This document shows, one piece after another, positions 1 to 64,000 of a stretch of DNA of 64,000 nucleotides. The notes beneath the pieces were generated by a model that did not search any database, was not told the origin of the DNA, and saw nothing but the letters and a program-made list of their open reading frames with translations. The DNA lies in assembly GCF_000374125.1 (NCBI RefSeq), contig NZ_KB893627.1, positions 62,001 through 126,000 of the forward strand, written 5' to 3'. The stretch is from Niabella aurantiaca DSM 17617. GTDB taxonomy: Bacteria > Bacteroidota > Bacteroidia > Chitinophagales > Chitinophagaceae. Numbering within the stretch: the stretch's first letter is position 1; each line of letters opens with the position of its first letter. A program made the position numbers and the translations under genes.

Positions 1-155
1 CGGCCGGGTTTAAGGTGCCTTCCGGTTGCCCCTGGATGATGAACGACAAAATGATGCTTGCTCCCAACTGCCGGTTGGCCACTGTTTTACGTGGGATTTT
101 AGTAACTTTAAGGGCCGGATCTGAGAAAAAATTGGTCTATTTTCCTTACAAAAAC

Positions 156-2102
156 ATGAAAATTGTTCGTCCCTATGGTTTGCTTTTAATAGCAGGGTTG
201 CTGCTTGTATGGGCTGCAGGCCGGGGTGCGTCCTTACCCCAGCCCGGCATGCCGGAAAGCGCTGACACAAGGGCGCTGCTGAACCGGCCGGACAGCAAAG
301 CCAAAGTGGATTCGATCATCGCCTTCGTGGTGCGCCACCGGAAAAGCAACTTCATCGACACCCTGTTCAAGATAGGCTTTGAATTGGTAAAGCGGTTGCC
401 GTATTACGAAGCGGAGCCCCGCCTGCTCGACGCTTACGGCGTTTATAACCGCGATTTTTCGAGGTATGCGCTGGCATTGGCCAATCATAAGGACAGCAGG
501 GAGCTTGCCCGCAAAACAGGAGATGTCAGAACGGAGATCCATGCAACCAATAATATGGGAGTAGTGTACCGGCGGCTGGATGAGAACGGAAAGGCACTGA
601 CTCTTCATATGGAAGCATTGCGGCTTGCAGAAAAAGTAGGCGATGATTACAGTGCCAGTGTTTCACTCAACAGCATCGGTAATATCCACATTGTACTGGG
701 CAATTATGAAGATGCCATTGTGTACTTCAGGAAGAGTTTGCCGATCGCCCAAAAAGCCCATAACCTGCTGGGGATGGCCATGAACTACAATAACATCGGT
801 GAAGCCTATGAGTATATGGGAAAGCTTGATTCTGCGGACCTGTACTATAAACGATCACTGTTCTATAACAAAAAAATAAACAATCATAAAGGACTGGCCA
901 TCTGCTATAACTCTATTGGCAATGTATTGAAAAAACAAAACAAAGTGCATGAGGCGATCTTGTTGTTTGAAAGGGCAAAGCGGATCACCGATACATTGGG
1001 CGATGGATTGTACAGTGCCAATAACTATAATAACCTGGGAACTGCTTACCTGCTGCTGAAGCGGTATGACCAGGCCAAGAGCATGTTTTTCGATGCCCTG
1101 GAGATAGCGCGTAATATTGGCACGATGACGGAGATCAAAGCGGCTTATGAAGGCCTGATGAAAGCGAATGAGCGGACCCGGCATCTGGATTCAGCGTTGT
1201 TCTATAGCAAGCTGTTTAAAAAATACGGCGACAGCATTGTAACGGAGAGCAATAACCGGCATGTGCGGCAAATGGAAGTGATCTACGATACGGAGAAAGA
1301 AAAGGAGCGGATCGCGTTCCTGGAAGCCAACCGGAAAAAAGACAGCATTTTGCGGAAGAATGACCGTGTTTTTTTATTTGGGGCACTGATCCTGTTCCTG
1401 CTGATCCTCACCTCCGGCATCCTGTACTATTTACGGTACCGGCTGCTGGAGCGCAATAAGCGGCTGCGCCAGGAGCTGGAGATCCGCTCCCAGATCGCTT
1501 CGGATCTGCATGACGATATGGGATCTACATTAAGCAGCATCCATATTTTCAGCGAGCTGCTCCGGACCTCGGGCACCAATAAAGAAGAACTGCTTTCCAA
1601 AATAGAGGCGAATGCAAAAGATACGCTTGATGCCCTGGATGATATCATCTGGCTGGTAAAACCTTCTAACGATAAGTTCAGCAATCTGTGCCAGCATATC
1701 CGGGAATATGCCATCCCCATGTTCCAGTCGAAAGGGATCGAATTCGTCATCGACTTTCCCGAGTCTATTTCAGAGATCCCGTTGCCGATGGACACCCGCA
1801 GGAATATCTTTCTTATCGTAAAAGAAACTGTAAACAACCTGGTCAAGTATTCCCGGTGTACGGAGGCGTCTATTGTGGCCAGGGATGAAGATGCGGCGAT
1901 CTTTTTTGCCGTAAAGGATAACGGGATCGGATTCGACGCGGACAAATCCACTGATCGCAACGGCGTAAAGAATATAAGATCCCGGGCGCAAAAGATCAAT
2001 GCCCGGATCAAGATCACCACGGCCTGTGGCGAAGGAACGCTTGTGGAGTTCTGGGTAACCAAGGATAAACCGGTTTACGCGGATATGAGCAATCAGAAAT
2101 GA
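156..2102 (+). CDS. TPR-containing sensor histidine kinase
   Basis: Membrane sensor kinase of 648 residues. The frame is open from position 15, but the start is placed at the ATG at 156 because it opens a hydrophobic export/anchor segment (MKIVRPYGLLLIAGLLL). TPR-like repeats with alternating NNxG and A-x-x-x-F/Y patterns fill roughly residues 90-340, followed by a short coiled stretch, a membrane helix near 403-425 and a HisKA_3/LytS-like dimerisation motif SDLHDDMGSTLS with the phospho-accepting His at about 452. The HATPase domain follows (ETVNNLVKYS as N-box, NGIGFD as G-box). The TPR part is expected to be periplasmic and the kinase cytoplasmic. No response regulator is adjacent inside the window; a partner could lie upstream of position 1. 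The signal sensed is unknown. Confidence 0.88.
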   Translation: MKIVRPYGLLLIAGLLLVWAAGRGASLPQPGMPESADTRALLNRPDSKAKVDSIIAFVVRHRKSNFIDTLFKIGFELVKRLPYYEAEPRLLDAYGVYNRDFSRYALALANHKDSRELARKTGDVRTEIHATNNMGVVYRRLDENGKALTLHMEALRLAEKVGDDYSASVSLNSIGNIHIVLGNYEDAIVYFRKSLPIAQKAHNLLGMAMNYNNIGEAYEYMGKLDSADLYYKRSLFYNKKINNHKGLAICYNSIGNVLKKQNKVHEAILLFERAKRITDTLGDGLYSANNYNNLGTAYLLLKRYDQAKSMFFDALEIARNIGTMTEIKAAYEGLMKANERTRHLDSALFYSKLFKKYGDSIVTESNNRHVRQMEVIYDTEKEKERIAFLEANRKKDSILRKNDRVFLFGALILFLLILTSGILYYLRYRLLERNKRLRQELEIRSQIASDLHDDMGSTLSSIHIFSELLRTSGTNKEELLSKIEANAKDTLDALDDIIWLVKPSNDKFSNLCQHIREYAIPMFQSKGIEFVIDFPESISEIPLPMDTRRNIFLIVKETVNNLVKYSRCTEASIVARDEDAAIFFAVKDNGIGFDADKSTDRNGVKNIRSRAQKINARIKITTACGEGTLVEFWVTKDKPVYADMSNQK

Positions 2103-2130
2103 ACGGTATCTTTATTCAAATGAGCTTTAT

Positions 2131-4245
2131 ATGAAGGAACTTTTTTGTTTTCTATTTGTATTACTGACGATGAGAACCATGGCGCAGCTTCAATATCCCG
2201 TTACACAGAAGGAGACGGTTACAGACGACTATTTCGGAACCAAAGTAGCAGACCCGTACCGCTGGCTGGAAGATGACAACAGCGCGGAAACCAACGCATG
2301 GGTGCAGGCGCAGAACAAGCTAACCGATGCGTATCTTTCCACGATCCCTTACCGTACACAAATAAAGAGCAAGCTAGAGTCTTTATGGAATTACCCCAGG
2401 TCCGGGGCTCCCTTCAAAAAAGGCGATTACTATTATTTTTATAAGAACGACGGGCTGCAGAACCAGGCCGTCCTGTACCGGACAAATGAGCTCACCGTTG
2501 CTCCCGAGGTGTTTATTGATCCCAACACCTTAAGCAGCGAAGGCATTGCCGCGCTCAGTGGCCTGTCTTTTACAAAAGACGGCAAGCTTTGTGCCTATGC
2601 GGTATCAAAGGCCGGGAGCGACTGGAGCGAGATCTTTGTGATGAATACGGAAACAAAGACGCTGCTTACCGATAAGATCAACTGGACAAAGTTTGGAGGA
2701 GCTGCATGGAAAGGGAATGAGGGCTTTTATTACAGTGCATATGAGGCACCGGACGAACAATCAAAGCTGAGTAAAAAAAATGAATTTCAGAAGGTATTCT
2801 ATCACAAGCTGGGTACTTCACAAAAAGAGGATGTCATCATTTACCAGGATAAAGAACATCCCCTCCGGTATTTTGGTGCCGGGCTTACAGAAGACCAGCG
2901 CTTCCTGGTCCTTAATGTGACCGAAGGCACCAGCGGCAGCGAGATCTGGTACCGGGACCTCAGGAACCCGGCCCAGCAGGATTTTGCCTTGCTCGTAAAG
3001 GGGTTTGATACGGAGTCGTCCGTTATAGAAAATAACGGCGGTCTGCTCTTGCTGCACACCAATTATCAGGCGCCCAACTACCGGGTGGTGGCGGTTGATC
3101 CCAAAAATCCCGCGAGGGAAAACTGGAAGACCCTGATCCCCGAGCAAAAGGAAGCGCTGCAGGGCGTGGGTACTGCCGGGGGCTATCTTTTTGCGAGCTA
3201 TCTGAAAGATGCAGCGTCGAAGATTGTGCAATATGATTTTAACGGCCGGAAGATCCGGGATATTGAATTGCCGGGGATCGGCACTGCGGGCGGCTTCGGG
3301 GCTGAGAAAGAAGATAAGGACTTTTTTTACACGTATACTTCTTTTGCCACGCCGCCGGCCATTTATCAATACAACATCGCTGCAGGAACTTCTGCCTTGT
3401 ATCAGAAAACAGCATTGCGTTTAAAAACTGATAACCTCGTAACGGAGCAGGTGTTCTTTAAAAGCAAAGACGGGCAACGGGTTCCGATGTTCCTGACCTA
3501 TAAGAAGGGGTTGAAAAAAGACGGGAACAATCCTGTATTGCTATATGGTTATGGCGGGTTTAATATTCCGATGACGCCCGGCTTTAGCGTCAGCAATGCG
3601 TTCTTTGTGGAACAGGGCGGCATCTATGCCGTGGTGAACCTGAGAGGGGGCAGCGAATACGGGGAGGCCTGGCATAAGGCCGGAATGCTGCTGAACAAGC
3701 AAAATGTATTTGATGATTTTATCAGCGCTGCGGAATACCTGATCGAAAAAAAATATACCAACAAAAACAAAACGGCAATACGGGGCGGCAGCAATGGCGG
3801 ATTGCTGGTGGGTGCGGTAATGACCCAGCGTCCGGACCTGTTTCAGGTAGCCATTCCCCAGGTTGGGGTGCTGGATATGCTGCGTTACCAGAAGTTTACG
3901 GTAGGGTGGGGATGGACGGTTGAGTATGGCAGCGCCGATTCGGCCGCTTATTTTCCGTACCTGTACAAATATTCGCCCTATCATAACCTGAAAAAAGGGA
4001 CCAGCTACCCGGCTACGCTGATAACCACCGGTGATCATGATGATCGCGTAGTGCCGGCACATTCCTTTAAATTTGCAGCACGCTTGCAGGAATATCATCG
4101 GGGTACGAACCCGGTATTGATCCGTATTGAAACCAATGCAGGACATGGGGCAGGGAAACCCACGGGTAAGATCATCGAAGAGGCCGCAGATATATGGGCC
4201 TTTACCATGTACCACCTGGGAATGCAGTTTAAGGAGCAGCAGTAA
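2131..4245 (+). CDS. prolyl oligopeptidase family serine peptidase (S9A)
   Basis: Secreted prolyl endopeptidase of 704 residues, which cleaves short peptides after proline. The N-terminus is a signal peptide (MKELFCFLFVLL to AQ). It is followed by the S9A N-terminal motif DPYRWLED, a seven-bladed propeller region to about residue 430, and the alpha/beta-hydrolase domain. The nucleophile lies in GGSNGG (Ser about 554), the acid in GDHDDRV and the base in NAGHGAGK, so the triad is complete. Length is normal for the family. It starts 28 bp after the sensor kinase on the same strand, but they need not share a function. The ATG at 2131 directly opens the signal peptide. Confidence 0.95.
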   Translation: MKELFCFLFVLLTMRTMAQLQYPVTQKETVTDDYFGTKVADPYRWLEDDNSAETNAWVQAQNKLTDAYLSTIPYRTQIKSKLESLWNYPRSGAPFKKGDYYYFYKNDGLQNQAVLYRTNELTVAPEVFIDPNTLSSEGIAALSGLSFTKDGKLCAYAVSKAGSDWSEIFVMNTETKTLLTDKINWTKFGGAAWKGNEGFYYSAYEAPDEQSKLSKKNEFQKVFYHKLGTSQKEDVIIYQDKEHPLRYFGAGLTEDQRFLVLNVTEGTSGSEIWYRDLRNPAQQDFALLVKGFDTESSVIENNGGLLLLHTNYQAPNYRVVAVDPKNPARENWKTLIPEQKEALQGVGTAGGYLFASYLKDAASKIVQYDFNGRKIRDIELPGIGTAGGFGAEKEDKDFFYTYTSFATPPAIYQYNIAAGTSALYQKTALRLKTDNLVTEQVFFKSKDGQRVPMFLTYKKGLKKDGNNPVLLYGYGGFNIPMTPGFSVSNAFFVEQGGIYAVVNLRGGSEYGEAWHKAGMLLNKQNVFDDFISAAEYLIEKKYTNKNKTAIRGGSNGGLLVGAVMTQRPDLFQVAIPQVGVLDMLRYQKFTVGWGWTVEYGSADSAAYFPYLYKYSPYHNLKKGTSYPATLITTGDHDDRVVPAHSFKFAARLQEYHRGTNPVLIRIETNAGHGAGKPTGKIIEEAADIWAFTMYHLGMQFKEQQ

Positions 4246-4264
4246 GGCGCCGGCGGTGCTTTTT
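4246..4264 (+). terminator. weak candidate terminator after the prolyl oligopeptidase gene
   Basis: GGCGCC and GGTGCT can pair (with G-T wobbles) across a 3-nt loop and run into four to five T. It sits immediately after the stop codon. The stem is short, so this is a weak call. Confidence 0.35.
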
Positions 4265-4337
4265 GTATCGTACTGCGTCTGCTTTTGCCGGCAGGCGGGT
4301 TATGGGGCACGGGTATTTTAAAAACGAAAAATAAATA

Positions 4338-5591
4338 ATGGAGCAAACAAAAAAACCACTGATGCACGAGGATTGGGCTGTTGTAGTAATGGGAGGCCTT
4401 ATCATTCTTCTTGCCCTTTCGGGGCTGGTAATCCCCGTTCCGGTCTATTCATGGAAGGACGGTACGGATCTTGCGACAACGGTTTTCTCTTCATCCAATC
4501 TCGCGGATATCGGAAAGCAACTGCTCATCGTATTCCCCGTAGCCGTCCTGGCGGCATTGTTGACCGGGAAGCCGGTGAAAAGCACGATCCCCATATTTGG
4601 GCTGATCTTTGTCATTACCCAGGTAGCCCTTGTGCTGGCTGGAAACCGGATGATGAATGATCTGAACCTGGAAGCGGTGATCTTCAGCCTTGCTCTTGGA
4701 TTGATCATCGGAAATTTTTTCAGATTGCCCGGGTGGGTCCGTGAAGTGCTGAATGCAGAACTGTATGTAAAGATCGGCCTGGTATTGCTGGGATGCGCTG
4801 TTCTTTTTTCAAACATCATGAAAGCCGGCGGACTGGGACTTATACAGGCGCTTGTTGTGGTTTTATCGGTCTGGTATTTCGCATTCTGGCTCTGCCGTAA
4901 ACTCAAAGTGGATGACGATCTGACGATGATGATCTCCAGCGCCGTATCCATTTGCGGTGTGTCGGCAGCCATTGCTACTTCCGGTGCGATCAAGGGGGAT
5001 TCTAAAAAATTGTCCTATGTGATCTCCATGGTACTGGTTACGGCCGTACCGATGATGATCTTTATGCCTGTCATCGCCAATTATTTTCATTTTCCTGAAC
5101 GTGTAACGGGGGCCTGGCTGGGTGGCAGCATCGATACTTCCGGTGCTGTAGTGGCTTCGGGCTCATTGGTGGGGGAGGAAGCACTCAAGATCAGCACCAT
5201 TGTGAAGTTTTCGCAGAATGTATTGCTGGGCATCGCCGCATTTGCCATCTCTGTATATTGGACCTATACCAAAAGCACCACTACCGGAACGCATGAAAAG
5301 CCAACATTGCGCGTGATCTGGCAGCGGTTCCCAAAGTTTATACTGGGGTTCATAGGAGCTTCGCTGTTATTTTCATTCTTGGTGACCCCGGAAGTAACCG
5401 CTTCTGTAAAGAGTGGGCTGAAGAGTATCCAGGGGCTTTGGTTTGGACTGGCGTTTACCAGTATCGGCCTGGAAACAAGGTTTGCCGACCTGTTTAAAAA
5501 TAACAGCCGCAAACCGCTGTGGGCATTTTTAATAGCCCAGTCGTTCAATGTGATCCTCACGCTGATCATTGCATTCATACTTTTCGGATAA
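4338..5591 (+). CDS. YeiH-family putative sulfate exporter
   Basis: Polytopic inner-membrane protein of 417 residues. About ten hydrophobic segments can be seen, together with family-typical stretches such as VREVLNAELYVKIGLVLLG, SAVSICGVSAAIATSGAI and GGSIDTSGAVVASG. These match the YeiH/YadS-like UPF0324 family usually annotated as putative sulfate exporters; the substrate is not experimentally secure for the family. Length is somewhat above the 330-350 residues common for bacterial YeiH, with extra sequence at the N-terminus and between helices. It stands as a single gene between the peptidase and a non-coding stretch. An A-rich leader (AAAACGAAAAATAAATA) precedes the ATG and there is no Shine-Dalgarno box. 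Confidence 0.85.
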   Translation: MEQTKKPLMHEDWAVVVMGGLIILLALSGLVIPVPVYSWKDGTDLATTVFSSSNLADIGKQLLIVFPVAVLAALLTGKPVKSTIPIFGLIFVITQVALVLAGNRMMNDLNLEAVIFSLALGLIIGNFFRLPGWVREVLNAELYVKIGLVLLGCAVLFSNIMKAGGLGLIQALVVVLSVWYFAFWLCRKLKVDDDLTMMISSAVSICGVSAAIATSGAIKGDSKKLSYVISMVLVTAVPMMIFMPVIANYFHFPERVTGAWLGGSIDTSGAVVASGSLVGEEALKISTIVKFSQNVLLGIAAFAISVYWTYTKSTTTGTHEKPTLRVIWQRFPKFILGFIGASLLFSFLVTPEVTASVKSGLKSIQGLWFGLAFTSIGLETRFADLFKNNSRKPLWAFLIAQSFNVILTLIIAFILFG

Positions 5592-5974
5592 GTGCGGCGG
5601 ATCCGGCGGCGTTTCAGATGATAGCTCCGGTGCAGGGGCATGAATTTGCGGTAACCCCTTTTAGAGCTGCAGGGTCAGTTTTAAACGGCCCCCAAGCCCG
5701 GTCTGAATGATTTCCATCAGGGTAGAGAGCCGGATATCGCCGGCATTATAGTTAAGTTGACTGGTTAGACAACATTTTGCAAATTTTATTTTCATAACAT
5801 GGCCAACGGCTCCTGTATTTGTTTCAGTTCTTCCGTTTTAAACGGGGGCTGTTTTTGCCTGCCCGGCGGCATTGAGATGGCGGGATGATCTGGCAGGTAC
5901 GCATTGCACCGGTCGCTGCGTTCTGTCGATAAGAGCGTGTGGCCTGCCTTGCCGTTTTTGTACCAGGGGGCTGC
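5592..5974. other. non-coding gap between convergent genes
   Basis: About 380 bp between the YeiH gene and the secG terminator. Short open frames exist on both strands but none has a recognisable product or start context. No RNA gene, repeat or promoter box was seen. Confidence 0.5.
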
Positions 5975-6004
5975 AAAAAAAATCCCGGCGATCATTGCCG
6001 GGAT
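5975..6004 (-). terminator. rho-independent terminator of the secG operon
   Basis: Read on the minus strand, an 8-bp perfect stem ATCCCGGC/GCCGGGAT with a 7-nt loop is followed by eight T. It lies 30 bp beyond the secG stop codon and closes the sigma-54 activator-lptE-secG operon. Confidence 0.9.
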
Positions 6005-6033
6005 GGAAATATGGTTGGAGACTGTATGTTCTT

Positions 6034-6423
6034 TTATTTTCCTGAATCCGGTTTTGCCGGTTGAGGGGCTGTTTGGGTGGCAGGCTGCTGCACACCGTTG
6101 TTAAACGGAATGGCAGGGGCCTGGGGTTGTGCCTGCTGTACAGGCTGGGTGCTTATATCCTGTAACCGTCCGTTTGTTGCGGCGCCTACTTTGGAACCGG
6201 AAACAAAGAACGTTGAGAACAAACACAATACAGCGATCACAGCAGCGAAGATCCAGGTGCCTTTTTCCAGCACGTCTTTGGTTTGCTTCACTCCCATAAA
6301 CTGGCTGCTCACGCCTCCAAAAGTACCGGTCAGGCCGCCTCCTTTGGGGTTTTGGATCAGGATGATAAAACTTAAAATAGCACAAACCAATATGATCAAT
6401 ATTACAAATAGCGTTGTTAACAT
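6034..6423 (-). CDS. secG: preprotein translocase subunit SecG
   Basis: Small accessory subunit of the SecYEG channel in the inner membrane. It has 129 residues with two membrane helices: residues 1-22, and about 57-75 (WIFAAVIAVLCLFSTFFV). Between them lies the family motif QNPKGGGLTGTFGG. The C-terminal 45 residues are a Pro/Gln/Ala-rich tail, common in Bacteroidota SecG and absent from the E. coli protein. It is the last gene of a minus-strand operon, three bases after the upstream hypothetical gene, and is followed by a strong terminator. Confidence 0.95.
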   Translation of the reverse strand: MLTTLFVILIILVCAILSFIILIQNPKGGGLTGTFGGVSSQFMGVKQTKDVLEKGTWIFAAVIAVLCLFSTFFVSGSKVGAATNGRLQDISTQPVQQAQPQAPAIPFNNGVQQPATQTAPQPAKPDSGK

Positions 6424-6426
6424 GAA

Positions 6427-7182
6427 TTATTTCTTTAGATGTTCAATTTTCGCTGCAAAATAAGCTCTTTTAGAGGGATTTAGCAAACTTAATTTTTGAT
6501 AGATCTCAATGGCTTTTACTTTATTCCCCTGTTTGGCCCAAACTTCGGCCATCGCAGCGGTTTCTTCGTTTTCCCCGTTTAGCGATTTTGCCGCCATTTT
6601 TTCGATAACTGCTTCATTTGTAGCGCTGATCCGGATCCCTGAAGTTGCATCCGGAAGCCGGCGCATTTCCCGGAGCCAGGATGTAAAGCTTTTTAACTGG
6701 CTTCCAAAATGATCGGCGGAGCCGCTTTCATCGGCCAGTTTAATGCCCTGGGATGCAAAGTAGTCCACCGTATAATAGGGGGTAAACAGCATGCCGGCTT
6801 TTGCCGCATCCAAAGGCTCCAGTTTCAGACCCGGTATGACAGGAAGCGCTGCTGCATCACCGGTCCCTGCTGCTTCATCAGCCTCCCGCACGGGAGCATT
6901 GTTTTCTGCAGCAATAACAACAGGCGGCTGCCCTGCTGCCGGTTTGTATCCTGCAAAGAACTGGTATTGCAGCAACAAGGGGTCTTTAAAATAAAGCAGG
7001 GTCTTTTGCCATTGGTCTGCAAACCCATCGTCCTGCGCTTCCTTCAGGCGTGCCGCCAGCAGCAGCTGAAGGGCCGGGGCATAAGGGTATCGCTGCACCA
7101 TCTGTTGCAGGTCAGCAACCGGCATCGGGTGGTGGTGCTCGGGAAACGCAGCAAAGGCAATCGAATGGATAAAATGATTCAT
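6427..7182 (-). CDS. hypothetical protein with TPR-like C-terminus
   Basis: A 251-residue soluble protein of unknown function. There is no signal peptide or membrane segment. The N-terminal 100 residues include the pattern LQQMVQRYPYAPALQLLLAARL, and the C-terminal 50 residues (AEVWAKQGNKVKAIEIYQKL to YFAAKIEHL) look like one and a half tetratricopeptide repeats. It lies 3 bp from lptE and 3 bp from secG, so it is certainly co-transcribed with them. A role at the envelope or in protein complex assembly is only a guess from that context. The middle (residues 85-120) is Ala/Pro-rich and probably disordered. Confidence 0.8.
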   Translation of the reverse strand: MNHFIHSIAFAAFPEHHHPMPVADLQQMVQRYPYAPALQLLLAARLKEAQDDGFADQWQKTLLYFKDPLLLQYQFFAGYKPAAGQPPVVIAAENNAPVREADEAAGTGDAAALPVIPGLKLEPLDAAKAGMLFTPYYTVDYFASQGIKLADESGSADHFGSQLKSFTSWLREMRRLPDATSGIRISATNEAVIEKMAAKSLNGENEETAAMAEVWAKQGNKVKAIEIYQKLSLLNPSKRAYFAAKIEHLKK

Positions 7183-7185
7183 AGT

Positions 7186-7716
7186 TTACCAGTTGGAAAA
7201 TATCCGGTTAAAAATATCATCGGAAAGACTTCTCAGCATTTCCGTTTTCAGTCCCTGCTCCGCCTGCTGAAGGGCCAGCGTTCCATCGTAGTCAAAACTG
7301 CGGGTTACATCGTACTTGTTTATTTTTTGTGAATGATTGTCCCGTACATCTATGTGCACACCCACGTTCAGGCGGTTGGTATTGGCCCGCTGGTTGGAGA
7401 TACCGGAGGTGGAGAAGGAATAGGACGTAATGGTACAGTTGATATCCCAATCCGCGTCATCGCTGTTGTTTGTCTGCCTCAGGCGGGTCTGGCTGGTTAT
7501 TTTCCGTTTCAGGCTCTCCGTCAGCTCGGGCGCCAGCTGCGGGTTTACATAGGAGGCCTTATTCTGAATGATGCCTACGCGTACTACTTTAATGGTATCC
7601 GGTATGCTTACATCTTTGAACTTATAAATGCCGCAACCGCTTTGGGCAAATGCCAGCACCAGTACTGCCAATACTGCCAGCACTGCAAAAAAGGTCTTAT
7701 AATTCTTCAATGTCAT
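7186..7716 (-). CDS. lptE: LptE-family LPS assembly lipoprotein
   Basis: Outer-membrane lipoprotein of 176 residues expected to plug the LptD barrel for LPS insertion. The N-terminus has a long hydrophobic signal ending in a lipobox (AQSGC, Cys about 28) followed by GIYKF. The compact body contains alternating strands and the TESLKRKITSQTRL stretch seen in Bacteroidota LptE. Its start codon lies 20 bp inside the 3' end of the upstream sigma-54 activator gene, so translation is probably coupled. The gene order activator, lptE, hypothetical, secG supports the assignment. Confidence 0.85.
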   Translation of the reverse strand: MTLKNYKTFFAVLAVLAVLVLAFAQSGCGIYKFKDVSIPDTIKVVRVGIIQNKASYVNPQLAPELTESLKRKITSQTRLRQTNNSDDADWDINCTITSYSFSTSGISNQRANTNRLNVGVHIDVRDNHSQKINKYDVTRSFDYDGTLALQQAEQGLKTEMLRSLSDDIFNRIFSNW

Positions 7717-8953
7717 ATTCTTTTAGTTTTCTGTAAAGCGTACGTTCGCTGATCCCCAGGTCCAGGGATGCATCTTTTCTTTTTCCTTTGTGTTTTTTCA
7801 GGGCTTTGATGATCAGCTCTTTTTCCTTTTCCATGATGTTAAGACTTTCGTCTACTTCCTCGTGCTCGTCAATCGAATTGTCTACGATCACCGGAGCTGA
7901 TGACGGCGGCATGGAGAGCTGCACCGGTTGATAGGTGGCGGCAGGGGCCGGCAGGTATCCGGAGTCGTGCCCGTTGCTGAGATCTTTCAGCTCATTGATC
8001 AGGGAAGGGTTCTGGGCGGCAACGGACGGGTTCTGCAGTACTTCGAGGAACATCCGTTTGAGTTCATTGACATCTTTTTTCATATCGAAAAAGAGTTTGT
8101 AAAGGATCTCCCGTTCGTTTTGAAATTCGTTTTGATGCTGTGCGGTGGATACGGCCGGCAGGCGGTTGTTGGAATAGGGCTGCAGGTAGCGGCCGAGCGC
8201 TTTGGCCGAGATCTGCTTGTTCTCCGACAGTACCGATATCTGCTCCGCAATATTTTTTAATTCCCGGATATTGCCGGGCCAGGGGTATTCCAGCAGCAGG
8301 TTTTTGGCGTCTTCGTCCAGCTGCACCGACTGCGTTTTATATTTATCTGCAAAGTCCGCGGCAAATTTCCGGAAGAGCAGAACGATGTCTTCTCTCCGGC
8401 CGGACAGCGAGGGCACTCTTATGGGAACGGTGCTTAGCCGGTAGTAAAGGTCTTCCCTGAACTTATTTTGTTCTACCAGTTTGAGCAGGTCTTTATTGGT
8501 TGCAGCGATCACCCGCACATCTGTTTTCTGCACTTTACTGGAGCCTACACGGATATATTCCCCTGCTTCCAAAACCCGCAAAAGCCGGGCCTGGGTACCC
8601 AGGGGCATTTCCCCGATCTCGTCCAGGAAAATGGTGCCGCCGTTCACCGTTTCAAAATAACCTTTGCGCGCATCTACGGCCCCCGTAAAGGAGCCCTTTT
8701 CATGGCCAAAGAGTTCGGAATCGATCGTACCCTCCGGGATGGCACCACAGTTGACGGCGATGAAAGGATTGTGTTTTCTTGAGGAGAGCGAATGGATGAT
8801 GGAGGAGAAGGCTTCCTTACCTACTCCGCTGTCACCAATGATCAGCACGGTAAGATCCGTGTTGGCCACCTGGACCGCTACCTGCAGCGCATAGTTCAGC
8901 TCCGGTGAGTTGCCGATGATGTTAAAGCGGTTCTTTATTGATTGTAAATCCAA
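7697..8953 (-). CDS. sigma-54-dependent AAA+ transcriptional activator
   Basis: Bacterial enhancer-binding protein of 418 residues that remodels sigma-54 RNA polymerase by ATP hydrolysis. It starts directly with the AAA+ domain: Walker A GDSGVGK (40-46), the sigma-54 contact loop GSFTGA (87-92; Ser replaces the usual Ala), Walker B TIFLDEIG (107-114), and the sensor region NIRELKN. A 100-residue linker leads to a C-terminal Fis-type helix-turn-helix (LGISERTLYRKLKEYDI). There is no N-terminal receiver, GAF or PAS domain, so activity must be controlled by another protein or constitutively. It heads the operon with lptE and secG, overlapping lptE by 20 bp. Confidence 0.93.
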   Translation of the reverse strand: MDLQSIKNRFNIIGNSPELNYALQVAVQVANTDLTVLIIGDSGVGKEAFSSIIHSLSSRKHNPFIAVNCGAIPEGTIDSELFGHEKGSFTGAVDARKGYFETVNGGTIFLDEIGEMPLGTQARLLRVLEAGEYIRVGSSKVQKTDVRVIAATNKDLLKLVEQNKFREDLYYRLSTVPIRVPSLSGRREDIVLLFRKFAADFADKYKTQSVQLDEDAKNLLLEYPWPGNIRELKNIAEQISVLSENKQISAKALGRYLQPYSNNRLPAVSTAQHQNEFQNEREILYKLFFDMKKDVNELKRMFLEVLQNPSVAAQNPSLINELKDLSNGHDSGYLPAPAATYQPVQLSMPPSSAPVIVDNSIDEHEEVDESLNIMEKEKELIIKALKKHKGKRKDASLDLGISERTLYRKLKEYDIEEL

Positions 8954-8975
8954 GATTTTAGAAATTTAATAAAAG

Positions 8976-9118
8976 TTATTTATCGTAATAATAGCCAATG
9001 GCCTGAATGATCTCAACAGTAACGGTCGCTTCCCTGACCTCATATATCTCTGTCGCCTTTTTTTCAAATGTTCGATGTCGGCGATGGCGTCTTCTGTAAA
9101 ACCTAAATTGTAACCCAT
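8976..9118 (-). pseudogene. RelE/ParE-type toxin remnant with internal deletion and frameshift
   Basis: The frame starting at the ATG at 9118 reads MGYNLGFTEDAIADIEHLKK, typical of the first strand and helix of RelE/ParE/YoeB toxins. It then runs into unrelated residues and stops. A second frame resumes near position 9057 with ATEIYEVREATVTVEIIQ and ends AIGYYYDK-stop at 8976, the usual toxin C-terminus. The central 35-45 residues that normally lie between these parts are missing and the two halves are out of frame. The remnant sits between the sigma-54 activator and miaB. About 20 bp upstream, a frame ending in EELVARGIIRI could be the tail of an equally decayed antitoxin, but this is uncertain. 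Confidence 0.7.
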
Positions 9119-9210
9119 ATTCCCCAAAGATCTTTTAAATCCTTATGATACCTCTTGCTACCAGTTCCTCCTTCCGGCCTGTTATTTCCCGTGCCCTGTT
9201 TGATCCCTGT

Positions 9211-10638
9211 TTATACGATCGTTCCAAATAATGTTGCCTGGGTACAATCATCGATCCTCACCAGCACATAATCGCCTTTTTTATGAGCCGCATTCTCCTG
9301 TTTGGAAAAGATCACCACTTTGTTCTGGGAGTTGCGGCCTACCCATTGCTCACTGCTGCGCTTGCTGTCGCCATCGATCAGCACTTTATAGGGTTTACCG
9401 ATATCCTTTTTATAATCGTTTAGCGACAGCTGGTTTTGTTTTTCGATGATCTCCTGCAGCCGTTTCTTTTTCAGCTCCAGCGGAATATCATCTTTATACC
9501 GGCGTTGTGCCAGTGTGCCGGGCCGTTCGCTATAATAGAACATATACCCGTATACGTAGTTGCTGTAATCCATGATGGACAGGGTATCCTGGTGATCCTG
9601 ATCGGTTTCCGAGCAAAAGCCGGCAATGATGTCGGATGTGATGCTGCAATCCGGCAGGAGCTCCCGGATCCGGTCTACTTTCTTCATGTACCATTCGCGG
9701 GTATACGTACGGTTCATCAGCTGCAGCACGCGTGTGGAGCCGCTTTGGACGGGGAGGTGGATGCACTTGCAGATGTTTTCGTATGCGGCCATGGTATGCA
9801 GTACATCATCGGTAATGTCTTTGGGGTGCGAAGTGGAAAACCGTACCCTTAATTCGGGGGAGATCAGTGCCACCTGCTCCAGCAGGGTTGCAAAACTTAC
9901 GGCATCGGCCTCCGTTCCGCTCCCGGGAATATAATGATACGAATCTACATTTTGCCCCAGCAGGGTAACCTCCTTATATCCTTTGTCAAAAAGATCCCGG
10001 CACTCGTTGATGATGCTTTCTGCATCGCGGCTGCGCTCCCGGCCTCTTGTGAATGGTACCACACAAAAAGAGCACATATTGTTACAGCCGCGCATGATGC
10101 TGACAAATGCGCTGACGCCATTGCTGTTCAGGCGCACAGGCGCGATATCGGCATAGGTCTCTTCGCGGCTCAGCAGCACATTTACACTTTTTTGCCCGTC
10201 ATTGGCTTCATTTACCAGGCGGGGAAGGCTGCGGTAGGCATCCGGCCCTACCACGATATCTACCAGCTTTTCTTCCTCAAGAAACTTTGATTTGAGGCGT
10301 TCCGCCATACATCCCAATACGCCAATAAGAGTACCGGGCCGGCCTGTTTTCAGTCTTTTGAAGTCGGTAAGCCGTTTGCGAACGGTTTGCTCGGCCTTTT
10401 CACGGATCGAGCAGGTATTGATAAAGATAAGATCCGCCTCTTCCACATTACGGGTGGCCCCAAAGCCTTCCTTGTTTAAAATGGCCGCAACCACCTCGCT
10501 GTCTGCAAAATTCATCTGGCAGCCATAGCTTTCAATATAAAACCGTTTCCGGTAGCTGTTAGGGTCATCTTTAAAGGGTGCAAACTGTTCTCCCTGACGT
10601 GCCTCGTCGTGCACCTTTGCTGTGGCTAAATCTAACAT
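9211..10638 (-). CDS. miaB: tRNA-2-methylthio-N6-dimethylallyladenosine synthase MiaB
   Basis: Radical SAM methylthiotransferase modifying A37 of tRNAs that read UNN codons. It has 475 residues with the N-terminal MTTase domain ([33 protein letters not shown]) carrying three cluster-binding cysteines. The radical SAM triad is in [15 protein letters not shown], and a C-terminal TRAM domain follows. The start is the ATG at 10638: the upstream TTG at 10665 lies inside a TATCTTTG promoter box and cannot be translated from that promoter. It is apparently monocistronic, with the toxin remnant downstream. Confidence 0.96.
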
Positions 10639-10662
10639 ACTGTATTCGTTCTTATGAAATTG

Positions 10663-10670
10663 CAAAGATA
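10663..10670 (-). promoter_or_regulatory. TATCTTTG -7 promoter box for miaB
   Basis: A perfect match to the Bacteroidota -7 box TAnnTTTG on the minus strand, 25 bp before the miaB ATG. No good TTG -33 box is seen at the usual spacing. Confidence 0.6.
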
Positions 10671-10815
10671 GGTAAATCTGTTGGTTGTATGACAGTATGG
10701 CAGGGATGAAATGTTAATTTTGGGCATGGAACTACCGGCGCCCGCTTTCAGTATGTGCGATGGCCCGCCGTTTGGATCCCATGGCTGGCCGTAGCCCGAT
10801 CCTCAGACCTTCCCT

Positions 10816-11493
10816 TTAGAACTCCTTGGGCAGGAACAATTTATATTTTTCCAGGATCTTTCCGTTGGCGTAGAGCTCAAAGTTGATATACCCCGCTTTA
10901 TAAAAATAGGACCGGTCCAGCTTAAACCGTTTCTCCCTGACGTCTTTCAGCTCAAACAGCGGCTGGTAATTTTCGTTAAAGAACTTAATGTCATATTTCC
11001 GGGAATCCATCGGCAGCTCCACACGCACGTAGCGGTCCGGGGTCATAAAGATATACTTCGACTGCACAAACCCCGCCGGAAGAAAATCGGCCGTTTGGGA
11101 AGGCGGGTTGTTATTGGGGTTTACGTCGTTATAGGAGCCTGCCACTCCGGAGGTATCGACCATCGGACGTTTCGCCTTCGTCATTACATACCGGGCCCCG
11201 TCCAGCAATACATATACCCGGTAATACATGCTGTCATTTGGAGGATTCGGATCCGAAACCCCATTGTCTTTCAGGTTGGGGTCGGGCGGTGCGCCAATGG
11301 ACTGAAAATACCGGCTGCTGTCGTACGAGCGCTGCACGGAGATCATCTTTACCGAGGGGAAATTATGCGTCCAGGAAACTACAACACGCTTGCCTACTTT
11401 GATTACCGAAAAATCTTTGGGAAGGTCTTCCTGGCCAAACGAAAAATTGCTGATTACAGATCCGATCAAGAGTAACAAAACTATTTTTTTCAT
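10816..11493 (-). CDS. hypothetical secreted protein
   Basis: A 225-residue exported protein I do not recognise as a named family. The start is placed at the ATG at 11493, which opens a clean signal peptide (MKKIVLLLLIGSVISNFSFG/Q) and lies after the TATCTTTG box at 11531-11538; a longer frame begins at 11529. The mature part begins with a fibronectin-III-like segment (VIKVGKRVVVSWTHNF), then a Pro/Asn-rich linker near residues 120-135 (DVNPNNNPPSQ), then a beta-rich C-terminal half. It stands alone between miaB and the PLP enzyme. A surface or periplasmic accessory role is possible; nothing indicates an enzyme. Confidence 0.75.
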   Translation of the reverse strand: MKKIVLLLLIGSVISNFSFGQEDLPKDFSVIKVGKRVVVSWTHNFPSVKMISVQRSYDSSRYFQSIGAPPDPNLKDNGVSDPNPPNDSMYYRVYVLLDGARYVMTKAKRPMVDTSGVAGSYNDVNPNNNPPSQTADFLPAGFVQSKYIFMTPDRYVRVELPMDSRKYDIKFFNENYQPLFELKDVREKRFKLDRSYFYKAGYINFELYANGKILEKYKLFLPKEF

Positions 11494-11530
11494 ATCCTGT
11501 GCGCGGTCTCTTCTGTTTTTTTGATTCAAA

Positions 11531-11538
11531 CAAAGATA
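11531..11538 (-). promoter_or_regulatory. TATCTTTG -7 promoter box
   Basis: Exact TAnnTTTG match on the minus strand, 37 bp before the ATG of the secreted hypothetical gene. Confidence 0.55.
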
Positions 11539-11557
11539 GGGCCGCCGGCCGGAATCC

Positions 11558-12430
11558 TTAAAAAATTAACGTTCCTTTTGGCAGCGAGCGATTTCCCTGC
11601 AACCCGCCGCTATGGATCACCAGTACATTGCGGCTGTTTTTAAGATCCTCCTCCAGCAGGGCCTTTACCCCGTAAAAAAGCTTGGCGGTGTACACAAAGT
11701 CGGTAGGGATCCCGGTTTGATCATACAGCTCATTCATAAAACGAATGAGCCGGGTATTGTATTTTGCATAGCCTCCAAAATGAAAGTCGGGGTTGAGGAA
11801 GTAGGGCCGATGGTCCTCCGGAAGGAGCGCATCGATTTCCTGCGTGATGCTTTTGTGATTTTTTAAGACACTGAAGCCGGTTACCGCAGTGCTGCCGGCT
11901 GCCGGCTGCAGCAGCCCGGCCAGCATGGTACCGGTACCAACGGCACAGCAGATATGGTCAAACGGTCCGGGGGGAACCGGGATGGTAGCGGCGCCCTGCA
12001 TCCCCAATATGCCGTAACCACCTTCGGGGATCACCAGCCAGTCGTCGCCGGCAAACGGTGCCGGAAGCTGTTTTTGCTGATAGGCTCCGCGTGTAATAAA
12101 ATGCAGCTCCATGCCCCGGGTTGCGGCATCCGTAAGGGTTTGGGAATAGAGCCGGGGCGCTTCGCCACGAATGATGCCGGCACAGCGGATGCCCTCCAGC
12201 CTGCAGGCCGCAGCAGTGGCCAGAATGTGGTTGGAGTAGGCTCCTCCAAATGTAACAATGCTTTTACCCTGCGTTCTGGCGGCTTCAAGGTAAAAGCGCA
12301 GTTTGTACCATTTATTGCCGCTGATCAGCGGGTGTACCCGGTCAAGCCGGAGCACATGCACCTTTGTGGTGGCATTGCCCAGCCAGGGTACAGGCATTAA
12401 AGTGGCTAAATCTTCCTGAATTGCTTCCAT
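11558..12430 (-). CDS. D-cysteine desulfhydrase / ACC deaminase-like PLP enzyme
   Basis: Fold-type II pyridoxal-phosphate enzyme of 290 residues in the tryptophan synthase beta superfamily. It shows the PLP lysine motif SGNKWYKLRF, the substrate/phosphate segment TFGGAYSNHILATAAACR, and the glycine-rich VGTGTMLAGLL loop. The family includes D-cysteine desulfhydrase and 1-aminocyclopropane-1-carboxylate deaminase, which cannot be told apart by eye here. The start at 12430 (MEAIQEDLATLMPVPW) is preferred to the longer frame from 12514, which would read through the divergent gene's promoter. Its 5' end faces the nucleotidyltransferase gene across about 110 bp. Confidence 0.85.
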   Translation of the reverse strand: MEAIQEDLATLMPVPWLGNATTKVHVLRLDRVHPLISGNKWYKLRFYLEAARTQGKSIVTFGGAYSNHILATAAACRLEGIRCAGIIRGEAPRLYSQTLTDAATRGMELHFITRGAYQQKQLPAPFAGDDWLVIPEGGYGILGMQGAATIPVPPGPFDHICCAVGTGTMLAGLLQPAAGSTAVTGFSVLKNHKSITQEIDALLPEDHRPYFLNPDFHFGGYAKYNTRLIRFMNELYDQTGIPTDFVYTAKLFYGVKALLEEDLKNSRNVLVIHSGGLQGNRSLPKGTLIF

Positions 12431-12481
12431 CGCTGCGATAATCCGGTGTGCCGGTCCGATACATCGGATGGCTAATTTACC

Positions 12482-12489
12482 TATTTTTG
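12482..12489 (+). promoter_or_regulatory. TATTTTTG -7 promoter box for the nucleotidyltransferase gene
   Basis: Match to TAnnTTTG on the plus strand, 53 bp before the ATG at 12543, in the short gap between divergent genes. Confidence 0.45.
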
Positions 12490-12542
12490 AGATCTCGTTA
12501 AGTAAATATATCAATCCGATAGAAGACGTAAAAAAAAATTGA

Positions 12543-13439
12543 ATGAAACCAACATTAGTGATCTTAGCTGCCGGTATGGCATCCCGTTACGGAAGTATGA
12601 AACAGGTGGAGGCCTTTGGCCCTTCAGGAGAAACCATTATGGATTATTCCATCGCCGATGCCATCAAGGCCGGCTTTGGTAAAATTGTTTTTTTGATCCG
12701 GAAGCAGTTTGAAGCCAATTTCCGGGAACTGTTTGCCTCCAAGCTGGATGGTAAGGTGAATTATGAATTTGCTTTCCAGGAGCTGGATATGTTCCTCGAT
12801 GGAGCGGAAATACCGGCAGAACGCACCAAGCCCTGGGGAACCGGCCATGCGGTACTGAGCACACAAACAGTAGTGGACGAGCCGTTTGCGGTGATCAACG
12901 CCGATGATTTTTATGGTGCGGATGCCTTTAAAAAAGCATATACGTTTCTGACCACAGGCGTTGATGAAAAAACGTACGCAGTTGTCGGATACAATATCAT
13001 GAATACCCTGTCGGACCACGGCACGGTGAACAGGGGCGTGTGCGGACTGGATGCGAAAGGCAACCTGCAAAGTGTTGTAGAGCGGTATAATATTGCGGCA
13101 AACGGAGAGGTGGTTGTTTCTGACGATGGCCTGGAACCCCGGGAACTTCCCAAAGACACTACGGTTTCTATGAATTTCTGGTGCTTTCATCCCTCCATCT
13201 ATGAATGGTATGCGGTACAGTTCAAAGAATTTATAAAAGAATACCTGAACGTTCCCAAATCGGAGTTCCTGATCCCGGCAGTTGTGGATCATTTTATCAA
13301 AGAAGGAGGCGTGGTTAAAGTGATCAAGACCGACGCGCCCTGGTTTGGAGTTACCTACAAAGAAGATGCGCCTGCGGTACAAAAGCAACTGAATGACCTG
13401 ATCGGGAAGGGGGAATACAGCAATAATCTCTGGGGGTAG
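12543..13439 (+). CDS. sugar-phosphate nucleotidyltransferase family protein
   Basis: A 298-residue GT-A-like nucleotidyltransferase. The N-terminal nucleotide-binding signature LAAGMASRYGSMKQ replaces the classical GxGTRLxPxT, and the metal-binding Asp pair is in NADDFYG (about residue 120). The later segment TVSMNFWCFHPSIYEW is typical of this uncharacterised Bacteroidota branch of the NTP_transferase family. It probably makes a nucleotide sugar from a sugar 1-phosphate; the substrate is not deducible. It is a single gene divergent from the PLP enzyme, with an A-rich leader and no Shine-Dalgarno box. Confidence 0.85.
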   Translation: MKPTLVILAAGMASRYGSMKQVEAFGPSGETIMDYSIADAIKAGFGKIVFLIRKQFEANFRELFASKLDGKVNYEFAFQELDMFLDGAEIPAERTKPWGTGHAVLSTQTVVDEPFAVINADDFYGADAFKKAYTFLTTGVDEKTYAVVGYNIMNTLSDHGTVNRGVCGLDAKGNLQSVVERYNIAANGEVVVSDDGLEPRELPKDTTVSMNFWCFHPSIYEWYAVQFKEFIKEYLNVPKSEFLIPAVVDHFIKEGGVVKVIKTDAPWFGVTYKEDAPAVQKQLNDLIGKGEYSNNLWG

Positions 13440-13850
13440 CCGGTCCCTGGTGAGCATTCATATTGGAGCGGTTGTATCAAAAGGCGTTTTATTGCGCATT
13501 GCTGTTCTGAATTTCGGCCCCCGGACGGGCGTTCAGGATCCATTGACGGATAACCATTTTAGAAACCGGAACGATCCCGGTTGTTATCGGAACGGCAGGG
13601 CAATGCGGACTTTTGATATAACCCTTTTTTGTGTGCTGATCGGCGCAAACACGACGGGGGTAGCTGTTCACATTACGGGCATGGAAGACAAGGGGGATTG
13701 CCGGAGACCTATGGAGAAACAATCGGAAAGGCAGGTAAGGGGCTATTGCATAAAATTCAGCATGCTGAAAGATAGAAATACTTGATATGCCTGAAGCCGC
13801 GGTACCGGGCGGGATTGAGCAGGCCGTCAACAATAAAAAGTAAAAAAAAT
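13440..13850. other. non-coding gap
   Basis: About 410 bp with overlapping short frames on both strands (up to 126 codons on the minus strand) but no recognisable product. One small inverted repeat, AACCGG-N7-CCGGTT, lies near 13564-13582 with no T-tract. Nothing else was seen. Confidence 0.45.
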
Positions 13851-14426
13851 ATGGGGAAAGTAATTTCATTTATGCATGTTTCGCTTGACGGTTTTGTAGC
13901 CGGTCCAAACGGAGAACTCAACTGGGCTAAGGTGGATGAAGAACTCTTTGACTATGTTGGTAAGCGGATAAGCGAAGGCGACACTGCATTATATGGACGG
14001 GTCACCTATCAGATGATGGAAAGTTACTGGCCTTCCGCAGGAGACAAACCAACAGCGACCAAGCACGATATTGAACATTCAAAATGGTATAAGGATGTTC
14101 ATAAAGTTGTTTTATCAAAAACAATGAAGGATGCTGCATTGACGAACACGACAATTATCAGCGACAATATTTCAGACGGTATACATGCAATAAAACAAAA
14201 ATCGGATAAGGACATCTTGCTTTTTGGCAGTCCGACAGCAACACATGCACTTATACAACAGGACTTAATTGACGGCTACTGGTTATTCGTTAATCCGGTC
14301 ATCCTCGGACGGGGCATTCCGTTGTTTACGGATATCAGCGGCCCCATAAAACTAAAATTGTTGTCAACTACACGGCAATTTTCCAGTGGCGTAACTGAAT
14401 TGAATTATGAAGTAGACAGATCATGA
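13851..14426 (+). CDS. RibD C-terminal / dihydrofolate reductase-family protein
   Basis: A 191-residue NADPH-dependent reductase-like protein with MHVSLDGFVAGPNGELNW at the N-terminus, the GRVTYQMMESYWP segment, and the C-terminal nucleotide-binding patterns DILLFGSPTATHALI and NPVILGRGIPLF. These are typical of stand-alone RibD_C (YwjB/YyaP-like) proteins, whose substrates are mostly unknown. The ATG at 13851 is used because homologues begin a few residues before the SLDGF motif; the frame is open from 13782. Codon use is visibly more AT-rich than in the neighbours (many ACA, TTA, AAA), which hints at recent acquisition. Confidence 0.85.
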   Translation: MGKVISFMHVSLDGFVAGPNGELNWAKVDEELFDYVGKRISEGDTALYGRVTYQMMESYWPSAGDKPTATKHDIEHSKWYKDVHKVVLSKTMKDAALTNTTIISDNISDGIHAIKQKSDKDILLFGSPTATHALIQQDLIDGYWLFVNPVILGRGIPLFTDISGPIKLKLLSTTRQFSSGVTELNYEVDRS

Positions 14427-14580
14427 TAACGGACGGATAGCAAGCTATTGCAAAAAGCGGGATTGGGCAGAAGCGTAAAATTCAATTCCCATTCTTCGGC
14501 TGAACTTCAGTGCTGAAAATTCCCGCCTCCGGCAATACCACCGGATATAAGAGTACCCAAAACTGCGAAGCAAACAGCTC

Positions 14581-15045
14581 TTATAAAGATGTATAGACGG
14601 CTTCCGGCAGGAACGGACTGGCATCACCGTTGTTTTTGATAATGTCGCGTACAATGGTGGAGGCCACGGAAGTATATTTAGGCTCCCCGGTAAGAAAGAT
14701 CGTTTCAATGGTTGGATCTAAAGTCCGGTTGGCATCTGCAATGGTCTTTTCATACTCGAAATCGCTTACATAACGGATACCGCGTAAAATAAACCCCGCG
14801 CCTATTTCCTTGCAAAAGTTTACGGTAAGCCCCTCGTACATTGCACCTTCAATACGCGAGCTGTCGGGGAAGATATCCTTTATCCAGGTCAATCGCTTTT
14901 CTGCGCTGAACATCGGGCTTTTTGAGGTATTGATCCCGATCCCTACCACGATTTTATCAAACAAAGGCAGCGCCCGGTTGATGATGTCCACATGCCCCAG
15001 GGTAATGGGGTCAAAAGTTCCGGGAAACAGGCAGATTCTTGACAT
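14581..15045 (-). CDS. coaD: pantetheine-phosphate adenylyltransferase
   Basis: Penultimate enzyme of coenzyme A synthesis, joining 4'-phosphopantetheine and ATP to give dephospho-CoA in the cytoplasm. It has 154 residues, the normal CoaD length, with the nucleotidyltransferase motif FPGTFDPITLGH at residues 7-18, the substrate segment GFILRGIRYVSDFEYE, and the ATP-binding motif VASTIVRDI near the C-terminus. It starts 21 bp after the pyrB stop codon on the same strand, so the two probably share the pyrB promoter. Confidence 0.96.
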   Translation of the reverse strand: MSRICLFPGTFDPITLGHVDIINRALPLFDKIVVGIGINTSKSPMFSAEKRLTWIKDIFPDSSRIEGAMYEGLTVNFCKEIGAGFILRGIRYVSDFEYEKTIADANRTLDPTIETIFLTGEPKYTSVASTIVRDIIKNNGDASPFLPEAVYTSL

Positions 15046-15066
15046 GGTACCAGATTAAATACGCTG

Positions 15067-15993
15067 TTATTGATTTTTATTGGAAAGCAAATATAAGACC
15101 GCCATCCTTACCGCTACGCCATTTTCTACCTGCTGCAGGATGATGGACTGCCCGGAGTCCGCCACGTCGCTGTCCAGCTCCACGCCCCGGTTGATAGGGC
15201 CGGGATGCATGATCACAATATCTTTTTTCAGACCCTCCAGCAGTTTGCGGCTGATGCCATAGGAAAGGTTGTATTCCCGGAGTGATGAAAAGAGTACCTG
15301 GTTCTGCCGCTCCAGCTGAATGCGCAGTACATTGGCCACATCGCACCAGTTGAGGGTTTCCTGTAAATTATAGTTTACGCTTACGCCAAACGCTTCTTCA
15401 ATGTATTTGGGTACAAGGGTAGGGGGACCGCAAACAGTGACCTTTGCGCCCATTTTGGTGAGGAGGTACATATTGCTCATGGCCACACGGCTGTGCATGA
15501 TGTCGCCGATGATGGCCACTTTTGTGCCGTTCAGCGTTCCGATCTTTTCCCGGATCGAGAATGCGTCCAGCAGCCCCTGGGTGGGGTGCTCATTGATCCC
15601 GTCCCCGGCGTTGACAATGGCGGCCGGGATATGCCGGGCCAGAAAATGAGGGGCACCGGTGGCGCTGTGCCGCATCACCACCATATCCACTTTCATGGAC
15701 AGGATATTGTTGACGGTGTCGAGAAGGGTTTCTCCTTTGGAAACGGAAGACCCCGACGCTGTAAAATTGATGGTATCGGCCGACAGCCTTTTCTCGGCCA
15801 GTTCAAATGAAATGCGGGTCCGGGTTGAGTTTTCGTAAAACAGGTTTACGATGGTTATATCTCTTAAGGAAGGAACTTTCTTAACCGGTCGCTGTAAAAC
15901 TTCTTTAAACTGTGCTGCTGTATCTAAAAAAAGGGAAATGTCCTCTTTTGTGAGGTCTTTAATACCCAATAAATGTTTGGTGGAAAGCTTCAT
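15067..15993 (-). CDS. pyrB: aspartate carbamoyltransferase catalytic subunit
   Basis: Catalyses carbamoyl phosphate plus aspartate to carbamoyl aspartate, the first committed step of pyrimidine synthesis. From the ATG at 15993 it has 308 residues, exactly the usual catalytic-chain length; the same frame is open further upstream to 16230 but that part is not conserved. Key motifs are ENSTRTRISFE (carbamoyl phosphate binding), GDGINEHPTQGLLD, GDIMHSRVAMSN and MHPGPINRGVE. No pyrI regulatory gene is adjacent. A TATCTTTG box ends only 7 bp before the ATG, implying a leaderless or near-leaderless message. coaD follows in the same operon. Confidence 0.96.
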   Translation of the reverse strand: MKLSTKHLLGIKDLTKEDISLFLDTAAQFKEVLQRPVKKVPSLRDITIVNLFYENSTRTRISFELAEKRLSADTINFTASGSSVSKGETLLDTVNNILSMKVDMVVMRHSATGAPHFLARHIPAAIVNAGDGINEHPTQGLLDAFSIREKIGTLNGTKVAIIGDIMHSRVAMSNMYLLTKMGAKVTVCGPPTLVPKYIEEAFGVSVNYNLQETLNWCDVANVLRIQLERQNQVLFSSLREYNLSYGISRKLLEGLKKDIVIMHPGPINRGVELDSDVADSGQSIILQQVENGVAVRMAVLYLLSNKNQ

Positions 15994-16000
15994 TAAAGGG

Positions 16001-16008
16001 CAAAGATA
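16001..16008 (-). promoter_or_regulatory. TATCTTTG -7 promoter box for pyrB
   Basis: Exact TAnnTTTG match; its last G is 7 bp from the A of the pyrB start codon, so transcription should start at or within a few bases of the ATG. Confidence 0.6.
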
Positions 16009-16217
16009 AGATAAATCAGCTGAATATTGCAAACGCGAAAGCCCGTTTGCGGCGGCAAAATAACAAGGTATGGTGTACGAATACAGGAATGGCTGCCGCG
16101 AAGGGCCCAGTTCAATCCGGGTATCTTGTAGCGCTATTGTTGCTGCTGGTTTTATGGCACGCCCGGATAAGCGCTGCGGCGAAAGGATATTCAATTTCCA
16201 GGGACATAGCGACCGGA

Positions 16218-16244
16218 ATTTTGTTTTCAAAATGAAAACAAAAT
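16218..16244. repeat. perfect 11-bp inverted repeat between pyrB and tRNA-Gly
   Basis: ATTTTGTTTTC and GAAAACAAAAT separated by AAAAT. The arms are perfect and AT-rich. There is no T-run beyond the stem on either strand apart from those within it, so an operator or protein-binding palindrome is as plausible as a terminator. Confidence 0.6.
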
Positions 16245-16274
16245 GGCACCCTTGAACCGAATATTAAAAATAAG

Positions 16275-16347
16275 AGCGGAAGACCGGACTCGAACCGGCT
16301 ACCTGCAGCTTGGGAAGCTGCCGCTCTACCAGGTGAGCTACTTCCGC
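16275..16347 (-). tRNA. tRNA-Gly (anticodon CCC)
   Basis: A 73-nt cloverleaf on the minus strand. The acceptor GCGGAAG pairs with CTTCCGC, the D-stem is GCTC/GAGC, the anticodon stem is GCAGC/GCTGC with loop TTCCCAA (anticodon CCC, reading GGG), and the T-arm has the loop TTCGAGT. The discriminator is T, as expected for glycine. The 3' CCA is not encoded. Confidence 0.95.
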
Positions 16348-16741
16348 TTTTTGAACGGGCGTAAATATACTTTATATTCAGATAAAACAAACAGGTCGTC
16401 AATTTTTTGTTGCCGCCGGCTCTACTTCGGGTAAGTTGAGGCGTATAAAAAGCCCCGGGTCCGATCCCGGAGATAACAGGATTTCATGTCATGGGGCAAG
16501 CGCCCAGGATACACGGATCCATACAGGAGCCTGTGAGCAATAACATCGCCCGGAAGGCAGTAGAAGTGGCTGTTGATTCTTGATTTTGATATCCGTTATG
16601 AACGGCATAAATCAGGCTTGCCCAATACACAGATCCTATAGAAAGACGGTGGCATCCATATGCAATAATACCTGTCGTTCTTCGCCCGGTATCTGGCTTA
16701 TATTATTCCTGATGCCCGCTTTTGCGTGCCGGTATTCACCG
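16348..16741. other. non-coding gap between tRNA-Gly and the DUF1080 gene
   Basis: About 390 bp with no convincing gene. It contains a short GC-rich palindromic piece near 16454-16475 (CCCCGGGTCCGATCCCGG) but no T-tract. Nothing else was seen. Confidence 0.4.
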
Positions 16742-17485
16742 TTATTCCAGTTCCCGAACCCAGATGTTCCGGAAGCTTACCGGATTGCCATGATCCTGCA
16801 GGATGAGGGGCTCTTTTTCTTTATGAAAGGTATTCGTGGGAATGCCGATGTATTGAGTGGCTCCCAGGATGGCCGCATTGTTTTGTACCAGCACCCCGTT
16901 GTGGATAACTGTAATCCTTCCCTGCGACTTTAAGGTACTGTCTTTATTAAAGCGTGGAGCGGTGAAAATGACATCGTAGGTCTGCCATTCCCCGGGTTTG
17001 CGGGAGGCATTGGCCAGCGGGATCAGTTGTTTGTAGATGCTGCCTGCCTGGCCATTGCTATAGGTGCGGTTCTTATAGCCGTCCAGCACCTGCAGCTCAT
17101 AGTTGCTCATTAAAAAGATACCGCTGTTGCCTCTTCCCTGTCCGTCTCCCTTTACTACTGCGGGTGTACGCCATTCAATATGCAGCTGGCAGTCGCCAAA
17201 GCTTTGTTTGGTGCGGATCGCTCCGGAGCCTTTGACCACGGTCATGGCTTTGTTCTCCACCTTCCAGGCCGCAGCTCCCTTGCCATCGGCTTTTTCCCAA
17301 TTGGAAAGATCAGAGCCGTCAAACAAAACAATGGCGTCGGAAGGGGGATCTGCGCTCGTTTGACCGGGCGTTACAATTCTTGGTTCAGGGTTCCATACTT
17401 CGGTGATTTTGGGATCGCCGTTTTGTGCATACAGAAAGGAACCTGCATAAAGGGCCGCAATCGCGAAACAAAGTTGCTTTTTCAT
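16742..17485 (-). CDS. DUF1080 (3-keto-disaccharide hydrolase-like) secreted protein
   Basis: A 247-residue exported protein with a signal peptide (MKKQLCFAIAALYAGSFLYA/Q). One DUF1080 concanavalin-like domain spans about residues 45-245: VLFDGSDLSNWEKADGKGAAAWKVENKAM, then FGDCQLHIEWRTP, RGNSGIFLMSNYELQVLDGY and GEWQTYDVIFTAPRF. DUF1080 proteins have been linked to hydrolysis of 3-keto sugars, and many are annotated as 3-keto-disaccharide hydrolases; the activity here is inference. The start at 17485 is chosen over the frame start at 17497 because it begins the signal peptide. No oxidoreductase partner is next to it. Confidence 0.9.
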   Translation of the reverse strand: MKKQLCFAIAALYAGSFLYAQNGDPKITEVWNPEPRIVTPGQTSADPPSDAIVLFDGSDLSNWEKADGKGAAAWKVENKAMTVVKGSGAIRTKQSFGDCQLHIEWRTPAVVKGDGQGRGNSGIFLMSNYELQVLDGYKNRTYSNGQAGSIYKQLIPLANASRKPGEWQTYDVIFTAPRFNKDSTLKSQGRITVIHNGVLVQNNAAILGATQYIGIPTNTFHKEKEPLILQDHGNPVSFRNIWVRELE

Positions 17486-17650
17486 GAATAAGAGCATTGT
17501 TTTAAATAAGAAGCAACTTACGCAATATCACTGAAAAGTAGCGGCACGCGCATCATTTTTTCTGATTTCCGATATGCTTTTGTTATGAGATAAAGGAATG
17601 GGGCCGGAATATCCGGTGGAAAACTGTCGCATGCCGGTTGCGGATCCTGC

Positions 17651-17911
17651 TCAGGAAAACCTATAAAAGGCTTTAAAAGCAAGATCCCTGGTTTCAGCAA
17701 TTTCCACTCCGTGCTCCCTGGCAGCAGATGCACACCAGTCGATATAGCGCTCCAGGTTATCCCGGGTACCGGAAGTGATCAGTGTTACCGTATTGTTTTT
17801 ATTGCTTTGCATTGTGCCGGTGATGCCCAGTTCCTCGGCCTTCAGCTGCAGGGCCTGTTGCAAAGCGGCGCGGATGGTATTGCCTTTGATGGTGATTTGC
17901 GTTGTGTTCAT
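17651..17911 (-). CDS. degenerate acylphosphatase-like protein lacking catalytic residues
   Basis: An 86-residue protein that aligns residue for residue with the true acylphosphatase encoded 380 bp upstream: TQITIKGNTIRAALQQ against KKITITGKVQGVFFRK, then GITGTMQSNKNNTVTL against GILGSVQNLPDGSVLI, then LERYIDWC against LQRFIDWC. The catalytic Arg (18) is Gln and the catalytic Asn (36) is Ser, and the phosphate-binding loop GxVQGVxxR is gone. The frame is intact and the fold is probably kept, so this looks like a duplicate that lost catalysis, perhaps retaining a binding role. It is separated from the paralogue by an unexplained 377-bp gap. Confidence 0.7.
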   Translation of the reverse strand: MNTTQITIKGNTIRAALQQALQLKAEELGITGTMQSNKNNTVTLITSGTRDNLERYIDWCASAAREHGVEIAETRDLAFKAFYRFS

Positions 17912-18288
17912 TTTCTGAATTTTGATGTTTTCAATAAACCGGTGCGCTTTTTTTATGAGATCTTATGAGAAAAACGGTCTGATACCTTAAGGAATGGTCT
18001 GCATAGCAGGAGCAGATACCTGTTTAGAAAAGAGTAAAGGCGCCGTTCAAAAGTAGGGAAATTGGCTCAAACCGGCAAATCAGGTACAGGAAAGGGCCCC
18101 CAGGTATCGGCTGGGCTGGCGATTGTATGTTTGGAATGTCGCCGTCAATGTGTGGGTGTGGGAGTTGCACAGGTAAAGGCAGCAGGCATGGCCCCGGGTT
18201 CTGATCCTTAAAATAAAAAAGGGTCTGTGCCGTTGGCGGCGTTCCGGATGCGGCAGCATAAATGATGCGCCCGCCCTGAAGCCGCACA
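17912..18288. other. non-coding gap between the two acylphosphatase-like genes
   Basis: About 380 bp without a convincing gene; open frames on the minus strand are of low complexity and lack a start context. No strong terminator or promoter box was seen. Confidence 0.4.
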
Positions 18289-18561
18289 TCATCCCCGTAT
18301 CTCAAACCATCTGTATTCTGCTGCTTCAGGAACATCGGTAACGGTGACCGCTGTTACGGAAGAACCGGGCGATCCCTGTTTGCACCAGTCGATAAAGCGT
18401 TGCAGCGGCTCTGCATCTCCATATGCATAAATAAGCACGGAACCGTCCGGCAGGTTCTGAACAGAACCCAGGATTCCCATCATATCGGCCTGCTGCTTTG
18501 CGGTTTTTCTGAAAAAGACACCCTGTACCTTACCCGTTATCGTTATCTTTTTTGTGCTCAT
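18289..18561 (-). CDS. acylphosphatase
   Basis: A 90-residue enzyme that hydrolyses acyl-phosphate bonds in the cytoplasm. It has the complete signature ITGKVQGVFFRKTAKQQAD with catalytic Arg18, and GILGSVQNLPDGSV with catalytic Asn36. Length is normal. It starts 8 bp after the fRMsr gene and is the third gene of a run DinB-like, fRMsr, acylphosphatase with gaps of 3 and 8 bp. Confidence 0.93.
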   Translation of the reverse strand: MSTKKITITGKVQGVFFRKTAKQQADMMGILGSVQNLPDGSVLIYAYGDAEPLQRFIDWCKQGSPGSSVTAVTVTDVPEAAEYRWFEIRG

Positions 18562-18569
18562 AGCTGCTT

Positions 18570-19052
18570 TTATAATAAGTGAAAAGAAATACTGTTCAAC
18601 AGCGCTTCCAGGTGTAGCTGATCTGTGGTGCTAAAATGGTCTTGTATTTCGCTGTCTGCATCCAGCACGCCCAGCACTTCCCCGTTGCGGATGATGGGCA
18701 CAACGATCTCGGATCTTGAGCGGCTGCTGCAGGCAATATGGCCGGGGAACTGTTCCACATCTGCTACGATGAGGGTTTCGGCTTTTTCCCATGCGGTACC
18801 GCAAACACCGCGCCCTTTCCGGATGCGGGTACAGGCAACGGGTCCCTGGAAGGGGCCCAGTACCAGTTCGTCATTTTTGACAAGATAAAAGCCGACCCAC
18901 CACCAGTTGAATTGCTCTTTCAGCGCCGCGGCAATATTGGAGAGGTTGGCGATCAGATCGGGTTCTCCTTCAAGGAGCGCACGGATCTGCGGAAGGAGCG
19001 ATCGGTATTGCTCTTCTTTTGATCCGGAATGTATAGAAAGATCTTCTGCCAT
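18570..19052 (-). CDS. msrC: free methionine-(R)-sulfoxide reductase (GAF domain)
   Basis: A 160-residue single-GAF enzyme that reduces free methionine-R-sulfoxide using thioredoxin. Three cysteines occur at 74, 84 and 108 (ACTRIRKGRGVCGTAW and PGHIACSSRSRSEIVVP), with the same 10- and 24-residue spacing as the catalytic and resolving cysteines of characterised fRMsr proteins. The C-terminal segment GEVLGVLDADSE closes the pocket. Antioxidant repair is the expected role. It lies between the DinB-like and acylphosphatase genes in one operon. Confidence 0.92.
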   Translation of the reverse strand: MAEDLSIHSGSKEEQYRSLLPQIRALLEGEPDLIANLSNIAAALKEQFNWWWVGFYLVKNDELVLGPFQGPVACTRIRKGRGVCGTAWEKAETLIVADVEQFPGHIACSSRSRSEIVVPIIRNGEVLGVLDADSEIQDHFSTTDQLHLEALLNSISFHLL

Positions 19053-19055
19053 GAT

Positions 19056-19586
19056 TTACCGGGCTTCGTTTTTTAGTTGTTCATTGAATGCTTTTGATGC
19101 CCCTTTGTTAATGGAAAGGCTTTCCCATCGATCTTTGCGGATCTGCTTGCCGATAAACACGATCTGGCCTACATGGTAAGCGTAGTGGGTCAGCTGGCGG
19201 TGTATGGCTTCAATGACCGTTAACGGTTTGGTGCGGATGGTCACTGTTTTCTGCAGGTCCTCCGGTTTTAATGACTCGAGAGCGTCCAGCAGGCATTTCC
19301 AGCCTTCTTCCCAGAGGCCCATCAGGTGTGCCCGGTCAAGGTGCTGCTCTTCAAACTCCGCATCTCTTTTCCGCCATTCTTTTTCGCCATCTTCGGCAAG
19401 GAAATGGCTCCAGCGGCTGAGCATATTGCCATGCAGATGCGTAATGTTCACCGCAAGATTGTTGTTGGCCACATCCGGCCGAAAATGAAAATCGGCATCC
19501 TCTAATTGCTGAAATGTCCGTTCTGCCAATCCTTTGTAATCCTTAAATTGCTGAATCGCGCTTTTTATGAATAATGTTTCGTTCAT
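19056..19586 (-). CDS. DinB-superfamily (DUF1572) protein
   Basis: A 176-residue four-helix-bundle protein with the metal-site histidines of the DinB/YfiT fold (one in ITHLHGNMLSRW and two in HRQLTHYAYHVGQI). DUF1572 members are thought to be metal-dependent, possibly thiol-transferase-like, but no reaction is established. It is the first gene of the fRMsr-acylphosphatase operon. The 28 bp directly before its ATG consist of heptamer repeats rather than an ordinary leader. Confidence 0.85.
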   Translation of the reverse strand: MNETLFIKSAIQQFKDYKGLAERTFQQLEDADFHFRPDVANNNLAVNITHLHGNMLSRWSHFLAEDGEKEWRKRDAEFEEQHLDRAHLMGLWEEGWKCLLDALESLKPEDLQKTVTIRTKPLTVIEAIHRQLTHYAYHVGQIVFIGKQIRKDRWESLSINKGASKAFNEQLKNEAR

Positions 19587-19614
19587 GTTTCACGTTTCTG
19601 ATTTCTGATGAACC
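19587..19614. repeat. short heptamer array before the DinB-like gene
   Basis: Four in-phase 7-mers on the plus strand: GTTTCAC, GTTTCTG, ATTTCTG, ATGAACC. It abuts the start codon at 19586. A further set with the same length (ATTGAAC, TTCGAAC, CTTAAAA) lies at 19641-19661. Confidence 0.55.
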
Positions 19615-19655
19615 TGTTAAGACACGAAGACCCGGTTAACATTGAACTTCGAACC

Positions 19656-21383
19656 TTAAAATCCCGCTGCTGAATCATCGCCCCGGTGGTCGGCTACAGC
19701 TTCCATTTTTCCGCCGGGCTGTACTTTTATAACCTCCGTACGGCCAATTTGTTTGCGGTTGTATAATTTATAACCCATTTTTTCAAGGGCCCGGGACGTC
19801 TGCTCCGGGAAACCGCTTTCAATATCAATGCGGTCCGGTAGCCATTGATGGTGGAATTTTGGTTTGTTTACCGCGTCATCCGTGCTCATATTAAAATCGA
19901 TGATGTTAACGATCGTCTGAAAAACAGAAGTAGGGATGGTGGTGCCGCCCGGCGTACCTACCACAAGGAAGGGGGCATTGTTTTTTAAAACAAGGGTGGG
20001 AGCCATGGAGCTGAGCATGCGCTTTCCCGGCGCAATGGCATTGGCCTTTCCGCCCACGGCGCCGAAGAGGTTGGGAGATCCGGGTTTGGCGCTGAAATCA
20101 TCCATTTCATCATTTAAAAGAAAGCCCGCGCCGCCCACAACGGTACGGCTCCCGTAGCTGTTGTTGAGGGTGGTGGTTACGGCCACCGCGTTTCCTTCCT
20201 TATCCAGAACACTTAAGTGTGTGGTCTCTTCGCTTTCATAACCGGGCACTATACCTTCTGCGGTTTGTTTGCTGTTGCCGGCCTTCTGCGGATCATAGTC
20301 CTGCATCCTGTTCTTGAGGTAGGCTTCACTGGTCAGTTCTTTAACAGGTACTTTTACAAAATCGGCATCGCCCATATAGCGCGCCCGGTCGGCATAGGCC
20401 CGGCGTTCGGCTTCGGTCATCAACTGCACGGCTGCCGGCGTTGCAAAGCCCATCGCGCCGATATTGTACGGCTCAATCATTTTCAGCATCTGGTTCAGCA
20501 ACAACCCGCCGCTGCTGGGCATCGGCATCCCGATGATTTGGTATCCCCTGTACGTAAAACCGAGGGGCTGCCGCAGCTTTGCCTGGTAGGTTTTCAGGTC
20601 ATCCAGGCTGATGATACCGCTGCCGCGTTTCATTTCTTCCACAATCAGGCGGGCGGTTTCACCTTCATAAAATCCCGGCTGCCCGTTTTCCTGTATCCGC
20701 CTTAATGTTGCGGCAAGCTCTTTCTGGATCAGGGTATCGCCTTCCCGCCACTGCGCTTGTTTTACAAAAGCCGTTGGGCGGGTGCTGAATTGCTGAAAGT
20801 CTTCCCTGTTGGCATTGAGCCCGCGGGCTTCCGCTGCGGTGATCACAAAGCCGTGCTCGGCAAAATCAATAGCCGGCTGTATCAATACCCGCATGGGAAG
20901 TTTGGCATAGCGCTGCGCGGCAAACAGGCCGGCTACCGTTCCCGGCACGCCGGAGGAAAGGTGCCCGTTCAGGCTCTTTGCTGCAACCGCATTACCGTTG
21001 GCATCGAGGTACATATCCCGATGCGCTCCGGAGGGTGCCATCTCCCGGTAATCGATGGCTATTTTTTCCTTATTGGCCAACCGGGCCACCATAAACCCGC
21101 CGCCACCGATGTTGCCGGCTCCGGGATACACTACCGCTAATGCCCACTGAGTGGCAATGGCGGCATCCACAGCATTTCCTCCTTTTTTCAACATTTCCAA
21201 TCCTGCCATACTGGCCAGCGGGTGTGCAGATACAACGGCTCCGTTCGAAGCGTTGATATGTTTGGTACTGGTATAATGCCCCGCGTTGATCCCGGAAGAA
21301 CCGGCCGGCGGTGAGCCGGCCTTTTTTGTGGAGGAACAGGCGGTAAGCAGGAGCAGGGCCGCGGCAACAACAAGACTGCGCAT
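19656..21383 (-). CDS. ggt: gamma-glutamyltransferase (lipoprotein)
   Basis: Cleaves gamma-glutamyl bonds of glutathione and related compounds, normally in the periplasm. It has 575 residues. The signal ends in a lipobox (LLLTACSS, Cys about 16), so it is predicted to be membrane anchored. The autoprocessing site is EETTHLSVLDKEGNAVAV, with the new N-terminal Thr at about 387. The large subunit contains the gamma-glutamate-binding Arg region (IAIDYREMAP), and the small subunit has NDEMDDFS, SSMAPT and GTPGGTTIPTSV. It is one gene, divergent from the PIG-L deacetylase across about 265 bp. Confidence 0.95.
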   Translation of the reverse strand: MRSLVVAAALLLLTACSSTKKAGSPPAGSSGINAGHYTSTKHINASNGAVVSAHPLASMAGLEMLKKGGNAVDAAIATQWALAVVYPGAGNIGGGGFMVARLANKEKIAIDYREMAPSGAHRDMYLDANGNAVAAKSLNGHLSSGVPGTVAGLFAAQRYAKLPMRVLIQPAIDFAEHGFVITAAEARGLNANREDFQQFSTRPTAFVKQAQWREGDTLIQKELAATLRRIQENGQPGFYEGETARLIVEEMKRGSGIISLDDLKTYQAKLRQPLGFTYRGYQIIGMPMPSSGGLLLNQMLKMIEPYNIGAMGFATPAAVQLMTEAERRAYADRARYMGDADFVKVPVKELTSEAYLKNRMQDYDPQKAGNSKQTAEGIVPGYESEETTHLSVLDKEGNAVAVTTTLNNSYGSRTVVGGAGFLLNDEMDDFSAKPGSPNLFGAVGGKANAIAPGKRMLSSMAPTLVLKNNAPFLVVGTPGGTTIPTSVFQTIVNIIDFNMSTDDAVNKPKFHHQWLPDRIDIESGFPEQTSRALEKMGYKLYNRKQIGRTEVIKVQPGGKMEAVADHRGDDSAAGF

Positions 21384-21570
21384 GAAAATAAAATTTTGGG
21401 AAAGGTATAAAAAGTTTCTGGATTACATGGCCGGCCGTGTTCCTGCCTGGGGCTCGACTTTTAGTCAGATCCGTTTTTATACCCGGAAACTCCGGGGCAC
21501 TTTCTTTGGGTTCATGTTTTTCCCGGTTTCGGTCAGGATAAAGCTCAACGTTCGGTCCGGCCTGAAGCGT

Positions 21571-21635
21571 TTCCATATTTCCACGTTTTCAAATTCCGTG
21601 GCTGATAGCTGATGGCTCAATTCTCAACGCTCCAT
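21571..21635. repeat. heptamer array before the PIG-L deacetylase gene
   Basis: In-phase 7-mers such as GCTGATA, GCTGATG, GCTCAAT, TCTCAAC, GCTCCAT (21601-21635), preceded by less regular TTCCATA/TTTCCAC-type units. The array ends 14 bp before the ATG at 21650. Confidence 0.5.
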
Positions 21636-21649
21636 TGTATATTCGTAAG

Positions 21650-24139
21650 ATGAAGCGTATTGTCTGTTCTTTTTTATTGATGTGCTTTTGTGGTACGGGG
21701 ATTGCCCAGGCACCCCGGAGCTGGTCGGGAAGCGAGATCCAGCAGGGCATCCGGAAACTGAATGTACTGGGTTCTGTTCTTTACCTGGCGGCACATCCGG
21801 ATGATGAAAATACACGGCTGATCACCTACCTGGCAAATGAGAAGTGCTACCGCACCGGTTATCTTTCGCTGACGCGCGGAGACGGCGGGCAGAACCTTAT
21901 CGGGGAGGAGCAGGGTATCGAGCTGGGATTGATCCGCACACAGGAGCTGCTTGCTGCGCGGCGTATCGATGGCGGCGAGCAGTTTTTTACCCGCGCATTT
22001 GATTTTGGATTTTCAAAAAATCCGGAAGAAACGTTTGCTATATGGAACCGCCGGCTGGTGTTGAGTGATGTCGTTTGGGTGATCCGGAAATTTCAGCCGG
22101 ATGTGATCATTACCCGATTTCCGGTAACCGGAGAGGGGGGGCACGGTCATCATACGGCGTCGGCGATCCTGGCCAATGAAGCATTCAAAATGGCTGCCGA
22201 TCCCCGGCGATACCCGGAGCAGCTGAACTATGTAAAGCCCTGGCAGGCCAAACGTATTTTATGGAATACATTTAATTTCGGCGGAACGAATACCACAGGA
22301 CCTTCCGAGTTCAAAATAGATGTAGGGGGGTACAATGCTTCCCTGGGGAAGAGTTATGGCGAGATAGCGGCACTCAGCAGAAGCCAGCACAAAAGCCAGG
22401 GGTTTGGCTCTGCCGGAACCCGGGGTGAGAGCTGGGAATATTTTAAAACAACCGGCGGAAGCGCGCCTTCAACTGAGCTGATGGATGGCATTGATCTTAG
22501 CTGGAACCGTGTGGGGCCCGGTGGCAAAGAAATTGAAACTGCCGTTAAAAAGATCGGGGAAGCATTTTCGATCCTCCGTCCGGCGGCATCGGTTCAGCCT
22601 CTGGCAGCATTGTACCGGATGATCGGGCAATTGCCGGATTCATACTGGAAAAACAAAAAAATGGCCGAGGTGCGGGAGCTGATCCGGCAATGTTGCGGTT
22701 TATTTATAAGAGCTACCAGCAGCACGCAGCTATTATTTCCCGGTGATACGGTGGCGTTCACCGTAAATGCGATCAACCGGTCGGCCGGGGCCATAAGGCT
22801 CAAAGCCATCGGTATCGGGGATGAACAGCTGCTGCTGGATCAGCCGCTGCCGGCCAACCGGAACCTGGTGCAGAAGGTAGCGGTACCCATTGCCAAAAAT
22901 ACCCCGTTAACACAGCCCTACTGGCTGCGCGAAAAGATGGCGCCTGCCAATTATACGGTGCATGATCAGCAGGAGATCGGCATCCCGGATGTGGCACCGG
23001 CCTTTACGGCCCGATTTGTCACGGCCATCGAAGGTGTAGACCTGACATTTGATGTACCGGTATTGTATCATTTTACAGACCCGGTGAAAGGTGAAATATA
23101 CCAGCCGGTAATGGTGGCGCCCCGCATCACTGTGCAGCTGTCTCCAAAAATACTGCTGTTCCAAAAGGGAAAAACAGAAGAAAAAAAACTGAAGCTTCAC
23201 TATACCATCAATCAATCCGTTGCCAGTGAGCTGCAGTTTGGACTGGCAGGATTGCCCGGAACGGAAGCGGCGGCGGTTGCAGATACCGGGGCCGGTGTTT
23301 TTATACCCGTGTCCAATAAACAGCTCAGCAATGCTGTAACCACGGTGGAGGGCAATGTATGGGAGCGTACTGCTCCCGCAGAGCGGTACGGGCAGGCGAT
23401 AAAATCGATCCGCTATGATCATATTCCCGATATCAATTACCTCTATACCGATTCGGTAAAGCTGCTGAACATCGATCTGAGAACTGCGGGAAAGAAGATC
23501 GGATACATACCGGGTGCGGGTGATAAAGTACCGGAAGTGCTGACGGCCATGGGCTACCAGGTAGTGCTGCTGGACCGTCAAAAACTGGCAACAACGGAGC
23601 TTTCCGGTTTTGATGCCATTATAAGCGGCGTACGGGCCTATAATATCCACGAATGGCTGAATGATGCCTATGAGCCGTTGATGGCTTATATTCGCAACGG
23701 AGGGAACCTGATCGTTCAATACTGTACAAATAATAACATCGGGCCTGTAAAAGCAAAGATCGGTCCGTATGATTTTTCCATTTCCCGGAGCCGGATTACA
23801 GATGAGAATGCCCCGGTGCGTTTTACAGATCCTTTCATGCGGGTATTGCGCTACCCCAACCAGATCACGGACAAAGATTTTGAAGGCTGGGTGCAGGAGC
23901 GGAGCACTTATCACGCAGCCAACTGGGATGCACACCTGAAACCGGTGCTGGTGATGCGCGATCCCGGAGAGCAGGAAAATGCCGGTGCCCTGATAACCGG
24001 CAAATATGGGAAAGGTTATTTTACTTATTGCGGGATCACATTTTTCAGGCAGCTGCCGGCTGCAGTTCCCGGGGCAATTCGTTTATTTGCAAATATTATT
24101 GCATTAAATTCGCAGACATCAACAAATGTAAATGACTGA
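21650..24139 (+). CDS. PIG-L (LmbE-like) deacetylase family protein
   Basis: Secreted protein of 829 residues. After the signal peptide (MKRIVCSFLLMCFCGTGIAQ) comes a PIG-L/LmbE zinc deacetylase domain in about the first 270 residues: LAAHPDDENTR supplies the AHPDDE metal/catalytic motif and GEGGHGHHTAS the second zinc histidines. The family removes N-acetyl groups from sugar derivatives. The remaining ~550 residues hold Ig-like beta domains and a C-terminal ThuA/glutamine amidotransferase-like segment (GYQVVLLDRQ, YIRNGGNLIVQY). The frame begins with a TTG at 21635, but the ATG at 21650 opens the signal peptide. It overlaps the following micro-ORF by 8 bp. Confidence 0.88.
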   Translation: MKRIVCSFLLMCFCGTGIAQAPRSWSGSEIQQGIRKLNVLGSVLYLAAHPDDENTRLITYLANEKCYRTGYLSLTRGDGGQNLIGEEQGIELGLIRTQELLAARRIDGGEQFFTRAFDFGFSKNPEETFAIWNRRLVLSDVVWVIRKFQPDVIITRFPVTGEGGHGHHTASAILANEAFKMAADPRRYPEQLNYVKPWQAKRILWNTFNFGGTNTTGPSEFKIDVGGYNASLGKSYGEIAALSRSQHKSQGFGSAGTRGESWEYFKTTGGSAPSTELMDGIDLSWNRVGPGGKEIETAVKKIGEAFSILRPAASVQPLAALYRMIGQLPDSYWKNKKMAEVRELIRQCCGLFIRATSSTQLLFPGDTVAFTVNAINRSAGAIRLKAIGIGDEQLLLDQPLPANRNLVQKVAVPIAKNTPLTQPYWLREKMAPANYTVHDQQEIGIPDVAPAFTARFVTAIEGVDLTFDVPVLYHFTDPVKGEIYQPVMVAPRITVQLSPKILLFQKGKTEEKKLKLHYTINQSVASELQFGLAGLPGTEAAAVADTGAGVFIPVSNKQLSNAVTTVEGNVWERTAPAERYGQAIKSIRYDHIPDINYLYTDSVKLLNIDLRTAGKKIGYIPGAGDKVPEVLTAMGYQVVLLDRQKLATTELSGFDAIISGVRAYNIHEWLNDAYEPLMAYIRNGGNLIVQYCTNNNIGPVKAKIGPYDFSISRSRITDENAPVRFTDPFMRVLRYPNQITDKDFEGWVQERSTYHAANWDAHLKPVLVMRDPGEQENAGALITGKYGKGYFTYCGITFFRQLPAAVPGAIRLFANIIALNSQTSTNVND

Positions 24140-24311
24140 TAAGAAAAAGGAGATTATGGGCATCCGCCGGGGTGAAATGGCATTTCTTGTTGCCATTGTG
24201 ATCGGACTGATCGTCGGCACACTTATTAAAAAGATACGGCTGGGTCTGATGCTGGGACTGATCATCGGTTTGGGGATCGTATTTATGAACAGCCTGCGGG
24301 CGAAGCGGTGA
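24132..24311 (+). CDS. small membrane protein, 59 residues
   Basis: A micro-ORF starting inside the last codons of the deacetylase gene (ATGACTGA overlap of 8 bp), which implies translational coupling. It encodes a basic N-terminus (MTDKKKEIMGIRRG) and two hydrophobic helices (EMAFLVAIVIGLIVGTL and LGLMLGLIIGLGIVFM) separated by KKIR, ending in LRAKR. I do not recognise a family. The clean two-helix hairpin with positive flanks and the coupling make it a credible gene. Confidence 0.72.
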   Translation: MTDKKKEIMGIRRGEMAFLVAIVIGLIVGTLIKKIRLGLMLGLIIGLGIVFMNSLRAKR

Positions 24312-24312
24312 G

Positions 24313-24347
24313 GGAGTGAATGGGGAGTAGTGAATGGTGAATAGGGA
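24313..24347. repeat. heptamer array, GTGA-type
   Basis: Five in-phase 7-mers (GGAGTGA, ATGGGGA, GTAGTGA, ATGGTGA, ATAGGGA) directly after the stop codon of the 59-residue ORF. Confidence 0.6.
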
Positions 24348-24383
24348 TCCGGAATTGTACATGATGCAGAAGACATGCCAGGG

Positions 24384-24495
24384 ATCAGGTATCAAATATC
24401 AAGCATCAAATATCAACGATCAGGCATCCAGGGTCTAATGTCTAATATCTAATATCTGACGTCTAACATCTAATCTCCGGCCTCTAATAATCAAT
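24384..24495. repeat. 16-unit heptamer array, ATCAAAT and ATCTAAT types
   Basis: Sixteen uninterrupted 7-bp units. Seven are of ATCAAAT type (ATCAGGT, ATCAAAT, ATCAAGC, and so on) and then most are of RTCTAAT type (GTCTAAT twice, ATCTAAT, ATCTGAC, GTCTAAC, ATCTAAT), ending CTCCGGC, CTCTAAT, AATCAAT. The phase never slips, and the last unit overlaps the start codon of the next micro-ORF. Confidence 0.75.
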
Positions 24496-24631
24496 GCGTA
24501 TGAATAAGCAGATACAGGATGAGGAAAAGGCCCCCCTCTTCGGGTCCTGGACTATATGGTATGTTCTCGTGGTCGTGGTGCTTTTCTTGCTGATCGCCTG
24601 CTTTCACCAGATCACAAAAACCTACTCATGA
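24494..24631 (+). CDS. small single-pass membrane protein upstream of the symporter, 45 residues
   Basis: A micro-ORF of 45 residues (a second ATG at 24500 would give 43). It has an acidic/basic N-terminus (MRMNKQIQDEEKAPLFGS) and one strong membrane helix (TIWYVLVVVVLFLLIACFHQI). Its stop codon overlaps the symporter ATG by one to two bases (ATGA), as in translationally coupled pairs. By position it could be a small accessory subunit of the Na+/solute symporter; that is inference, with no sequence family recognised. Confidence 0.7.
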   Translation: MRMNKQIQDEEKAPLFGSWTIWYVLVVVVLFLLIACFHQITKTYS

Positions 24632-26328
24632 AGCCACTGGACTGGGTTGTTCTGATTGTTACATTGTCCGGTATTATCCTTTACGGGATCTACAAAAGCC
24701 GTACAACGCGCGATCTTGATGGTTATTTCCGTTCCAACAGGAGCATGCCCTGGTACCTGATCCTGTTGAGTATTATGGGCACCCAGGCCAGTGCCATCAC
24801 CTTCCTTGCCGCACCGGGGCAGGCCTATACAGACGGAATGCGCTTTGTTCAGTATTATTTCGGACTGCCGCTGGCCGCTATTGTCATCTGCATTTCTTTT
24901 GTTCCGGTTTTTAGCAGGCTTAAGGTATTTACTGCTTATGAGTACCTCGAGCAGCGGTTCGACCTGAAAACAAGGACCTTCACTTCTTTTTTGTTCCTGC
25001 TGCAACGGGGACTGTCAACCGGGATCAGCATTTATGCTCCTTCCATCATCCTGTCCGTATTGCTGGGATGGAATATTTACCTGACCAACCTGTTCATGGG
25101 CGGGCTCCTGATCATTTATACCGTAACCGGTGGTGCCCGGGCAGTGGCCTATACACAGACCTTCCAGTTTTTGATCATCATGGGCGCCATGTTCGTTGCC
25201 GGATACTATATCGTAAAAGACCTGCCCCCGGGGATCGGCTTCACCGACGCATTACGTGTTGGCGGAAAGTTGGGGAAAATGAATGTGATCACTACGGGCA
25301 TCACCGATAAAGGCTTTGATTGGGGCGACCGGTATAATATCTTTAGCGGGGTGATCGGAGGGTTTTTCCTGCTGCTGTCGTATTTTGGAACCGACCAGTC
25401 GCAGGTAGGCCGTTATCTGACAGCCCGGAATCTTAAAGAAAGCCGTCTCGGCCTGCTGATGAACGGAATCGTGAAGGTGCCCATGCAGTTCCTTATTTTA
25501 CTGATCGGGGTACTGGTCTTTGCCTTTTACCAGTTCAATAAGGCGCCTGCTTTTTTTAACGAGCTGGAGTTAAAGCGGCTGGAGCAATCGGTTTACAGCG
25601 ACTCCCTGCATCAATTGCAATACCAGCTGGAGGGCATTCAGCAGAAAAAGGACGCGGCCCTTGCCCTGTACTCCAGTGAGCGGGCAACAGCCTTCCGGCA
25701 GCTGCAGGTACTTCAGACCGAAACGGAATCGGTCCGGGCCCGGATCAAGGGACTGGTAAAAAAGAACGGGGGCGCCGACAATGATACCAACTATATTTTC
25801 CTGCATTTTGTAGTGGATTATTTACCGGTGGGGTTGGTAGGACTGATCATCGCCATTATTTTTCTTGCCAGCTGGGGAAGTATCGCCGCGGCGCTGAACT
25901 CCCTTGCATCCAGCACCGTGATCGATTTTCATAAACGTTTTTCGCAAAAGGAGCAACCGGCGGAACGGGACTACCTTGTTTCAAAAAGATATACCTTTTT
26001 GTGGGGGATATTCTGTATTGCCGTTGCAATGTTTGTGTCCAATTGGGGAAACAGTTTGATAGAGGTGGTGAATGTATTGGGATCGCTCTTCTACGGAACG
26101 ATCCTCGGGATCTTCCTGGTGGCATTCTACTCAAAACGCATCAGGGGCAATGCGGTGTTCTGGGCGGCGCTGATCGCCGAGGTGATCGTGGTGGTCTTGT
26201 TTTTCCTGAATGAATACGGGATCATTTCACTGGGATTTTTATGGCTGAATGCCGTGGGTGCCCTGCTGGTTTGGGGCATCGGTTACCTGCTGCAGCTGGT
26301 GGCACCGCAAAGGAAATTCCCGGTATAA
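24628..26328 (+). CDS. sodium:solute symporter (SSS family)
   Basis: Inner-membrane Na+-coupled transporter of 566 residues in the SSS family. The start at 24628 (MKPLDWVVLIVTLSGIILYG) is set by the first membrane helix and the ATGA overlap with the preceding micro-ORF. Conserved pieces include LDGYFRSNRSMPWYL, TQASAITFLAAPGQAYTDGM, YEYLEQRFDLKTRT, the GTDQSQVGRYL motif and ASWGSIAAALNSLASSTV. A hydrophilic, charged stretch of about 75 residues (roughly 310-385) rich in Leu/Gln/Glu looks like a coiled coil inserted between two helices. The deacetylase next door suggests uptake of a sugar or amino-sugar derivative. Confidence 0.92.
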   Translation: MKPLDWVVLIVTLSGIILYGIYKSRTTRDLDGYFRSNRSMPWYLILLSIMGTQASAITFLAAPGQAYTDGMRFVQYYFGLPLAAIVICISFVPVFSRLKVFTAYEYLEQRFDLKTRTFTSFLFLLQRGLSTGISIYAPSIILSVLLGWNIYLTNLFMGGLLIIYTVTGGARAVAYTQTFQFLIIMGAMFVAGYYIVKDLPPGIGFTDALRVGGKLGKMNVITTGITDKGFDWGDRYNIFSGVIGGFFLLLSYFGTDQSQVGRYLTARNLKESRLGLLMNGIVKVPMQFLILLIGVLVFAFYQFNKAPAFFNELELKRLEQSVYSDSLHQLQYQLEGIQQKKDAALALYSSERATAFRQLQVLQTETESVRARIKGLVKKNGGADNDTNYIFLHFVVDYLPVGLVGLIIAIIFLASWGSIAAALNSLASSTVIDFHKRFSQKEQPAERDYLVSKRYTFLWGIFCIAVAMFVSNWGNSLIEVVNVLGSLFYGTILGIFLVAFYSKRIRGNAVFWAALIAEVIVVVLFFLNEYGIISLGFLWLNAVGALLVWGIGYLLQLVAPQRKFPV

Positions 26329-26373
26329 ACCAGAGAAGCTACGCCTGAAAAGAGGCCGGTCCGCAAGCCGGCG

Positions 26374-26940
26374 TCAGAAGAAAAGGGAAAACCCGGCTAA
26401 AAATCCAAGCCCGTTGTTCTTAACGTAATAGCCCCTTTTTTGTATGTTTTCCAGCTGGGTATACGTGTAATGGGCGCCCAGGTCGAGGGATATATTGTTT
26501 TTCAGGAAAAGGGCCACGCCGGCACCACCCCCGGCGGCAAAGCCATCGTATTTAAAAATGGCAGAATCGCCCTCGCTGTGACGGGCATACCCTCCGCCGA
26601 TCGTAACAAAGGGCCTGGCCTTACCTTCAAGCGGGAAATAATATTCCGCCTGTGGCATCAGCGCCAGGGTGGAAGTTGCTTCTGAAAAATCGGCCTTGCT
26701 GTACGTGTAGGCAGCTGATAACCCAACCGCCAGGTTGGTGGCTACAAAATAACCGACAGCGGGTTGCAGGGTGAAGGTCCCCGATTTCGTCTTGTAGCTT
26801 TTCATATATTCAGCGCTGCTGTTATATGCAAAACTAAGGTTGGTTTGTCCGGAAATGACCCATTTCCCTTTTTCTGTTTGGGCATTGGCGGTTAACAAGA
26901 ATAGCAGGTGTGCAATGCATAAGGCAATCATTTTTTTCAT
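26374..26940 (-). CDS. outer membrane beta-barrel protein
   Basis: A 188-residue outer-membrane barrel of the OmpW/OmpX-like porin_OMP type. The signal peptide MKKMIALCIAHLLFLLTANA/Q starts at the ATG at 26940; the open frame extends further into the repeat region but that part is not conserved sequence. The rest alternates aromatic and small residues in short strands (VGLSAAYTYSKADF, PFVTIGGGYARH, ISLDLGAHYTYTQL) and ends in Phe (AGFSLFF), the usual barrel C-terminal signature. The function is unknown. It is convergent with the symporter gene and is followed upstream by the 210-bp repeats. Confidence 0.85.
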   Translation of the reverse strand: MKKMIALCIAHLLFLLTANAQTEKGKWVISGQTNLSFAYNSSAEYMKSYKTKSGTFTLQPAVGYFVATNLAVGLSAAYTYSKADFSEATSTLALMPQAEYYFPLEGKARPFVTIGGGYARHSEGDSAIFKYDGFAAGGGAGVALFLKNNISLDLGAHYTYTQLENIQKRGYYVKNNGLGFLAGFSLFF

Positions 26941-27043
26941 AGTGATTTTTATTCGAATATAATGTTTTTCTTTTTCCGGAGATGCTTTCTGCAAAAGAAC
27001 ATCAGCACCCCCGGGGTGGGCCCCTGCCCTGGCGCGGGTCCAC

Positions 27044-27672
27044 ATCATATCCGTCAATTTATGGTCCGAACCTATGGTTCTCCTGTTTCCGTTGCAGGCT
27101 TTTACAACGAACCGAGGTTCGTTGTTGATAGACTGGTCGAGGCGATGCCTCTTGCTCTTTGAATAGAAAATACAGAAGGCCGCCGGCCAGATCCCCCTAA
27201 CAGCCGGGGAGTGCCATAGGTACGGTACATTTTCCCGCCCGGGCGCTTATCCGCATCATATCCGTCAATTTATGGTCCGAACCTATGGTTCTCCTGTTTC
27301 CGTTGCAGGTTTTTACAACGAACCGAGGTTCGTTGTTGATAGACTGGTCGAGGCGATGCCTCTTGCCCTTTGAATGGAATACAGAAGGTCGCCGGCCAGA
27401 TCCCCCTAACAGCCGGGGAGTGCCGTAGGTACGGTACATTTTCCCGCCCGGGCGCTTATCCGCATCATATCCGTCAATTTATGGTCCGAACCTATGGTTC
27501 TCCTGTTTCCGTTGCAGGTTTTTACAACGAACCGAGGTTCGTTGTTGATAGACTGGTCGAGGCGATGCCTCTTGCCCTTTGAATGGAATACAGAAGGCCG
27601 CCGGCCAGATCCCCCTAACAGGAGGGGAGTGCCGTAGGTACGGTACATTTTCCTGCCCTGGCGCGTGTCCGC
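27044..27672. repeat. three direct repeats of about 210 bp with internal hairpins
   Basis: Units 27044-27254, 27255-27463 and 27464-27672 (211, 209, 209 bp) are nearly identical. Each contains perfect small palindromes: GAACC-TAT-GGTTC, AACGAACC-GA-GGTTCGTT and GAGGC-GAT-GCCTC. The outer flanks carry matching sequence (CCTGCCCTGGCGCG at 27023 and 27654), so the array is bounded by its own repeat edge. Open frames crossing it encode the same peptide repeatedly but have no gene-like starts. There are no transposase or spacer-like features. It lies between the barrel gene and the ATPase gene. Confidence 0.85.
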
Positions 27673-27692
27673 AGGCGCTATACCATCGAAGA

Positions 27693-28250
27693 TCAAAGTT
27701 TGAGGCGGGCAATAATGAATGCACTGCGGTAGCGGACATCGCCAGGCGGCACTTCGGTAACGTTGTACTGATACCGGGTATAGATCTCTTTCATTTGCAG
27801 GTAGGTAAAAACGGCTTCAGCCCAGTCTTGTTTGCGCTCATCATCGATGGCATAGATCTCTTTCCACGGAGGCAGCATCCATACGGTTTTGTTGTAGGGA
27901 TGCGTCCGGGCAACGGCATCCATCTGCTTTGAAATGCCGATGCCGGTCATGTTGGCATAACAAAGGGTGTCGGGAATGCCACGATCAAAAAAGAACAGGC
28001 GTTCCGGGTGCTTTTTTGCCTGTTCCGTGGCTGCCTGATAACTTTCTACGGACCGGTCGAGCATCAGACGGGTATAGCGCCGGCGGTCCTTCCAGGGAAG
28101 CGCTGTTCCTCCTGTCTGGACCTGCTCTTTGATAATCGTACGCGCAGCCTCCGGAACGGTGTGGAAGCCTGCATGCTCCAGCGCGGTGAGCAGGGTGGTC
28201 TTCCCCGATCCTGGTCCGCCGGTGATGATATAAAAGCGGTCCGCGGTCAT
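27693..28250 (-). CDS. AAA-family P-loop ATPase/kinase-like protein
   Basis: A 185-residue nucleotide-binding protein with a Walker A loop GGPGSGKTTL at residues 11-20, a Walker B-like FFFDRGIPDTLCY near 90-102, and a predicted lid. It resembles the AAA_28 (Ttd14/NadR-like) group of small kinase-like ATPases. The substrate is unknown. Its ATG overlaps the stop region of nothing upstream; downstream its own gene ends just before the 210-bp repeats. The VanX-type gene upstream overlaps its start by 4 bp (ATGA), so the two are translationally coupled. Confidence 0.85.
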   Translation of the reverse strand: MTADRFYIITGGPGSGKTTLLTALEHAGFHTVPEAARTIIKEQVQTGGTALPWKDRRRYTRLMLDRSVESYQAATEQAKKHPERLFFFDRGIPDTLCYANMTGIGISKQMDAVARTHPYNKTVWMLPPWKEIYAIDDERKQDWAEAVFTYLQMKEIYTRYQYNVTEVPPGDVRYRSAFIIARLKL

Positions 28251-28939
28251 GGGCGTTTGCTGAGTTGTTTAAATGAAAGATCCAGCACATCAAAAGTCCC
28301 TGTCCTGTAGGTATAGTGCCACCATTCCGAGTCCAGCGCCCCAAACCCGTGACGTTCCATGACAGACCTTAACCGGCCGCGGTTCTTCAGTACCTGCGGG
28401 GGCAGGCCGGTAAAGCTATGGTGCGCCGTATCTGTAAAATTATCAAAGCCTGTTCCCATATGCAATTCCTGCTGTGTTTTCAGGTCAATAAGGGTAAGGT
28501 CGACAGCCGTTCCGCGATTGTGGTTGCTCCCTTTTGCAGGATTGGCTACATACCGTTCGTCCTTTACCAGCTCCCAGAACTTTTGGGAAACGGAGTAGGG
28601 CCTGTAGGCGTCAAATATTTTCAGCCCCAGTCCCTCCAGGTTCAGTTCCTTCTGAGCTGCGGCCAGCGCTTCGGCAGCCGGCCTTCTCATAAAGGTATAG
28701 CGGGTGCCTCCGGGATACATCCGCCGGTGCATAAAATTATTAGTGGTGGCATACCGGAGATCGTACACCAGGCCGGGTATCCGGCTTTTTAATTCCACCA
28801 GGCGGTTATCAGCATTTTTGCGGAGGGCATTCCGGTATTCTTTGCCGGACCGCAGGATCGGGAAAGAAGGGGACTGGGCGGGGCACAACAGCGTAATGCA
28901 GCATGCCATCAGAAAACAGGATATTTTATAAAAAGACAT
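28247..28939 (-). CDS. D-alanyl-D-alanine dipeptidase (VanX/DdpX family)
   Basis: Zinc dipeptidase of 230 residues hydrolysing D-Ala-D-Ala, expected in the periplasm. The start is placed at 28939, giving a signal peptide (MSFYKISCFLMACCITLLCPA); the frame continues upstream to 29170 without conservation. The M15 zinc motif SNHNRGTAVDL gives His and Asp ligands, and EWWHY gives the catalytic Glu and the third ligand His. The substrate Arg is in DLRYATTNNF. No vanA or vanH is present, so it is more likely peptidoglycan recycling than glycopeptide resistance. It is coupled to the downstream ATPase gene by an ATGA overlap. Confidence 0.9.
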   Translation of the reverse strand: MSFYKISCFLMACCITLLCPAQSPSFPILRSGKEYRNALRKNADNRLVELKSRIPGLVYDLRYATTNNFMHRRMYPGGTRYTFMRRPAAEALAAAQKELNLEGLGLKIFDAYRPYSVSQKFWELVKDERYVANPAKGSNHNRGTAVDLTLIDLKTQQELHMGTGFDNFTDTAHHSFTGLPPQVLKNRGRLRSVMERHGFGALDSEWWHYTYRTGTFDVLDLSFKQLSKRP

Positions 28940-28975
28940 ATTTTTTTTGATTGGAACAGGAAGCAATGCCGTCTG

Positions 28976-28983
28976 CAAATGTA
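28976..28983 (-). promoter_or_regulatory. TACATTTG candidate -7 box for the VanX-ATPase pair
   Basis: TAnnTTTG match on the minus strand 36 bp before the dipeptidase ATG; no clear -33 TTG. Confidence 0.4.
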
Positions 28984-29186
28984 AAAGAAACAAATGGAAG
29001 ATGTGTTTGATACAGCTGCTGCCCTGAATGCACCTAAGGGGCTGCGGACTCAGAATGATATGGCCCGGGAGATTATCAGCCCCACCTGTGATTGTCATTG
29101 ATTTTATATTTGCGGATTGAATAAACGGAACGGTGGTGCCTTCCAAAGAAACAGGCTCATAATTTTTCATCTTTCATTTTATACGC

Positions 29187-29194
29187 TATCTTTG
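29187..29194 (+). promoter_or_regulatory. TATCTTTG -7 promoter box for the esterase gene
   Basis: Exact match, giving a leader of about 60 nt to the ATG at 29260. Confidence 0.55.
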
Positions 29195-29259
29195 ATATGT
29201 TCTACATAAACACATAAATTGCATGTGGATCCTTTTTTTTAAATGATGAACGATTGAAT

Positions 29260-30180
29260 ATGAAGCGCTATTTACTCACATCCGCTGTGGTTTTGTTAAC
29301 GTTCCTGGGCGGCAGGGCACAACTGGTGGTTCCTTTATACCCGGTGGTACCGAATTCCATTAAAACAGATGCGGTAACGGAAAAATGGGATACTACAGCT
29401 ACGGGCCGGATCCTGGTGCGATCGGTTACAGCTCCATCCATAACCGCTTATTTCCCTTCAAAAGAAAAAGCCACCGGCACTGCAGTGGTGATCTGCCCCG
29501 GTGGCGGCTATTCTTATTTGGTGATCAACCAGGAAGGAACGGATGTGGCAAAAGCATTTGCTGAAAAGGGTGTTGCCGCTTTTGTTTTGAAATACCGGTT
29601 GCCGGACGACAGGATAATGGTCAATAGAACGATCGGGCCATTACAGGATGCGCAGCAGGCAATCAGGATCATAAGAGAGCGGGCCTCCGAATGGAATATC
29701 AACCAGGACCGGGTCGGCATTATTGGCTTTTCCGCCGGCGGGCATCTCGCATCTACCGCATCCACGCATTTTAATGACCGGGTCATTGATAATCCCCGGC
29801 ATACCAGCTTGCGCCCTGACTTTTCAATACTGGTTTACCCGGTTATCAGCTTTACGGAACCGCTTGTACATAAAGGCTCGCGGCGCGCCTTGCTCGGTAA
29901 AGACACGGCTGTGGCGGAAAAAGTGGACCAGTATTCTAATGAAAAACAGATAACGGCGGCAACACCTCCTGCCTTTCTGCTACACAGTTCCGATGACAGG
30001 GTAGTACCGGTGGCCAATAGCATTGCGTATTACCAGGCCCTGCTGGCTGTGGGTGTAAAAGCCGAAATGCATATTTATGCTGCGGGCGGCCACGGGTACG
30101 GGCTCAACAATAAAACCAATAACGATCATTGGTTCGAAAGATGTCTGAACTGGATGCGGGCGAATGGTTGGATAAAGTAG
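29260..30180 (+). CDS. secreted alpha/beta hydrolase (BD-FAE / acetyl esterase-like)
   Basis: An exported esterase of 306 residues. The start is the ATG at 29260, not the TTG six bases earlier, and opens the signal peptide (MKRYLLTSAVVLLTFLGGRA/Q). The oxyanion-type motif CPGGGYSYL, the nucleophile elbow GFSAGG (Ser in IIGFSAGGHLAS), the acid in SSDDRVVP and the base in AGGHGYG complete the triad. The family includes xylan acetyl esterases and bifunctional feruloyl esterases, so removal of acetyl groups from plant glycans is a reasonable role. It stands as a single gene. Confidence 0.9.
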   Translation: MKRYLLTSAVVLLTFLGGRAQLVVPLYPVVPNSIKTDAVTEKWDTTATGRILVRSVTAPSITAYFPSKEKATGTAVVICPGGGYSYLVINQEGTDVAKAFAEKGVAAFVLKYRLPDDRIMVNRTIGPLQDAQQAIRIIRERASEWNINQDRVGIIGFSAGGHLASTASTHFNDRVIDNPRHTSLRPDFSILVYPVISFTEPLVHKGSRRALLGKDTAVAEKVDQYSNEKQITAATPPAFLLHSSDDRVVPVANSIAYYQALLAVGVKAEMHIYAAGGHGYGLNNKTNNDHWFERCLNWMRANGWIK

Positions 30181-30319
30181 TATGTTTTTAAAACCTGTAT
30201 CTGAGTACGGTAGTGCACTTTGAGGTATCCGACAACGTTTTGAAATGAAAACCGGCGTACCAGTCATGACCCAATGGTAGATAATGGCCGACTCCCATTA
30301 TGTTAAAAATCCGGTGTCT

Positions 30320-30327
30320 TATCTTTG
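30320..30327 (+). promoter_or_regulatory. TATCTTTG -7 box inside the 5' end of the flavoprotein frame
   Basis: Exact TAnnTTTG match located 15 bp before a TTG codon in frame with the flavoprotein. It argues that translation begins after the box rather than at the ATG at 30300. Confidence 0.55.
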
Positions 30328-30341
30328 GCAAAAATTGGAAA

Positions 30342-31580
30342 TTGGGAAAAACGGTTTATATCATTGGGGGAGGCGCTTCGGGTTTCTTTTGTGCAGTGAA
30401 CGCGGCGCGCATGGATCCGCAGCTGAAGGTGGTGATTGTCGAAAAAAGCAATAAGCTGCTGTCGAAGGTAAAGATCAGCGGGGGCGGGCGCTGCAATGTA
30501 ACCCATGCCTGCTTTGAAATTGCGGAAATGGCAAAGCGCTATCCCCGGGGAGGAAATTTTGTAAAGAAACTCTTCCACCAGTTTTTTACCAATGATACCA
30601 TTGCCTGGTTTCAGCAAAGAGGCGTGTCGTTAAAAACAGAAGCAGACGGGCGGATGTTCCCGGTTACGGATACTTCGCAAACCATTATTGATTGCTTGCT
30701 GGAAGAAGCCCGGCGGTATGGTGTGGAGGTCCGGATGCAATGCGCGGTAACGGCAGTAGAAAGGACCGCTGCTGATTTTATGCTCAGCACTGCGCGCGGA
30801 GACATTCTTCGCTGTGATTATGTATGCATGGCCTGCGGAGGGTTTCCCCGGCAGGAGCAGTTTCAATGGCTGACAGGCCTGGGCCATTCCATTGCACCGC
30901 CGGTTCCTTCTTTATTTACATTCAACAGCCCGCAGCATCCGTTAACGGCATTGATGGGCCTGAGCGTGCCCGATGCAAAGGTTTCAGTGGCAGCCACCAA
31001 ATTACAGCAGCGTGGTCCCTTGCTGATCACCCATTGGGGTATCAGCGGGCCGGTGGTATTGCGCCTGAGCGCCTGGGCAGCGCGGAACCTGGCCCTTCTG
31101 CAATGGCGCTTCGGCGCTCTTATAAACTGGCTGCCGGATCTGCGGGAGCCGGAGCTCCGGGAGTTGTTCCTCCGGTGGCGGTCGGAAAAAGGAGCGCAAA
31201 AAATAGCGGGTAAAAATGAATGGGGATTGCCCAACCGTCTTTGGCAGTTCCTTCTTTTGCAATCCGGCATTGATGATCAGAAACGCTGGGCAGACCTTCC
31301 CTCGAAGAACCAGAACCAGCTGATCCGGAACCTGCTGGCGTTTGAACTGCCCGTTAGCGGTAAAACCACTTACAAGGAAGAGTTTGTTACCGCCGGAGGC
31401 ATTGTGCTGTCGGAGCTGGAACCGCATACAATGATGAGCAAAAAGGTACCGGGGCTTTTCTTTGCGGGCGAAATAACGGATGTGGATGGCATTACCGGCG
31501 GGTATAATTTTCAAAATGCCTGGAGCTCCGGGTTTGTTGCCGCCCGGTCTTTAGTGCAGCTGGCGGCCGTTAACCGCTGA
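30342..31580 (+). CDS. HI0933-family NAD(P)/FAD-dependent oxidoreductase
   Basis: Flavoprotein of 412 residues in the HI0933 (BaiN-like) family. The dinucleotide-binding motif VYIIGGGASGFFCAVNAA is near the N-terminus, followed by the family signature SGGGRCNVTHAC, and near the C-terminus VTAGGIVLSELEPHTMMSK and FFAGEITDVDGITGGYNFQNAWSSG for FAD. The exact reaction is unknown for most members. The frame is open from an ATG at 30300, but the TTG at 30342 is preferred because a TATCTTTG box at 30320-30327 lies between them and homologues start two to four residues before VYIIGGG. It converges with the regulator gene, overlapping it by 11 bp. Confidence 0.88.
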   Translation: MGKTVYIIGGGASGFFCAVNAARMDPQLKVVIVEKSNKLLSKVKISGGGRCNVTHACFEIAEMAKRYPRGGNFVKKLFHQFFTNDTIAWFQQRGVSLKTEADGRMFPVTDTSQTIIDCLLEEARRYGVEVRMQCAVTAVERTAADFMLSTARGDILRCDYVCMACGGFPRQEQFQWLTGLGHSIAPPVPSLFTFNSPQHPLTALMGLSVPDAKVSVAATKLQQRGPLLITHWGISGPVVLRLSAWAARNLALLQWRFGALINWLPDLREPELRELFLRWRSEKGAQKIAGKNEWGLPNRLWQFLLLQSGIDDQKRWADLPSKNQNQLIRNLLAFELPVSGKTTYKEEFVTAGGIVLSELEPHTMMSKKVPGLFFAGEITDVDGITGGYNFQNAWSSGFVAARSLVQLAAVNR

Positions 31581-32418
31581 TCTTTTTGGCGTATTCCGTG
31601 GGCGTCATTCCAAACTGCTTGTGAAAGTTCCTGCCAAATTGCGTAAGGGAGCTGTAACCGACGGTCTCCGAGATCTCATTCATGTGATGGTGCTCCTGGC
31701 TGATCAGGGCCGCTGCTTTTTTGAGGCGGGTAAGATTGATCATTTCATTGGGCGACAGATCAGAAATGGACTTTATTTTACGGTAAAGCGTAGGACGGCT
31801 CATGTTCAGGTTCTGCGCCAGGAATTCAACGTCCAGGAGCGTATTGGAGAGGTTGGCTTCTATGAGTTGCTGCAGCTTTTCGAGGAACTGCTCGTCCATT
31901 TTTGTATGCGCCATGGTTTTGATATGGGTCAATGGCGATTTGGCAAAGTAATCCTTCAGCTTCATCCGGTTGCTGAGCAAACTTGAAACCTGTGCGTTCA
32001 GGTGCTCCGGGGAAAAAGGTTTTTCGATATAAGCGTCGGCCCCCGCATCCAGCCCTTCTATTTTTGACTGGAGTGTGTTTTTTGCGGTAAGCAGAACGAT
32101 CGGGATATGGCTGAGCTCGAAGTTGGATTTTACAAGATCGCAAAATTCTAGGCCGTCCATTCCCGGCATCATGATATCGCAGATGATCAGGTGAATGATA
32201 TGCTCTTCCAGCTGCCGGAGCGCTTCCCTGCCGTTGGTGGCCGTTAGCACAATATATTTTTCTTCGAGGTCGTCTTTCAGAAAATCAAGAATTTCCTCGT
32301 TATCATCCACCAAAAGAAGGGTAAATGCGCTGTGAGACGGGTTGTTGTTCTCTTCCTGGGTCAAGATTGTAAAAACGTTTTTAAATGCTGAATCATTTCC
32401 TGAGAACCGCTTCTTCAT
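31570..32418 (-). CDS. response regulator with AraC-type DNA-binding domain
   Basis: Cytoplasmic transcription factor of 282 residues: receiver domain at about 32-150 (LLLVDDNEEI acidic pocket, phospho-Asp81 in IICDIMMPGMDG, VLLTAKN, and the lysine of EKPFSPEHL), then an AraC double helix-turn-helix (LAQNLNMSRPTLYRKIKSISDLSP and ISETVGYSSLTQFGRNFHKQFGMTP). This is the exact C-terminal module of a hybrid two-component system, here as a separate gene. It overlaps the 3' end of the GH20 gene by 26 bp and is in the same run as the sensor kinase, which lacks these domains. It very likely activates the neighbouring SusCD/GH43 genes. Confidence 0.93.
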   Translation of the reverse strand: MKKRFSGNDSAFKNVFTILTQEENNNPSHSAFTLLLVDDNEEILDFLKDDLEEKYIVLTATNGREALRQLEEHIIHLIICDIMMPGMDGLEFCDLVKSNFELSHIPIVLLTAKNTLQSKIEGLDAGADAYIEKPFSPEHLNAQVSSLLSNRMKLKDYFAKSPLTHIKTMAHTKMDEQFLEKLQQLIEANLSNTLLDVEFLAQNLNMSRPTLYRKIKSISDLSPNEMINLTRLKKAAALISQEHHHMNEISETVGYSSLTQFGRNFHKQFGMTPTEYAKKISG

Positions 32419-34258
32419 ATACTTTGCCCATCATTTTCCCGTTTTTAAAGGTTGCCGATTTAATCAGCAGCGGCGGTTTTACTTTAAAAGGGCCCGTGTA
32501 CAAAGTTGACTGCGTCGTAGGCTCATTGCCATCGGTAGTGTAGCGGATCTCCGGTTGATAACTATTGGTTTTGAAACGGATCTCTGCCGTGTTCGCAAGA
32601 CTGTCGGTGAGGGTTGTCTGCCATACATTGTACGCGCTTCTGGCATAATTCAGTTCAAGAAAGTCGTAGCGCTCGTACTGTGTTTCCATTCGCCGGGCAA
32701 AGTCGTCCCATTGCTTGCGGTTCTTCGGCGTCCAGCCTGTTTCTGCAATGGCTGCCGCGCGCGGAAAGGCCATGTATTCCACTTTTTCAGGAGTATGAAT
32801 GAACTCACTCCACACATTTCCCTGCACGCCCTTTATAAAACGGGCTTCTGCTTCGGTAAGCTCCGGAGGGGTGGGCTCAAAATTATATACTTTTTCCAGT
32901 GTATTGATGGCATGGTCAAAAATGGCATTGGGCTCCATTGATGGTTTTCCCTGGTAGTAATCAAGATAATAATAGTTATAGGGGGTCATTACCACATTGT
33001 GCTGTTGCCGGGCAGCTTCAATGCCGCCCTTAATGCCCCGCCAGCTCATCACCCAGGCATTGGGTGCCAGTCCGCCTTCGAGTATCTCATCCCAGCCGAT
33101 GTAGTTCTTTTTTTGAGCGGTGAATATTTTTTCAACGCGCTTCACAAAGTAGCTCTGTAATTCATGTTCGTCTTTGAGGTGCTCTTTACGAATCCGTTCC
33201 TGGCACTTCGGGCAGCTTTTCCACCGGTCTTTAGGTGCCTCGTCACCGCCCATATGAATGACGGCTCCCGGAAAAATGGCCACTACTTCTTTGATTACGT
33301 CTTCGAGGAACTCAAAGGTTCTTTCATTTCCGGCGCAAAAAATCTCTTTCTGGATGCCCCACCTGGTAAGGGGTTTAAAGGGGCCGCCGCTGCAGGACAG
33401 CTCAGGATAGGCGATCAGCGCTGCCGTGGCATGCCCCGGCATTTCAATTTCCGGTACAATCGTTACATAACGTTCTGCAGCATAGGCTACCAGTTCTTTG
33501 GCCTGCTCCTGGGTATAATAGCCACCGGCCGGGGTTCCGTTTAAACGCCCCTGGCTAAACTCAGTTGTGGTTCTCCAGGCGCCGATATCCGTTAGCCTGG
33601 GGTATTTTTTTATTTCAAGGCGCCAGCCATGATCTTCTGTAAGATGCCAGTGAAAGGTATTCATTTTATGCATGGCCATATAGTCGATCAGCTTTTTTAA
33701 AAAGTTCATCGAGTAATAATAGCGGCCGCAATCCAGCATCAGTCCTCTCCATTCAAACCGCGGCCAGTCGGTGATCTCCACAGCAGGGATACCGGTCAGC
33801 GCTTTTTTAGTGGTGGGTAATAATTGTAAAATCGTTTGTATCCCGTAAAAGGCGCCATTGCCTTCCGATGCACGGAGCAGGATATTTTTGTTGTTGACAG
33901 TGAGCCGGTAGCCTTCTTTGCCCAGGGAGTCCGTCCCCGGCCCCAGGTGAATGATGAATGCATTGGCTACGGGGCTTCTGCTTTCGCTTACAGGGATCGT
34001 AAGCCCTGTTCTGTCCTTAAGTGCCTGGGACAGCATCGCACCCAGTTTCCTGCCTGCCGGGTTTCCGGGTGTTACACAGATCTTTGTGGCTGCATTCAGC
34101 AGGAACCGGCCCGGCAGGGATTTTACCACTGCCGGCCGCGGGATAATAGCAGGCTCGGTTTGGGTCTGTGCCTTTACAGGGCTGCCCGGGAAAAGGGAGA
34201 AAATTAAAAACGAAGAACAAAACATCAATGCGGATCGCAGTTTCATATGCATAATCAT
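32393..34258 (-). CDS. GH20 beta-N-acetylhexosaminidase
   Basis: Exported glycosidase of 621 residues releasing terminal GlcNAc/GalNAc. It has a signal peptide (LMFCSSFLIFSLF to VKAQ), a GH20b domain (about 35-160), the catalytic TIM barrel with WRGLMLDCGRYY, MHKMNTFHWHLTEDHGW, EIEMPGHATA and the Asp339-Glu340 pair in HMGGDE needed for substrate-assisted catalysis, and a C-terminal beta-domain (IRYTTDGNEPT). Three in-frame ATGs (34258, 34252, 34246) could start it; the last directly opens the signal. It sits between the sensor kinase and its regulator, an unusual place for an enzyme, and overlaps the regulator gene. Confidence 0.95.
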   Translation of the reverse strand: MIMHMKLRSALMFCSSFLIFSLFPGSPVKAQTQTEPAIIPRPAVVKSLPGRFLLNAATKICVTPGNPAGRKLGAMLSQALKDRTGLTIPVSESRSPVANAFIIHLGPGTDSLGKEGYRLTVNNKNILLRASEGNGAFYGIQTILQLLPTTKKALTGIPAVEITDWPRFEWRGLMLDCGRYYYSMNFLKKLIDYMAMHKMNTFHWHLTEDHGWRLEIKKYPRLTDIGAWRTTTEFSQGRLNGTPAGGYYTQEQAKELVAYAAERYVTIVPEIEMPGHATAALIAYPELSCSGGPFKPLTRWGIQKEIFCAGNERTFEFLEDVIKEVVAIFPGAVIHMGGDEAPKDRWKSCPKCQERIRKEHLKDEHELQSYFVKRVEKIFTAQKKNYIGWDEILEGGLAPNAWVMSWRGIKGGIEAARQQHNVVMTPYNYYYLDYYQGKPSMEPNAIFDHAINTLEKVYNFEPTPPELTEAEARFIKGVQGNVWSEFIHTPEKVEYMAFPRAAAIAETGWTPKNRKQWDDFARRMETQYERYDFLELNYARSAYNVWQTTLTDSLANTAEIRFKTNSYQPEIRYTTDGNEPTTQSTLYTGPFKVKPPLLIKSATFKNGKMMGKVYEEAVLRK

Positions 34259-34338
34259 TCAAATAAAAAATAGACGGTAAATATAATTAAAGAAGTCACA
34301 AAAACAGCAGAAACCGGTTTTATAATGTGTACCCCGAC

Positions 34339-37300
34339 TCAGGCCGGTTCCGTCCGGTGCGGGAACAGAAGCTCGAAACAGATCTGTTCTCCATTACCTG
34401 TCAGGCGGATGCTTCCTCCATGGAGTTCGGTAAGCGACCGGGCAAGATAAAGCCCGATGCCGGTTCCGGCCACCGTTTCCGTGAGCTTTGAACGGAAGAA
34501 CAGTTCAAATATTTTTTGCTGATCAGCGGCAGGAATGGGATCCCCGTCATTGCTGACCGTGATCTTAAAATGATGGTCTGCGCCGGGAGCGGTTAATTGG
34601 GTAAAGACCTTTGTTTTCCCATATTTGAGGGCATTATTGAGAAGATTGCTGATGATCTTTGTAAAGGCATCCCGGTCTACAAATGCATCAAAAGGGACAG
34701 GAGGAACTGCAATCCGGAAATGGAGGTTTTTATTTTCGGCGGTGGGTTGAAAGCTGCTCCATATATCGGTAAGCAGCTGCGGGATATTTGTTTTTGTAAA
34801 ATTCAGGGACAGCTGTCTTTCCTCGATCTTCCGGAAGTCGAGCAGTTGGTTGGTGAGCTCCAGCAGTCGCTCCGTGTTCCTGTTCATGCTGTTAAGGTAT
34901 TTTTCCGTTTGGGGCGTTTGGGCTATCTGCCCGGTGATCTTTTCCAGCGGCGCCTTGATCAGCGTGAGCGGGGTCCGGATCTCATGGGCAACTTTTGTAA
35001 AGAAATCTATTTTGGCTTCTACCAGTTCTTTTTCCTTTTGCATGGCATACAGCTGCATTTTGCGTTTTTGTTTATTGGCGAGGTACTGCCGGTAGGTCCG
35101 GATCAGCAGGAAGGTTGCCGACCCGGCCAGGATCAGATAGCACAAATAGGCAAGGGGCGTTTTCCACAGCGGGGGGCGGATCGTGATCCGGAGCGCCCGT
35201 TCATTGTTCCGCCATTGGCCGCTGCTGTTGGTGGAGCGTACTTTGAAAATGTATTCGCCATGGGGCAGGTTGGTAAAATAAACACTGCGGTTTGTTTTGA
35301 TGTAATTCCAGTCCTTATCCAGTCCTTCCAGCTTATAAGCATATTCAACATTATCCGGTGCGGTAAAGTTGATGGCCGCAAAGTCGATATTGAATGTCGA
35401 TTGATCGTAGGCAAGGCTGATCTGCCGCGTGTTCTGAAGTGATTGCAGTAAAGGCCCGTTCTCTGAAGCGATCGTCAGGGGTACATTGAATACGGAAAAG
35501 TTGGTGATATACACCGGCGGAACATAAGTGTCTGGTTTTAGCTCGTACGGGTTAAAGCTGATGAGTCCTTTTACACTGCCATAATAAATGCGGCCGTTTT
35601 TTGAATGGAACAGGGACGAATAGTTGAACTGATCGCCGAGCAGTCCGCTGGTTTTGGTAAATGTGCGCAGGATGCGGGCATGCTGATCCAATAAGACCAA
35701 TCCTTTTGATGTGGTGATCCAGTGGCGGTGCAGGCTGTCTTCCGTGATCGTATAGATCAGGTTGCTGGGCAACCCGGCTGCGGTCGTGTAGATCTTTATT
35801 TTTTTTGTAGACGGGTGAAGGTTGTATAAACCATCTTCGGTTGCGATCCAAAGGGTTTTGTCGGCTGCTTCATGAATATAGGTGATCCGGTTCTCTGCAA
35901 GCAGGTCCCTGTTCTGCTGCCATACCTGCAGGCGGCCAAATATCTTCTTCTGCGGATTGTAGTAGTGAAGTCCGTTCTGAAATGTTCCGGCCCAGATGGT
36001 GCCGTCTGTCGTTTCCAGGATGCATGAATAAAATGCTTCCCTGGGAAAATAATCCGGCGACCGGAAATTCCCGTTTTTAGGATCGTACCGGTAGATGCCG
36101 TTGGAGCTGCCGATCCATATCCGGCCATCGGAGGTCTTATATAAACTGTGAATAAAATTGCTGCGCAATTCGTTGGGCCCGGGGCCGGCGGTGAAATGAC
36201 GGATCACGGTCTCTGTCCGCAGATCCATCATGTCGAGGCCATGTTCAAATGTACCGATCCACAACCGGTCGCCATCGTACAGGAGGCCGTGTATATTGGT
36301 GTGTGCGATGCCGGTATTTTTACCGGTGGGTTTGAAATTTGTGAACTTCCCGGTACTGGTGTCCAGTTTATTCAGGCCGGCATCTTCAGTGCCGATCCAC
36401 AGGTGGCCGCGGTTGTCGGCGGTGATCTCCCTGACCGCGTTCCCGTGAATGGAGCGGGCGTTCATCCGGGGAAAATACTTTTCAAAAGCGGGGTTCGCTT
36501 TCGGATAATAATTCAGTCCGCCAAAGTAGGTCCCGATCCAGATACCGCCTTCCCGGTCTTTACAGAGCGAATAAACAGCGTTGTCGGTAAGTGCATAGGG
36601 GTTCTGATAATTCTTTTTAAGGTTAACGAACTGATTGTTCTGCGTGTTGTAAATATAGATGCCGCTTTCCGTTGCGATCCAGTATTCGCCCGGCTTTGAC
36701 TGTACAAAATCCCGGGCGTAGATCTCTGTTTTATCTGTATTATAGGTAAGCAGGTCTTCATACGTATGATCACGGGTATTGAATTTTTTTATTCCCTGGG
36801 TTGCCGTGCCGATCAGAAAATAACCCTCTCCTGTATCAAAGATCCGTTCCAGCCAGGTAGATACTGCAGGTTGGGAATGGCCAAAGACAGAAAAAAAGGT
36901 GAACCGGCCGGTTGCCGGATCGTAACGGCCGATGGAACCGTGGAGCGTTCCTACCCAAAGCTCATTGTTCCGGGAGATGGTAAGGGTGGTACAAAAATCC
37001 AGTTCCCCGTTAAAAAAGCGGGTGGTCTGTTGGGTCCGCCCGGAGTAGCGGTATAGCTTAAAATTAATAACGAACCACAGGTTGCCTTCAGCGTCTTCGG
37101 CAATGGCACGTACCAGTTGCTTGGGCGTCTCTTGCAGATGTGCAAATGTTTCGTTATCGGGATTGTAAGCATAAATGCCATGCTCTGTTCCCACCCAGAT
37201 GGTACCATCGTTCCCTTCACGCAGCTGCCATACAGAATTGTTGCCCAGGCTGGTGCTGTCTCCGGAAATATTCCGGAACACTTTAAAGCTATAGCCGTCA

Positions 37301-37488
37301 AAGCGGTTAAGCCCATCCTTGGTGCCGGCCCAGATAAACCCTTTTTTGTCCTGTATGACGCAGGTGGCCGTATTGTTGGACAATCCCTTCTCAACCTGGA
37401 AGCGCTCAAAATAATATTGCTGGGCACCGGCAGAACGTACACAAAGAATGGTGATAAGAAAAAAAAGATATAGGACCGTATGCTTCAA
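34339..37488 (-). CDS. HTCS-type sensor histidine kinase without receiver/AraC domains
   Basis: Glycan-sensing kinase of 1049 residues. A signal peptide is followed by two seven-bladed propellers of regulator-propeller repeats (IWAGTKDGLNRFDGYSF, IWVGTEHGIYAYN and many alike; about 25-680) and a Y_Y_Y domain (to about 770). One membrane helix (about 775-795) leads to HisKA with His835 in FFTKVAHEIRTPLTLIK and a HATPase domain (NLLNNALKYGKTK, GTGIGLYLARSLTELHGG). It ends there: the receiver and AraC parts that normally complete a hybrid two-component system are encoded by the separate gene at 31570-32418. Translation starts at TTG (37488); an in-frame stop lies just upstream and no nearby ATG precedes the signal peptide. 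Confidence 0.93.
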   Translation of the reverse strand: MKHTVLYLFFLITILCVRSAGAQQYYFERFQVEKGLSNNTATCVIQDKKGFIWAGTKDGLNRFDGYSFKVFRNISGDSTSLGNNSVWQLREGNDGTIWVGTEHGIYAYNPDNETFAHLQETPKQLVRAIAEDAEGNLWFVINFKLYRYSGRTQQTTRFFNGELDFCTTLTISRNNELWVGTLHGSIGRYDPATGRFTFFSVFGHSQPAVSTWLERIFDTGEGYFLIGTATQGIKKFNTRDHTYEDLLTYNTDKTEIYARDFVQSKPGEYWIATESGIYIYNTQNNQFVNLKKNYQNPYALTDNAVYSLCKDREGGIWIGTYFGGLNYYPKANPAFEKYFPRMNARSIHGNAVREITADNRGHLWIGTEDAGLNKLDTSTGKFTNFKPTGKNTGIAHTNIHGLLYDGDRLWIGTFEHGLDMMDLRTETVIRHFTAGPGPNELRSNFIHSLYKTSDGRIWIGSSNGIYRYDPKNGNFRSPDYFPREAFYSCILETTDGTIWAGTFQNGLHYYNPQKKIFGRLQVWQQNRDLLAENRITYIHEAADKTLWIATEDGLYNLHPSTKKIKIYTTAAGLPSNLIYTITEDSLHRHWITTSKGLVLLDQHARILRTFTKTSGLLGDQFNYSSLFHSKNGRIYYGSVKGLISFNPYELKPDTYVPPVYITNFSVFNVPLTIASENGPLLQSLQNTRQISLAYDQSTFNIDFAAINFTAPDNVEYAYKLEGLDKDWNYIKTNRSVYFTNLPHGEYIFKVRSTNSSGQWRNNERALRITIRPPLWKTPLAYLCYLILAGSATFLLIRTYRQYLANKQKRKMQLYAMQKEKELVEAKIDFFTKVAHEIRTPLTLIKAPLEKITGQIAQTPQTEKYLNSMNRNTERLLELTNQLLDFRKIEERQLSLNFTKTNIPQLLTDIWSSFQPTAENKNLHFRIAVPPVPFDAFVDRDAFTKIISNLLNNALKYGKTKVFTQLTAPGADHHFKITVSNDGDPIPAADQQKIFELFFRSKLTETVAGTGIGLYLARSLTELHGGSIRLTGNGEQICFELLFPHRTEPA

Positions 37489-37641
37489 TTATGACCGGAT
37501 TTTAATGCCAAATATAAGCATCCCAATGGGGGGAATATAAAATATCCAATGTGAAGTATTGAATTTTAAAGTACAGAAGCTCCTCTTACAGAAGGCGCAT
37601 AACCATTGTATTGTTCCAGGCACCGGCTGCTACCTGCCGTC

Positions 37642-37739
37642 TTCTATCATCTAATGCCTATGGTCTATCGTCTAATGTCTATCATCTAATCTCCCTGCTC
37701 TCATTTCCCCATTTTCGAATTTTCAAATTCTCCACCTGA
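37642..37739. repeat. 14-unit heptamer array before the SusC gene
   Basis: In-phase 7-mers: TTCTATC, ATCTAAT, GCCTATG, GTCTATC, GTCTAAT, GTCTATC, ATCTAAT, CTCCCTG, CTCTCAT, TTCCCCA, TTTTCGA, ATTTTCA, AATTCTC, CACCTGA. The first half shares the ATCTAAT unit with the array at 24384-24495. Confidence 0.7.
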
Positions 37740-37794
37740 TACAATTTGATGAAAGATTGAGACAAAATATGCGGGATCGGGGAATTGGTAGTGA

Positions 37795-37802
37795 TAATTT
37801 TG
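37795..37802 (+). promoter_or_regulatory. TAATTTTG candidate -7 box for the arabinan-type PUL
   Basis: TAnnTTTG match 30 bp before the SusC ATG at 37833. No TTG is found at the usual -33 distance, which would fit an activator-dependent promoter. Confidence 0.4.
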
Positions 37803-37832
37803 GAGTCACTCAGCTTGTTAAACCAGCGCTAT

Positions 37833-40800
37833 ATGAAATATAGATCCGAAAAGCCATCCCGCCATGTCTTACAAAAGACAGGCCCCCTTTTATTCTTTTT
37901 GTTGTTTTGCTTTGCAACTGTTTTAAATGCACAAAAAGGAACAGCGATCACCGGAAACGTTTCCGATGACAAAGGCGTTCCGCTCCGGGGCGTAAGCGTT
38001 TCTGTTAAAGGAACAACGACGGCTACGCTTACCAGCGAGCAGGGAACCTACCATATTACGGCTCCTGCCGGCGCTACGTTGGTCTTTACCAGCGTTGGCT
38101 ACACCTCAGAGGAAGTGAGGGTGGGGGACCAACCGAAGATCGATGTGACCTTAAGATCCGCGGCTACGGATCTGAATGAAGTGGTGGTGGTCGGTTATGG
38201 TACCCAGCTAAAGAAGGACCTGACGGGCGCTGTTTCCGTGGTGAAGGCTGCGGATGTCAATAAACGGCAGGCTACCACCGTTGCAGAAGCATTGCAGGGG
38301 CTGGCCACCGGCATCAAAGTACGGGGAGGGGGGCGGCCCGGCTCCGAGGCCCAGATACAAATAAGAGGATTGAAGAATATTTCAAACTCCAACCCTTTGT
38401 ATGTTATTGATGGATTGATCACTACCGCAAACAGGGATTTCAATCCGGAAGACATCGAATCCATCCAGATCTTAAAAGATGCATCCGCAGCAGCGATCTA
38501 TGGCTCCCGCGCGGCGAATGGAGTGATCATCATCACAACGAAAAAGGGTAAATCGGGACCAATGCGGATCGATGCCTCGGCGAAGTATTCGGTGCAGACC
38601 ATGCCCCGGTATAAGCTTGCGGAGACGGATGAATTTAAAAGACTGAACTATATGGCCTATGACAATGCCAACGTTCCCCGTCAGCAACTGGATACGATGG
38701 TCAACACCAACTGGCAGGACGAGGCTTTCCGGCAGGGAAATATCCGGGACCTGAACCTGAGTTTTTCCGGAGGGGGAAACAACGGGTCCTATTTTGTGTC
38801 GGGGGGGTATTTCGGAAATAAAGGTACGGTGATCAGTACCGGTTTCGACCGCTATAACCTGCGGGTAAACACACAGGGCACCAAGGGGATCTTCAGCATC
38901 GGCGAGAACCTGGCCATCAGCAATGCGAAAACAGATGAGATGGGCGGAAATCCTGTTATTGATGTCATACGGCTCTTGCCCACCATCCCGGTATATGATG
39001 ATACACACCCCGGAGGATATGGGTATGGTGACGAGCGGAAAGCCCGCACTTTCGGAACGAACCCGGTGGCAATAGCAGACCTGATCAATGAGACCAATGA
39101 GAACCTGCGGCTGCGGGGAAACCTGTGGTCCGAACTGAAGCCTTTCGATTTTTTAACGTACCGTCTGAACCTGGGCTATGAAACCAGCCGGGATCATTAT
39201 AAATATTTTAGAAAGCTGGGCAACTGGACCCTTAACCAGCCTTATGACCCGGCCATCGCCAATGAGAACCGGGCCGAATCGGTAACCAAGCTGATCGAGA
39301 ATACACTGACCTTTAAGAAGGAATTTGCGAAGCACGACCTGACGGTGATCGCCGGGCAATCGTTCCAGCGCGATGATTATGCACAGATCTGGGGCAGCAA
39401 AAGAAACGTTCTGCAGGATGCATCCGGCCATTATTACGATGTGCTGGATCAGGGAAATGAAGCGCAGCTGGGCGGTTTCAGGGAGCGCGTGGCCCTGATC
39501 TCTTATTTTGGAAGGGTGGAATATGCATTTGACGACCGGTACCTGATAAACGGGATTGTCCGCTCTGACGGTTCTTCAAGGCTGGGAACGGATCTGGAGT
39601 GGGAGCAGTTTCCTTCCGTTTCCGCGGGATGGCGCATCAGCAAAGAGAAGTTCTTTAAGGCAGACTGGATCAACGACCTGAAGGTGCGGGCAAACTATGG
39701 TACCCTCGGCAGCTCCAATATCGGTCCCTATGAGCCGGATGCGGTCATCAACACCCTGCCCACGATCGCCATCGGAAAGGATCAGCATACTGCGCCAACC
39801 GCCATACAGGTGCAGCTGACCAATCCTTACCTGGTATGGGAAAAGCTGCAACAGCAGAACTATGGTTTCGACGCCACCCTGCTGGATAATAGACTTTCAT
39901 TTACTGCCGAATATTATATAGCGCAAACCCAGAAGGTGCTCTACCGCTCACCATTGCTCTATTCAAGCGGTCATGACGGGCTGGCCCCGTTTGTGAACGC
40001 CGTCAGTCTTGAGAACAAGGGCTTTGAATTTACCATTGCCTACCGGAACAGCATTCATGATTTTAATTACAACGCCGCGCTGAATGTTACTACCGTCAGG
40101 AACAAGGTATTGGAGCTGGCATACGGGAAGAACGAGCTATACGTGGGCAATACAGTAACCCGGCTCGGGCAGCCGATCGGCATGTGGTACGTATTGCAGA
40201 CCAACGGCCTCTTTCAATCGCAGGATGAAGTGGCGAATTATAAAAATGCGGAGGGTAAGGTCATTCAACCCGATGCAAAACCCGGCGACATCCGTTTTGT
40301 CGATAACAACGGCGATGGGCAAATCACCAATGATGATAAGGCGATCGTAGGCAGTCCCTGGCCAAAGCTGGAAACCGGTCTGAACCTGGGCGCTTCGTAC
40401 AAAAATTTTGAGATAACGATGGATTGGTTTGGCTCTTTTGGCTCCAAAGTGTTTAACGGCCCCCGCAGCGTAACGGACCGCTTTGATGATAATTCCAATT
40501 ACAGGGCCGGTATTCAGCCCTGGACCCCCGAAAACCCCAATACCGATATGCCGCGTGTTTTATATGCATCTACCCTGAATGCAAGGGGCGATACGGAACG
40601 CTGGCTGGAAAACGGCAACTTTTTCCGGCTGAAGCTGATCAACCTTTCTTACCGGCTGTCCGATGCATTCGTGAAGAAGATCGGTTTTGAACATGCACAG
40701 GTTTCCGTATCGGGTCAGAACCTGCTCACATTTACTCCATACAGTGGTCTTGATCCGGAGTTCAGTAACACAAGCATTTTTGAGAAGGGATACGATTTTG

Positions 40801-40853
40801 GTGCATATCCCAATGTACGCATGGTTACATTCGGTTTGAACTTTGGATTTTAA
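37833..40853 (+). CDS. SusC/RagA-family TonB-linked outer membrane transporter
   Basis: Outer-membrane importer of 1006 residues that works with the SusD-like lipoprotein downstream. The start is the ATG at 37833 (the frame begins with a TTG at 37785, before the promoter box). Order of domains: signal peptide, carboxypeptidase-regulatory-like domain (ITGNVSDDKGVPLRGVSVSV), SusC motif NEVVVVGYGTQ, plug (ALQGLATGIKVRGGGRPGSEAQIQIRG, DASAAAIYGSRAANGVIIITTKKGKSG), and a large beta-barrel ending MVTFGLNFGF. It is the first gene of the GH43-rich locus and divergent from the split sensor system that probably controls it. Confidence 0.96.
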   Translation: MKYRSEKPSRHVLQKTGPLLFFLLFCFATVLNAQKGTAITGNVSDDKGVPLRGVSVSVKGTTTATLTSEQGTYHITAPAGATLVFTSVGYTSEEVRVGDQPKIDVTLRSAATDLNEVVVVGYGTQLKKDLTGAVSVVKAADVNKRQATTVAEALQGLATGIKVRGGGRPGSEAQIQIRGLKNISNSNPLYVIDGLITTANRDFNPEDIESIQILKDASAAAIYGSRAANGVIIITTKKGKSGPMRIDASAKYSVQTMPRYKLAETDEFKRLNYMAYDNANVPRQQLDTMVNTNWQDEAFRQGNIRDLNLSFSGGGNNGSYFVSGGYFGNKGTVISTGFDRYNLRVNTQGTKGIFSIGENLAISNAKTDEMGGNPVIDVIRLLPTIPVYDDTHPGGYGYGDERKARTFGTNPVAIADLINETNENLRLRGNLWSELKPFDFLTYRLNLGYETSRDHYKYFRKLGNWTLNQPYDPAIANENRAESVTKLIENTLTFKKEFAKHDLTVIAGQSFQRDDYAQIWGSKRNVLQDASGHYYDVLDQGNEAQLGGFRERVALISYFGRVEYAFDDRYLINGIVRSDGSSRLGTDLEWEQFPSVSAGWRISKEKFFKADWINDLKVRANYGTLGSSNIGPYEPDAVINTLPTIAIGKDQHTAPTAIQVQLTNPYLVWEKLQQQNYGFDATLLDNRLSFTAEYYIAQTQKVLYRSPLLYSSGHDGLAPFVNAVSLENKGFEFTIAYRNSIHDFNYNAALNVTTVRNKVLELAYGKNELYVGNTVTRLGQPIGMWYVLQTNGLFQSQDEVANYKNAEGKVIQPDAKPGDIRFVDNNGDGQITNDDKAIVGSPWPKLETGLNLGASYKNFEITMDWFGSFGSKVFNGPRSVTDRFDDNSNYRAGIQPWTPENPNTDMPRVLYASTLNARGDTERWLENGNFFRLKLINLSYRLSDAFVKKIGFEHAQVSVSGQNLLTFTPYSGLDPEFSNTSIFEKGYDFGAYPNVRMVTFGLNFGF

Positions 40854-40914
40854 ATACGTGACCCCATAAGATATATTTATTCAATCAGACGCATTTCGGA
40901 TTAAAACGATTGAC

Positions 40915-42441
40915 ATGAAAAAAATAGTAATAGTTATTCCTTTGCTGATATTGATCATTTCCTGCAGGAAGTCGTTGCTGGATCAGGATAATCCCAACAG
41001 GTTACCTGTTGCAAGTTTCTGGAAAAGTGAAGACGATGCCCAAAAAGCAGTGAACTCCATTTACGCCATGTTCTACCAGAACGGAGGCTGGAACCGTTGG
41101 ATCTATTTCCGCCTGGACCTTACGTCGGATGAAGGCATGAGCAAAAGTCCCTGGGTGGAGCTGGCGGACTGGACAAGGTTCCAGTATATTAATTATAATT
41201 TCTGGGAGGGCAACGCAAATACATTTAAAGATATTTTTAAAGCGGTGTTCCGTTGCAACCAGGTATTGAAATTTGTTCCGGATATTCCCTTTGCGGATGA
41301 AGCAAAGAAAAAGGCGGTAATTGCCCAGGCAAAATTTTTCAGGGCCTTTTACTACTACTATGCAGCGATCCTGTATGAGAATGTTCCCATTATTTTAGAC
41401 CCGCACCTGGATGATCCCGGATTTTTGCCCCAGCAGAATACATTGGCCGAAGTGTGGGCACAGGTAGAAAAAGATCTTACAGAGGCCCTGCCTGATCTTC
41501 CGGAAACCTGGGACGATGCCAATGTAGGACGTCCCACCAAAGGGGCCGTGAACGCTTATCTGGCACGCACCTACATGCAGCAGCATAAATGGCCGGAGGC
41601 CAAAACGGCATTGGATTATTTTATCACCGGTGCCGGTAAGGGAATGTATGAGCTGGTGGATTTTAAAGAGAATTTCCGGTCTACCCAGGAAAACAATAAA
41701 GAGTCCGTTTTTGAGATCCAGTTCTCCGATGCCAATAAAACGGGTGAGGGAGATGGTGTCAATGCCAATATGGGTACCAACCGCTGCCAGTTCTTTGCAC
41801 CGAGAGGGATCGGCTGGTCAGATGGTCAGGCCCGTTTCTGGCTGGTGCAGGAGTTTAAAAAGGAAAAGACCATCGATGACGGTATCGATCCCCGGCTGCG
41901 CTATTCCCTTTTTTATCCGGACCTGGAAAAGGACTTTGGCGATAAGATCTACGGCAGGAGCTGGGAATGGAACGCCGATGAGGCCTGGTTTAAAAAATAT
42001 TCGAGAGATTACTATCGGAGCAACGAAGATTATTTTTCGGAGGTGAACAACCGGCTGGTGCGCTATGCGGATATCCTGCTGATGTATGCCGAGGTGCTGA
42101 ACGAGCTGGGGCAAACAGCCGCTGCGGTGCCGTATGTAAACCAGGTAAGAACCCGGTCGAAAATGGCCCCGCTGGCCGTTGCGCATCCCACCGCTATTTT
42201 GGGCAAGGACAGTTTCCGCGAGCGGTTAAAGATCGAGCGGGCGCTGGAGCTTTGCGGGGAAAGTGTGCGCTGGGCAGATCTGAAACGCTGGGGCGACCTG
42301 GATACCCAGGAGAAAGTGAACGCGGTGGCGGTACGGGATCCGGATTTTAAGAACTTTGCTATCGGAAAGCATATCCGTTTGCCCATACCGCAGACGGAAG
42401 TGCTCAACAATACGAACTTGAAACAGAACCCCGGCTATTAG
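40915..42441 (+). CDS. SusD/RagB-family glycan-binding lipoprotein
   Basis: Surface lipoprotein of 508 residues that caps the SusC barrel and captures oligosaccharides. The signal ends in a lipobox (ILIISCRKS, Cys about 17) followed by the SusD N-terminal pattern SLLDQDNPN and FWKSEDDAQKAVNSIYAMF. TPR-like helices occupy the middle (AQAKFFRAFYYYYAAILYENVPII). The C-terminal region has RYADILLMYAEVLNELGQ and ERALELCGESVRWADLKRWG. It is 61 bp downstream of its SusC partner. Confidence 0.95.
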   Translation: MKKIVIVIPLLILIISCRKSLLDQDNPNRLPVASFWKSEDDAQKAVNSIYAMFYQNGGWNRWIYFRLDLTSDEGMSKSPWVELADWTRFQYINYNFWEGNANTFKDIFKAVFRCNQVLKFVPDIPFADEAKKKAVIAQAKFFRAFYYYYAAILYENVPIILDPHLDDPGFLPQQNTLAEVWAQVEKDLTEALPDLPETWDDANVGRPTKGAVNAYLARTYMQQHKWPEAKTALDYFITGAGKGMYELVDFKENFRSTQENNKESVFEIQFSDANKTGEGDGVNANMGTNRCQFFAPRGIGWSDGQARFWLVQEFKKEKTIDDGIDPRLRYSLFYPDLEKDFGDKIYGRSWEWNADEAWFKKYSRDYYRSNEDYFSEVNNRLVRYADILLMYAEVLNELGQTAAAVPYVNQVRTRSKMAPLAVAHPTAILGKDSFRERLKIERALELCGESVRWADLKRWGDLDTQEKVNAVAVRDPDFKNFAIGKHIRLPIPQTEVLNNTNLKQNPGY

Positions 42442-42650
42442 CAGGCAGCGATTGGGGCGCACGGATGCATAGCAGCGGGTGCGCGGATCGGCTTATGGAG
42501 CGCAACACAACGGGGTCTTTGGGCAGACCTGCATATCTGCGGCATTTGAAACGGAAGAACAGTGAAACAACCTTTTTGATATTTATGCGTCCACCATAGA
42601 ACAAAGCCCTCTTATGACGAACAATCAATTATATAAAACCATAATGCATC

Positions 42651-43826
42651 ATGAAGAAATTGAACATTAAAAAGGTAATGAAAGGTACAGTGGCCCTGAT
42701 GACAGGGGTGTTGCTGTTTGTATCGTGTAACACACCGGAGTCCGGTGAAACAGGGCCGGAGGATGCTCCGGCCGCAACCCGGGAGACCTGGACCGCGCAG
42801 CAGGCCAACGAATGGTATGCGACCCAGCCCTGGTATGTGGGTGCCAACTTTTTGCCCAGCACTGCGATCAACCAGCTGGAGATGTGGCAGGCCGCGACAT
42901 TCGATACGGCTACCATCGATAAAGAGCTGGCCCTGGCGGCATCGATCGGAATGAATGTAATGCGGGTTTATCTGCATGACCTTGTGTTTAAAAATGATGA
43001 GCAGGGATTTTACGACCGGATCAATAAGTTCCTTGAGATCGCCGACCGCCACAAAATAAAAATATTGTTCACCATTTTTGATTCCTGCTGGGATCCGTTC
43101 CCGAAGGCGGGAAAACAACGGGATCCCAAACCCTTTGTGCACAATTCCGGTTGGGTGCAGAGCCCCGGGCAGGCCGTATTAAAGGATTCTACACAGTACC
43201 CGGAACTGGAACGGTATGTAAAATCAGTGGTTGGAAAGTTTGCCGGGGACCCGCGCATCATCGCCTGGGATGTATGGAATGAGCCGGATAACATGACCGG
43301 CGCATCTTATCAGAAAGTAGAGATCCCCGACAAAGTAGAGCGCGTGCTGCCCCTGCTGAAGCAAACATTTGAATGGGCCCGGAGCGCCAACCCTTCACAA
43401 CCACTGACCTCGGGTGTATGGGCCGGCAACTGGGAGTCGGACAGCACCCTGAAACCGATTGAACGCTTACAGCTGCAGGAGTCGGACATCATTTCCTTTC
43501 ATTGCTACGACGACTCACTGACGTTGCGGAAAAAGATCAGTCAGTTAAAGCGGTATAACAAACCACTCTGGTGTACAGAATATATGGCAAGACCCAACAA
43601 GAGCACTTTCCAGAGCTCGCTGCCCATTGCAAAAGAAAACAATGTGGCCATGATCAACTGGGGATTTGTTGACGGGAAATCGCAGACCATTTTTCCCTGG
43701 GACAGCTGGACAAAAACCTATACTGCAGAACCGCCGCTTTGGTTCCATGATATTTTCAGAAAAGACGGCACGCCTTACAAACAGGAGGAAGTGGATTTCA
43801 TAAAATCAATGACCGGAAAAAAATAG
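42651..43826 (+). CDS. clan GH-A glycoside hydrolase (cellulase/GH5-like), lipoprotein
   Basis: A (beta/alpha)8-barrel glycosidase of 391 residues. The signal ends in a lipobox (LLFVSCNTPE, Cys about 25), so the enzyme is membrane anchored. Barrel landmarks include AASIGMNVMRVYLHDLVF, the acid/base Glu in WDVWNEPDN and the nucleophile Glu in LWCTEYMAR, with aromatic residues SFHCYDD before it. These fit GH5 and neighbouring clan GH-A families often annotated as cellulase-family or 1,4-beta-xylanase; the exact family and substrate are not decidable by eye. It is the first enzyme behind SusCD, with a 209-bp gap that shows no clear terminator. Confidence 0.85.
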   Translation: MKKLNIKKVMKGTVALMTGVLLFVSCNTPESGETGPEDAPAATRETWTAQQANEWYATQPWYVGANFLPSTAINQLEMWQAATFDTATIDKELALAASIGMNVMRVYLHDLVFKNDEQGFYDRINKFLEIADRHKIKILFTIFDSCWDPFPKAGKQRDPKPFVHNSGWVQSPGQAVLKDSTQYPELERYVKSVVGKFAGDPRIIAWDVWNEPDNMTGASYQKVEIPDKVERVLPLLKQTFEWARSANPSQPLTSGVWAGNWESDSTLKPIERLQLQESDIISFHCYDDSLTLRKKISQLKRYNKPLWCTEYMARPNKSTFQSSLPIAKENNVAMINWGFVDGKSQTIFPWDSWTKTYTAEPPLWFHDIFRKDGTPYKQEEVDFIKSMTGKK

Positions 43827-43947
43827 ACGGCCCGTCATTGTTTGTTTTTACAAAAAGCCCGGTCCCCGTTTCATGCTGCATGCACGAACGGGGATCCGGG
43901 CAAAATAACAAAGGACATATTTTGTATCATTGTATTAAATCGAAATA

Positions 43948-44904
43948 ATGCGGCGCATTCTTTTTATGATGCTTGCCGGTTTCCTGCTATTGCTTCCCGT
44001 CCGGGGAAGGGCGCAGGCTGCCGGAGAGCAGAATCCGCTGGTGGCGGATCCTACCATTTTTTTTCACGGGGGCGTGTATTACCTGTACGGAACCAACGGC
44101 TCCGGGGCCGACAAGGGTTTCAGGGCCTATACATCCACCGACCTGGTTCACTGGAAGGCCGCCGGCAAGGTACTGACCCCGGGCGATGCATTTGGTACCA
44201 GGGGCTTTTGGGCCCCCCAGGTCTTTATGTACCGGAAAAAATTTTACATGGCCTATACCGCCAATGAGCATATTGCCATTGCCGTGGCAGATCACCCGCT
44301 GGGGCCCTTCCGGCAGGAAAAACCGGCACCCCTGCAGGGACCAGGGCGTATGATCGATCCGTTCGTATTCTTTGATAAAGGAAAGGTCTATCTATATCAT
44401 GTGCGCCTGCAGGAAGGCAACCGCATTTTTGTCGCTGAAATGGAGGAAGACCTGAGTGGCATCCGCGAAGCAACGGCGAAGGAATGCATCCATGCCGCTT
44501 CCGGGTGGGAAAATACGGTAAACGCCCAATGGGGTGTTACCGAAGGGCCTACCGTTTTCAAAAGAGGTAAAATATATTATATGCTCTATTCGGCCAACGA
44601 TTTTCGTAACCCGGACTATGCCATTGGCCTGGCTACCAGCACATCGCCGTTGGGGCCCTGGAAGAAAGCAACCATCAACCCGGTGATCTCGAAAACCCTT
44701 GTGGGGTACAACGGCACCGGCCACGGCGACCTTTTTAAGGATGGCCAGGGGCACTGGCAGTATGTGCTGCATACCCATTTTGCACCGTCGAAAGTGGGCC
44801 CCCGGAAAACAGCGATCATACAATTGCTCTTTTCCAGGCATAAGAAAGACCCGCTGATCCGGGCCGATCCCAAAACATTCCGATTTTTAAATTATATAAA
44901 ATGA
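43948..44904 (+). CDS. GH43 glycoside hydrolase (arabinanase/arabinofuranosidase-like)
   Basis: Exported five-bladed propeller enzyme of 318 residues with a signal peptide (MRRILFMMLAGFLLLLPVRGRA). The inverting GH43 triad is complete: base Asp in PLVADPTIFF, pKa-modulating Asp in RMIDPFVFFD, acid Glu in GVTEGPTVFKRG. Further family pieces are YTSTDLVHWKAAG and GFWAPQVFMY. GH43 members act on alpha-L-arabinofuranosyl or beta-xylosyl links; the neighbouring genes favour arabinose chains. It overlaps the next GH43 gene by 4 bp (ATGA). Confidence 0.92.
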   Translation: MRRILFMMLAGFLLLLPVRGRAQAAGEQNPLVADPTIFFHGGVYYLYGTNGSGADKGFRAYTSTDLVHWKAAGKVLTPGDAFGTRGFWAPQVFMYRKKFYMAYTANEHIAIAVADHPLGPFRQEKPAPLQGPGRMIDPFVFFDKGKVYLYHVRLQEGNRIFVAEMEEDLSGIREATAKECIHAASGWENTVNAQWGVTEGPTVFKRGKIYYMLYSANDFRNPDYAIGLATSTSPLGPWKKATINPVISKTLVGYNGTGHGDLFKDGQGHWQYVLHTHFAPSKVGPRKTAIIQLLFSRHKKDPLIRADPKTFRFLNYIK

Positions 44905-45950
44905 TCCGATCTTTTTTGATTCTTTTTTTTGCAGGATTGATTGCCGGGTGCTCCGGCTCCAAAAACACCGCTGCGCTGCACACATTTACCAACCCGCTGC
45001 TGCCGTCCGGTGCAGATCCCTACAGCTTTCATAAGGACGGTTATTATTATTATACACATACCACACAGAACAAGCTGGTGTTGTGGAAGACAAAAAGTCT
45101 TTCCGATCTGAAAACTGCAGAGCGGAAAACCATCTGGACGCCTCCGCGCAATACCATGTATTCAAAACAACTGTGGGCGCCGGAGATCTTATTTTTAAGA
45201 GGAAAATGGTATATGTATTTTGCGGCGGATAACGGCAATAACCACAACCACCGGATGTATGTGCTCGAGAACAGCGCGCCGGATCCGATGCAGGGTGAAT
45301 GGATCTTCAAAGGCAAGGTGGCAGATCCTTCGGATAAATGGGCCATTGACGGAGATGTATTTGAGTATAAAGGTCAGTTGTATATGATCTGGTCCGGATG
45401 GGAAGGAGATGCCAACGGCCAGCAGAATATCTATATCGCAAAAATGAGCAACCCCTGGACCGTCGAAGGGGAGCGCGTGCTGATCTCAGAACCGGAACAT
45501 AAATGGGAGAAATACGGGTACCTGAAAGGGGAGACCCCGGATCACGTATTGGTAAATGAAGGCCCTCAGTTCCTGATCCGTAAAGACCGCATTTTTATTG
45601 TCTATTCTGCAAGCGGATGCTGGACCGAAAATTATACCCTGGGTATGCTTTCCCTAAAGGACAACCGCGATCTTTTAAACCGTGCAAACTGGCTGAAAAG
45701 TCCCGAGCCGGTATTTAAGGCCGCTCCGGAGAACGGGGTTTATGCAGCCGGTCATAACTCCTTCTTTAAATCGCCGGATGGAAAAGAAGACTGGATCCTT
45801 TATCATGCAAATCCCCGGCCCGGCCAGGGATGCGGAGAGCATCGCTCACCCCGTGCCCAGCGGTTCACCTGGCGGAAAGACGGCACGCCTGATTTTGGGC
45901 GTCCCCTGCCAACAACAAAGCCGCTGCCCGAGCCCTCTAAAAAGAAGTGA
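44901..45950 (+). CDS. GH43 glycoside hydrolase, lipoprotein
   Basis: A 349-residue GH43 enzyme anchored by a lipobox (LIAGCSGS, Cys about 17). The catalytic residues are visible: base Asp in SGADPYSFHKDG, second Asp in AIDGDVFEYKGQ, and acid Glu in VNEGPQFLIRKD. LWAPEILFLRGKWYMYF and the C-terminal HNSFFKSPDGKEDWILYH support the assignment. It is coupled to the previous GH43 gene by the ATGA overlap and is one base from the next gene's start region, so three GH43 genes are translated as a block. Confidence 0.92.
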   Translation: MIRSFLILFFAGLIAGCSGSKNTAALHTFTNPLLPSGADPYSFHKDGYYYYTHTTQNKLVLWKTKSLSDLKTAERKTIWTPPRNTMYSKQLWAPEILFLRGKWYMYFAADNGNNHNHRMYVLENSAPDPMQGEWIFKGKVADPSDKWAIDGDVFEYKGQLYMIWSGWEGDANGQQNIYIAKMSNPWTVEGERVLISEPEHKWEKYGYLKGETPDHVLVNEGPQFLIRKDRIFIVYSASGCWTENYTLGMLSLKDNRDLLNRANWLKSPEPVFKAAPENGVYAAGHNSFFKSPDGKEDWILYHANPRPGQGCGEHRSPRAQRFTWRKDGTPDFGRPLPTTKPLPEPSKKK

Positions 45951-45951
45951 T

Positions 45952-47997
45952 ATGAAAAAAATTGTTTATGGTTGTTTGATGCTGCTGGCAACACTTCCGT
46001 CAGTGGCACAAAAACCGGCGGCGATCGATACGGATTTTCCGGACCCCACCGTGATCCTTGCCAACGGGAAGTATTATGCATATGCTACCAACTCCGGTTC
46101 TGCCGGCAGGTTCCGGAACATTCAGGTGGCTGTGTCCGGTGATCTGAAAAACTGGAAGATCATCGGCGATGCCCTCCCTGAAAAACCATCCTGGGGCTAT
46201 AAGGATTTTTGGGCGCCGCATGTCCTGTACAATGAAACAATAAACAAGTATGTGCTTTTTTATTCCGCAGAAACGGTGGATACCGCTGCGGGTAAAGCGA
46301 TCGGTGTGGCCTTTGCCAACCGGCCGGAAGGCCCCTTCCGCGATGCGGGCGCACCCCTCATCGTACGACCGGACTTTGAAGCCATTGATCCGATGGTGCT
46401 CCGCGACCCGCGGTCAAAAAAATATTATATGGTATGGGGCTCCGGCTTTCAGCCGCTGCGGATCCGGGAAATGGATCCGTCCATGAAAACGTTTGCTGCG
46501 GGATCCGTAGACCATGCGATCCTGCCGGCAGGGGCGGATAAAGATTATGGAAAACTGGTAGAAGGTGCATGGATCGATTATGATCAGGGCTACTATTATC
46601 TTTATTATTCCGGCGACAACTGCTGTGGCGTGGATGCGCATTATGCGGTAATGGTGGCCCGGTCAAAAAATATTACGGGGCCTTACACCCGTCTGGGAGC
46701 CGTATCGGAAAACAAAAGCAGCGTGATCCTGGAAAGCGACGCCATGATAGTGGCGCCGGGGCATAACTCGGTGTTCAAAGATAAGGAAGGGCAAAAATGG
46801 ATCGCCTATCATGCCATACCCCGGGCGGCATTTAACGAAAAGAAATATGGCCGTATCCTGTACCTGGATCGCATTGTTTATAAGAACGGGTGGCCGGCGC
46901 TGATCAAAGAAACGCCGCCAGCCATTTCCATCCGCTGGACAGACAGTGTTACCATCAGCACCGGCTACAGGGAAAATGAAACGGGGGAGGCGCTGCCGGT
47001 ATATGGCGCCCAGTATCCGCGCCTCCTGCGGCTTGCTAACGGAAAATGGCTGGCAGGCTATACGGTACTCCGCAACAAAGGATACAAACGGGATGCAAAA
47101 GGCGGGCTGGAGCTGGAGATCTCGGAAAGCAGCGACAATGGTAAAAGCTGGACAAAGATCAGCACCATTACTGACCCGGGAAGGGACCTGGACAATGCAC
47201 AGCTGGTGCAGCTGCCCAATGGTGATGTGTTGCTGGCCGGGCGATCGGTACGCTGGCAGGAGTCGTACCGGCTGCCGGTATATCAGAGCAGCGATGGTGG
47301 AAGGAACTGGCGCTTGCTGAGTGTGATCGATACAAATGAGGGCGCTCCCGGCACCCTGGGAAAGCCGGATAAGGGATTGTATGAGCCGCATTTCTATTTT
47401 TTGAAAGACGGCCGGCTGGCCGTCTTGTACGCCAGCGAAAAGCACGTGACCGGTGCTCCATCGTATAGCCAGATCATTGCACAGAAGATTTCGGCGGATT
47501 CCGGCAAAACCTGGGGCCCGGAGATCTGGGTGGCCCATACGCCCGGACATCCGTTGTCGCGGCCGGGCATGCCGGTTGCAGACCGGATGCAGGATGGGAA
47601 TTACATCGTTGTTTATGAAGTCTGCGGTCCCGAAGATTGCGGCATCTATTATAAAACGGGCGCCGACGGCATCCACTGGGAGGAAGGATTGGGTACGAAG
47701 ATCCCCGGTCAGAAAGCAGCGCCCTATGTATGTGCGCTCTCCGATGGTAACCTGCTGTTGTCGTCCAACCTGGGAACGGTATCCGCAAGCAATGATTTCG
47801 GTAAGACCTGGAGGCAGCTGGAAATGCCCTGGACACACAGTGTTCCCTTTGAAAAAGACTGGCACCAGACCATCTGGCAAAGCATTTACCAATTTGATGA
47901 GCAAACGGTTGGGGTGGTTACCTCAAGAAAAAGAAGCGGGGGCGGGCATGATGTGAAGATCCGGTTCGGGCGTATAGAAAAAATGGGTACCTTGTAA
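45952..47997 (+). CDS. bimodular GH43 plus BNR-propeller (GH93/sialidase-like) enzyme
   Basis: Exported protein of 681 residues. The start is the ATG at 45952 opening the signal peptide (MKKIVYGCLMLLATLPSVA/Q); the frame is open further upstream inside the previous gene. Residues about 25-320 are a GH43 propeller with its full triad (DFPDPTVI, EAIDPMVLRD, KLVEGAWIDY). Residues about 330-675 form a second, six-bladed propeller with Asp-box repeats (SSDNGKSWTKI, SSDGGRNWRLL, SADSGKTWGPE, SNDFGKTWRQL), the fold of sialidases and of GH93 exo-arabinanases. With the surrounding genes, GH93-like exo-arabinanase is the more attractive reading, but sialidase or a non-catalytic role cannot be excluded. 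Confidence 0.87.
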   Translation: MKKIVYGCLMLLATLPSVAQKPAAIDTDFPDPTVILANGKYYAYATNSGSAGRFRNIQVAVSGDLKNWKIIGDALPEKPSWGYKDFWAPHVLYNETINKYVLFYSAETVDTAAGKAIGVAFANRPEGPFRDAGAPLIVRPDFEAIDPMVLRDPRSKKYYMVWGSGFQPLRIREMDPSMKTFAAGSVDHAILPAGADKDYGKLVEGAWIDYDQGYYYLYYSGDNCCGVDAHYAVMVARSKNITGPYTRLGAVSENKSSVILESDAMIVAPGHNSVFKDKEGQKWIAYHAIPRAAFNEKKYGRILYLDRIVYKNGWPALIKETPPAISIRWTDSVTISTGYRENETGEALPVYGAQYPRLLRLANGKWLAGYTVLRNKGYKRDAKGGLELEISESSDNGKSWTKISTITDPGRDLDNAQLVQLPNGDVLLAGRSVRWQESYRLPVYQSSDGGRNWRLLSVIDTNEGAPGTLGKPDKGLYEPHFYFLKDGRLAVLYASEKHVTGAPSYSQIIAQKISADSGKTWGPEIWVAHTPGHPLSRPGMPVADRMQDGNYIVVYEVCGPEDCGIYYKTGADGIHWEEGLGTKIPGQKAAPYVCALSDGNLLLSSNLGTVSASNDFGKTWRQLEMPWTHSVPFEKDWHQTIWQSIYQFDEQTVGVVTSRKRSGGGHDVKIRFGRIEKMGTL

Positions 47998-48048
47998 AGC
48001 TGCCCGGACATTATTTATTGTATATTCGACATTTATCAACGATTGCAC

Positions 48049-50082
48049 ATGCGTTTGTATGTTTTTTACGGAACGGTTTTATTGTTTTTAGCCACAACGG
48101 CTTTTGGGCAAAAGAAGGCCCCCACTGCCGGTGATCCCATTCATTATACGCCAAGGGTATTTAAAAACTTCGACATCGGCGCGATACAGCCGGCCGGCTG
48201 GCTGCTGGACCAGCTGCAAACAGTGGCCCGGAATGCAACCGGTCATTTGGATGAAACACACGAAAAGATCAAAAAAGACAATGGCTGGCTGGGCGGCAAT
48301 GGAGACGGGTGGGAGGAAACCCCCTACTGGCTGGATGGTGCAGTGCCCACCGCCTACCTGCTGAAAGACCCGCAGCTGACCCGGAAAGTAGGGCGATACA
48401 TCAACTGGACCCTGGAGCACCAGCGGCCATCGGGATATTTTGGTCCGCTGACAAAATATGAAAAGGAAACGGGGAAACCCATCACGCTCGAAACGGCCGA
48501 TAAAGGCGAGGACTGGTGGCCCAAAATGGTGATGCTGAAAGTACTGCAGCAATACTACAGCGCCACTAAAGACAAACGGGTCATCCCGTTCATGCTTCGT
48601 TATTTTCATTACCAGGAGGCGGCCTTAAAAAAAGTGCCGCTTTCAAAATGGACAGAATGGGCTGTATCCCGGGGCTCGGAAAATATGCTGGTGGCGCAAT
48701 GGCTGTACGGGATCACCAAAGAATCTTTTTTGCTGCGGCTTTCGGCCACGATCCGGGGCCAGTCGCTGCCCTGGAGCGCTTTATTGGGCGGGCGCGATTG
48801 GGTGATGCAGGCAGCAGCCTTCCAAAACAATAAGGCCTGGATGACCCGGCACGGTGTGAACGTGGGCATGGCGCTGAAAGAGCCGGCGCTCAATTATGAA
48901 CGCACTTCCGATAAAAAATACCTTGAGATCCTGAACCGGGGCTGGAGCGATATTATGCTGCTGCATGGCCTGCCCAACGGCATTTTTTCTGCGGATGAAG
49001 ACCTCCATGGGAATCTGCCCACCCAGGGTACAGAATTATGCGCCATTGTAGAAACGATGTTTTCGATGGAAGAAGCGCTTTCCATTACCGGGGAACTCCA
49101 ATTTGCAGATGCATTGGAGCGGATGACCTTTAACGCGTTCCCGCCGCAGACCACCGCAGATTTTAACCGGAAGCAATATTTCCAGATCGCCAACCAGGTA
49201 GATGTCAGCAGGGGGGTGTACGATTTTTCTTTACCGTTCAACCGGCAGATGAATAACGTGTTCGGCGCCCGCAGCGGCTACAGTTGCTGCCTGGCCAACA
49301 TGCACCAGGGCTGGCCCAAATTTGTTCAGAGCCTTTGGCATCAGACCCACGACAAGGGCGTAGCCGCGCTGGTCTATGCACCAAGCCGGCTGACAACCAC
49401 CATCGGCACCGTTCCGGTGACGATCGTTGAAAAAACAGATTATCCGTTCAATGATGAGATCCTTTTTGAAGTAACGCCCGGAAAAAATATGACGTTCCCC
49501 TTTTTATTAAGGGTCCCCGGCTGGTGTAAAAAGCCGGTCATTACGATCAATGGCGAACCCCTGGAGCCGGAGATACAACAGGGACTGGTAACGCTCAAAA
49601 GGACCTGGAAAAAAGGAGATGTGGTAAAGCTGCGGCTGCCGATGGATGTGCGGATCACAAACTGGGGGCGTAACTCGCGAACGGTAGAACGGGGCCCGCT
49701 GGTGTATGCCTTAAAGCTGAAAGAAACGGCAACGGAGGCAACAGAGCCGGCAGAGGGCCCGTACGAAACGCTGGCTACAAGCGATGCCTGGAACTATGGC
49801 TTATTAAAAAAGATCGTGGATGATCCCGGTGTGCTGAAGGTAGCGGAGCATCCGTTAAAACCGGGCTTTAAATGGACACAGGATTTTGCCCCGGTAGCCA
49901 TTACCGCATCCGGAAAACGCATTCCTTCCTGGAAGGCGGAAAAAGGACAGGTTGCGGATCAGCCGGTATCAGACAGGGAGGGTATTTATAAAGGGGAAGT
50001 AGCGCCGGAGATCCGGTCGTTCACATTGATCCCCTATGGCTTTACCCGTTTGCGCATTGTGGCATTTCCTGTTGTGCCCTGA
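48049..50082 (+). CDS. GH127-type (DUF1680) beta-L-arabinofuranosidase
   Basis: Exported (alpha/alpha)6-barrel enzyme of 677 residues. The start is the ATG at 48049 (the TTG at 48043 is not needed). The signal peptide ends in TTAFGQ. Features of the DUF1680 family are WLDGAVPTAYLL, NMLVAQWLYGITKE, TELCAIVETMFSMEEAL (matching the Glu-x-Cys zinc ligands) and GYSCCLANMHQGWPKF (Cys-Cys pair containing the nucleophile). The zinc-thiolate active site therefore looks intact. The family hydrolyses beta-L-arabinofuranosides such as those on hydroxyproline-rich plant proteins or pectic side chains. It lies just before the epimerase gene. Confidence 0.9.
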   Translation: MRLYVFYGTVLLFLATTAFGQKKAPTAGDPIHYTPRVFKNFDIGAIQPAGWLLDQLQTVARNATGHLDETHEKIKKDNGWLGGNGDGWEETPYWLDGAVPTAYLLKDPQLTRKVGRYINWTLEHQRPSGYFGPLTKYEKETGKPITLETADKGEDWWPKMVMLKVLQQYYSATKDKRVIPFMLRYFHYQEAALKKVPLSKWTEWAVSRGSENMLVAQWLYGITKESFLLRLSATIRGQSLPWSALLGGRDWVMQAAAFQNNKAWMTRHGVNVGMALKEPALNYERTSDKKYLEILNRGWSDIMLLHGLPNGIFSADEDLHGNLPTQGTELCAIVETMFSMEEALSITGELQFADALERMTFNAFPPQTTADFNRKQYFQIANQVDVSRGVYDFSLPFNRQMNNVFGARSGYSCCLANMHQGWPKFVQSLWHQTHDKGVAALVYAPSRLTTTIGTVPVTIVEKTDYPFNDEILFEVTPGKNMTFPFLLRVPGWCKKPVITINGEPLEPEIQQGLVTLKRTWKKGDVVKLRLPMDVRITNWGRNSRTVERGPLVYALKLKETATEATEPAEGPYETLATSDAWNYGLLKKIVDDPGVLKVAEHPLKPGFKWTQDFAPVAITASGKRIPSWKAEKGQVADQPVSDREGIYKGEVAPEIRSFTLIPYGFTRLRIVAFPVVP

Positions 50083-50128
50083 GTATAGATTCGTTAATTT
50101 TAAATCCAGAAATAATCAAATCAATAAA

Positions 50129-51331
50129 ATGATCAACATGAATCAAACGTTAAAAATGGCGGCGTTGGCTTTTTTGGCCGCGGGAGCGATCTCCTGTAAT
50201 AACCCCGGAAACAATGAAGGTGCGCAAGAGACACCGGATACGACCCGTGTGGCCGGTGCAGACAGCGCCGGAGCGCTGGACCCCGCAAGTTTTGAGGCCA
50301 CTATCGACGGCAAAAAGACCGGCCTGTACACCTTAAAGAATGCGAACGGGATGCGGGTAGCCATTACCAGTTATGGCGGCCGGATCGTTGGCCTCTGGGT
50401 TCCGGATAAGTCCGGCAAACCTACCGACGTGGTCATCGGGCTAAACAGTGCAGAGGGATATCAGAAAGCGACCGAAGCTTACCTGGGCGCTACGATCGGG
50501 CGTTATGGGAACCGCATCGCAAAAGCCCGGTTTAAGCTGGATGGTAAGGAATATACGCTGGCAGCCAATAACGGGCCCAATAGCCTGCATGGAGGAAAAA
50601 AAGGATTCCAGTATGTGGTATGGGACGCCGTTCAGCCCAACGACAGCACGCTGGAGCTGAGCTATACCAGCCCGGATATGGAAGAAGGCTTTCCGGGAGA
50701 ACTGAAAGTGAACGTTACCTACAGCGTTACCTCAGATAACGCCGTAAAAATGGAATATAAGGCCACAACCAATAAAAATACCGTTGTGAACCTGACCAAC
50801 CATGCGTATTTTAACCTGAATGGTGAAGGCAGCGGTGATATCTTACAGCACACGGCACAGATCTATGCCGATCAATACACGCCGGTGGATTCCACTCTGA
50901 TTCCAACGGGCAAGCTGGAGCCGGTAGCCGGAACCCCGTTTGATTTTACAAATCCGGTAACCATTGGCGCCCGTATCGGTGAAGATAATGTTCAGCTGAA
51001 ATATGGAAGAGGGTATGACCACAACTATGTACTGAAGGGAACCAAAGGTGCCTATGGTCTTACCCATGCGGCAACCTTTACCGGCGACCAGTCCGGGATC
51101 GTGATGGATATTTATACACAGGAGCCAGGGCTGCAGTTTTACAGCGGTAATTTTAACGAAGGAAAAAACACCCTGAAGTCCGGGGCAAAAGACATTCACC
51201 GGGGGGCATTTTGCGCAGAGACGCAGCATTTCCCCGATTCGCCCAACCAGCCCGCTTTCCCAAGTGTGGAATTAAAGCCCGGTGCCACCTACCATACAGT
51301 GTCCTACTATAAGTTTTCGGTGAAGCCGTAA
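50129..51331 (+). CDS. galM: aldose 1-epimerase (mutarotase), lipoprotein
   Basis: Mutarotase of 400 residues interconverting alpha and beta anomers of free aldoses. It carries an N-terminal lipobox (AAGAISCNNPG), so it is extracytoplasmic rather than cytosolic. Active-site pieces are RYGNRIAKARF, NSLHGGKKGFQYVVW, the catalytic His in LTNHAYFNLNGEGSG, and the Glu near the C-terminus in YSGNFNEGKNTL. The start at 50129 follows the GH127 stop; the open frame overlaps that gene further upstream. As the last gene of the PUL it would handle the liberated sugar. A terminator follows. Confidence 0.93.
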   Translation: MINMNQTLKMAALAFLAAGAISCNNPGNNEGAQETPDTTRVAGADSAGALDPASFEATIDGKKTGLYTLKNANGMRVAITSYGGRIVGLWVPDKSGKPTDVVIGLNSAEGYQKATEAYLGATIGRYGNRIAKARFKLDGKEYTLAANNGPNSLHGGKKGFQYVVWDAVQPNDSTLELSYTSPDMEEGFPGELKVNVTYSVTSDNAVKMEYKATTNKNTVVNLTNHAYFNLNGEGSGDILQHTAQIYADQYTPVDSTLIPTGKLEPVAGTPFDFTNPVTIGARIGEDNVQLKYGRGYDHNYVLKGTKGAYGLTHAATFTGDQSGIVMDIYTQEPGLQFYSGNFNEGKNTLKSGAKDIHRGAFCAETQHFPDSPNQPAFPSVELKPGATYHTVSYYKFSVKP

Positions 51332-51351
51332 TGATCTGTTTCATAAAACGC

Positions 51352-51382
51352 AGGGCTGTCTTCAAAAGGGCAGCCCTTTTTT
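51352..51382 (+). terminator. rho-independent terminator of the GH43/GH127 locus
   Basis: AGGGCTG (51352-51358) pairs perfectly with CAGCCCT (51371-51377), followed by six T. It lies 20 bp after the epimerase stop codon. Confidence 0.85.
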
Positions 51383-52013
51383 ATGTCATGGGATCGCATA
51401 CACTTCTGCGGGTACTGGCACTCAACACGCGCCCGCCCGCTTAAGCGCCGTCGGCGCGTTATTAAAGCCACATTTTAACGGGGCAGTAGGCCCATGAGTA
51501 CCATGGGTACGGTCCACCATGTACCGGATCCCCCCGGATGATCCGTTCGGACCTCTTTCCTGCTCTTTTCCTCCATGATCGTTTAACCTCGATTTTTTAC
51601 AGATGGTGGCTGCTGCGAAGCCACCGCTTTAAACAGCTTCAGAAACACTGAATTTTTTTCAGGGCCGTTTAAGATAGCAGCAGCCCGGGCGCAATATAAA
51701 AAGGGCCGGTACTTCTCTTCTTCAGTGGCAGACATAGGAGGCCCCGGCATCCTGGAGACTCTTTTGTTTCTATGGTTGGGGGTCGTCCTAAAAACAGGCG
51801 AAAGGCGCAACCCCAGAAATGCAGCAACATTAAAGTTTCTGTGCGTATTTCAGTCGCGAACGTGCGCTATAAACTGACGGTTATGGTGTTCGCACTGGCC
51901 GGCAATGAAGCATTTGTGGTATTCCAAAATTGATGGCGGTTGAATGACGGGGATGCTGCTTCGATCGGCTTACGGGAAGCAGCCTGCAAAAGACAATGAA
52001 ACCGTATCGTAAT

Positions 52014-52035
52014 CCCGGGACGAACCGGGTTTTTT
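52014..52035 (+). terminator. orphan terminator-like hairpin
   Basis: CCCGG-GACGAA-CCGGG followed by six T on the plus strand. No gene ends just before it, so it may close an unannotated small transcript starting between 51.4 and 52.0 kb. Confidence 0.55.
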
Positions 52036-52197
52036 CCGGCCGAAGATAGTAGCTGTCATTTTTTATAAAAGTTTAAAAATGTTTCACTATTTTTTTTCAA
52101 AAGAATCGATTCAAAATGATGCTATTTTACGTAAATATTAAGGATTTATTAATTATCCTTTAACAAAAAAATTATTATAAAAAACTTTAAATAAGTT

Positions 52198-52228
52198 TTG
52201 TTATATCCATTACAGTCCTATATATTTG
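52198..52228 (+). promoter_or_regulatory. promoter of the second SusCD locus
   Basis: TTG at 52198-52200 (within TTTTG) and TATATTTG at 52221-52228, separated by 20 bp: a good match to the Bacteroidota consensus of TTG, 17-23 bp, TAnnTTTG. It would give a leader of about 150 nt to the ATG at 52386. It lies in the AT-rich stretch 52040-52380. Confidence 0.65.
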
Positions 52229-52385
52229 AAATTCTTTAAATAAAATAAAGGTTTTTAAAGTTATTTGAAGTTTTTTATGAGCGAATAATTAAGCTTTAAC
52301 AGACTGGATTTGAGATTGCTGACGACCGTTTTACTGCGTGTAAATCCTGAGATTGTTTCTTTTGGTGTATAAATTAACTGTTCAT

Positions 52386-55370
52386 ATGCAAATGCAAAAT
52401 TGTTTAAAAAGACAGTGGATAGGCTTTGTATTGTTTTTTTTGGGAGGGCTGCCATTGACCGGGCTTGCCCAGGAGGATAGCCTTAGTGCTGCAGACAGGG
52501 CAGATTCCCTGGAAAAAGCAAACAATGCCCGGAAATTTAACGATTACCTGAAAAGATCCGACCACCCGGGTCTTTCGGATACGACAGCGGCATGGACAGT
52601 GGTCAATTTAAAAGCCGTTAAGCAGGCACCCCTTATTTCGTTGCAGCAGTATATCAAAGGGAATGCCCCCGGTGTGCTGGTAAAGGAAGAAAGCGGGGAG
52701 CCGGGCGCCGAACAGTTTATGTATATACGGGGAATAACGGCACCCGTTTTTAACAAGCAGGACCTTTATGCCATGCAACCGGCAGTGTACGTAAATGGTA
52801 TTCCGCTGGTTCAGGAAAACGCATTGTCCTATAATATCCAGCGTTATGATTTTAACCGGCTGGGCTCAGGAACCAATTTCCTGGCAGCCCTGGATGTGAA
52901 CAATATTGAAAAGGTGGAAGTGATGAAAACGCCATCGGATCTTGCGGTACTGGGCCCCCTGGCATCGAACGGCGCTTTGTGGATCACCACAAAAAAAGCA
53001 CAGTCGGGCATACGCCAGATAAACGTGGATACCTATATAGGCATGTTGCAGCGCCCGGATGTGTATGCTGTCAATGGCCAGTATGAAAATGAGTTCAGGG
53101 AACGCTATTATCAGAGATATGCCACGCTCAGCCAGATCCAGAACAAACCGTTGTATGTGGCCAATCTGCTGGATCCGAATTTTTACGGCCCGTCGAACTG
53201 GACGGATGTGTACTACAAAACAAAACCCGTGTACTACCTCGGCTTTGGTTTACTCGGAGGCACTGACCGGGCCAACTTTATGTTCAATGTCAGCGACACC
53301 AAGGACCATAATTTTGATGCTACAACCCTGAACCGGTACAACATTGTCTTAGGCATCAATATGGTGCCGGCAAAATGGCTGGTCGTTTCCGGCAACATCA
53401 ACGCTACCAGAATGGACCGCGACCGTAACCGGAGCCTGCGGGACCGGTTTGCGGAAACCCGCTTTGTACCGGACCTTACCAATCCCATGCCGCCCAATGC
53501 AAACGCCTATAACAGCTTTCTGTCCAAATACAAGGGTGCTGTGGACGACAATGTCAATAACTCGTTCTTCGGATCTTTTACTGCCACCGCCCGGTTTGAT
53601 AAACTGGAGCTGAAAACACGGCTGGCAGTGGATTATGAGGAATCGCTGCGGGATGTTTTTTACGGAAAACCACTGATGGACAACAATAGTTTTTTATCTA
53701 CGTACACGGGCTTTAACCAGCGCTTTTCCATAGCCAATTCCATCAAATACCAGCTGCCGCTGGGGGACCGGGCGCACCAGGTACGCCTGGAAGCGGGGCA
53801 GCAGTACCTGGCCGATTTTACCAAATATGATTATGTACTGGCCTACAACAGCCCCAATGATTTTATAAAGATCAAAGAAATTTATCTCAATACAGGCCTT
53901 TCCCCGGATCAGTATGCCAACCGCAATGATATTTTCGGATACCCGTTCACCGATAAGATGAAAGGAAACCTTTCTTCCTTATACGGCCGTATCGGCTACT
54001 CGTACCGGAACCTGTTCGATCTGGATGTGGTGGGCCGGTATGACGGGCATTCCAATTTTTCCGAATATACCCGCTGGCTGTTCACCCCCGTGGCCAGCGC
54101 TCGTTTTAACCTGCACCGGCTCATTAACACCGGTGCCCTCAGCACGCTGGCGTTAAAGGGATCCTGGGGCATTTTTGGAAAGCTGCTGCAGGACGACCGT
54201 TACAAGGTCGGCTCCCAATACCGGGTAGACCTGGGTTATTCGGATGAGCCCACCCTGGGAAGCTATGCCGGCCTGGCGGGACTGTCGCAGCCCTATTCAT
54301 TCGGATGGGTAAATAACTATTATAACTGGCCCTTCAGCGAAAAGCTGAATGTGGGAACCGAGATCGGGCTGCAGAAAGACCGTTATTTGCTGGGGATCGA
54401 TTTTTACAACAACAAGGACAAGAACATGCTCGTTCCCGTAAGCATGCCTGCGGAGAATGGATTCGCCTATAAATATGTTCAGGGGATGACGGTGCAGAAC
54501 ACCGGGGTCAACCTGACGCTTGTTGCCCAGGTGCTGAGGAGCGACGACCGGCTTAACTGGGATCTGTACGCCAACTTTAACTGGAATAAAAATAAGCTGC
54601 TGCAGCTGCCGTATGACCTCCGGGAGCTGACTTACGGAGATAAGAAGATCGAGATCGGGAAACCGGTGGACGGTTACTGGCTGTATGAAAACTACGGAGT
54701 GATCAACAGCGAGGCCGACATCCCTCCTGGAAAACTGAATCCCGATGGGACCCGCAGCCCGCTTAGCTTCAGCGGCCTGATCAATTTTTCGCCCGGGGAT
54801 GCCTTGTGGAGGGATGTGAACGGCGACGGTACTGTGGACGAGAGCGATAAAGTGGTAAAAGGAAATGCGCTTCCGATCTATACCGGGGGCCTGGGAAGCA
54901 ATCTTCGCTACGGGAAGTTCAGCCTCGACTTTCAGTTCTATTATGCGCTGGGCCACCAGTTGCTGAACCAGGCTACCTCCAATAAGCTGGATTTTATCAA
55001 CAACGAAAACTCGCGGAACATTACCTATGTAAAAGAAGTAACCTTCTGGCAAAAGACATTTGACTACAACCGTTACCCGCTGTACAATCCCTGGAGCAGC
55101 ACGATCCCCTACCGGGCAGACCAGGACCTGTTCCTGGAGGACGCCGGCTACCTGAAGCTGCGTACGCTGAGCGTCGGGTATGATCTGGCCGGTAAGATAT
55201 TTTCCGGGCGTTTAAACCGGGCGCTGGTATATGTAACGGCCACCAATTTATTTACGGTCACCTCGTTTTCCGGCGGGGATCCGGAACAGGTGGATTATCT
55301 GGGCATGTATAACGGCCGGAGCTTACCGATTCCCAAATCATACATTCTGGGCTTAAAATTGAATTTTTAG
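52386..55370 (+). CDS. SusC/RagA-family transporter lacking the N-terminal carboxypeptidase-like domain
   Basis: Outer-membrane TonB-dependent transporter of 994 residues. After the signal peptide (about residues 1-30, ending GLAQ) comes a short charged, coiled stretch (DSLSAADRADSLEKANNARK) in place of the usual carboxypeptidase-regulatory-like domain. Then the plug begins directly: SLQQYIKGNAPGVLVKEE, PGAEQFMYIRGI, NIEKVEVMKTPSDLAVLG, ALWITTKKAQSG. The C-terminal barrel is full length and ends YILGLKLNF. The start is the ATG at 52386; the frame begins at a TTG at 52353. It heads a six-gene run with its SusD partner 2 bp downstream. Confidence 0.9.
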   Translation: MQMQNCLKRQWIGFVLFFLGGLPLTGLAQEDSLSAADRADSLEKANNARKFNDYLKRSDHPGLSDTTAAWTVVNLKAVKQAPLISLQQYIKGNAPGVLVKEESGEPGAEQFMYIRGITAPVFNKQDLYAMQPAVYVNGIPLVQENALSYNIQRYDFNRLGSGTNFLAALDVNNIEKVEVMKTPSDLAVLGPLASNGALWITTKKAQSGIRQINVDTYIGMLQRPDVYAVNGQYENEFRERYYQRYATLSQIQNKPLYVANLLDPNFYGPSNWTDVYYKTKPVYYLGFGLLGGTDRANFMFNVSDTKDHNFDATTLNRYNIVLGINMVPAKWLVVSGNINATRMDRDRNRSLRDRFAETRFVPDLTNPMPPNANAYNSFLSKYKGAVDDNVNNSFFGSFTATARFDKLELKTRLAVDYEESLRDVFYGKPLMDNNSFLSTYTGFNQRFSIANSIKYQLPLGDRAHQVRLEAGQQYLADFTKYDYVLAYNSPNDFIKIKEIYLNTGLSPDQYANRNDIFGYPFTDKMKGNLSSLYGRIGYSYRNLFDLDVVGRYDGHSNFSEYTRWLFTPVASARFNLHRLINTGALSTLALKGSWGIFGKLLQDDRYKVGSQYRVDLGYSDEPTLGSYAGLAGLSQPYSFGWVNNYYNWPFSEKLNVGTEIGLQKDRYLLGIDFYNNKDKNMLVPVSMPAENGFAYKYVQGMTVQNTGVNLTLVAQVLRSDDRLNWDLYANFNWNKNKLLQLPYDLRELTYGDKKIEIGKPVDGYWLYENYGVINSEADIPPGKLNPDGTRSPLSFSGLINFSPGDALWRDVNGDGTVDESDKVVKGNALPIYTGGLGSNLRYGKFSLDFQFYYALGHQLLNQATSNKLDFINNENSRNITYVKEVTFWQKTFDYNRYPLYNPWSSTIPYRADQDLFLEDAGYLKLRTLSVGYDLAGKIFSGRLNRALVYVTATNLFTVTSFSGGDPEQVDYLGMYNGRSLPIPKSYILGLKLNF

Positions 55371-55372
55371 TT

Positions 55373-56998
55373 ATGAAGAAGTTGAATGTGATCAAGCAAT
55401 TAAACGGCACTTTTTTATCCGGCCTGTCGATCGCGCTTCTGATCGCTGCAGGGTGCAATAAAAAACTGGAAACACAGTCTTCCGCAGCAACGGCTACTCA
55501 AAATATGTGGAAGAGCTATGATGATGCCCGGGCCGGTCTTGTTGCCATCTACGGTTTGTCGAGGGCCGCGCTGGCGGAGAACAATGCCCACTGGCTATAC
55601 GGCGACCTGCGCAAAGGCAATTTTACTTCCACCGTAAGCGGGAACTATCTCGATGCAGTGATCAAAAATGAGCTGAACAAAGGCTTTCCCCAGATCCGGC
55701 AGCTCACCAACTGGCGGCGCTTTTATGCGGCCATTGACGCCTGCAATACATTTATCGAAAACGCGCCAAAATGCAAGGAAGACCTGAGGTACTCCGACCT
55801 GAACAATAAGGTAGATGTGGCACAGGCCCACCTGCTGCGCGCGTTCCTGTATTTTTATATAACACGTATCTGGGGAGATGTGCCCCTGATCACCGCGGCA
55901 TCCAACAACGGGGAGATCAAGCAAACGGCGCGCACGCCCCAGGACCAGGTGATGAATTTTTGTATTGACGAGCTGCGCCTGTACAAGGATAGCCTGCCCA
56001 CCGAATACGGAGGTGACGACCGCTCGCAGCTCAACTATGACGGCGGCTATTACGGGCAGGGATGGTCCAGCTGGGGAAATTCTTTCTGGGGTTACTACCA
56101 GTGCCTGGGCGTAATGGCGCAAATATATGCCTGGATGGGCGACTACCAGTCCTGCCTGCAGGTGACCACCGAGATCAATTCCAATGCCGCCGCCGCAAGA
56201 ACGGACTATGTCAGCGCGGGCAATGCGCGCGCATACCTGGCCGGCGCCAACAGTATCTTTTACAGCAATGGCGTCAAGGGTTCGTTGTGCTACCAGCTGA
56301 TCTCTTTTCCTTACAATATGGCCAGCCGCGAATCGGGCCCCAGCGGCGTGGGGCATATCGAGTCGCTTACCCTGGCTGACCCCTATATTCCCCGGAGCGC
56401 GCCGGATCTATACATATCCAGGGACACCATCGCAAAATGGTTCTATACGATCGATGATTACCGGCATCCGTATCAGCCGGAGTTCAATAACTACGAGAAT
56501 ATTTATTTTACCAATTACTATGGCACCATCCCGATCTTCGGAAAGTTTAAGAACATCGCCCCGGGGGCCAACACCTTCACGATTTTTGGTTCGTGCATTC
56601 CGTTGTACCGCTTTGAAGACAACCGGTTGCTGATGGCCGAAGCGCAGTATGCGCTGGGCGATTTTTCCGGGGCCTACGGCAGCCTGAACAGCGTCCGGGG
56701 CGCACGCAATGCGCCGGGATACTGGACGGCCACCAAGAACCAGTACACCGGCTTTTCCCTGCCCCCGACCGAGCAAAGCATGGAGGGCGGATTGCTGTAC
56801 AATATTTTCAGGGAACGCAGGATAGAACTGGCGGGGGAGGGTACCTGGTGGTACGATCAGGTACGTTATAACCGGCTGGTGCGCGATAACCCCGAGTTTA
56901 ACAGGCTGCTGGATGAAGGAGGGATCTACTGGCCCATTGACCAGGAGATCATCAGCAAGAATCCTTTGATTGAGCAGAACGCTTATTGGAAACGTTAA
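55373..56998 (+). CDS. SusD/RagB-family lipoprotein
   Basis: Surface lipoprotein of 541 residues partnering the SusC two bases upstream. Lipobox LIAAGCNKK (Cys about 25). SusD features: MWKSYDDARAGLVAIYGLSRA, AQAHLLRAFLYFYITRIWGDVPLI and, near the end, YRFEDNRLLMAEAQYALGDF and FRERRIELAGEGTWWYDQVRYNRL. The middle contains several glycine/tyrosine-rich loops (NYDGGYYGQGWSSWGNSFWGYY) unlike the SusD of the first locus. Substrate unknown; no enzymes accompany it. Confidence 0.93.
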   Translation: MKKLNVIKQLNGTFLSGLSIALLIAAGCNKKLETQSSAATATQNMWKSYDDARAGLVAIYGLSRAALAENNAHWLYGDLRKGNFTSTVSGNYLDAVIKNELNKGFPQIRQLTNWRRFYAAIDACNTFIENAPKCKEDLRYSDLNNKVDVAQAHLLRAFLYFYITRIWGDVPLITAASNNGEIKQTARTPQDQVMNFCIDELRLYKDSLPTEYGGDDRSQLNYDGGYYGQGWSSWGNSFWGYYQCLGVMAQIYAWMGDYQSCLQVTTEINSNAAAARTDYVSAGNARAYLAGANSIFYSNGVKGSLCYQLISFPYNMASRESGPSGVGHIESLTLADPYIPRSAPDLYISRDTIAKWFYTIDDYRHPYQPEFNNYENIYFTNYYGTIPIFGKFKNIAPGANTFTIFGSCIPLYRFEDNRLLMAEAQYALGDFSGAYGSLNSVRGARNAPGYWTATKNQYTGFSLPPTEQSMEGGLLYNIFRERRIELAGEGTWWYDQVRYNRLVRDNPEFNRLLDEGGIYWPIDQEIISKNPLIEQNAYWKR

Positions 56999-57018
56999 CT
57001 TCTTTTAATACAACGGCG

Positions 57019-58209
57019 ATGAAAAAAGCAATCAGCAGACTTATTGGCTATATGTTCCTGGCGGGCATGACCACCATCCTGATACAGGCCTGTAAGAAGA
57101 GGGACAGCCCTTATCACAACTATCAGGTTGCCCAAACAGAAACTTATGACGGCACCGTACTGCAGTACCTGGAAAGCCAAAAAGGAGTCTATGATTCCAT
57201 GGTTGTAGTGATCCGGCGCTATCCGGAACTGGTATCAAAACTTTCGTCGCCGGGCAATATGACCATTTTTGCGATCCCCAACGAAGCGTTTGAAGTTGCC
57301 GAAAAGAACTTTAACCTCGAGCAATACAGGAAGGACAGCCCGTACCTGTATTTTAAGCCCCGCACATATGATCTGAGCCGCAGCGATTCGGGTATGTTCC
57401 ACTACGAAACCCTGGAAACGCTGATCTCCCGTTATATTTTCGACAGTGTGTACAGTTATGAGTACCTGGCCACATCAAGCAGCGGGTTCCCCGTTTCATC
57501 GGTGCTGGGATATACCATGAACCTGAAGGCCATTCAGCAGAATGCTGCCGGGTCGCTGAAAGACGGTCCCAAGGCGATCGAACTGAGCGATATGAACAAC
57601 TCCATCTTCCGGCGCTTCTGGAAGTCGGTGAACACCAGCTCCATTGCAGCGGTACAAACCAGCAATGCACTGGTGCATGTGTTAACACAAAATCACGAAT
57701 TCGGATTTGCCAGCTTTACACAGCGCCTGCAGGATCCAACGATCGAGCGGTCCGGCTGGACCCCCATCGCCTGGAGCTCGCAATACACCGGTGCCTGGGG
57801 AGGAACGGTGCTGCACGCCCTGGATAATAACCTGAACACGCGCTGGCACACGCTTACGATCCCGCCACCGCCGCCGCCGTTCTTTACGGTCGACATGAAG
57901 CGGAACACGCTGATCGGCGGGGTCACCATCCAGGTGAGGACGGACGGGTCCCACGATGGCTCGCCGGTGGATTTCTATCTTGAGTTTGCACCGGACGGTA
58001 CAAAGAACCTGGCGGATTCATCCAGCTGGATAAAGATGCGGTTCAATTATCCGCCGGACCCGGCAACGGTAAAGCTGCCCAAGCGGTTCAACTTCCCGCA
58101 GAAGGTCCTGGCGCGTTACTTCCGTTTTACAGTGATACAGGTGTTCTCGGGACGGCTGTATACGGACCGGTTCTATTCCAACCTGGACGAGATCTGGATG
58201 AACTATTAA
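57019..58209 (+). CDS. fasciclin-like plus F5/8-type C (discoidin) domain lipoprotein
   Basis: Surface lipoprotein of 396 residues. The start is the ATG at 57019 (an earlier in-frame TTG lies inside the previous gene); a signal peptide ends at TILIQACKK. Residues about 35-230 form a fasciclin-like domain (YPELVSKLSSPGNMTIFAIPNEAF; LVHVLTQNHEF). Residues about 240-396 resemble a galactose-binding F5/8C domain (WTPIAWSSQYTGAWGGTVLHALDNNLNTRW, ARYFRFTVIQ). A run of six prolines (IPPPPPPFF) sits within it and could require EF-P for translation. The domains suggest adhesion or sugar binding at the cell surface next to SusCD. Confidence 0.82.
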   Translation: MKKAISRLIGYMFLAGMTTILIQACKKRDSPYHNYQVAQTETYDGTVLQYLESQKGVYDSMVVVIRRYPELVSKLSSPGNMTIFAIPNEAFEVAEKNFNLEQYRKDSPYLYFKPRTYDLSRSDSGMFHYETLETLISRYIFDSVYSYEYLATSSSGFPVSSVLGYTMNLKAIQQNAAGSLKDGPKAIELSDMNNSIFRRFWKSVNTSSIAAVQTSNALVHVLTQNHEFGFASFTQRLQDPTIERSGWTPIAWSSQYTGAWGGTVLHALDNNLNTRWHTLTIPPPPPPFFTVDMKRNTLIGGVTIQVRTDGSHDGSPVDFYLEFAPDGTKNLADSSSWIKMRFNYPPDPATVKLPKRFNFPQKVLARYFRFTVIQVFSGRLYTDRFYSNLDEIWMNY

Positions 58210-58225
58210 TTTCTTAAAGCATTTT

Positions 58226-59269
58226 ATGAAAAAACTATTTTTTGGTGGAATATACTTGGTGGCTGTACTGATCAGCGGGTCCTGTAAAAAGCTGACGCCC
58301 CAGGACCGGGATACGATTGATCCGGCGGCTACGTTCCTGACCACAACGTTTTCGCCCATTTTGGGCCGGAACTATATCGCACGGGGGGCCTTCAGCAGTG
58401 GTGAGTCATCGCTTCCAATGGATTTTGAGATCATCAATGTGCGCCGTTTTAACGGAGAGCCGGCTCCCGAGCTGACCGAGGATATATACCCGGTAACCGT
58501 GTGGAAATCGACCGGTGCCGGCGCGTACACAGGCGAAGAAAAATCGATTGATGAGATCGAGCAAAAACGCACCACGGAGAACCACCGGATACTGGAAATG
58601 CGGAGATCATCCGGAGACATCGTGGTATGGGGCAGCGTGAATACCTCCAAGCTCATCACCCGTCCCGACTCGGGATACCGGTTTGATGTAAAAGTAAGCA
58701 ACAGCGGCGCTACCCGTTACTTTTATAACCTGCGTTTTATGCCTTACAAACCGGTGCCGCATGAGCCGCATAATTATAACCTCAATACCGGCATGACGTC
58801 GAACCCGGCACTTACCTCCGGTGTCAGCGGCATTTCCATGAGCAATTTTTTCAGAAGGCGCGATAATACAGCTATGTCCGCATCAGAAGTGGATGTGTAT
58901 TTTAACAAGCTCAGCAGCGACGGAAATTCATTAACCTTTAAATTCCTTGATTCCGCGTATGCACCCATCAACCCCAAATTGTTCAACAGCACGGATTGGG
59001 AGCACCTGGTACATGGATTCGGTATGCAACTGACGGATACCGAGGTCAAATATACCGTGGCATATCCCATCCCGCTTACGCAATTTCCTACCCGGTTTAC
59101 CAATGCCAACGGTACCAGGGCGCAGGTTGCATTTTCTTACTACCGGCTGGGTGCCGGCGGCGTGGGCGTAACGGCAACATTAGGGTTCAATTTTGCCATT
59201 TATCAAAAAGGGGATTGGGAAATAGCCTTTCATTTCAAGACAACATCGCCCAAATTTACGGACGACTAA
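58226..59269 (+). CDS. DUF5007-like lipoprotein
   Basis: Lipoprotein of 347 residues with a lipobox (LISGSCKKL, Cys about 20). The pattern FSPILGRNYIARGAF, FEIINVRRFNGEPAPELTEDIYPVTVW and SIDEIEQKRTTENHRILEMR fits, from memory, the Bacteroidota family DUF5007, of unknown function. The remaining sequence is predominantly beta-strand. It sits between the fasciclin/F5/8C gene and the second SusC, with gaps of 16 and 34 bp, so it belongs to the same surface complex or operon. The name is given with moderate certainty only; that it is a real exported protein is clear. Confidence 0.7.
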   Translation: MKKLFFGGIYLVAVLISGSCKKLTPQDRDTIDPAATFLTTTFSPILGRNYIARGAFSSGESSLPMDFEIINVRRFNGEPAPELTEDIYPVTVWKSTGAGAYTGEEKSIDEIEQKRTTENHRILEMRRSSGDIVVWGSVNTSKLITRPDSGYRFDVKVSNSGATRYFYNLRFMPYKPVPHEPHNYNLNTGMTSNPALTSGVSGISMSNFFRRRDNTAMSASEVDVYFNKLSSDGNSLTFKFLDSAYAPINPKLFNSTDWEHLVHGFGMQLTDTEVKYTVAYPIPLTQFPTRFTNANGTRAQVAFSYYRLGAGGVGVTATLGFNFAIYQKGDWEIAFHFKTTSPKFTDD

Positions 59270-59303
59270 AACCCTGATAAGAAAACATTACTAAAATTAT
59301 TTT

Positions 59304-62300
59304 ATGAGGAAATTGAAGGTCTTATTGTTCCTGCTGGTTTGCTTGGGGCTGAAAGATGCCATGGGACAACGGTTTGAGCTCAGAGGTAAGGTTTTTGACG
59401 ATAAAACGCAGAAGCCGGTCCAAAGCGTAAGCATTAGTGTGGGGAACAGGGGAACCAGTACCGACTTGCTGGGCCAGTTTAAGATCCTTGTGGATCCGAT
59501 GGAGCCGCTGACCTTTTCGCATGTGGATTATAAGGAACAGGTGTACAAACTGGGAAAAGATGAAAATGATATTGTGGTGTACCTGCAAACAGATGAGGCC
59601 AAAGGCTCGATGAATGATGTGGTGGTGGTGGGGTTTGCCCGGAAAAGCAAGCTCCTGTCTACCGGTGCCTCCGCCATCATTACGGCGGATGACATCAAGG
59701 ATGTACCGGCCGCAAACGTGGCAGACCTGTTGCAGGGAAAAGTGGCAGGGGTCAATATCCAGACCACCAGCGGTATGCCGGGGGCGCGCAGCTCTATTTT
59801 TCAGCGGGGGCTGAGCACCATCGAAGTGTCCGGGCAGGGAAACGATGCTTTTCTCGCTTCCACGCAGCCGCTGATGATCATCGATGGGGTACCGATCGAT
59901 CCCAATACGGATTATGAGTATGGCTTTGCAACCGCAGGTACCGGTGTAAACCCGCTTACGCTCATACCGGCAGAAGATATTGAAGAAATACAGATCCTGA
60001 AAGATGCTGCGGCTACCGCCGTATACGGATCGCGGGGCGCTTACGGGGTCTGGATCATCAATACCAAAAAGGGACGCTCGGGCAAACCGGAGATCAACTA
60101 TGTGACCAATTTCTTCCTGAGCACGGTTCCGAAACTGCGGGAAATATACGGCGGCCGCATCGAGCGGGCAATAAAAGTGGATCAGATCATTAATCATAAC
60201 TATTATGATTCCCCGGATTATGGCTGGGCCATGGTGAATCTCAATCTTTTTCTTTCGGACAGTCTGAACCCTTACTTCAATAACTCCACCAACTGGCAGT
60301 CTTATTTTTTTGGGAACAGCTTTAACCAGAATCATAACCTGAGCGTAAAGGGCGGAGACCCCACCTTCAACTATAAAATAAACCTGGGTTATTACGACGA
60401 GGACGGGATCATTAAGAACACCGGCATGAGCCGGTACAGCGTAGGCATGAACACGATCTTTGAGCCCAGGTCCAAAAAGATCAAACTCATGGCCAACGTG
60501 AATGCCACCAACCAGGTACGGAACAACGGCAGCGGCGTAGGATTGCTGCAGACAGGGGTCGCTACCAGCGGTATGGCTTCTACCAACCTGCCGCCTCCGG
60601 ATATCTACACCGAAAACAGCGGGGCGCTGGCCGCATTCTCCATTGAAGAGGATAACAAAAGCAGCACGATATTGTCTGCCATACAATTCGACTTTCAGAT
60701 CTTGAAAAGCCTCCGCTTTCATACCGAGGGAAGCCATTATTACTCGCACAGCAACAGCAATACTTTTTATCCTTCATGGCTAAACAGCGGCAGCATTTAT
60801 TATCTTCCTACGGGAAACAATCCGCAGTCGCAGTACAATACCTTTTCAAGGATCGGGAACGATTATTATAACCGGAACGTGCTTACGTTCACCAAGGACT
60901 TTAATGAAGGCAAACATTATGTAATGGCCTATGGCTTTAGTGACCTGACGGTAAACACCATCAGGAGCAACGCGCTGCTGCTCTATGGGGCGCCCAACGA
61001 CAATATCTCAGGGCCCATCGGGTACAACCTCGCCAATTCGCGGTTCGGAACCAACGGCGTACCGCTGAACAAACGCATTTTCGGCTATGGGGGCAGCTTC
61101 TCCTACGCGTTTATGCAAAAATATGTGGTGGATCTGAACTACCGGATCGATGGGACCTCTACCAACGGGCCTTTGAGCGGATGGCGGCACAATCCATCCA
61201 TCGGGGTAAAATGGAATGTGCACAAGGAAGCGTTTATGGAAGCATTCAGCAACTGGCTGGACTATTCCTGGTTCCGGGCCAGTTGGGGGCGTTCCATCGT
61301 ACCGCAGGGCAACGTGTTCAATATTTACGGAACCTATTATCCGGGGAGTACCTATATGGGCCGGCCTTCGGTAATGATCGACTTTGGCTCGGCGCCCAAT
61401 GCGTATTTTTTGCCCAATACCTCCGTAACCTGGAACTTTGGCTATGAGGGCAGCTTTTTTAAAGGGAAGTTCTCCATCGAGTATGATGCGTATTACAGTA
61501 CCCGGGAAAACATCGCGCGCGCCATGCCCATTGTCCGCGAATCGGGGTATTCAGAAAAGCCTACCAACGAGGTAAGCATGGTGAACTATGGTCATGAATT
61601 GTCGCTGCGGTTTAAGCCGGTACAAAATGAGCACTTTACCTGGAACCTGACACTCAACGGGGCGTACAATAAAAATATCTTAACGCACCTCCCATCCGAT
61701 GTGCGCCAGCTGATCGTTAGCCGTGCCACCGATCCCAATGTGCCGGATCTACCGGTGCTGTACCGCCTGGGAAGGAACGCGTTGTCCAACTATCTGTACA
61801 ATACCAAGGGGGTTTATTCCACCTACGAGGACGTGCCGGTTGACCCGCTGACGGGATTGCGGCAGCAGATCAACGGGCGGTACCTGCAGGAAGGGGATCC
61901 CATTTTTGCCGACCTGAACGGCGACTATGTGATCAATGCATATGACCTGGTTGCGGTAGGGGATCCGCAGCCCAAACTTACAGGGGGCTTTATCAATAAC
62001 TTTACCTATAAGAACTGGTCGCTTGCGGTGAATGCCTCTTATACCTTCCTGAGGGATGTGCTCAATACCCCGCTGGCGAAACGGTTCCAGTATTTTTATA
62101 ACCCGGAGTCTTCGGGAGCGCTGCCGCCGATCGATGAATACGATTACTGGAAGCAACCGGGCGACGATGCCCGGTATCCCAATCCGTTTACCTATCAGCA
62201 AAACCGTGCGATCGGTTCCTACCGGTACAACCAGACCCTGTTCATGGAAGATGGTTCCTATTTTAAATTCAATTCGGTTACCCTGGGGTATGCATTTGAC

Positions 62301-62483
62301 AAGGCCCTGATCAGCCGGATCAAGCTCAAATCGGCGCGCATTTATTTTACCGGGCAGAATATGCTCGTGATCAGCAATTACTCCGGGCCCAACCCAGAGA
62401 ACGTATCCGACCTGGGACGGGATCATCCGGATGGATATCCCAGCCCCCGAAAATATTCATTAGGCTTAAACGTAACCTTCTAA
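59304..62483 (+). CDS. SusC/RagA-family TonB-linked outer membrane transporter
   Basis: Full-length SusC of 1059 residues: signal peptide (MRKLKVLLFLLVCLGLKDAMGQ), carboxypeptidase-regulatory-like domain (RGKVFDDKTQKPVQSVSISV), the NDVVVVGFARKSK linker, plug (DLLQGKVAGVNIQTTSGMPG, DAAATAVYGSRGAYGVWIINTKKGRSG) and a barrel ending KYSLGLNVTF. It is the second transporter of the same run; its partner SusD starts 9 bp downstream. The long insertion between plug motifs (DPNTDYEYGFATAGTGVNPL) is common in this branch. Confidence 0.95.
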   Translation: MRKLKVLLFLLVCLGLKDAMGQRFELRGKVFDDKTQKPVQSVSISVGNRGTSTDLLGQFKILVDPMEPLTFSHVDYKEQVYKLGKDENDIVVYLQTDEAKGSMNDVVVVGFARKSKLLSTGASAIITADDIKDVPAANVADLLQGKVAGVNIQTTSGMPGARSSIFQRGLSTIEVSGQGNDAFLASTQPLMIIDGVPIDPNTDYEYGFATAGTGVNPLTLIPAEDIEEIQILKDAAATAVYGSRGAYGVWIINTKKGRSGKPEINYVTNFFLSTVPKLREIYGGRIERAIKVDQIINHNYYDSPDYGWAMVNLNLFLSDSLNPYFNNSTNWQSYFFGNSFNQNHNLSVKGGDPTFNYKINLGYYDEDGIIKNTGMSRYSVGMNTIFEPRSKKIKLMANVNATNQVRNNGSGVGLLQTGVATSGMASTNLPPPDIYTENSGALAAFSIEEDNKSSTILSAIQFDFQILKSLRFHTEGSHYYSHSNSNTFYPSWLNSGSIYYLPTGNNPQSQYNTFSRIGNDYYNRNVLTFTKDFNEGKHYVMAYGFSDLTVNTIRSNALLLYGAPNDNISGPIGYNLANSRFGTNGVPLNKRIFGYGGSFSYAFMQKYVVDLNYRIDGTSTNGPLSGWRHNPSIGVKWNVHKEAFMEAFSNWLDYSWFRASWGRSIVPQGNVFNIYGTYYPGSTYMGRPSVMIDFGSAPNAYFLPNTSVTWNFGYEGSFFKGKFSIEYDAYYSTRENIARAMPIVRESGYSEKPTNEVSMVNYGHELSLRFKPVQNEHFTWNLTLNGAYNKNILTHLPSDVRQLIVSRATDPNVPDLPVLYRLGRNALSNYLYNTKGVYSTYEDVPVDPLTGLRQQINGRYLQEGDPIFADLNGDYVINAYDLVAVGDPQPKLTGGFINNFTYKNWSLAVNASYTFLRDVLNTPLAKRFQYFYNPESSGALPPIDEYDYWKQPGDDARYPNPFTYQQNRAIGSYRYNQTLFMEDGSYFKFNSVTLGYAFDKALISRIKLKSARIYFTGQNMLVISNYSGPNPENVSDLGRDHPDGYPSPRKYSLGLNVTF

Positions 62484-62492
62484 AGTTTAGTT

Positions 62493-64000
62493 ATGAAGTT
62501 GAAACAATATACATGCCTGCTGGCCGTAGTTGCATTGATCAGCATCGGAGCCGGTGGTTGCCGCAAATTCCTGAATGTGGATCCTGTGAACTCCATGTCG
62601 GGAAACAATTTCTGGAAATCAGAAGACGACGTGGAGAAATTCATCACGGGCACTTACGGGTTGTTGCGCAGCTATACCTGTATGGACGGGTACTCATTGC
62701 TGGCGCTGGCTGATTTTCGCTGCGCGGCGTGGATCCCTTCGTCGCGGGGTACGGGAAGAACCTATATCAGCGACCTGAACAATAACCGGATCCGAAGCCT
62801 GATGAGCTCTACGGTAGGGCTGGCGGGGAGCTATGGCAATTTTGACCAGAATGTGAACCAGTTCGGTTTTCAGAATATGGCCGATTGGGGATATATGTAC
62901 CGTATTGTTACGGCAGCCAATACCATTCTTGCAAATATTGACAGTAAGGATATTGCTGACATCAGCGATGCGGACCGCCGCAGGTATAAGGCGGAGGCCG
63001 TATTTATCAGAAGCCTTGTTTATTTTCTGATGGTACGGCATTGGGGCGATGTGCCGTATGTGACCGAACCGTCGGACGAAACGCCCCACGAGCGGATGAA
63101 CCAGGTAGCGGTATTTAAAAATTGCACGGCCGCACTCAAAGAAGTATTGAATGACCTGCCCTGGACCTATTCCGACCCTACCCTGAGAGGAGTAAGGGCC
63201 ATGCGCGGCGGCGCTTTGGTATTGATGATGGAAATGAATATGTGGATGGCCTGTTTTGATGAGCCGGGCGAGAACGGGTACTACGAGGAAGTGGTGGCGC
63301 TGGGAAGCCAGCTGATCGATCAGAACGGCGGCGCCTACGAGCTGCTGCCCCTGGAAAGTTATAAGGAGATCTTTAAAGGAACATCTAAAGAAAGCCTGTT
63401 TGAAATAGGACAGGATTATAACTACGGAGAAACCTTTGGATTGCTGGCTACGATTGCGGATATTGTTTTAAGAACGCCTTACAAGAAAAATGTAACGGTC
63501 ACTTATGCCTATTATGCCACCCCGTACCTGATGCAGCTGTATGATGAAGAGAACAATGGCCTTTCGGATAAACGGATTGATATGTGGTTTGAGCGGCCAA
63601 CCATGTATGACGGCAGCGGGCAGTTTGTATTCAAAAAATTCCTGAACACTTTTGCCACACAGCAGGAGACCGAAAACCCCAATGATGCCAAGATCCTTTT
63701 CCGGTATGTAGATGCGTACCTGCTCCGTGCAGAAGCGCTGGAGAAGCTGGGCCGCAACGCCGAAGCCCTTGCCGATGTGAATGTGATCCGCACCCGGGCG
63801 GGCGCCGAGCTGTTTACAGGAACAGAGACCAACCAGTTTGGCCAAACGCTGGAAGACGCCATCTGGTGGGAGCGGGAGCGCGAGCTGATGGGCGAAAGCG
63901 CTACTTTCTATGACCTGGTCCGCACCAAGCGGATCCTGAGCGGACAATACACGCCATTTCCCATTACGTATGATGAGTTCCTCGGCGGCGCGTGGACCTA
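62493..64000 (+). CDS. SusD/RagB-family lipoprotein, cut by the window end
   Basis: Partial: 502 codons are seen with no stop before the end of the window. Lipobox SIGAGGCRKF (Cys about 23), then NFWKSEDDVEKFITGTYGLL, the SusD helix AEAVFIRSLVYFLMVRHWGDVPYV, and the C-terminal motifs FRYVDAYLLRAEALEKLGRN and WWERERELMGESATFYDLVRT. These show that only the last few tens of residues are missing. It follows its SusC by 9 bp. The start context (TTTAGTTATGAAG) is almost the same as that of the SusD at 55373. Confidence 0.93.
   Translation, partial: MKLKQYTCLLAVVALISIGAGGCRKFLNVDPVNSMSGNNFWKSEDDVEKFITGTYGLLRSYTCMDGYSLLALADFRCAAWIPSSRGTGRTYISDLNNNRIRSLMSSTVGLAGSYGNFDQNVNQFGFQNMADWGYMYRIVTAANTILANIDSKDIADISDADRRRYKAEAVFIRSLVYFLMVRHWGDVPYVTEPSDETPHERMNQVAVFKNCTAALKEVLNDLPWTYSDPTLRGVRAMRGGALVLMMEMNMWMACFDEPGENGYYEEVVALGSQLIDQNGGAYELLPLESYKEIFKGTSKESLFEIGQDYNYGETFGLLATIADIVLRTPYKKNVTVTYAYYATPYLMQLYDEENNGLSDKRIDMWFERPTMYDGSGQFVFKKFLNTFATQQETENPNDAKILFRYVDAYLLRAEALEKLGRNAEALADVNVIRTRAGAELFTGTETNQFGQTLEDAIWWERERELMGESATFYDLVRTKRILSGQYTPFPITYDEFLGGAWT

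Follow-up and report, generated by a model that had tools for sequence, protein, structure and literature searches.

How does the gap between two micro-ORFs come to be filled with seven-nucleotide units that differ from one another in sequence and nevertheless keep an exact phase, and what, if anything, do such units do there? This question is raised by one spacer within the window, that is, the whole 64,000-nt stretch of Niabella aurantiaca DSM 17617 DNA analysed here. On the forward strand of the window lie, in order, a gene for a PIG-L family deacetylase (positions 21635-24139; 834 aa when read from the listed TTG start; Pfam PF02585, E 4.9e-14), a 59-aa micro-ORF taken from the ORF list (24132-24311; termed here m59), a 45-aa micro-ORF from the same list (24494-24631; termed here m45) and a gene of the sodium/solute symporter family (24628-26328; Pfam PF00474, E 1.8e-33; TIGR00813 above cut-off). 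Because the end of the PIG-L gene overlaps the start of m59 and the stop of m45 overlaps the start of the symporter gene, the 182-nt spacer between m59 and m45 is the sole gap of a tight cluster. Neither micro-ORF has a Pfam family, and the one NCBIfam match to m59 falls far under its cut-off; m59 is probably a small membrane protein, judging by its hydrophobic sequence, and both micro-ORFs are possibly small partners of the transporter. An Rfam search of 24000-24800 returned nothing up to E = 1; a promoter and terminator scan gave two sigma-70-like sites, where 1.3 are expected, and no terminator; and TAnnTTTG, the Bacteroidetes -7 box, was not found in the spacer on either strand. Beyond the symporter gene, at 27039-27673, a 209-bp unit is present in three tandem copies (96% matches).

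Two heptad blocks occupy the spacer, both read on the forward strand. The first, of GTGAAT type (24308-24349), has a G-rich sense strand and lies directly 3' of the m59 stop; the second (24383-24494), whose 16 units are first of ATCAAAT and then of RTCTAAT type, has a C-rich sense strand and runs up to the m45 start. This second block is a real heptad array: its lag-7 identity is 66 of 105, where all comparable stretches of the window average 26.6 (sd 5.0), and TC occupies unit positions 3-4 in 15 of its 16 units. In the final unit, TAATCAA, the TC register is broken, and one base is shared with the ATG at 24494. A first-pass annotation of the window had described the block accurately, as sixteen in-phase, uninterrupted 7-mers that change type along the way and overlap the next start codon with their last unit. 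Its count of five GTGA-type units after the m59 stop was slightly generous: the block is there, and at 24315-24342 (AGTGAAT GGGGAGT AGTGAAT GGTGAAT) it consists of three clear units and one deviant unit, with looser units at its edges. CRISPR arrays are made of repeats of ~20-50 nt set apart by unique spacers; here 7-nt units stand head to tail without spacers, and the array is not a CRISPR, as the same annotation had maintained.

Within the window this periodicity stands out at two places. A second heptad array, of RTCTATC/RTCTAAT type, lies on the forward strand in a different spacer (37619-37710) and reaches a lag-7 identity of 57, and the remaining window does not exceed 47. When the window was scanned at lags 2-30, these two places rose above the threshold, and only at lag 7 and its multiples. 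Compared with 300 dinucleotide shuffles of itself, the m59-m45 spacer is significant at lag 7 alone among lags 5-9 (p 0.003, the floor of a 300-shuffle test).

Beyond the window, period 7 leads in each of the larger samples scanned. In 464 kb of the same genome there are 12 lag-7 arrays, compared with 0-5 at each remaining lag between 4 and 13; in a 22-genome sample of 1264 kb (this same 464 kb included) there are 39, compared with at most 8 at other lags, apart from the harmonic at lag 14 (26); and in a later 747 kb, mostly from genomes chosen as heptad-rich and some of them sampled earlier, there are 46, compared with at most 8 at the other lags from 4 to 13. Lag 7 also remains first (50 versus at most 12) in 80 loci from many phyla after the matched arrays are masked, a set that was picked by one exact pattern (80 of at least 117 stretches) and that shows spread rather than prevalence. 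The first-pass annotation held that its reading would fail if 7-bp periodicity were not enriched in other intergenic regions of this genome, or were absent from close relatives and poorly supported by the assembly; it is enriched in the other spacers of this genome and in relatives, so that the reading passes this test. By extrapolation from the 12 arrays in 464 kb, the genome would hold roughly 150. By crude gene calls, 34 of the 39 arrays of the 22-genome sample are intergenic, although intergenic DNA makes up only ~11% of that sequence. In other words, the window array is of a general kind--of exact period 7, dispersed over spacers and rare in genes.

The units of this kind vary between genomes. 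Three tandem copies of RTCYARY, with up to 2 mismatches, match 104 times in the window's genome (7 for the backward control), and three copies of RTCYAAY, at the same tolerance, match in 76 of the 117 genomes of a family sample and, exactly, in 15 of the 198 genomes of a phylum sample (5 of 198 for the backward control), both samples including the window's own genome. The notion of a universal heptamer was nonetheless rejected: three copies of RTCYAAY are common in some genomes, whereas the backward control dominates others (0 versus 228 in genome G095). Likewise rejected was the notion that the units serve as three-frame stops, since 36 of 39 consensus units have a stop on some strand compared with 32.9 (sd 2.1) after shuffling. 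The density of arrays varies, reaching 13 per 100 kb in genome G051, which would hold several hundred arrays if this figure applies throughout. A long, nearly perfect GGTATTA array at the very start of a contig (locus L333 of genome G122, positions 1-290) suggests that long heptad arrays are places where assemblies break off. On the chromosome of Candidatus Haliotispira prima, four 8-kb loci (L033, L059, L074, L107) contain at least 12 matches to ATCCAAT arrays, which lie ~1.1-1.5 kb apart with similar flanks and look like a large repeat region.

The placement of arrays follows a rule, which was noticed in a first set of arrays and then tested on a second. Spacers between divergent genes hold 3 of 78 placed arrays, where 23% would be expected from spacer length (p 5e-6); in the later set they hold 1 of 33, where 29% would be expected (p 3e-4). 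Both p values are optimistic, since arrays within one spacer are non-independent and gene calls are crude: the spacer counts omit arrays that fall inside a called ORF (14 in the first set and 18 in the second, 32 in total) or at the edge of a locus (12 and 4, 16 in total). Arrays in tandem spacers, moreover, show a strand polarity: the mean of C minus G is -2.58 for those nearer the stop (n = 31) versus +2.78 for those nearer the start (n = 23; p 0.007), and in the later set -7.62 (n = 16) versus +2.08 (n = 12; p 0.009). Array-free spacers lean in the same direction more weakly (-0.28 versus +1.11, n = 295; 0.55 versus 2.74, n = 114). When arrays within 50 nt are pooled, leaving aside those with equal G and C counts, the sense strand is G-rich in 18 of 26 arrays near a stop compared with 9 of 28 near a start (Fisher p 0.013). 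In convergent spacers, 14 arrays are G-rich and 10 C-rich in the sense of the nearest gene. Thus the class is rare between divergent genes and, within tandem spacers, is G-rich in the sense strand after stops and C-rich before starts. Both blocks of the window obey this polarity, G minus C on the sense strand being +19 after the stop and -11 before the start.

The explanation favoured here, and judged probable, is that the feature is an intergenic heptanucleotide array arising from whole-unit slippage, point mutation and copying between loci, and persisting where it does least harm. Whole 7-nt units would be duplicated and lost by slippage in steps of 7, 14 or 21; point mutation would decay units, which drift while the phase stays; and blocks of units would be copied between loci of one genome, giving rise to a species-specific heptamer set. 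Arrays would then survive where least harmful, namely in spacers other than divergent promoter regions, with the strand preference described above. At the window site the array is probably near-neutral.

An unlikely alternative is that the array works as a cis-regulatory leader, governing how m45 and the symporter are translated or how stable their RNA is; it might offer an unstructured landing zone, for instance, or be bound by an RNA-binding protein. The array does end at the m45 start, C-rich, G-poor arrays are favoured before starts, and shuffles of the window spacer tend to fold better than the spacer itself (z +1.87, 194 of 200 folding at least as well). As a general rule, however, an unstructured leader had to be rejected, because the mean fold z over 29 arrays of the same genome, partly pattern-selected, is -0.55 (se 0.20) rather than positive; tandem-spacer arrays, moreover, are not preferentially placed near starts, 23 being nearer the start and 31 nearer the stop.

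The orthologous gap in relatives bears on this too. The symporter was searched in 39 genomes, the window's own included and one genome per species, and 29 loci were examined by tblastn for the micro-ORFs. Counting the window's own locus, m59 was found in 17, m45 in 20 and the two together, beside PIG-L and symporter genes, in 16. Six of the 15 relatives have a compact, repeat-free m59-m45 junction of 7-21 nt; two of these, L203 and L204, come from assemblies in which the symporter frame is interrupted. The remaining 10 of the 16 loci, the window's included, have an expanded gap of about 108-830 nt, these lengths being approximate because in several relatives the alignment of m45 begins inside the ORF. 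Half of the expanded gaps have significant period 7 (the window, L178, L180, L181 and L189; p 0.003 each), with low p at further lags in three of them (lag 8 in L189, 0.003; lag 9 in L180, 0.007; lag 6 in L181, 0.033). By eye, the gap of L178 has RTCTARY and then ATCAAAT heptads, the opposite order to that in the window; that of L180 has GTGAAT heptads within three copies of a ~200-bp repeat; that of L181 has GTTTCAR heptads; and that of L189, which belongs to another genus, has GTGAAT/ATTCACC heptads. In L182 GTGAAT units are scattered and lag 7 is non-significant (p 0.19), and in the four other expanded gaps (L179, L183, L184 and L185) heptads were not found. Stretches of GTGAAT like those of the first block also lie 3' of m59 in L180 and L182 (by eye). 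The three repeat copies of L180 (genome G005) are bordered by GTGAAT heptads, and by eye L182 and L178 resemble this repeat in single or decayed form, with inverted ends; the L180 repeat may be a small dispersed element.

The compact, array-free junctions and the mixed heptad types of the expanded gaps thus indicate no conserved local function. Judged by these sequences, the array is dispensable for the cluster, in a spacer that readily acquires and swaps heptads. The first-pass annotation had placed the array between two coupled micro-ORFs; nothing was found for an array function in that coupling, six relatives having both ORFs without any array, and these six, together with the four whose expanded gaps lack heptads, likewise argue against the leader.

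A second alternative, which appears rather improbable, is that the array is a row of binding sites with a 7-nt step for a DNA- or RNA-binding protein, selection acting on anchors such as TC. The near-constant TC of the second block, the heptamers common to loci within genomes and a common profile over 39 arrays, weak though it is (3.06 bits compared with 2.62, sd 0.10, in 60 column permutations), are consistent with such sites. Unit types, however, change within arrays and between species, and units do not resemble one another as fixed sites should. Their mean identity at one to six units apart is 0.715, 0.708, 0.651, 0.626, 0.608 and 0.585, as computed from those of 68 arrays (some of them pattern-selected) that have 7 or more units, the first two values being inflated by the finding and extension of arrays and the others not directly so. 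Such a drop in similarity with distance is a mark of local copying. (Duplicate arrays with identical letters were dropped from this analysis and from that of inverted partners below. Of 20 pattern-selected loci from the window's genome, 17 were used, the other three being copies of L258; they enter the unit-identity, inverted-partner and folding analyses and stand outside the spacer statistics.) Transitions make up 445 of 890 differences between units two apart, compared with 31% in random pairs, a share that in our judgement is ordinary for normal mutation and unremarkable.

In a neutral simulation of whole-unit duplication and deletion with point mutation, its parameters chosen by us, identity over the same distances falls from 0.766 to 0.669 and from 0.657 to 0.505 at the two lowest mutation rates, with a variance-to-mean ratio of mismatches per position of 1.59 and 1.04 at divergences of 0.193 and 0.301. 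The simulation therefore brackets the observed curve, and degenerate, in-phase units are close to what slippage plus mutation would put out. In 16 long arrays (the second block of the window, truncated by the extension rule, is outside this group) the ratio is 1.70 at a divergence of 0.244. This unevenness exceeds both bracketing values, an excess that remains and that somewhat favours binding sites, although much of the heterogeneity among positions is reproduced without selection. The statement of the first-pass annotation that slippage does not explain such an array holds only in part: slippage of unchanged units, without mutation, is insufficient, but whole-unit slippage with mutation gives simulated curves on either side of the observed one. 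From this model we infer slippage as the generator of the arrays. At one place in the window's genome (C1:425 kb) a 14-bp higher-order unit is repeated.

Within-genome heptamer sharing and the polarity go beyond simple local slippage, and a second process or selection is needed; nor does the simulation account for the avoidance of divergent spacers. Consensus units, with rotation and strand ignored, are identical in 5.0% of 737 within-genome pairs compared with 0.67% of 8629 between-genome pairs (letter-shuffled control, 0.3% and 0.15%), the test comprising 138 arrays with genome G051 contributing more pairs than any other. At C23:179-180 kb of the window's genome, a run of five identical units plus a sixth that differs by one change has an inverted copy 1.1 kb away, and we infer copying of units between loci. 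At L249 and L250 the flanks are shared as well as the array, and larger dispersed repeats with arrays inside them may account for some of the sharing. Species-specific sets of heptamers could also be the work of a dedicated generator--a template-copying polymerase or a mobile heptad cassette that writes arrays into spacers--and the same might be said of genome G079, where the 21-mer ATCTAACATCGTACATCTAAC occurs in 13 of 15 loci taken along one chromosome (L267-L281) with outer flanks that, by eye, look unrelated. We regard this as very unlikely; ordinary slippage plus ectopic copying, as in the preferred explanation, would yield identical data.

In genome G051 (L287-L316) many arrays are paired in inverted orientation, with hairpin-like cores, TGCGAGACCAGAGGTCTCGCA and GTCGCCAGAGGCGAC among them, between arms of GTTGGAT and ATCCAAC (by eye); in L308 the two arms are identical along 31 nt, a variant unit included. 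An inverted partner within 250 bp accompanies 23 of 31 arrays in this genome, compared with 10 of 62 same-genome controls, and 44 of 186 in all genomes sampled, compared with 38 of 360 controls; in the window's genome it accompanies 0 of 37 (control 4 of 74), the inverted copy at C23 lying too far away for this test. Hairpin pairing is one local form, and not a general one. That the blocks of the window are hairpin or cruciform arms acting as a terminator or insulator is, in spite of the pairs and cores just described, scarcely credible and was rejected for this locus, where inverted partners are missing genome-wide from the arrays counted, the two blocks differ in type, the spacer folds worse than its shuffles and the terminator scan found no site.

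The preferred explanation places the feature in a known but poorly understood class, the intergenic heptanucleotide repeats, which is under-described; word searches of the openly licensed literature found no account of heptad arrays in Chitinophagaceae. The first-pass annotation had likened the array to short tandem heptamers of filamentous cyanobacteria, and STRR is the name for the heptanucleotide repeats of Calothrix. Such short tandem heptamers of Calothrix are mentioned by Rehm et al. 2015 (PMC4692102), and the broader resemblance to intergenic heptamers in other phyla is borne out, in form and placement, by the sections of the literature cited here.

Rehm et al. describe heptameric GGGAATC and GGGGA(C/T)T repeats in Xanthomonas and Nostoc that are mostly intergenic, dispersed and variable in unit number, and that form G-quadruplexes in vitro, with four units preferred and stable locations (PMC4692102). 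The GGGAATC repeats of Xanthomonas lie mostly between aligned ORFs and rarely between divergent ones, are G-rich in the sense strand within 50 bp of stops and G-rich in the antisense strand upstream of ORFs, and form inverted pairs, 70 in one species and 75 in another (PMC4692102). As far as those sections go, the arrays studied here are alike in being heptameric, mostly intergenic, dispersed, variable in unit number and rare between divergent genes, with the same polarity at stops and starts and, in some genomes, inverted pairs. Unlike them, they have more varied units, in sets that differ between genomes, and four G3 tracts on one strand in only 1 of 159 arrays (four G2 tracts in 35). The blocks of the window were rejected as quadruplex heptamers of this type, the first having three G3 tracts on the forward strand and the second one, with none on the reverse strand of either, which is below four. 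Since the same placement rule holds with so few such arrays, the rule is seemingly independent of classic quadruplexes. The site studied here turns over, unlike those stable locations; Xanthomonas repeat loci are reported to be more stably placed than controls (PMC4692102), which does not agree with simple turnover.

TAACTGA direct repeats, described by MacGregor 2015 in Beggiatoaceae, Cyanobacteria and five Bacteroidetes, are intergenic and often near start codons (PMC4679880), and an RNA-binding-protein site, of the kind considered above for the leader, was proposed for them. In Gramella and Aequorivita other heptamers occur beside TAACTGA; in the main genome of that study heptamers related to this one defined unit are rarely repeated (PMC4679880). 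The resemblance, so far as that account describes the repeats, is that of intergenic heptamer direct repeats in scattered phyla, Bacteroidetes among them; the difference is that the units of the window are degenerate and of several types, and a TAACTGA repeat was rejected because neither strand of 24308-24494 contains that heptamer. Mrazek and colleagues 2007, as cited in PMC4692102 and PMC4679880, found heptamers over-represented among the longer SSRs of many bacteria, an excess tied there to the idea of slippage linked to polymerase contacts. Heptamer-derived tandem repeats, for example (GATAGRA)n of Chloroflexus aurantiacus, are also among the largest bacterial satellite families, as described from a set of representative species, and the sections of PMC6749651 cited here do not describe a placement rule or polarity for such satellites.

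A broader proposal is possible and is held only tentatively: that the heptamer arrays of unrelated phyla are one class by virtue of their 7-nt step, their avoidance of divergent spacers and their polarity rather than their unit sequence, and that they share a process, tied to replication or transcription and working in steps of 7 nt, which makes arrays and copies units between loci, G-quadruplexes and protein binding being by-products in some lineages and not the cause. The placement rule of the Xanthomonas quadruplex heptamers holds also in Chitinophagaceae, nearly without classic quadruplex arrays. The rule is thereby loosened from the structure that had been proposed for it, which suggests that the arrays share a generating process or that strand composition is under selection, and array-rich genomes such as G051 make the bacterial preference for a 7-nt step experimentally accessible.
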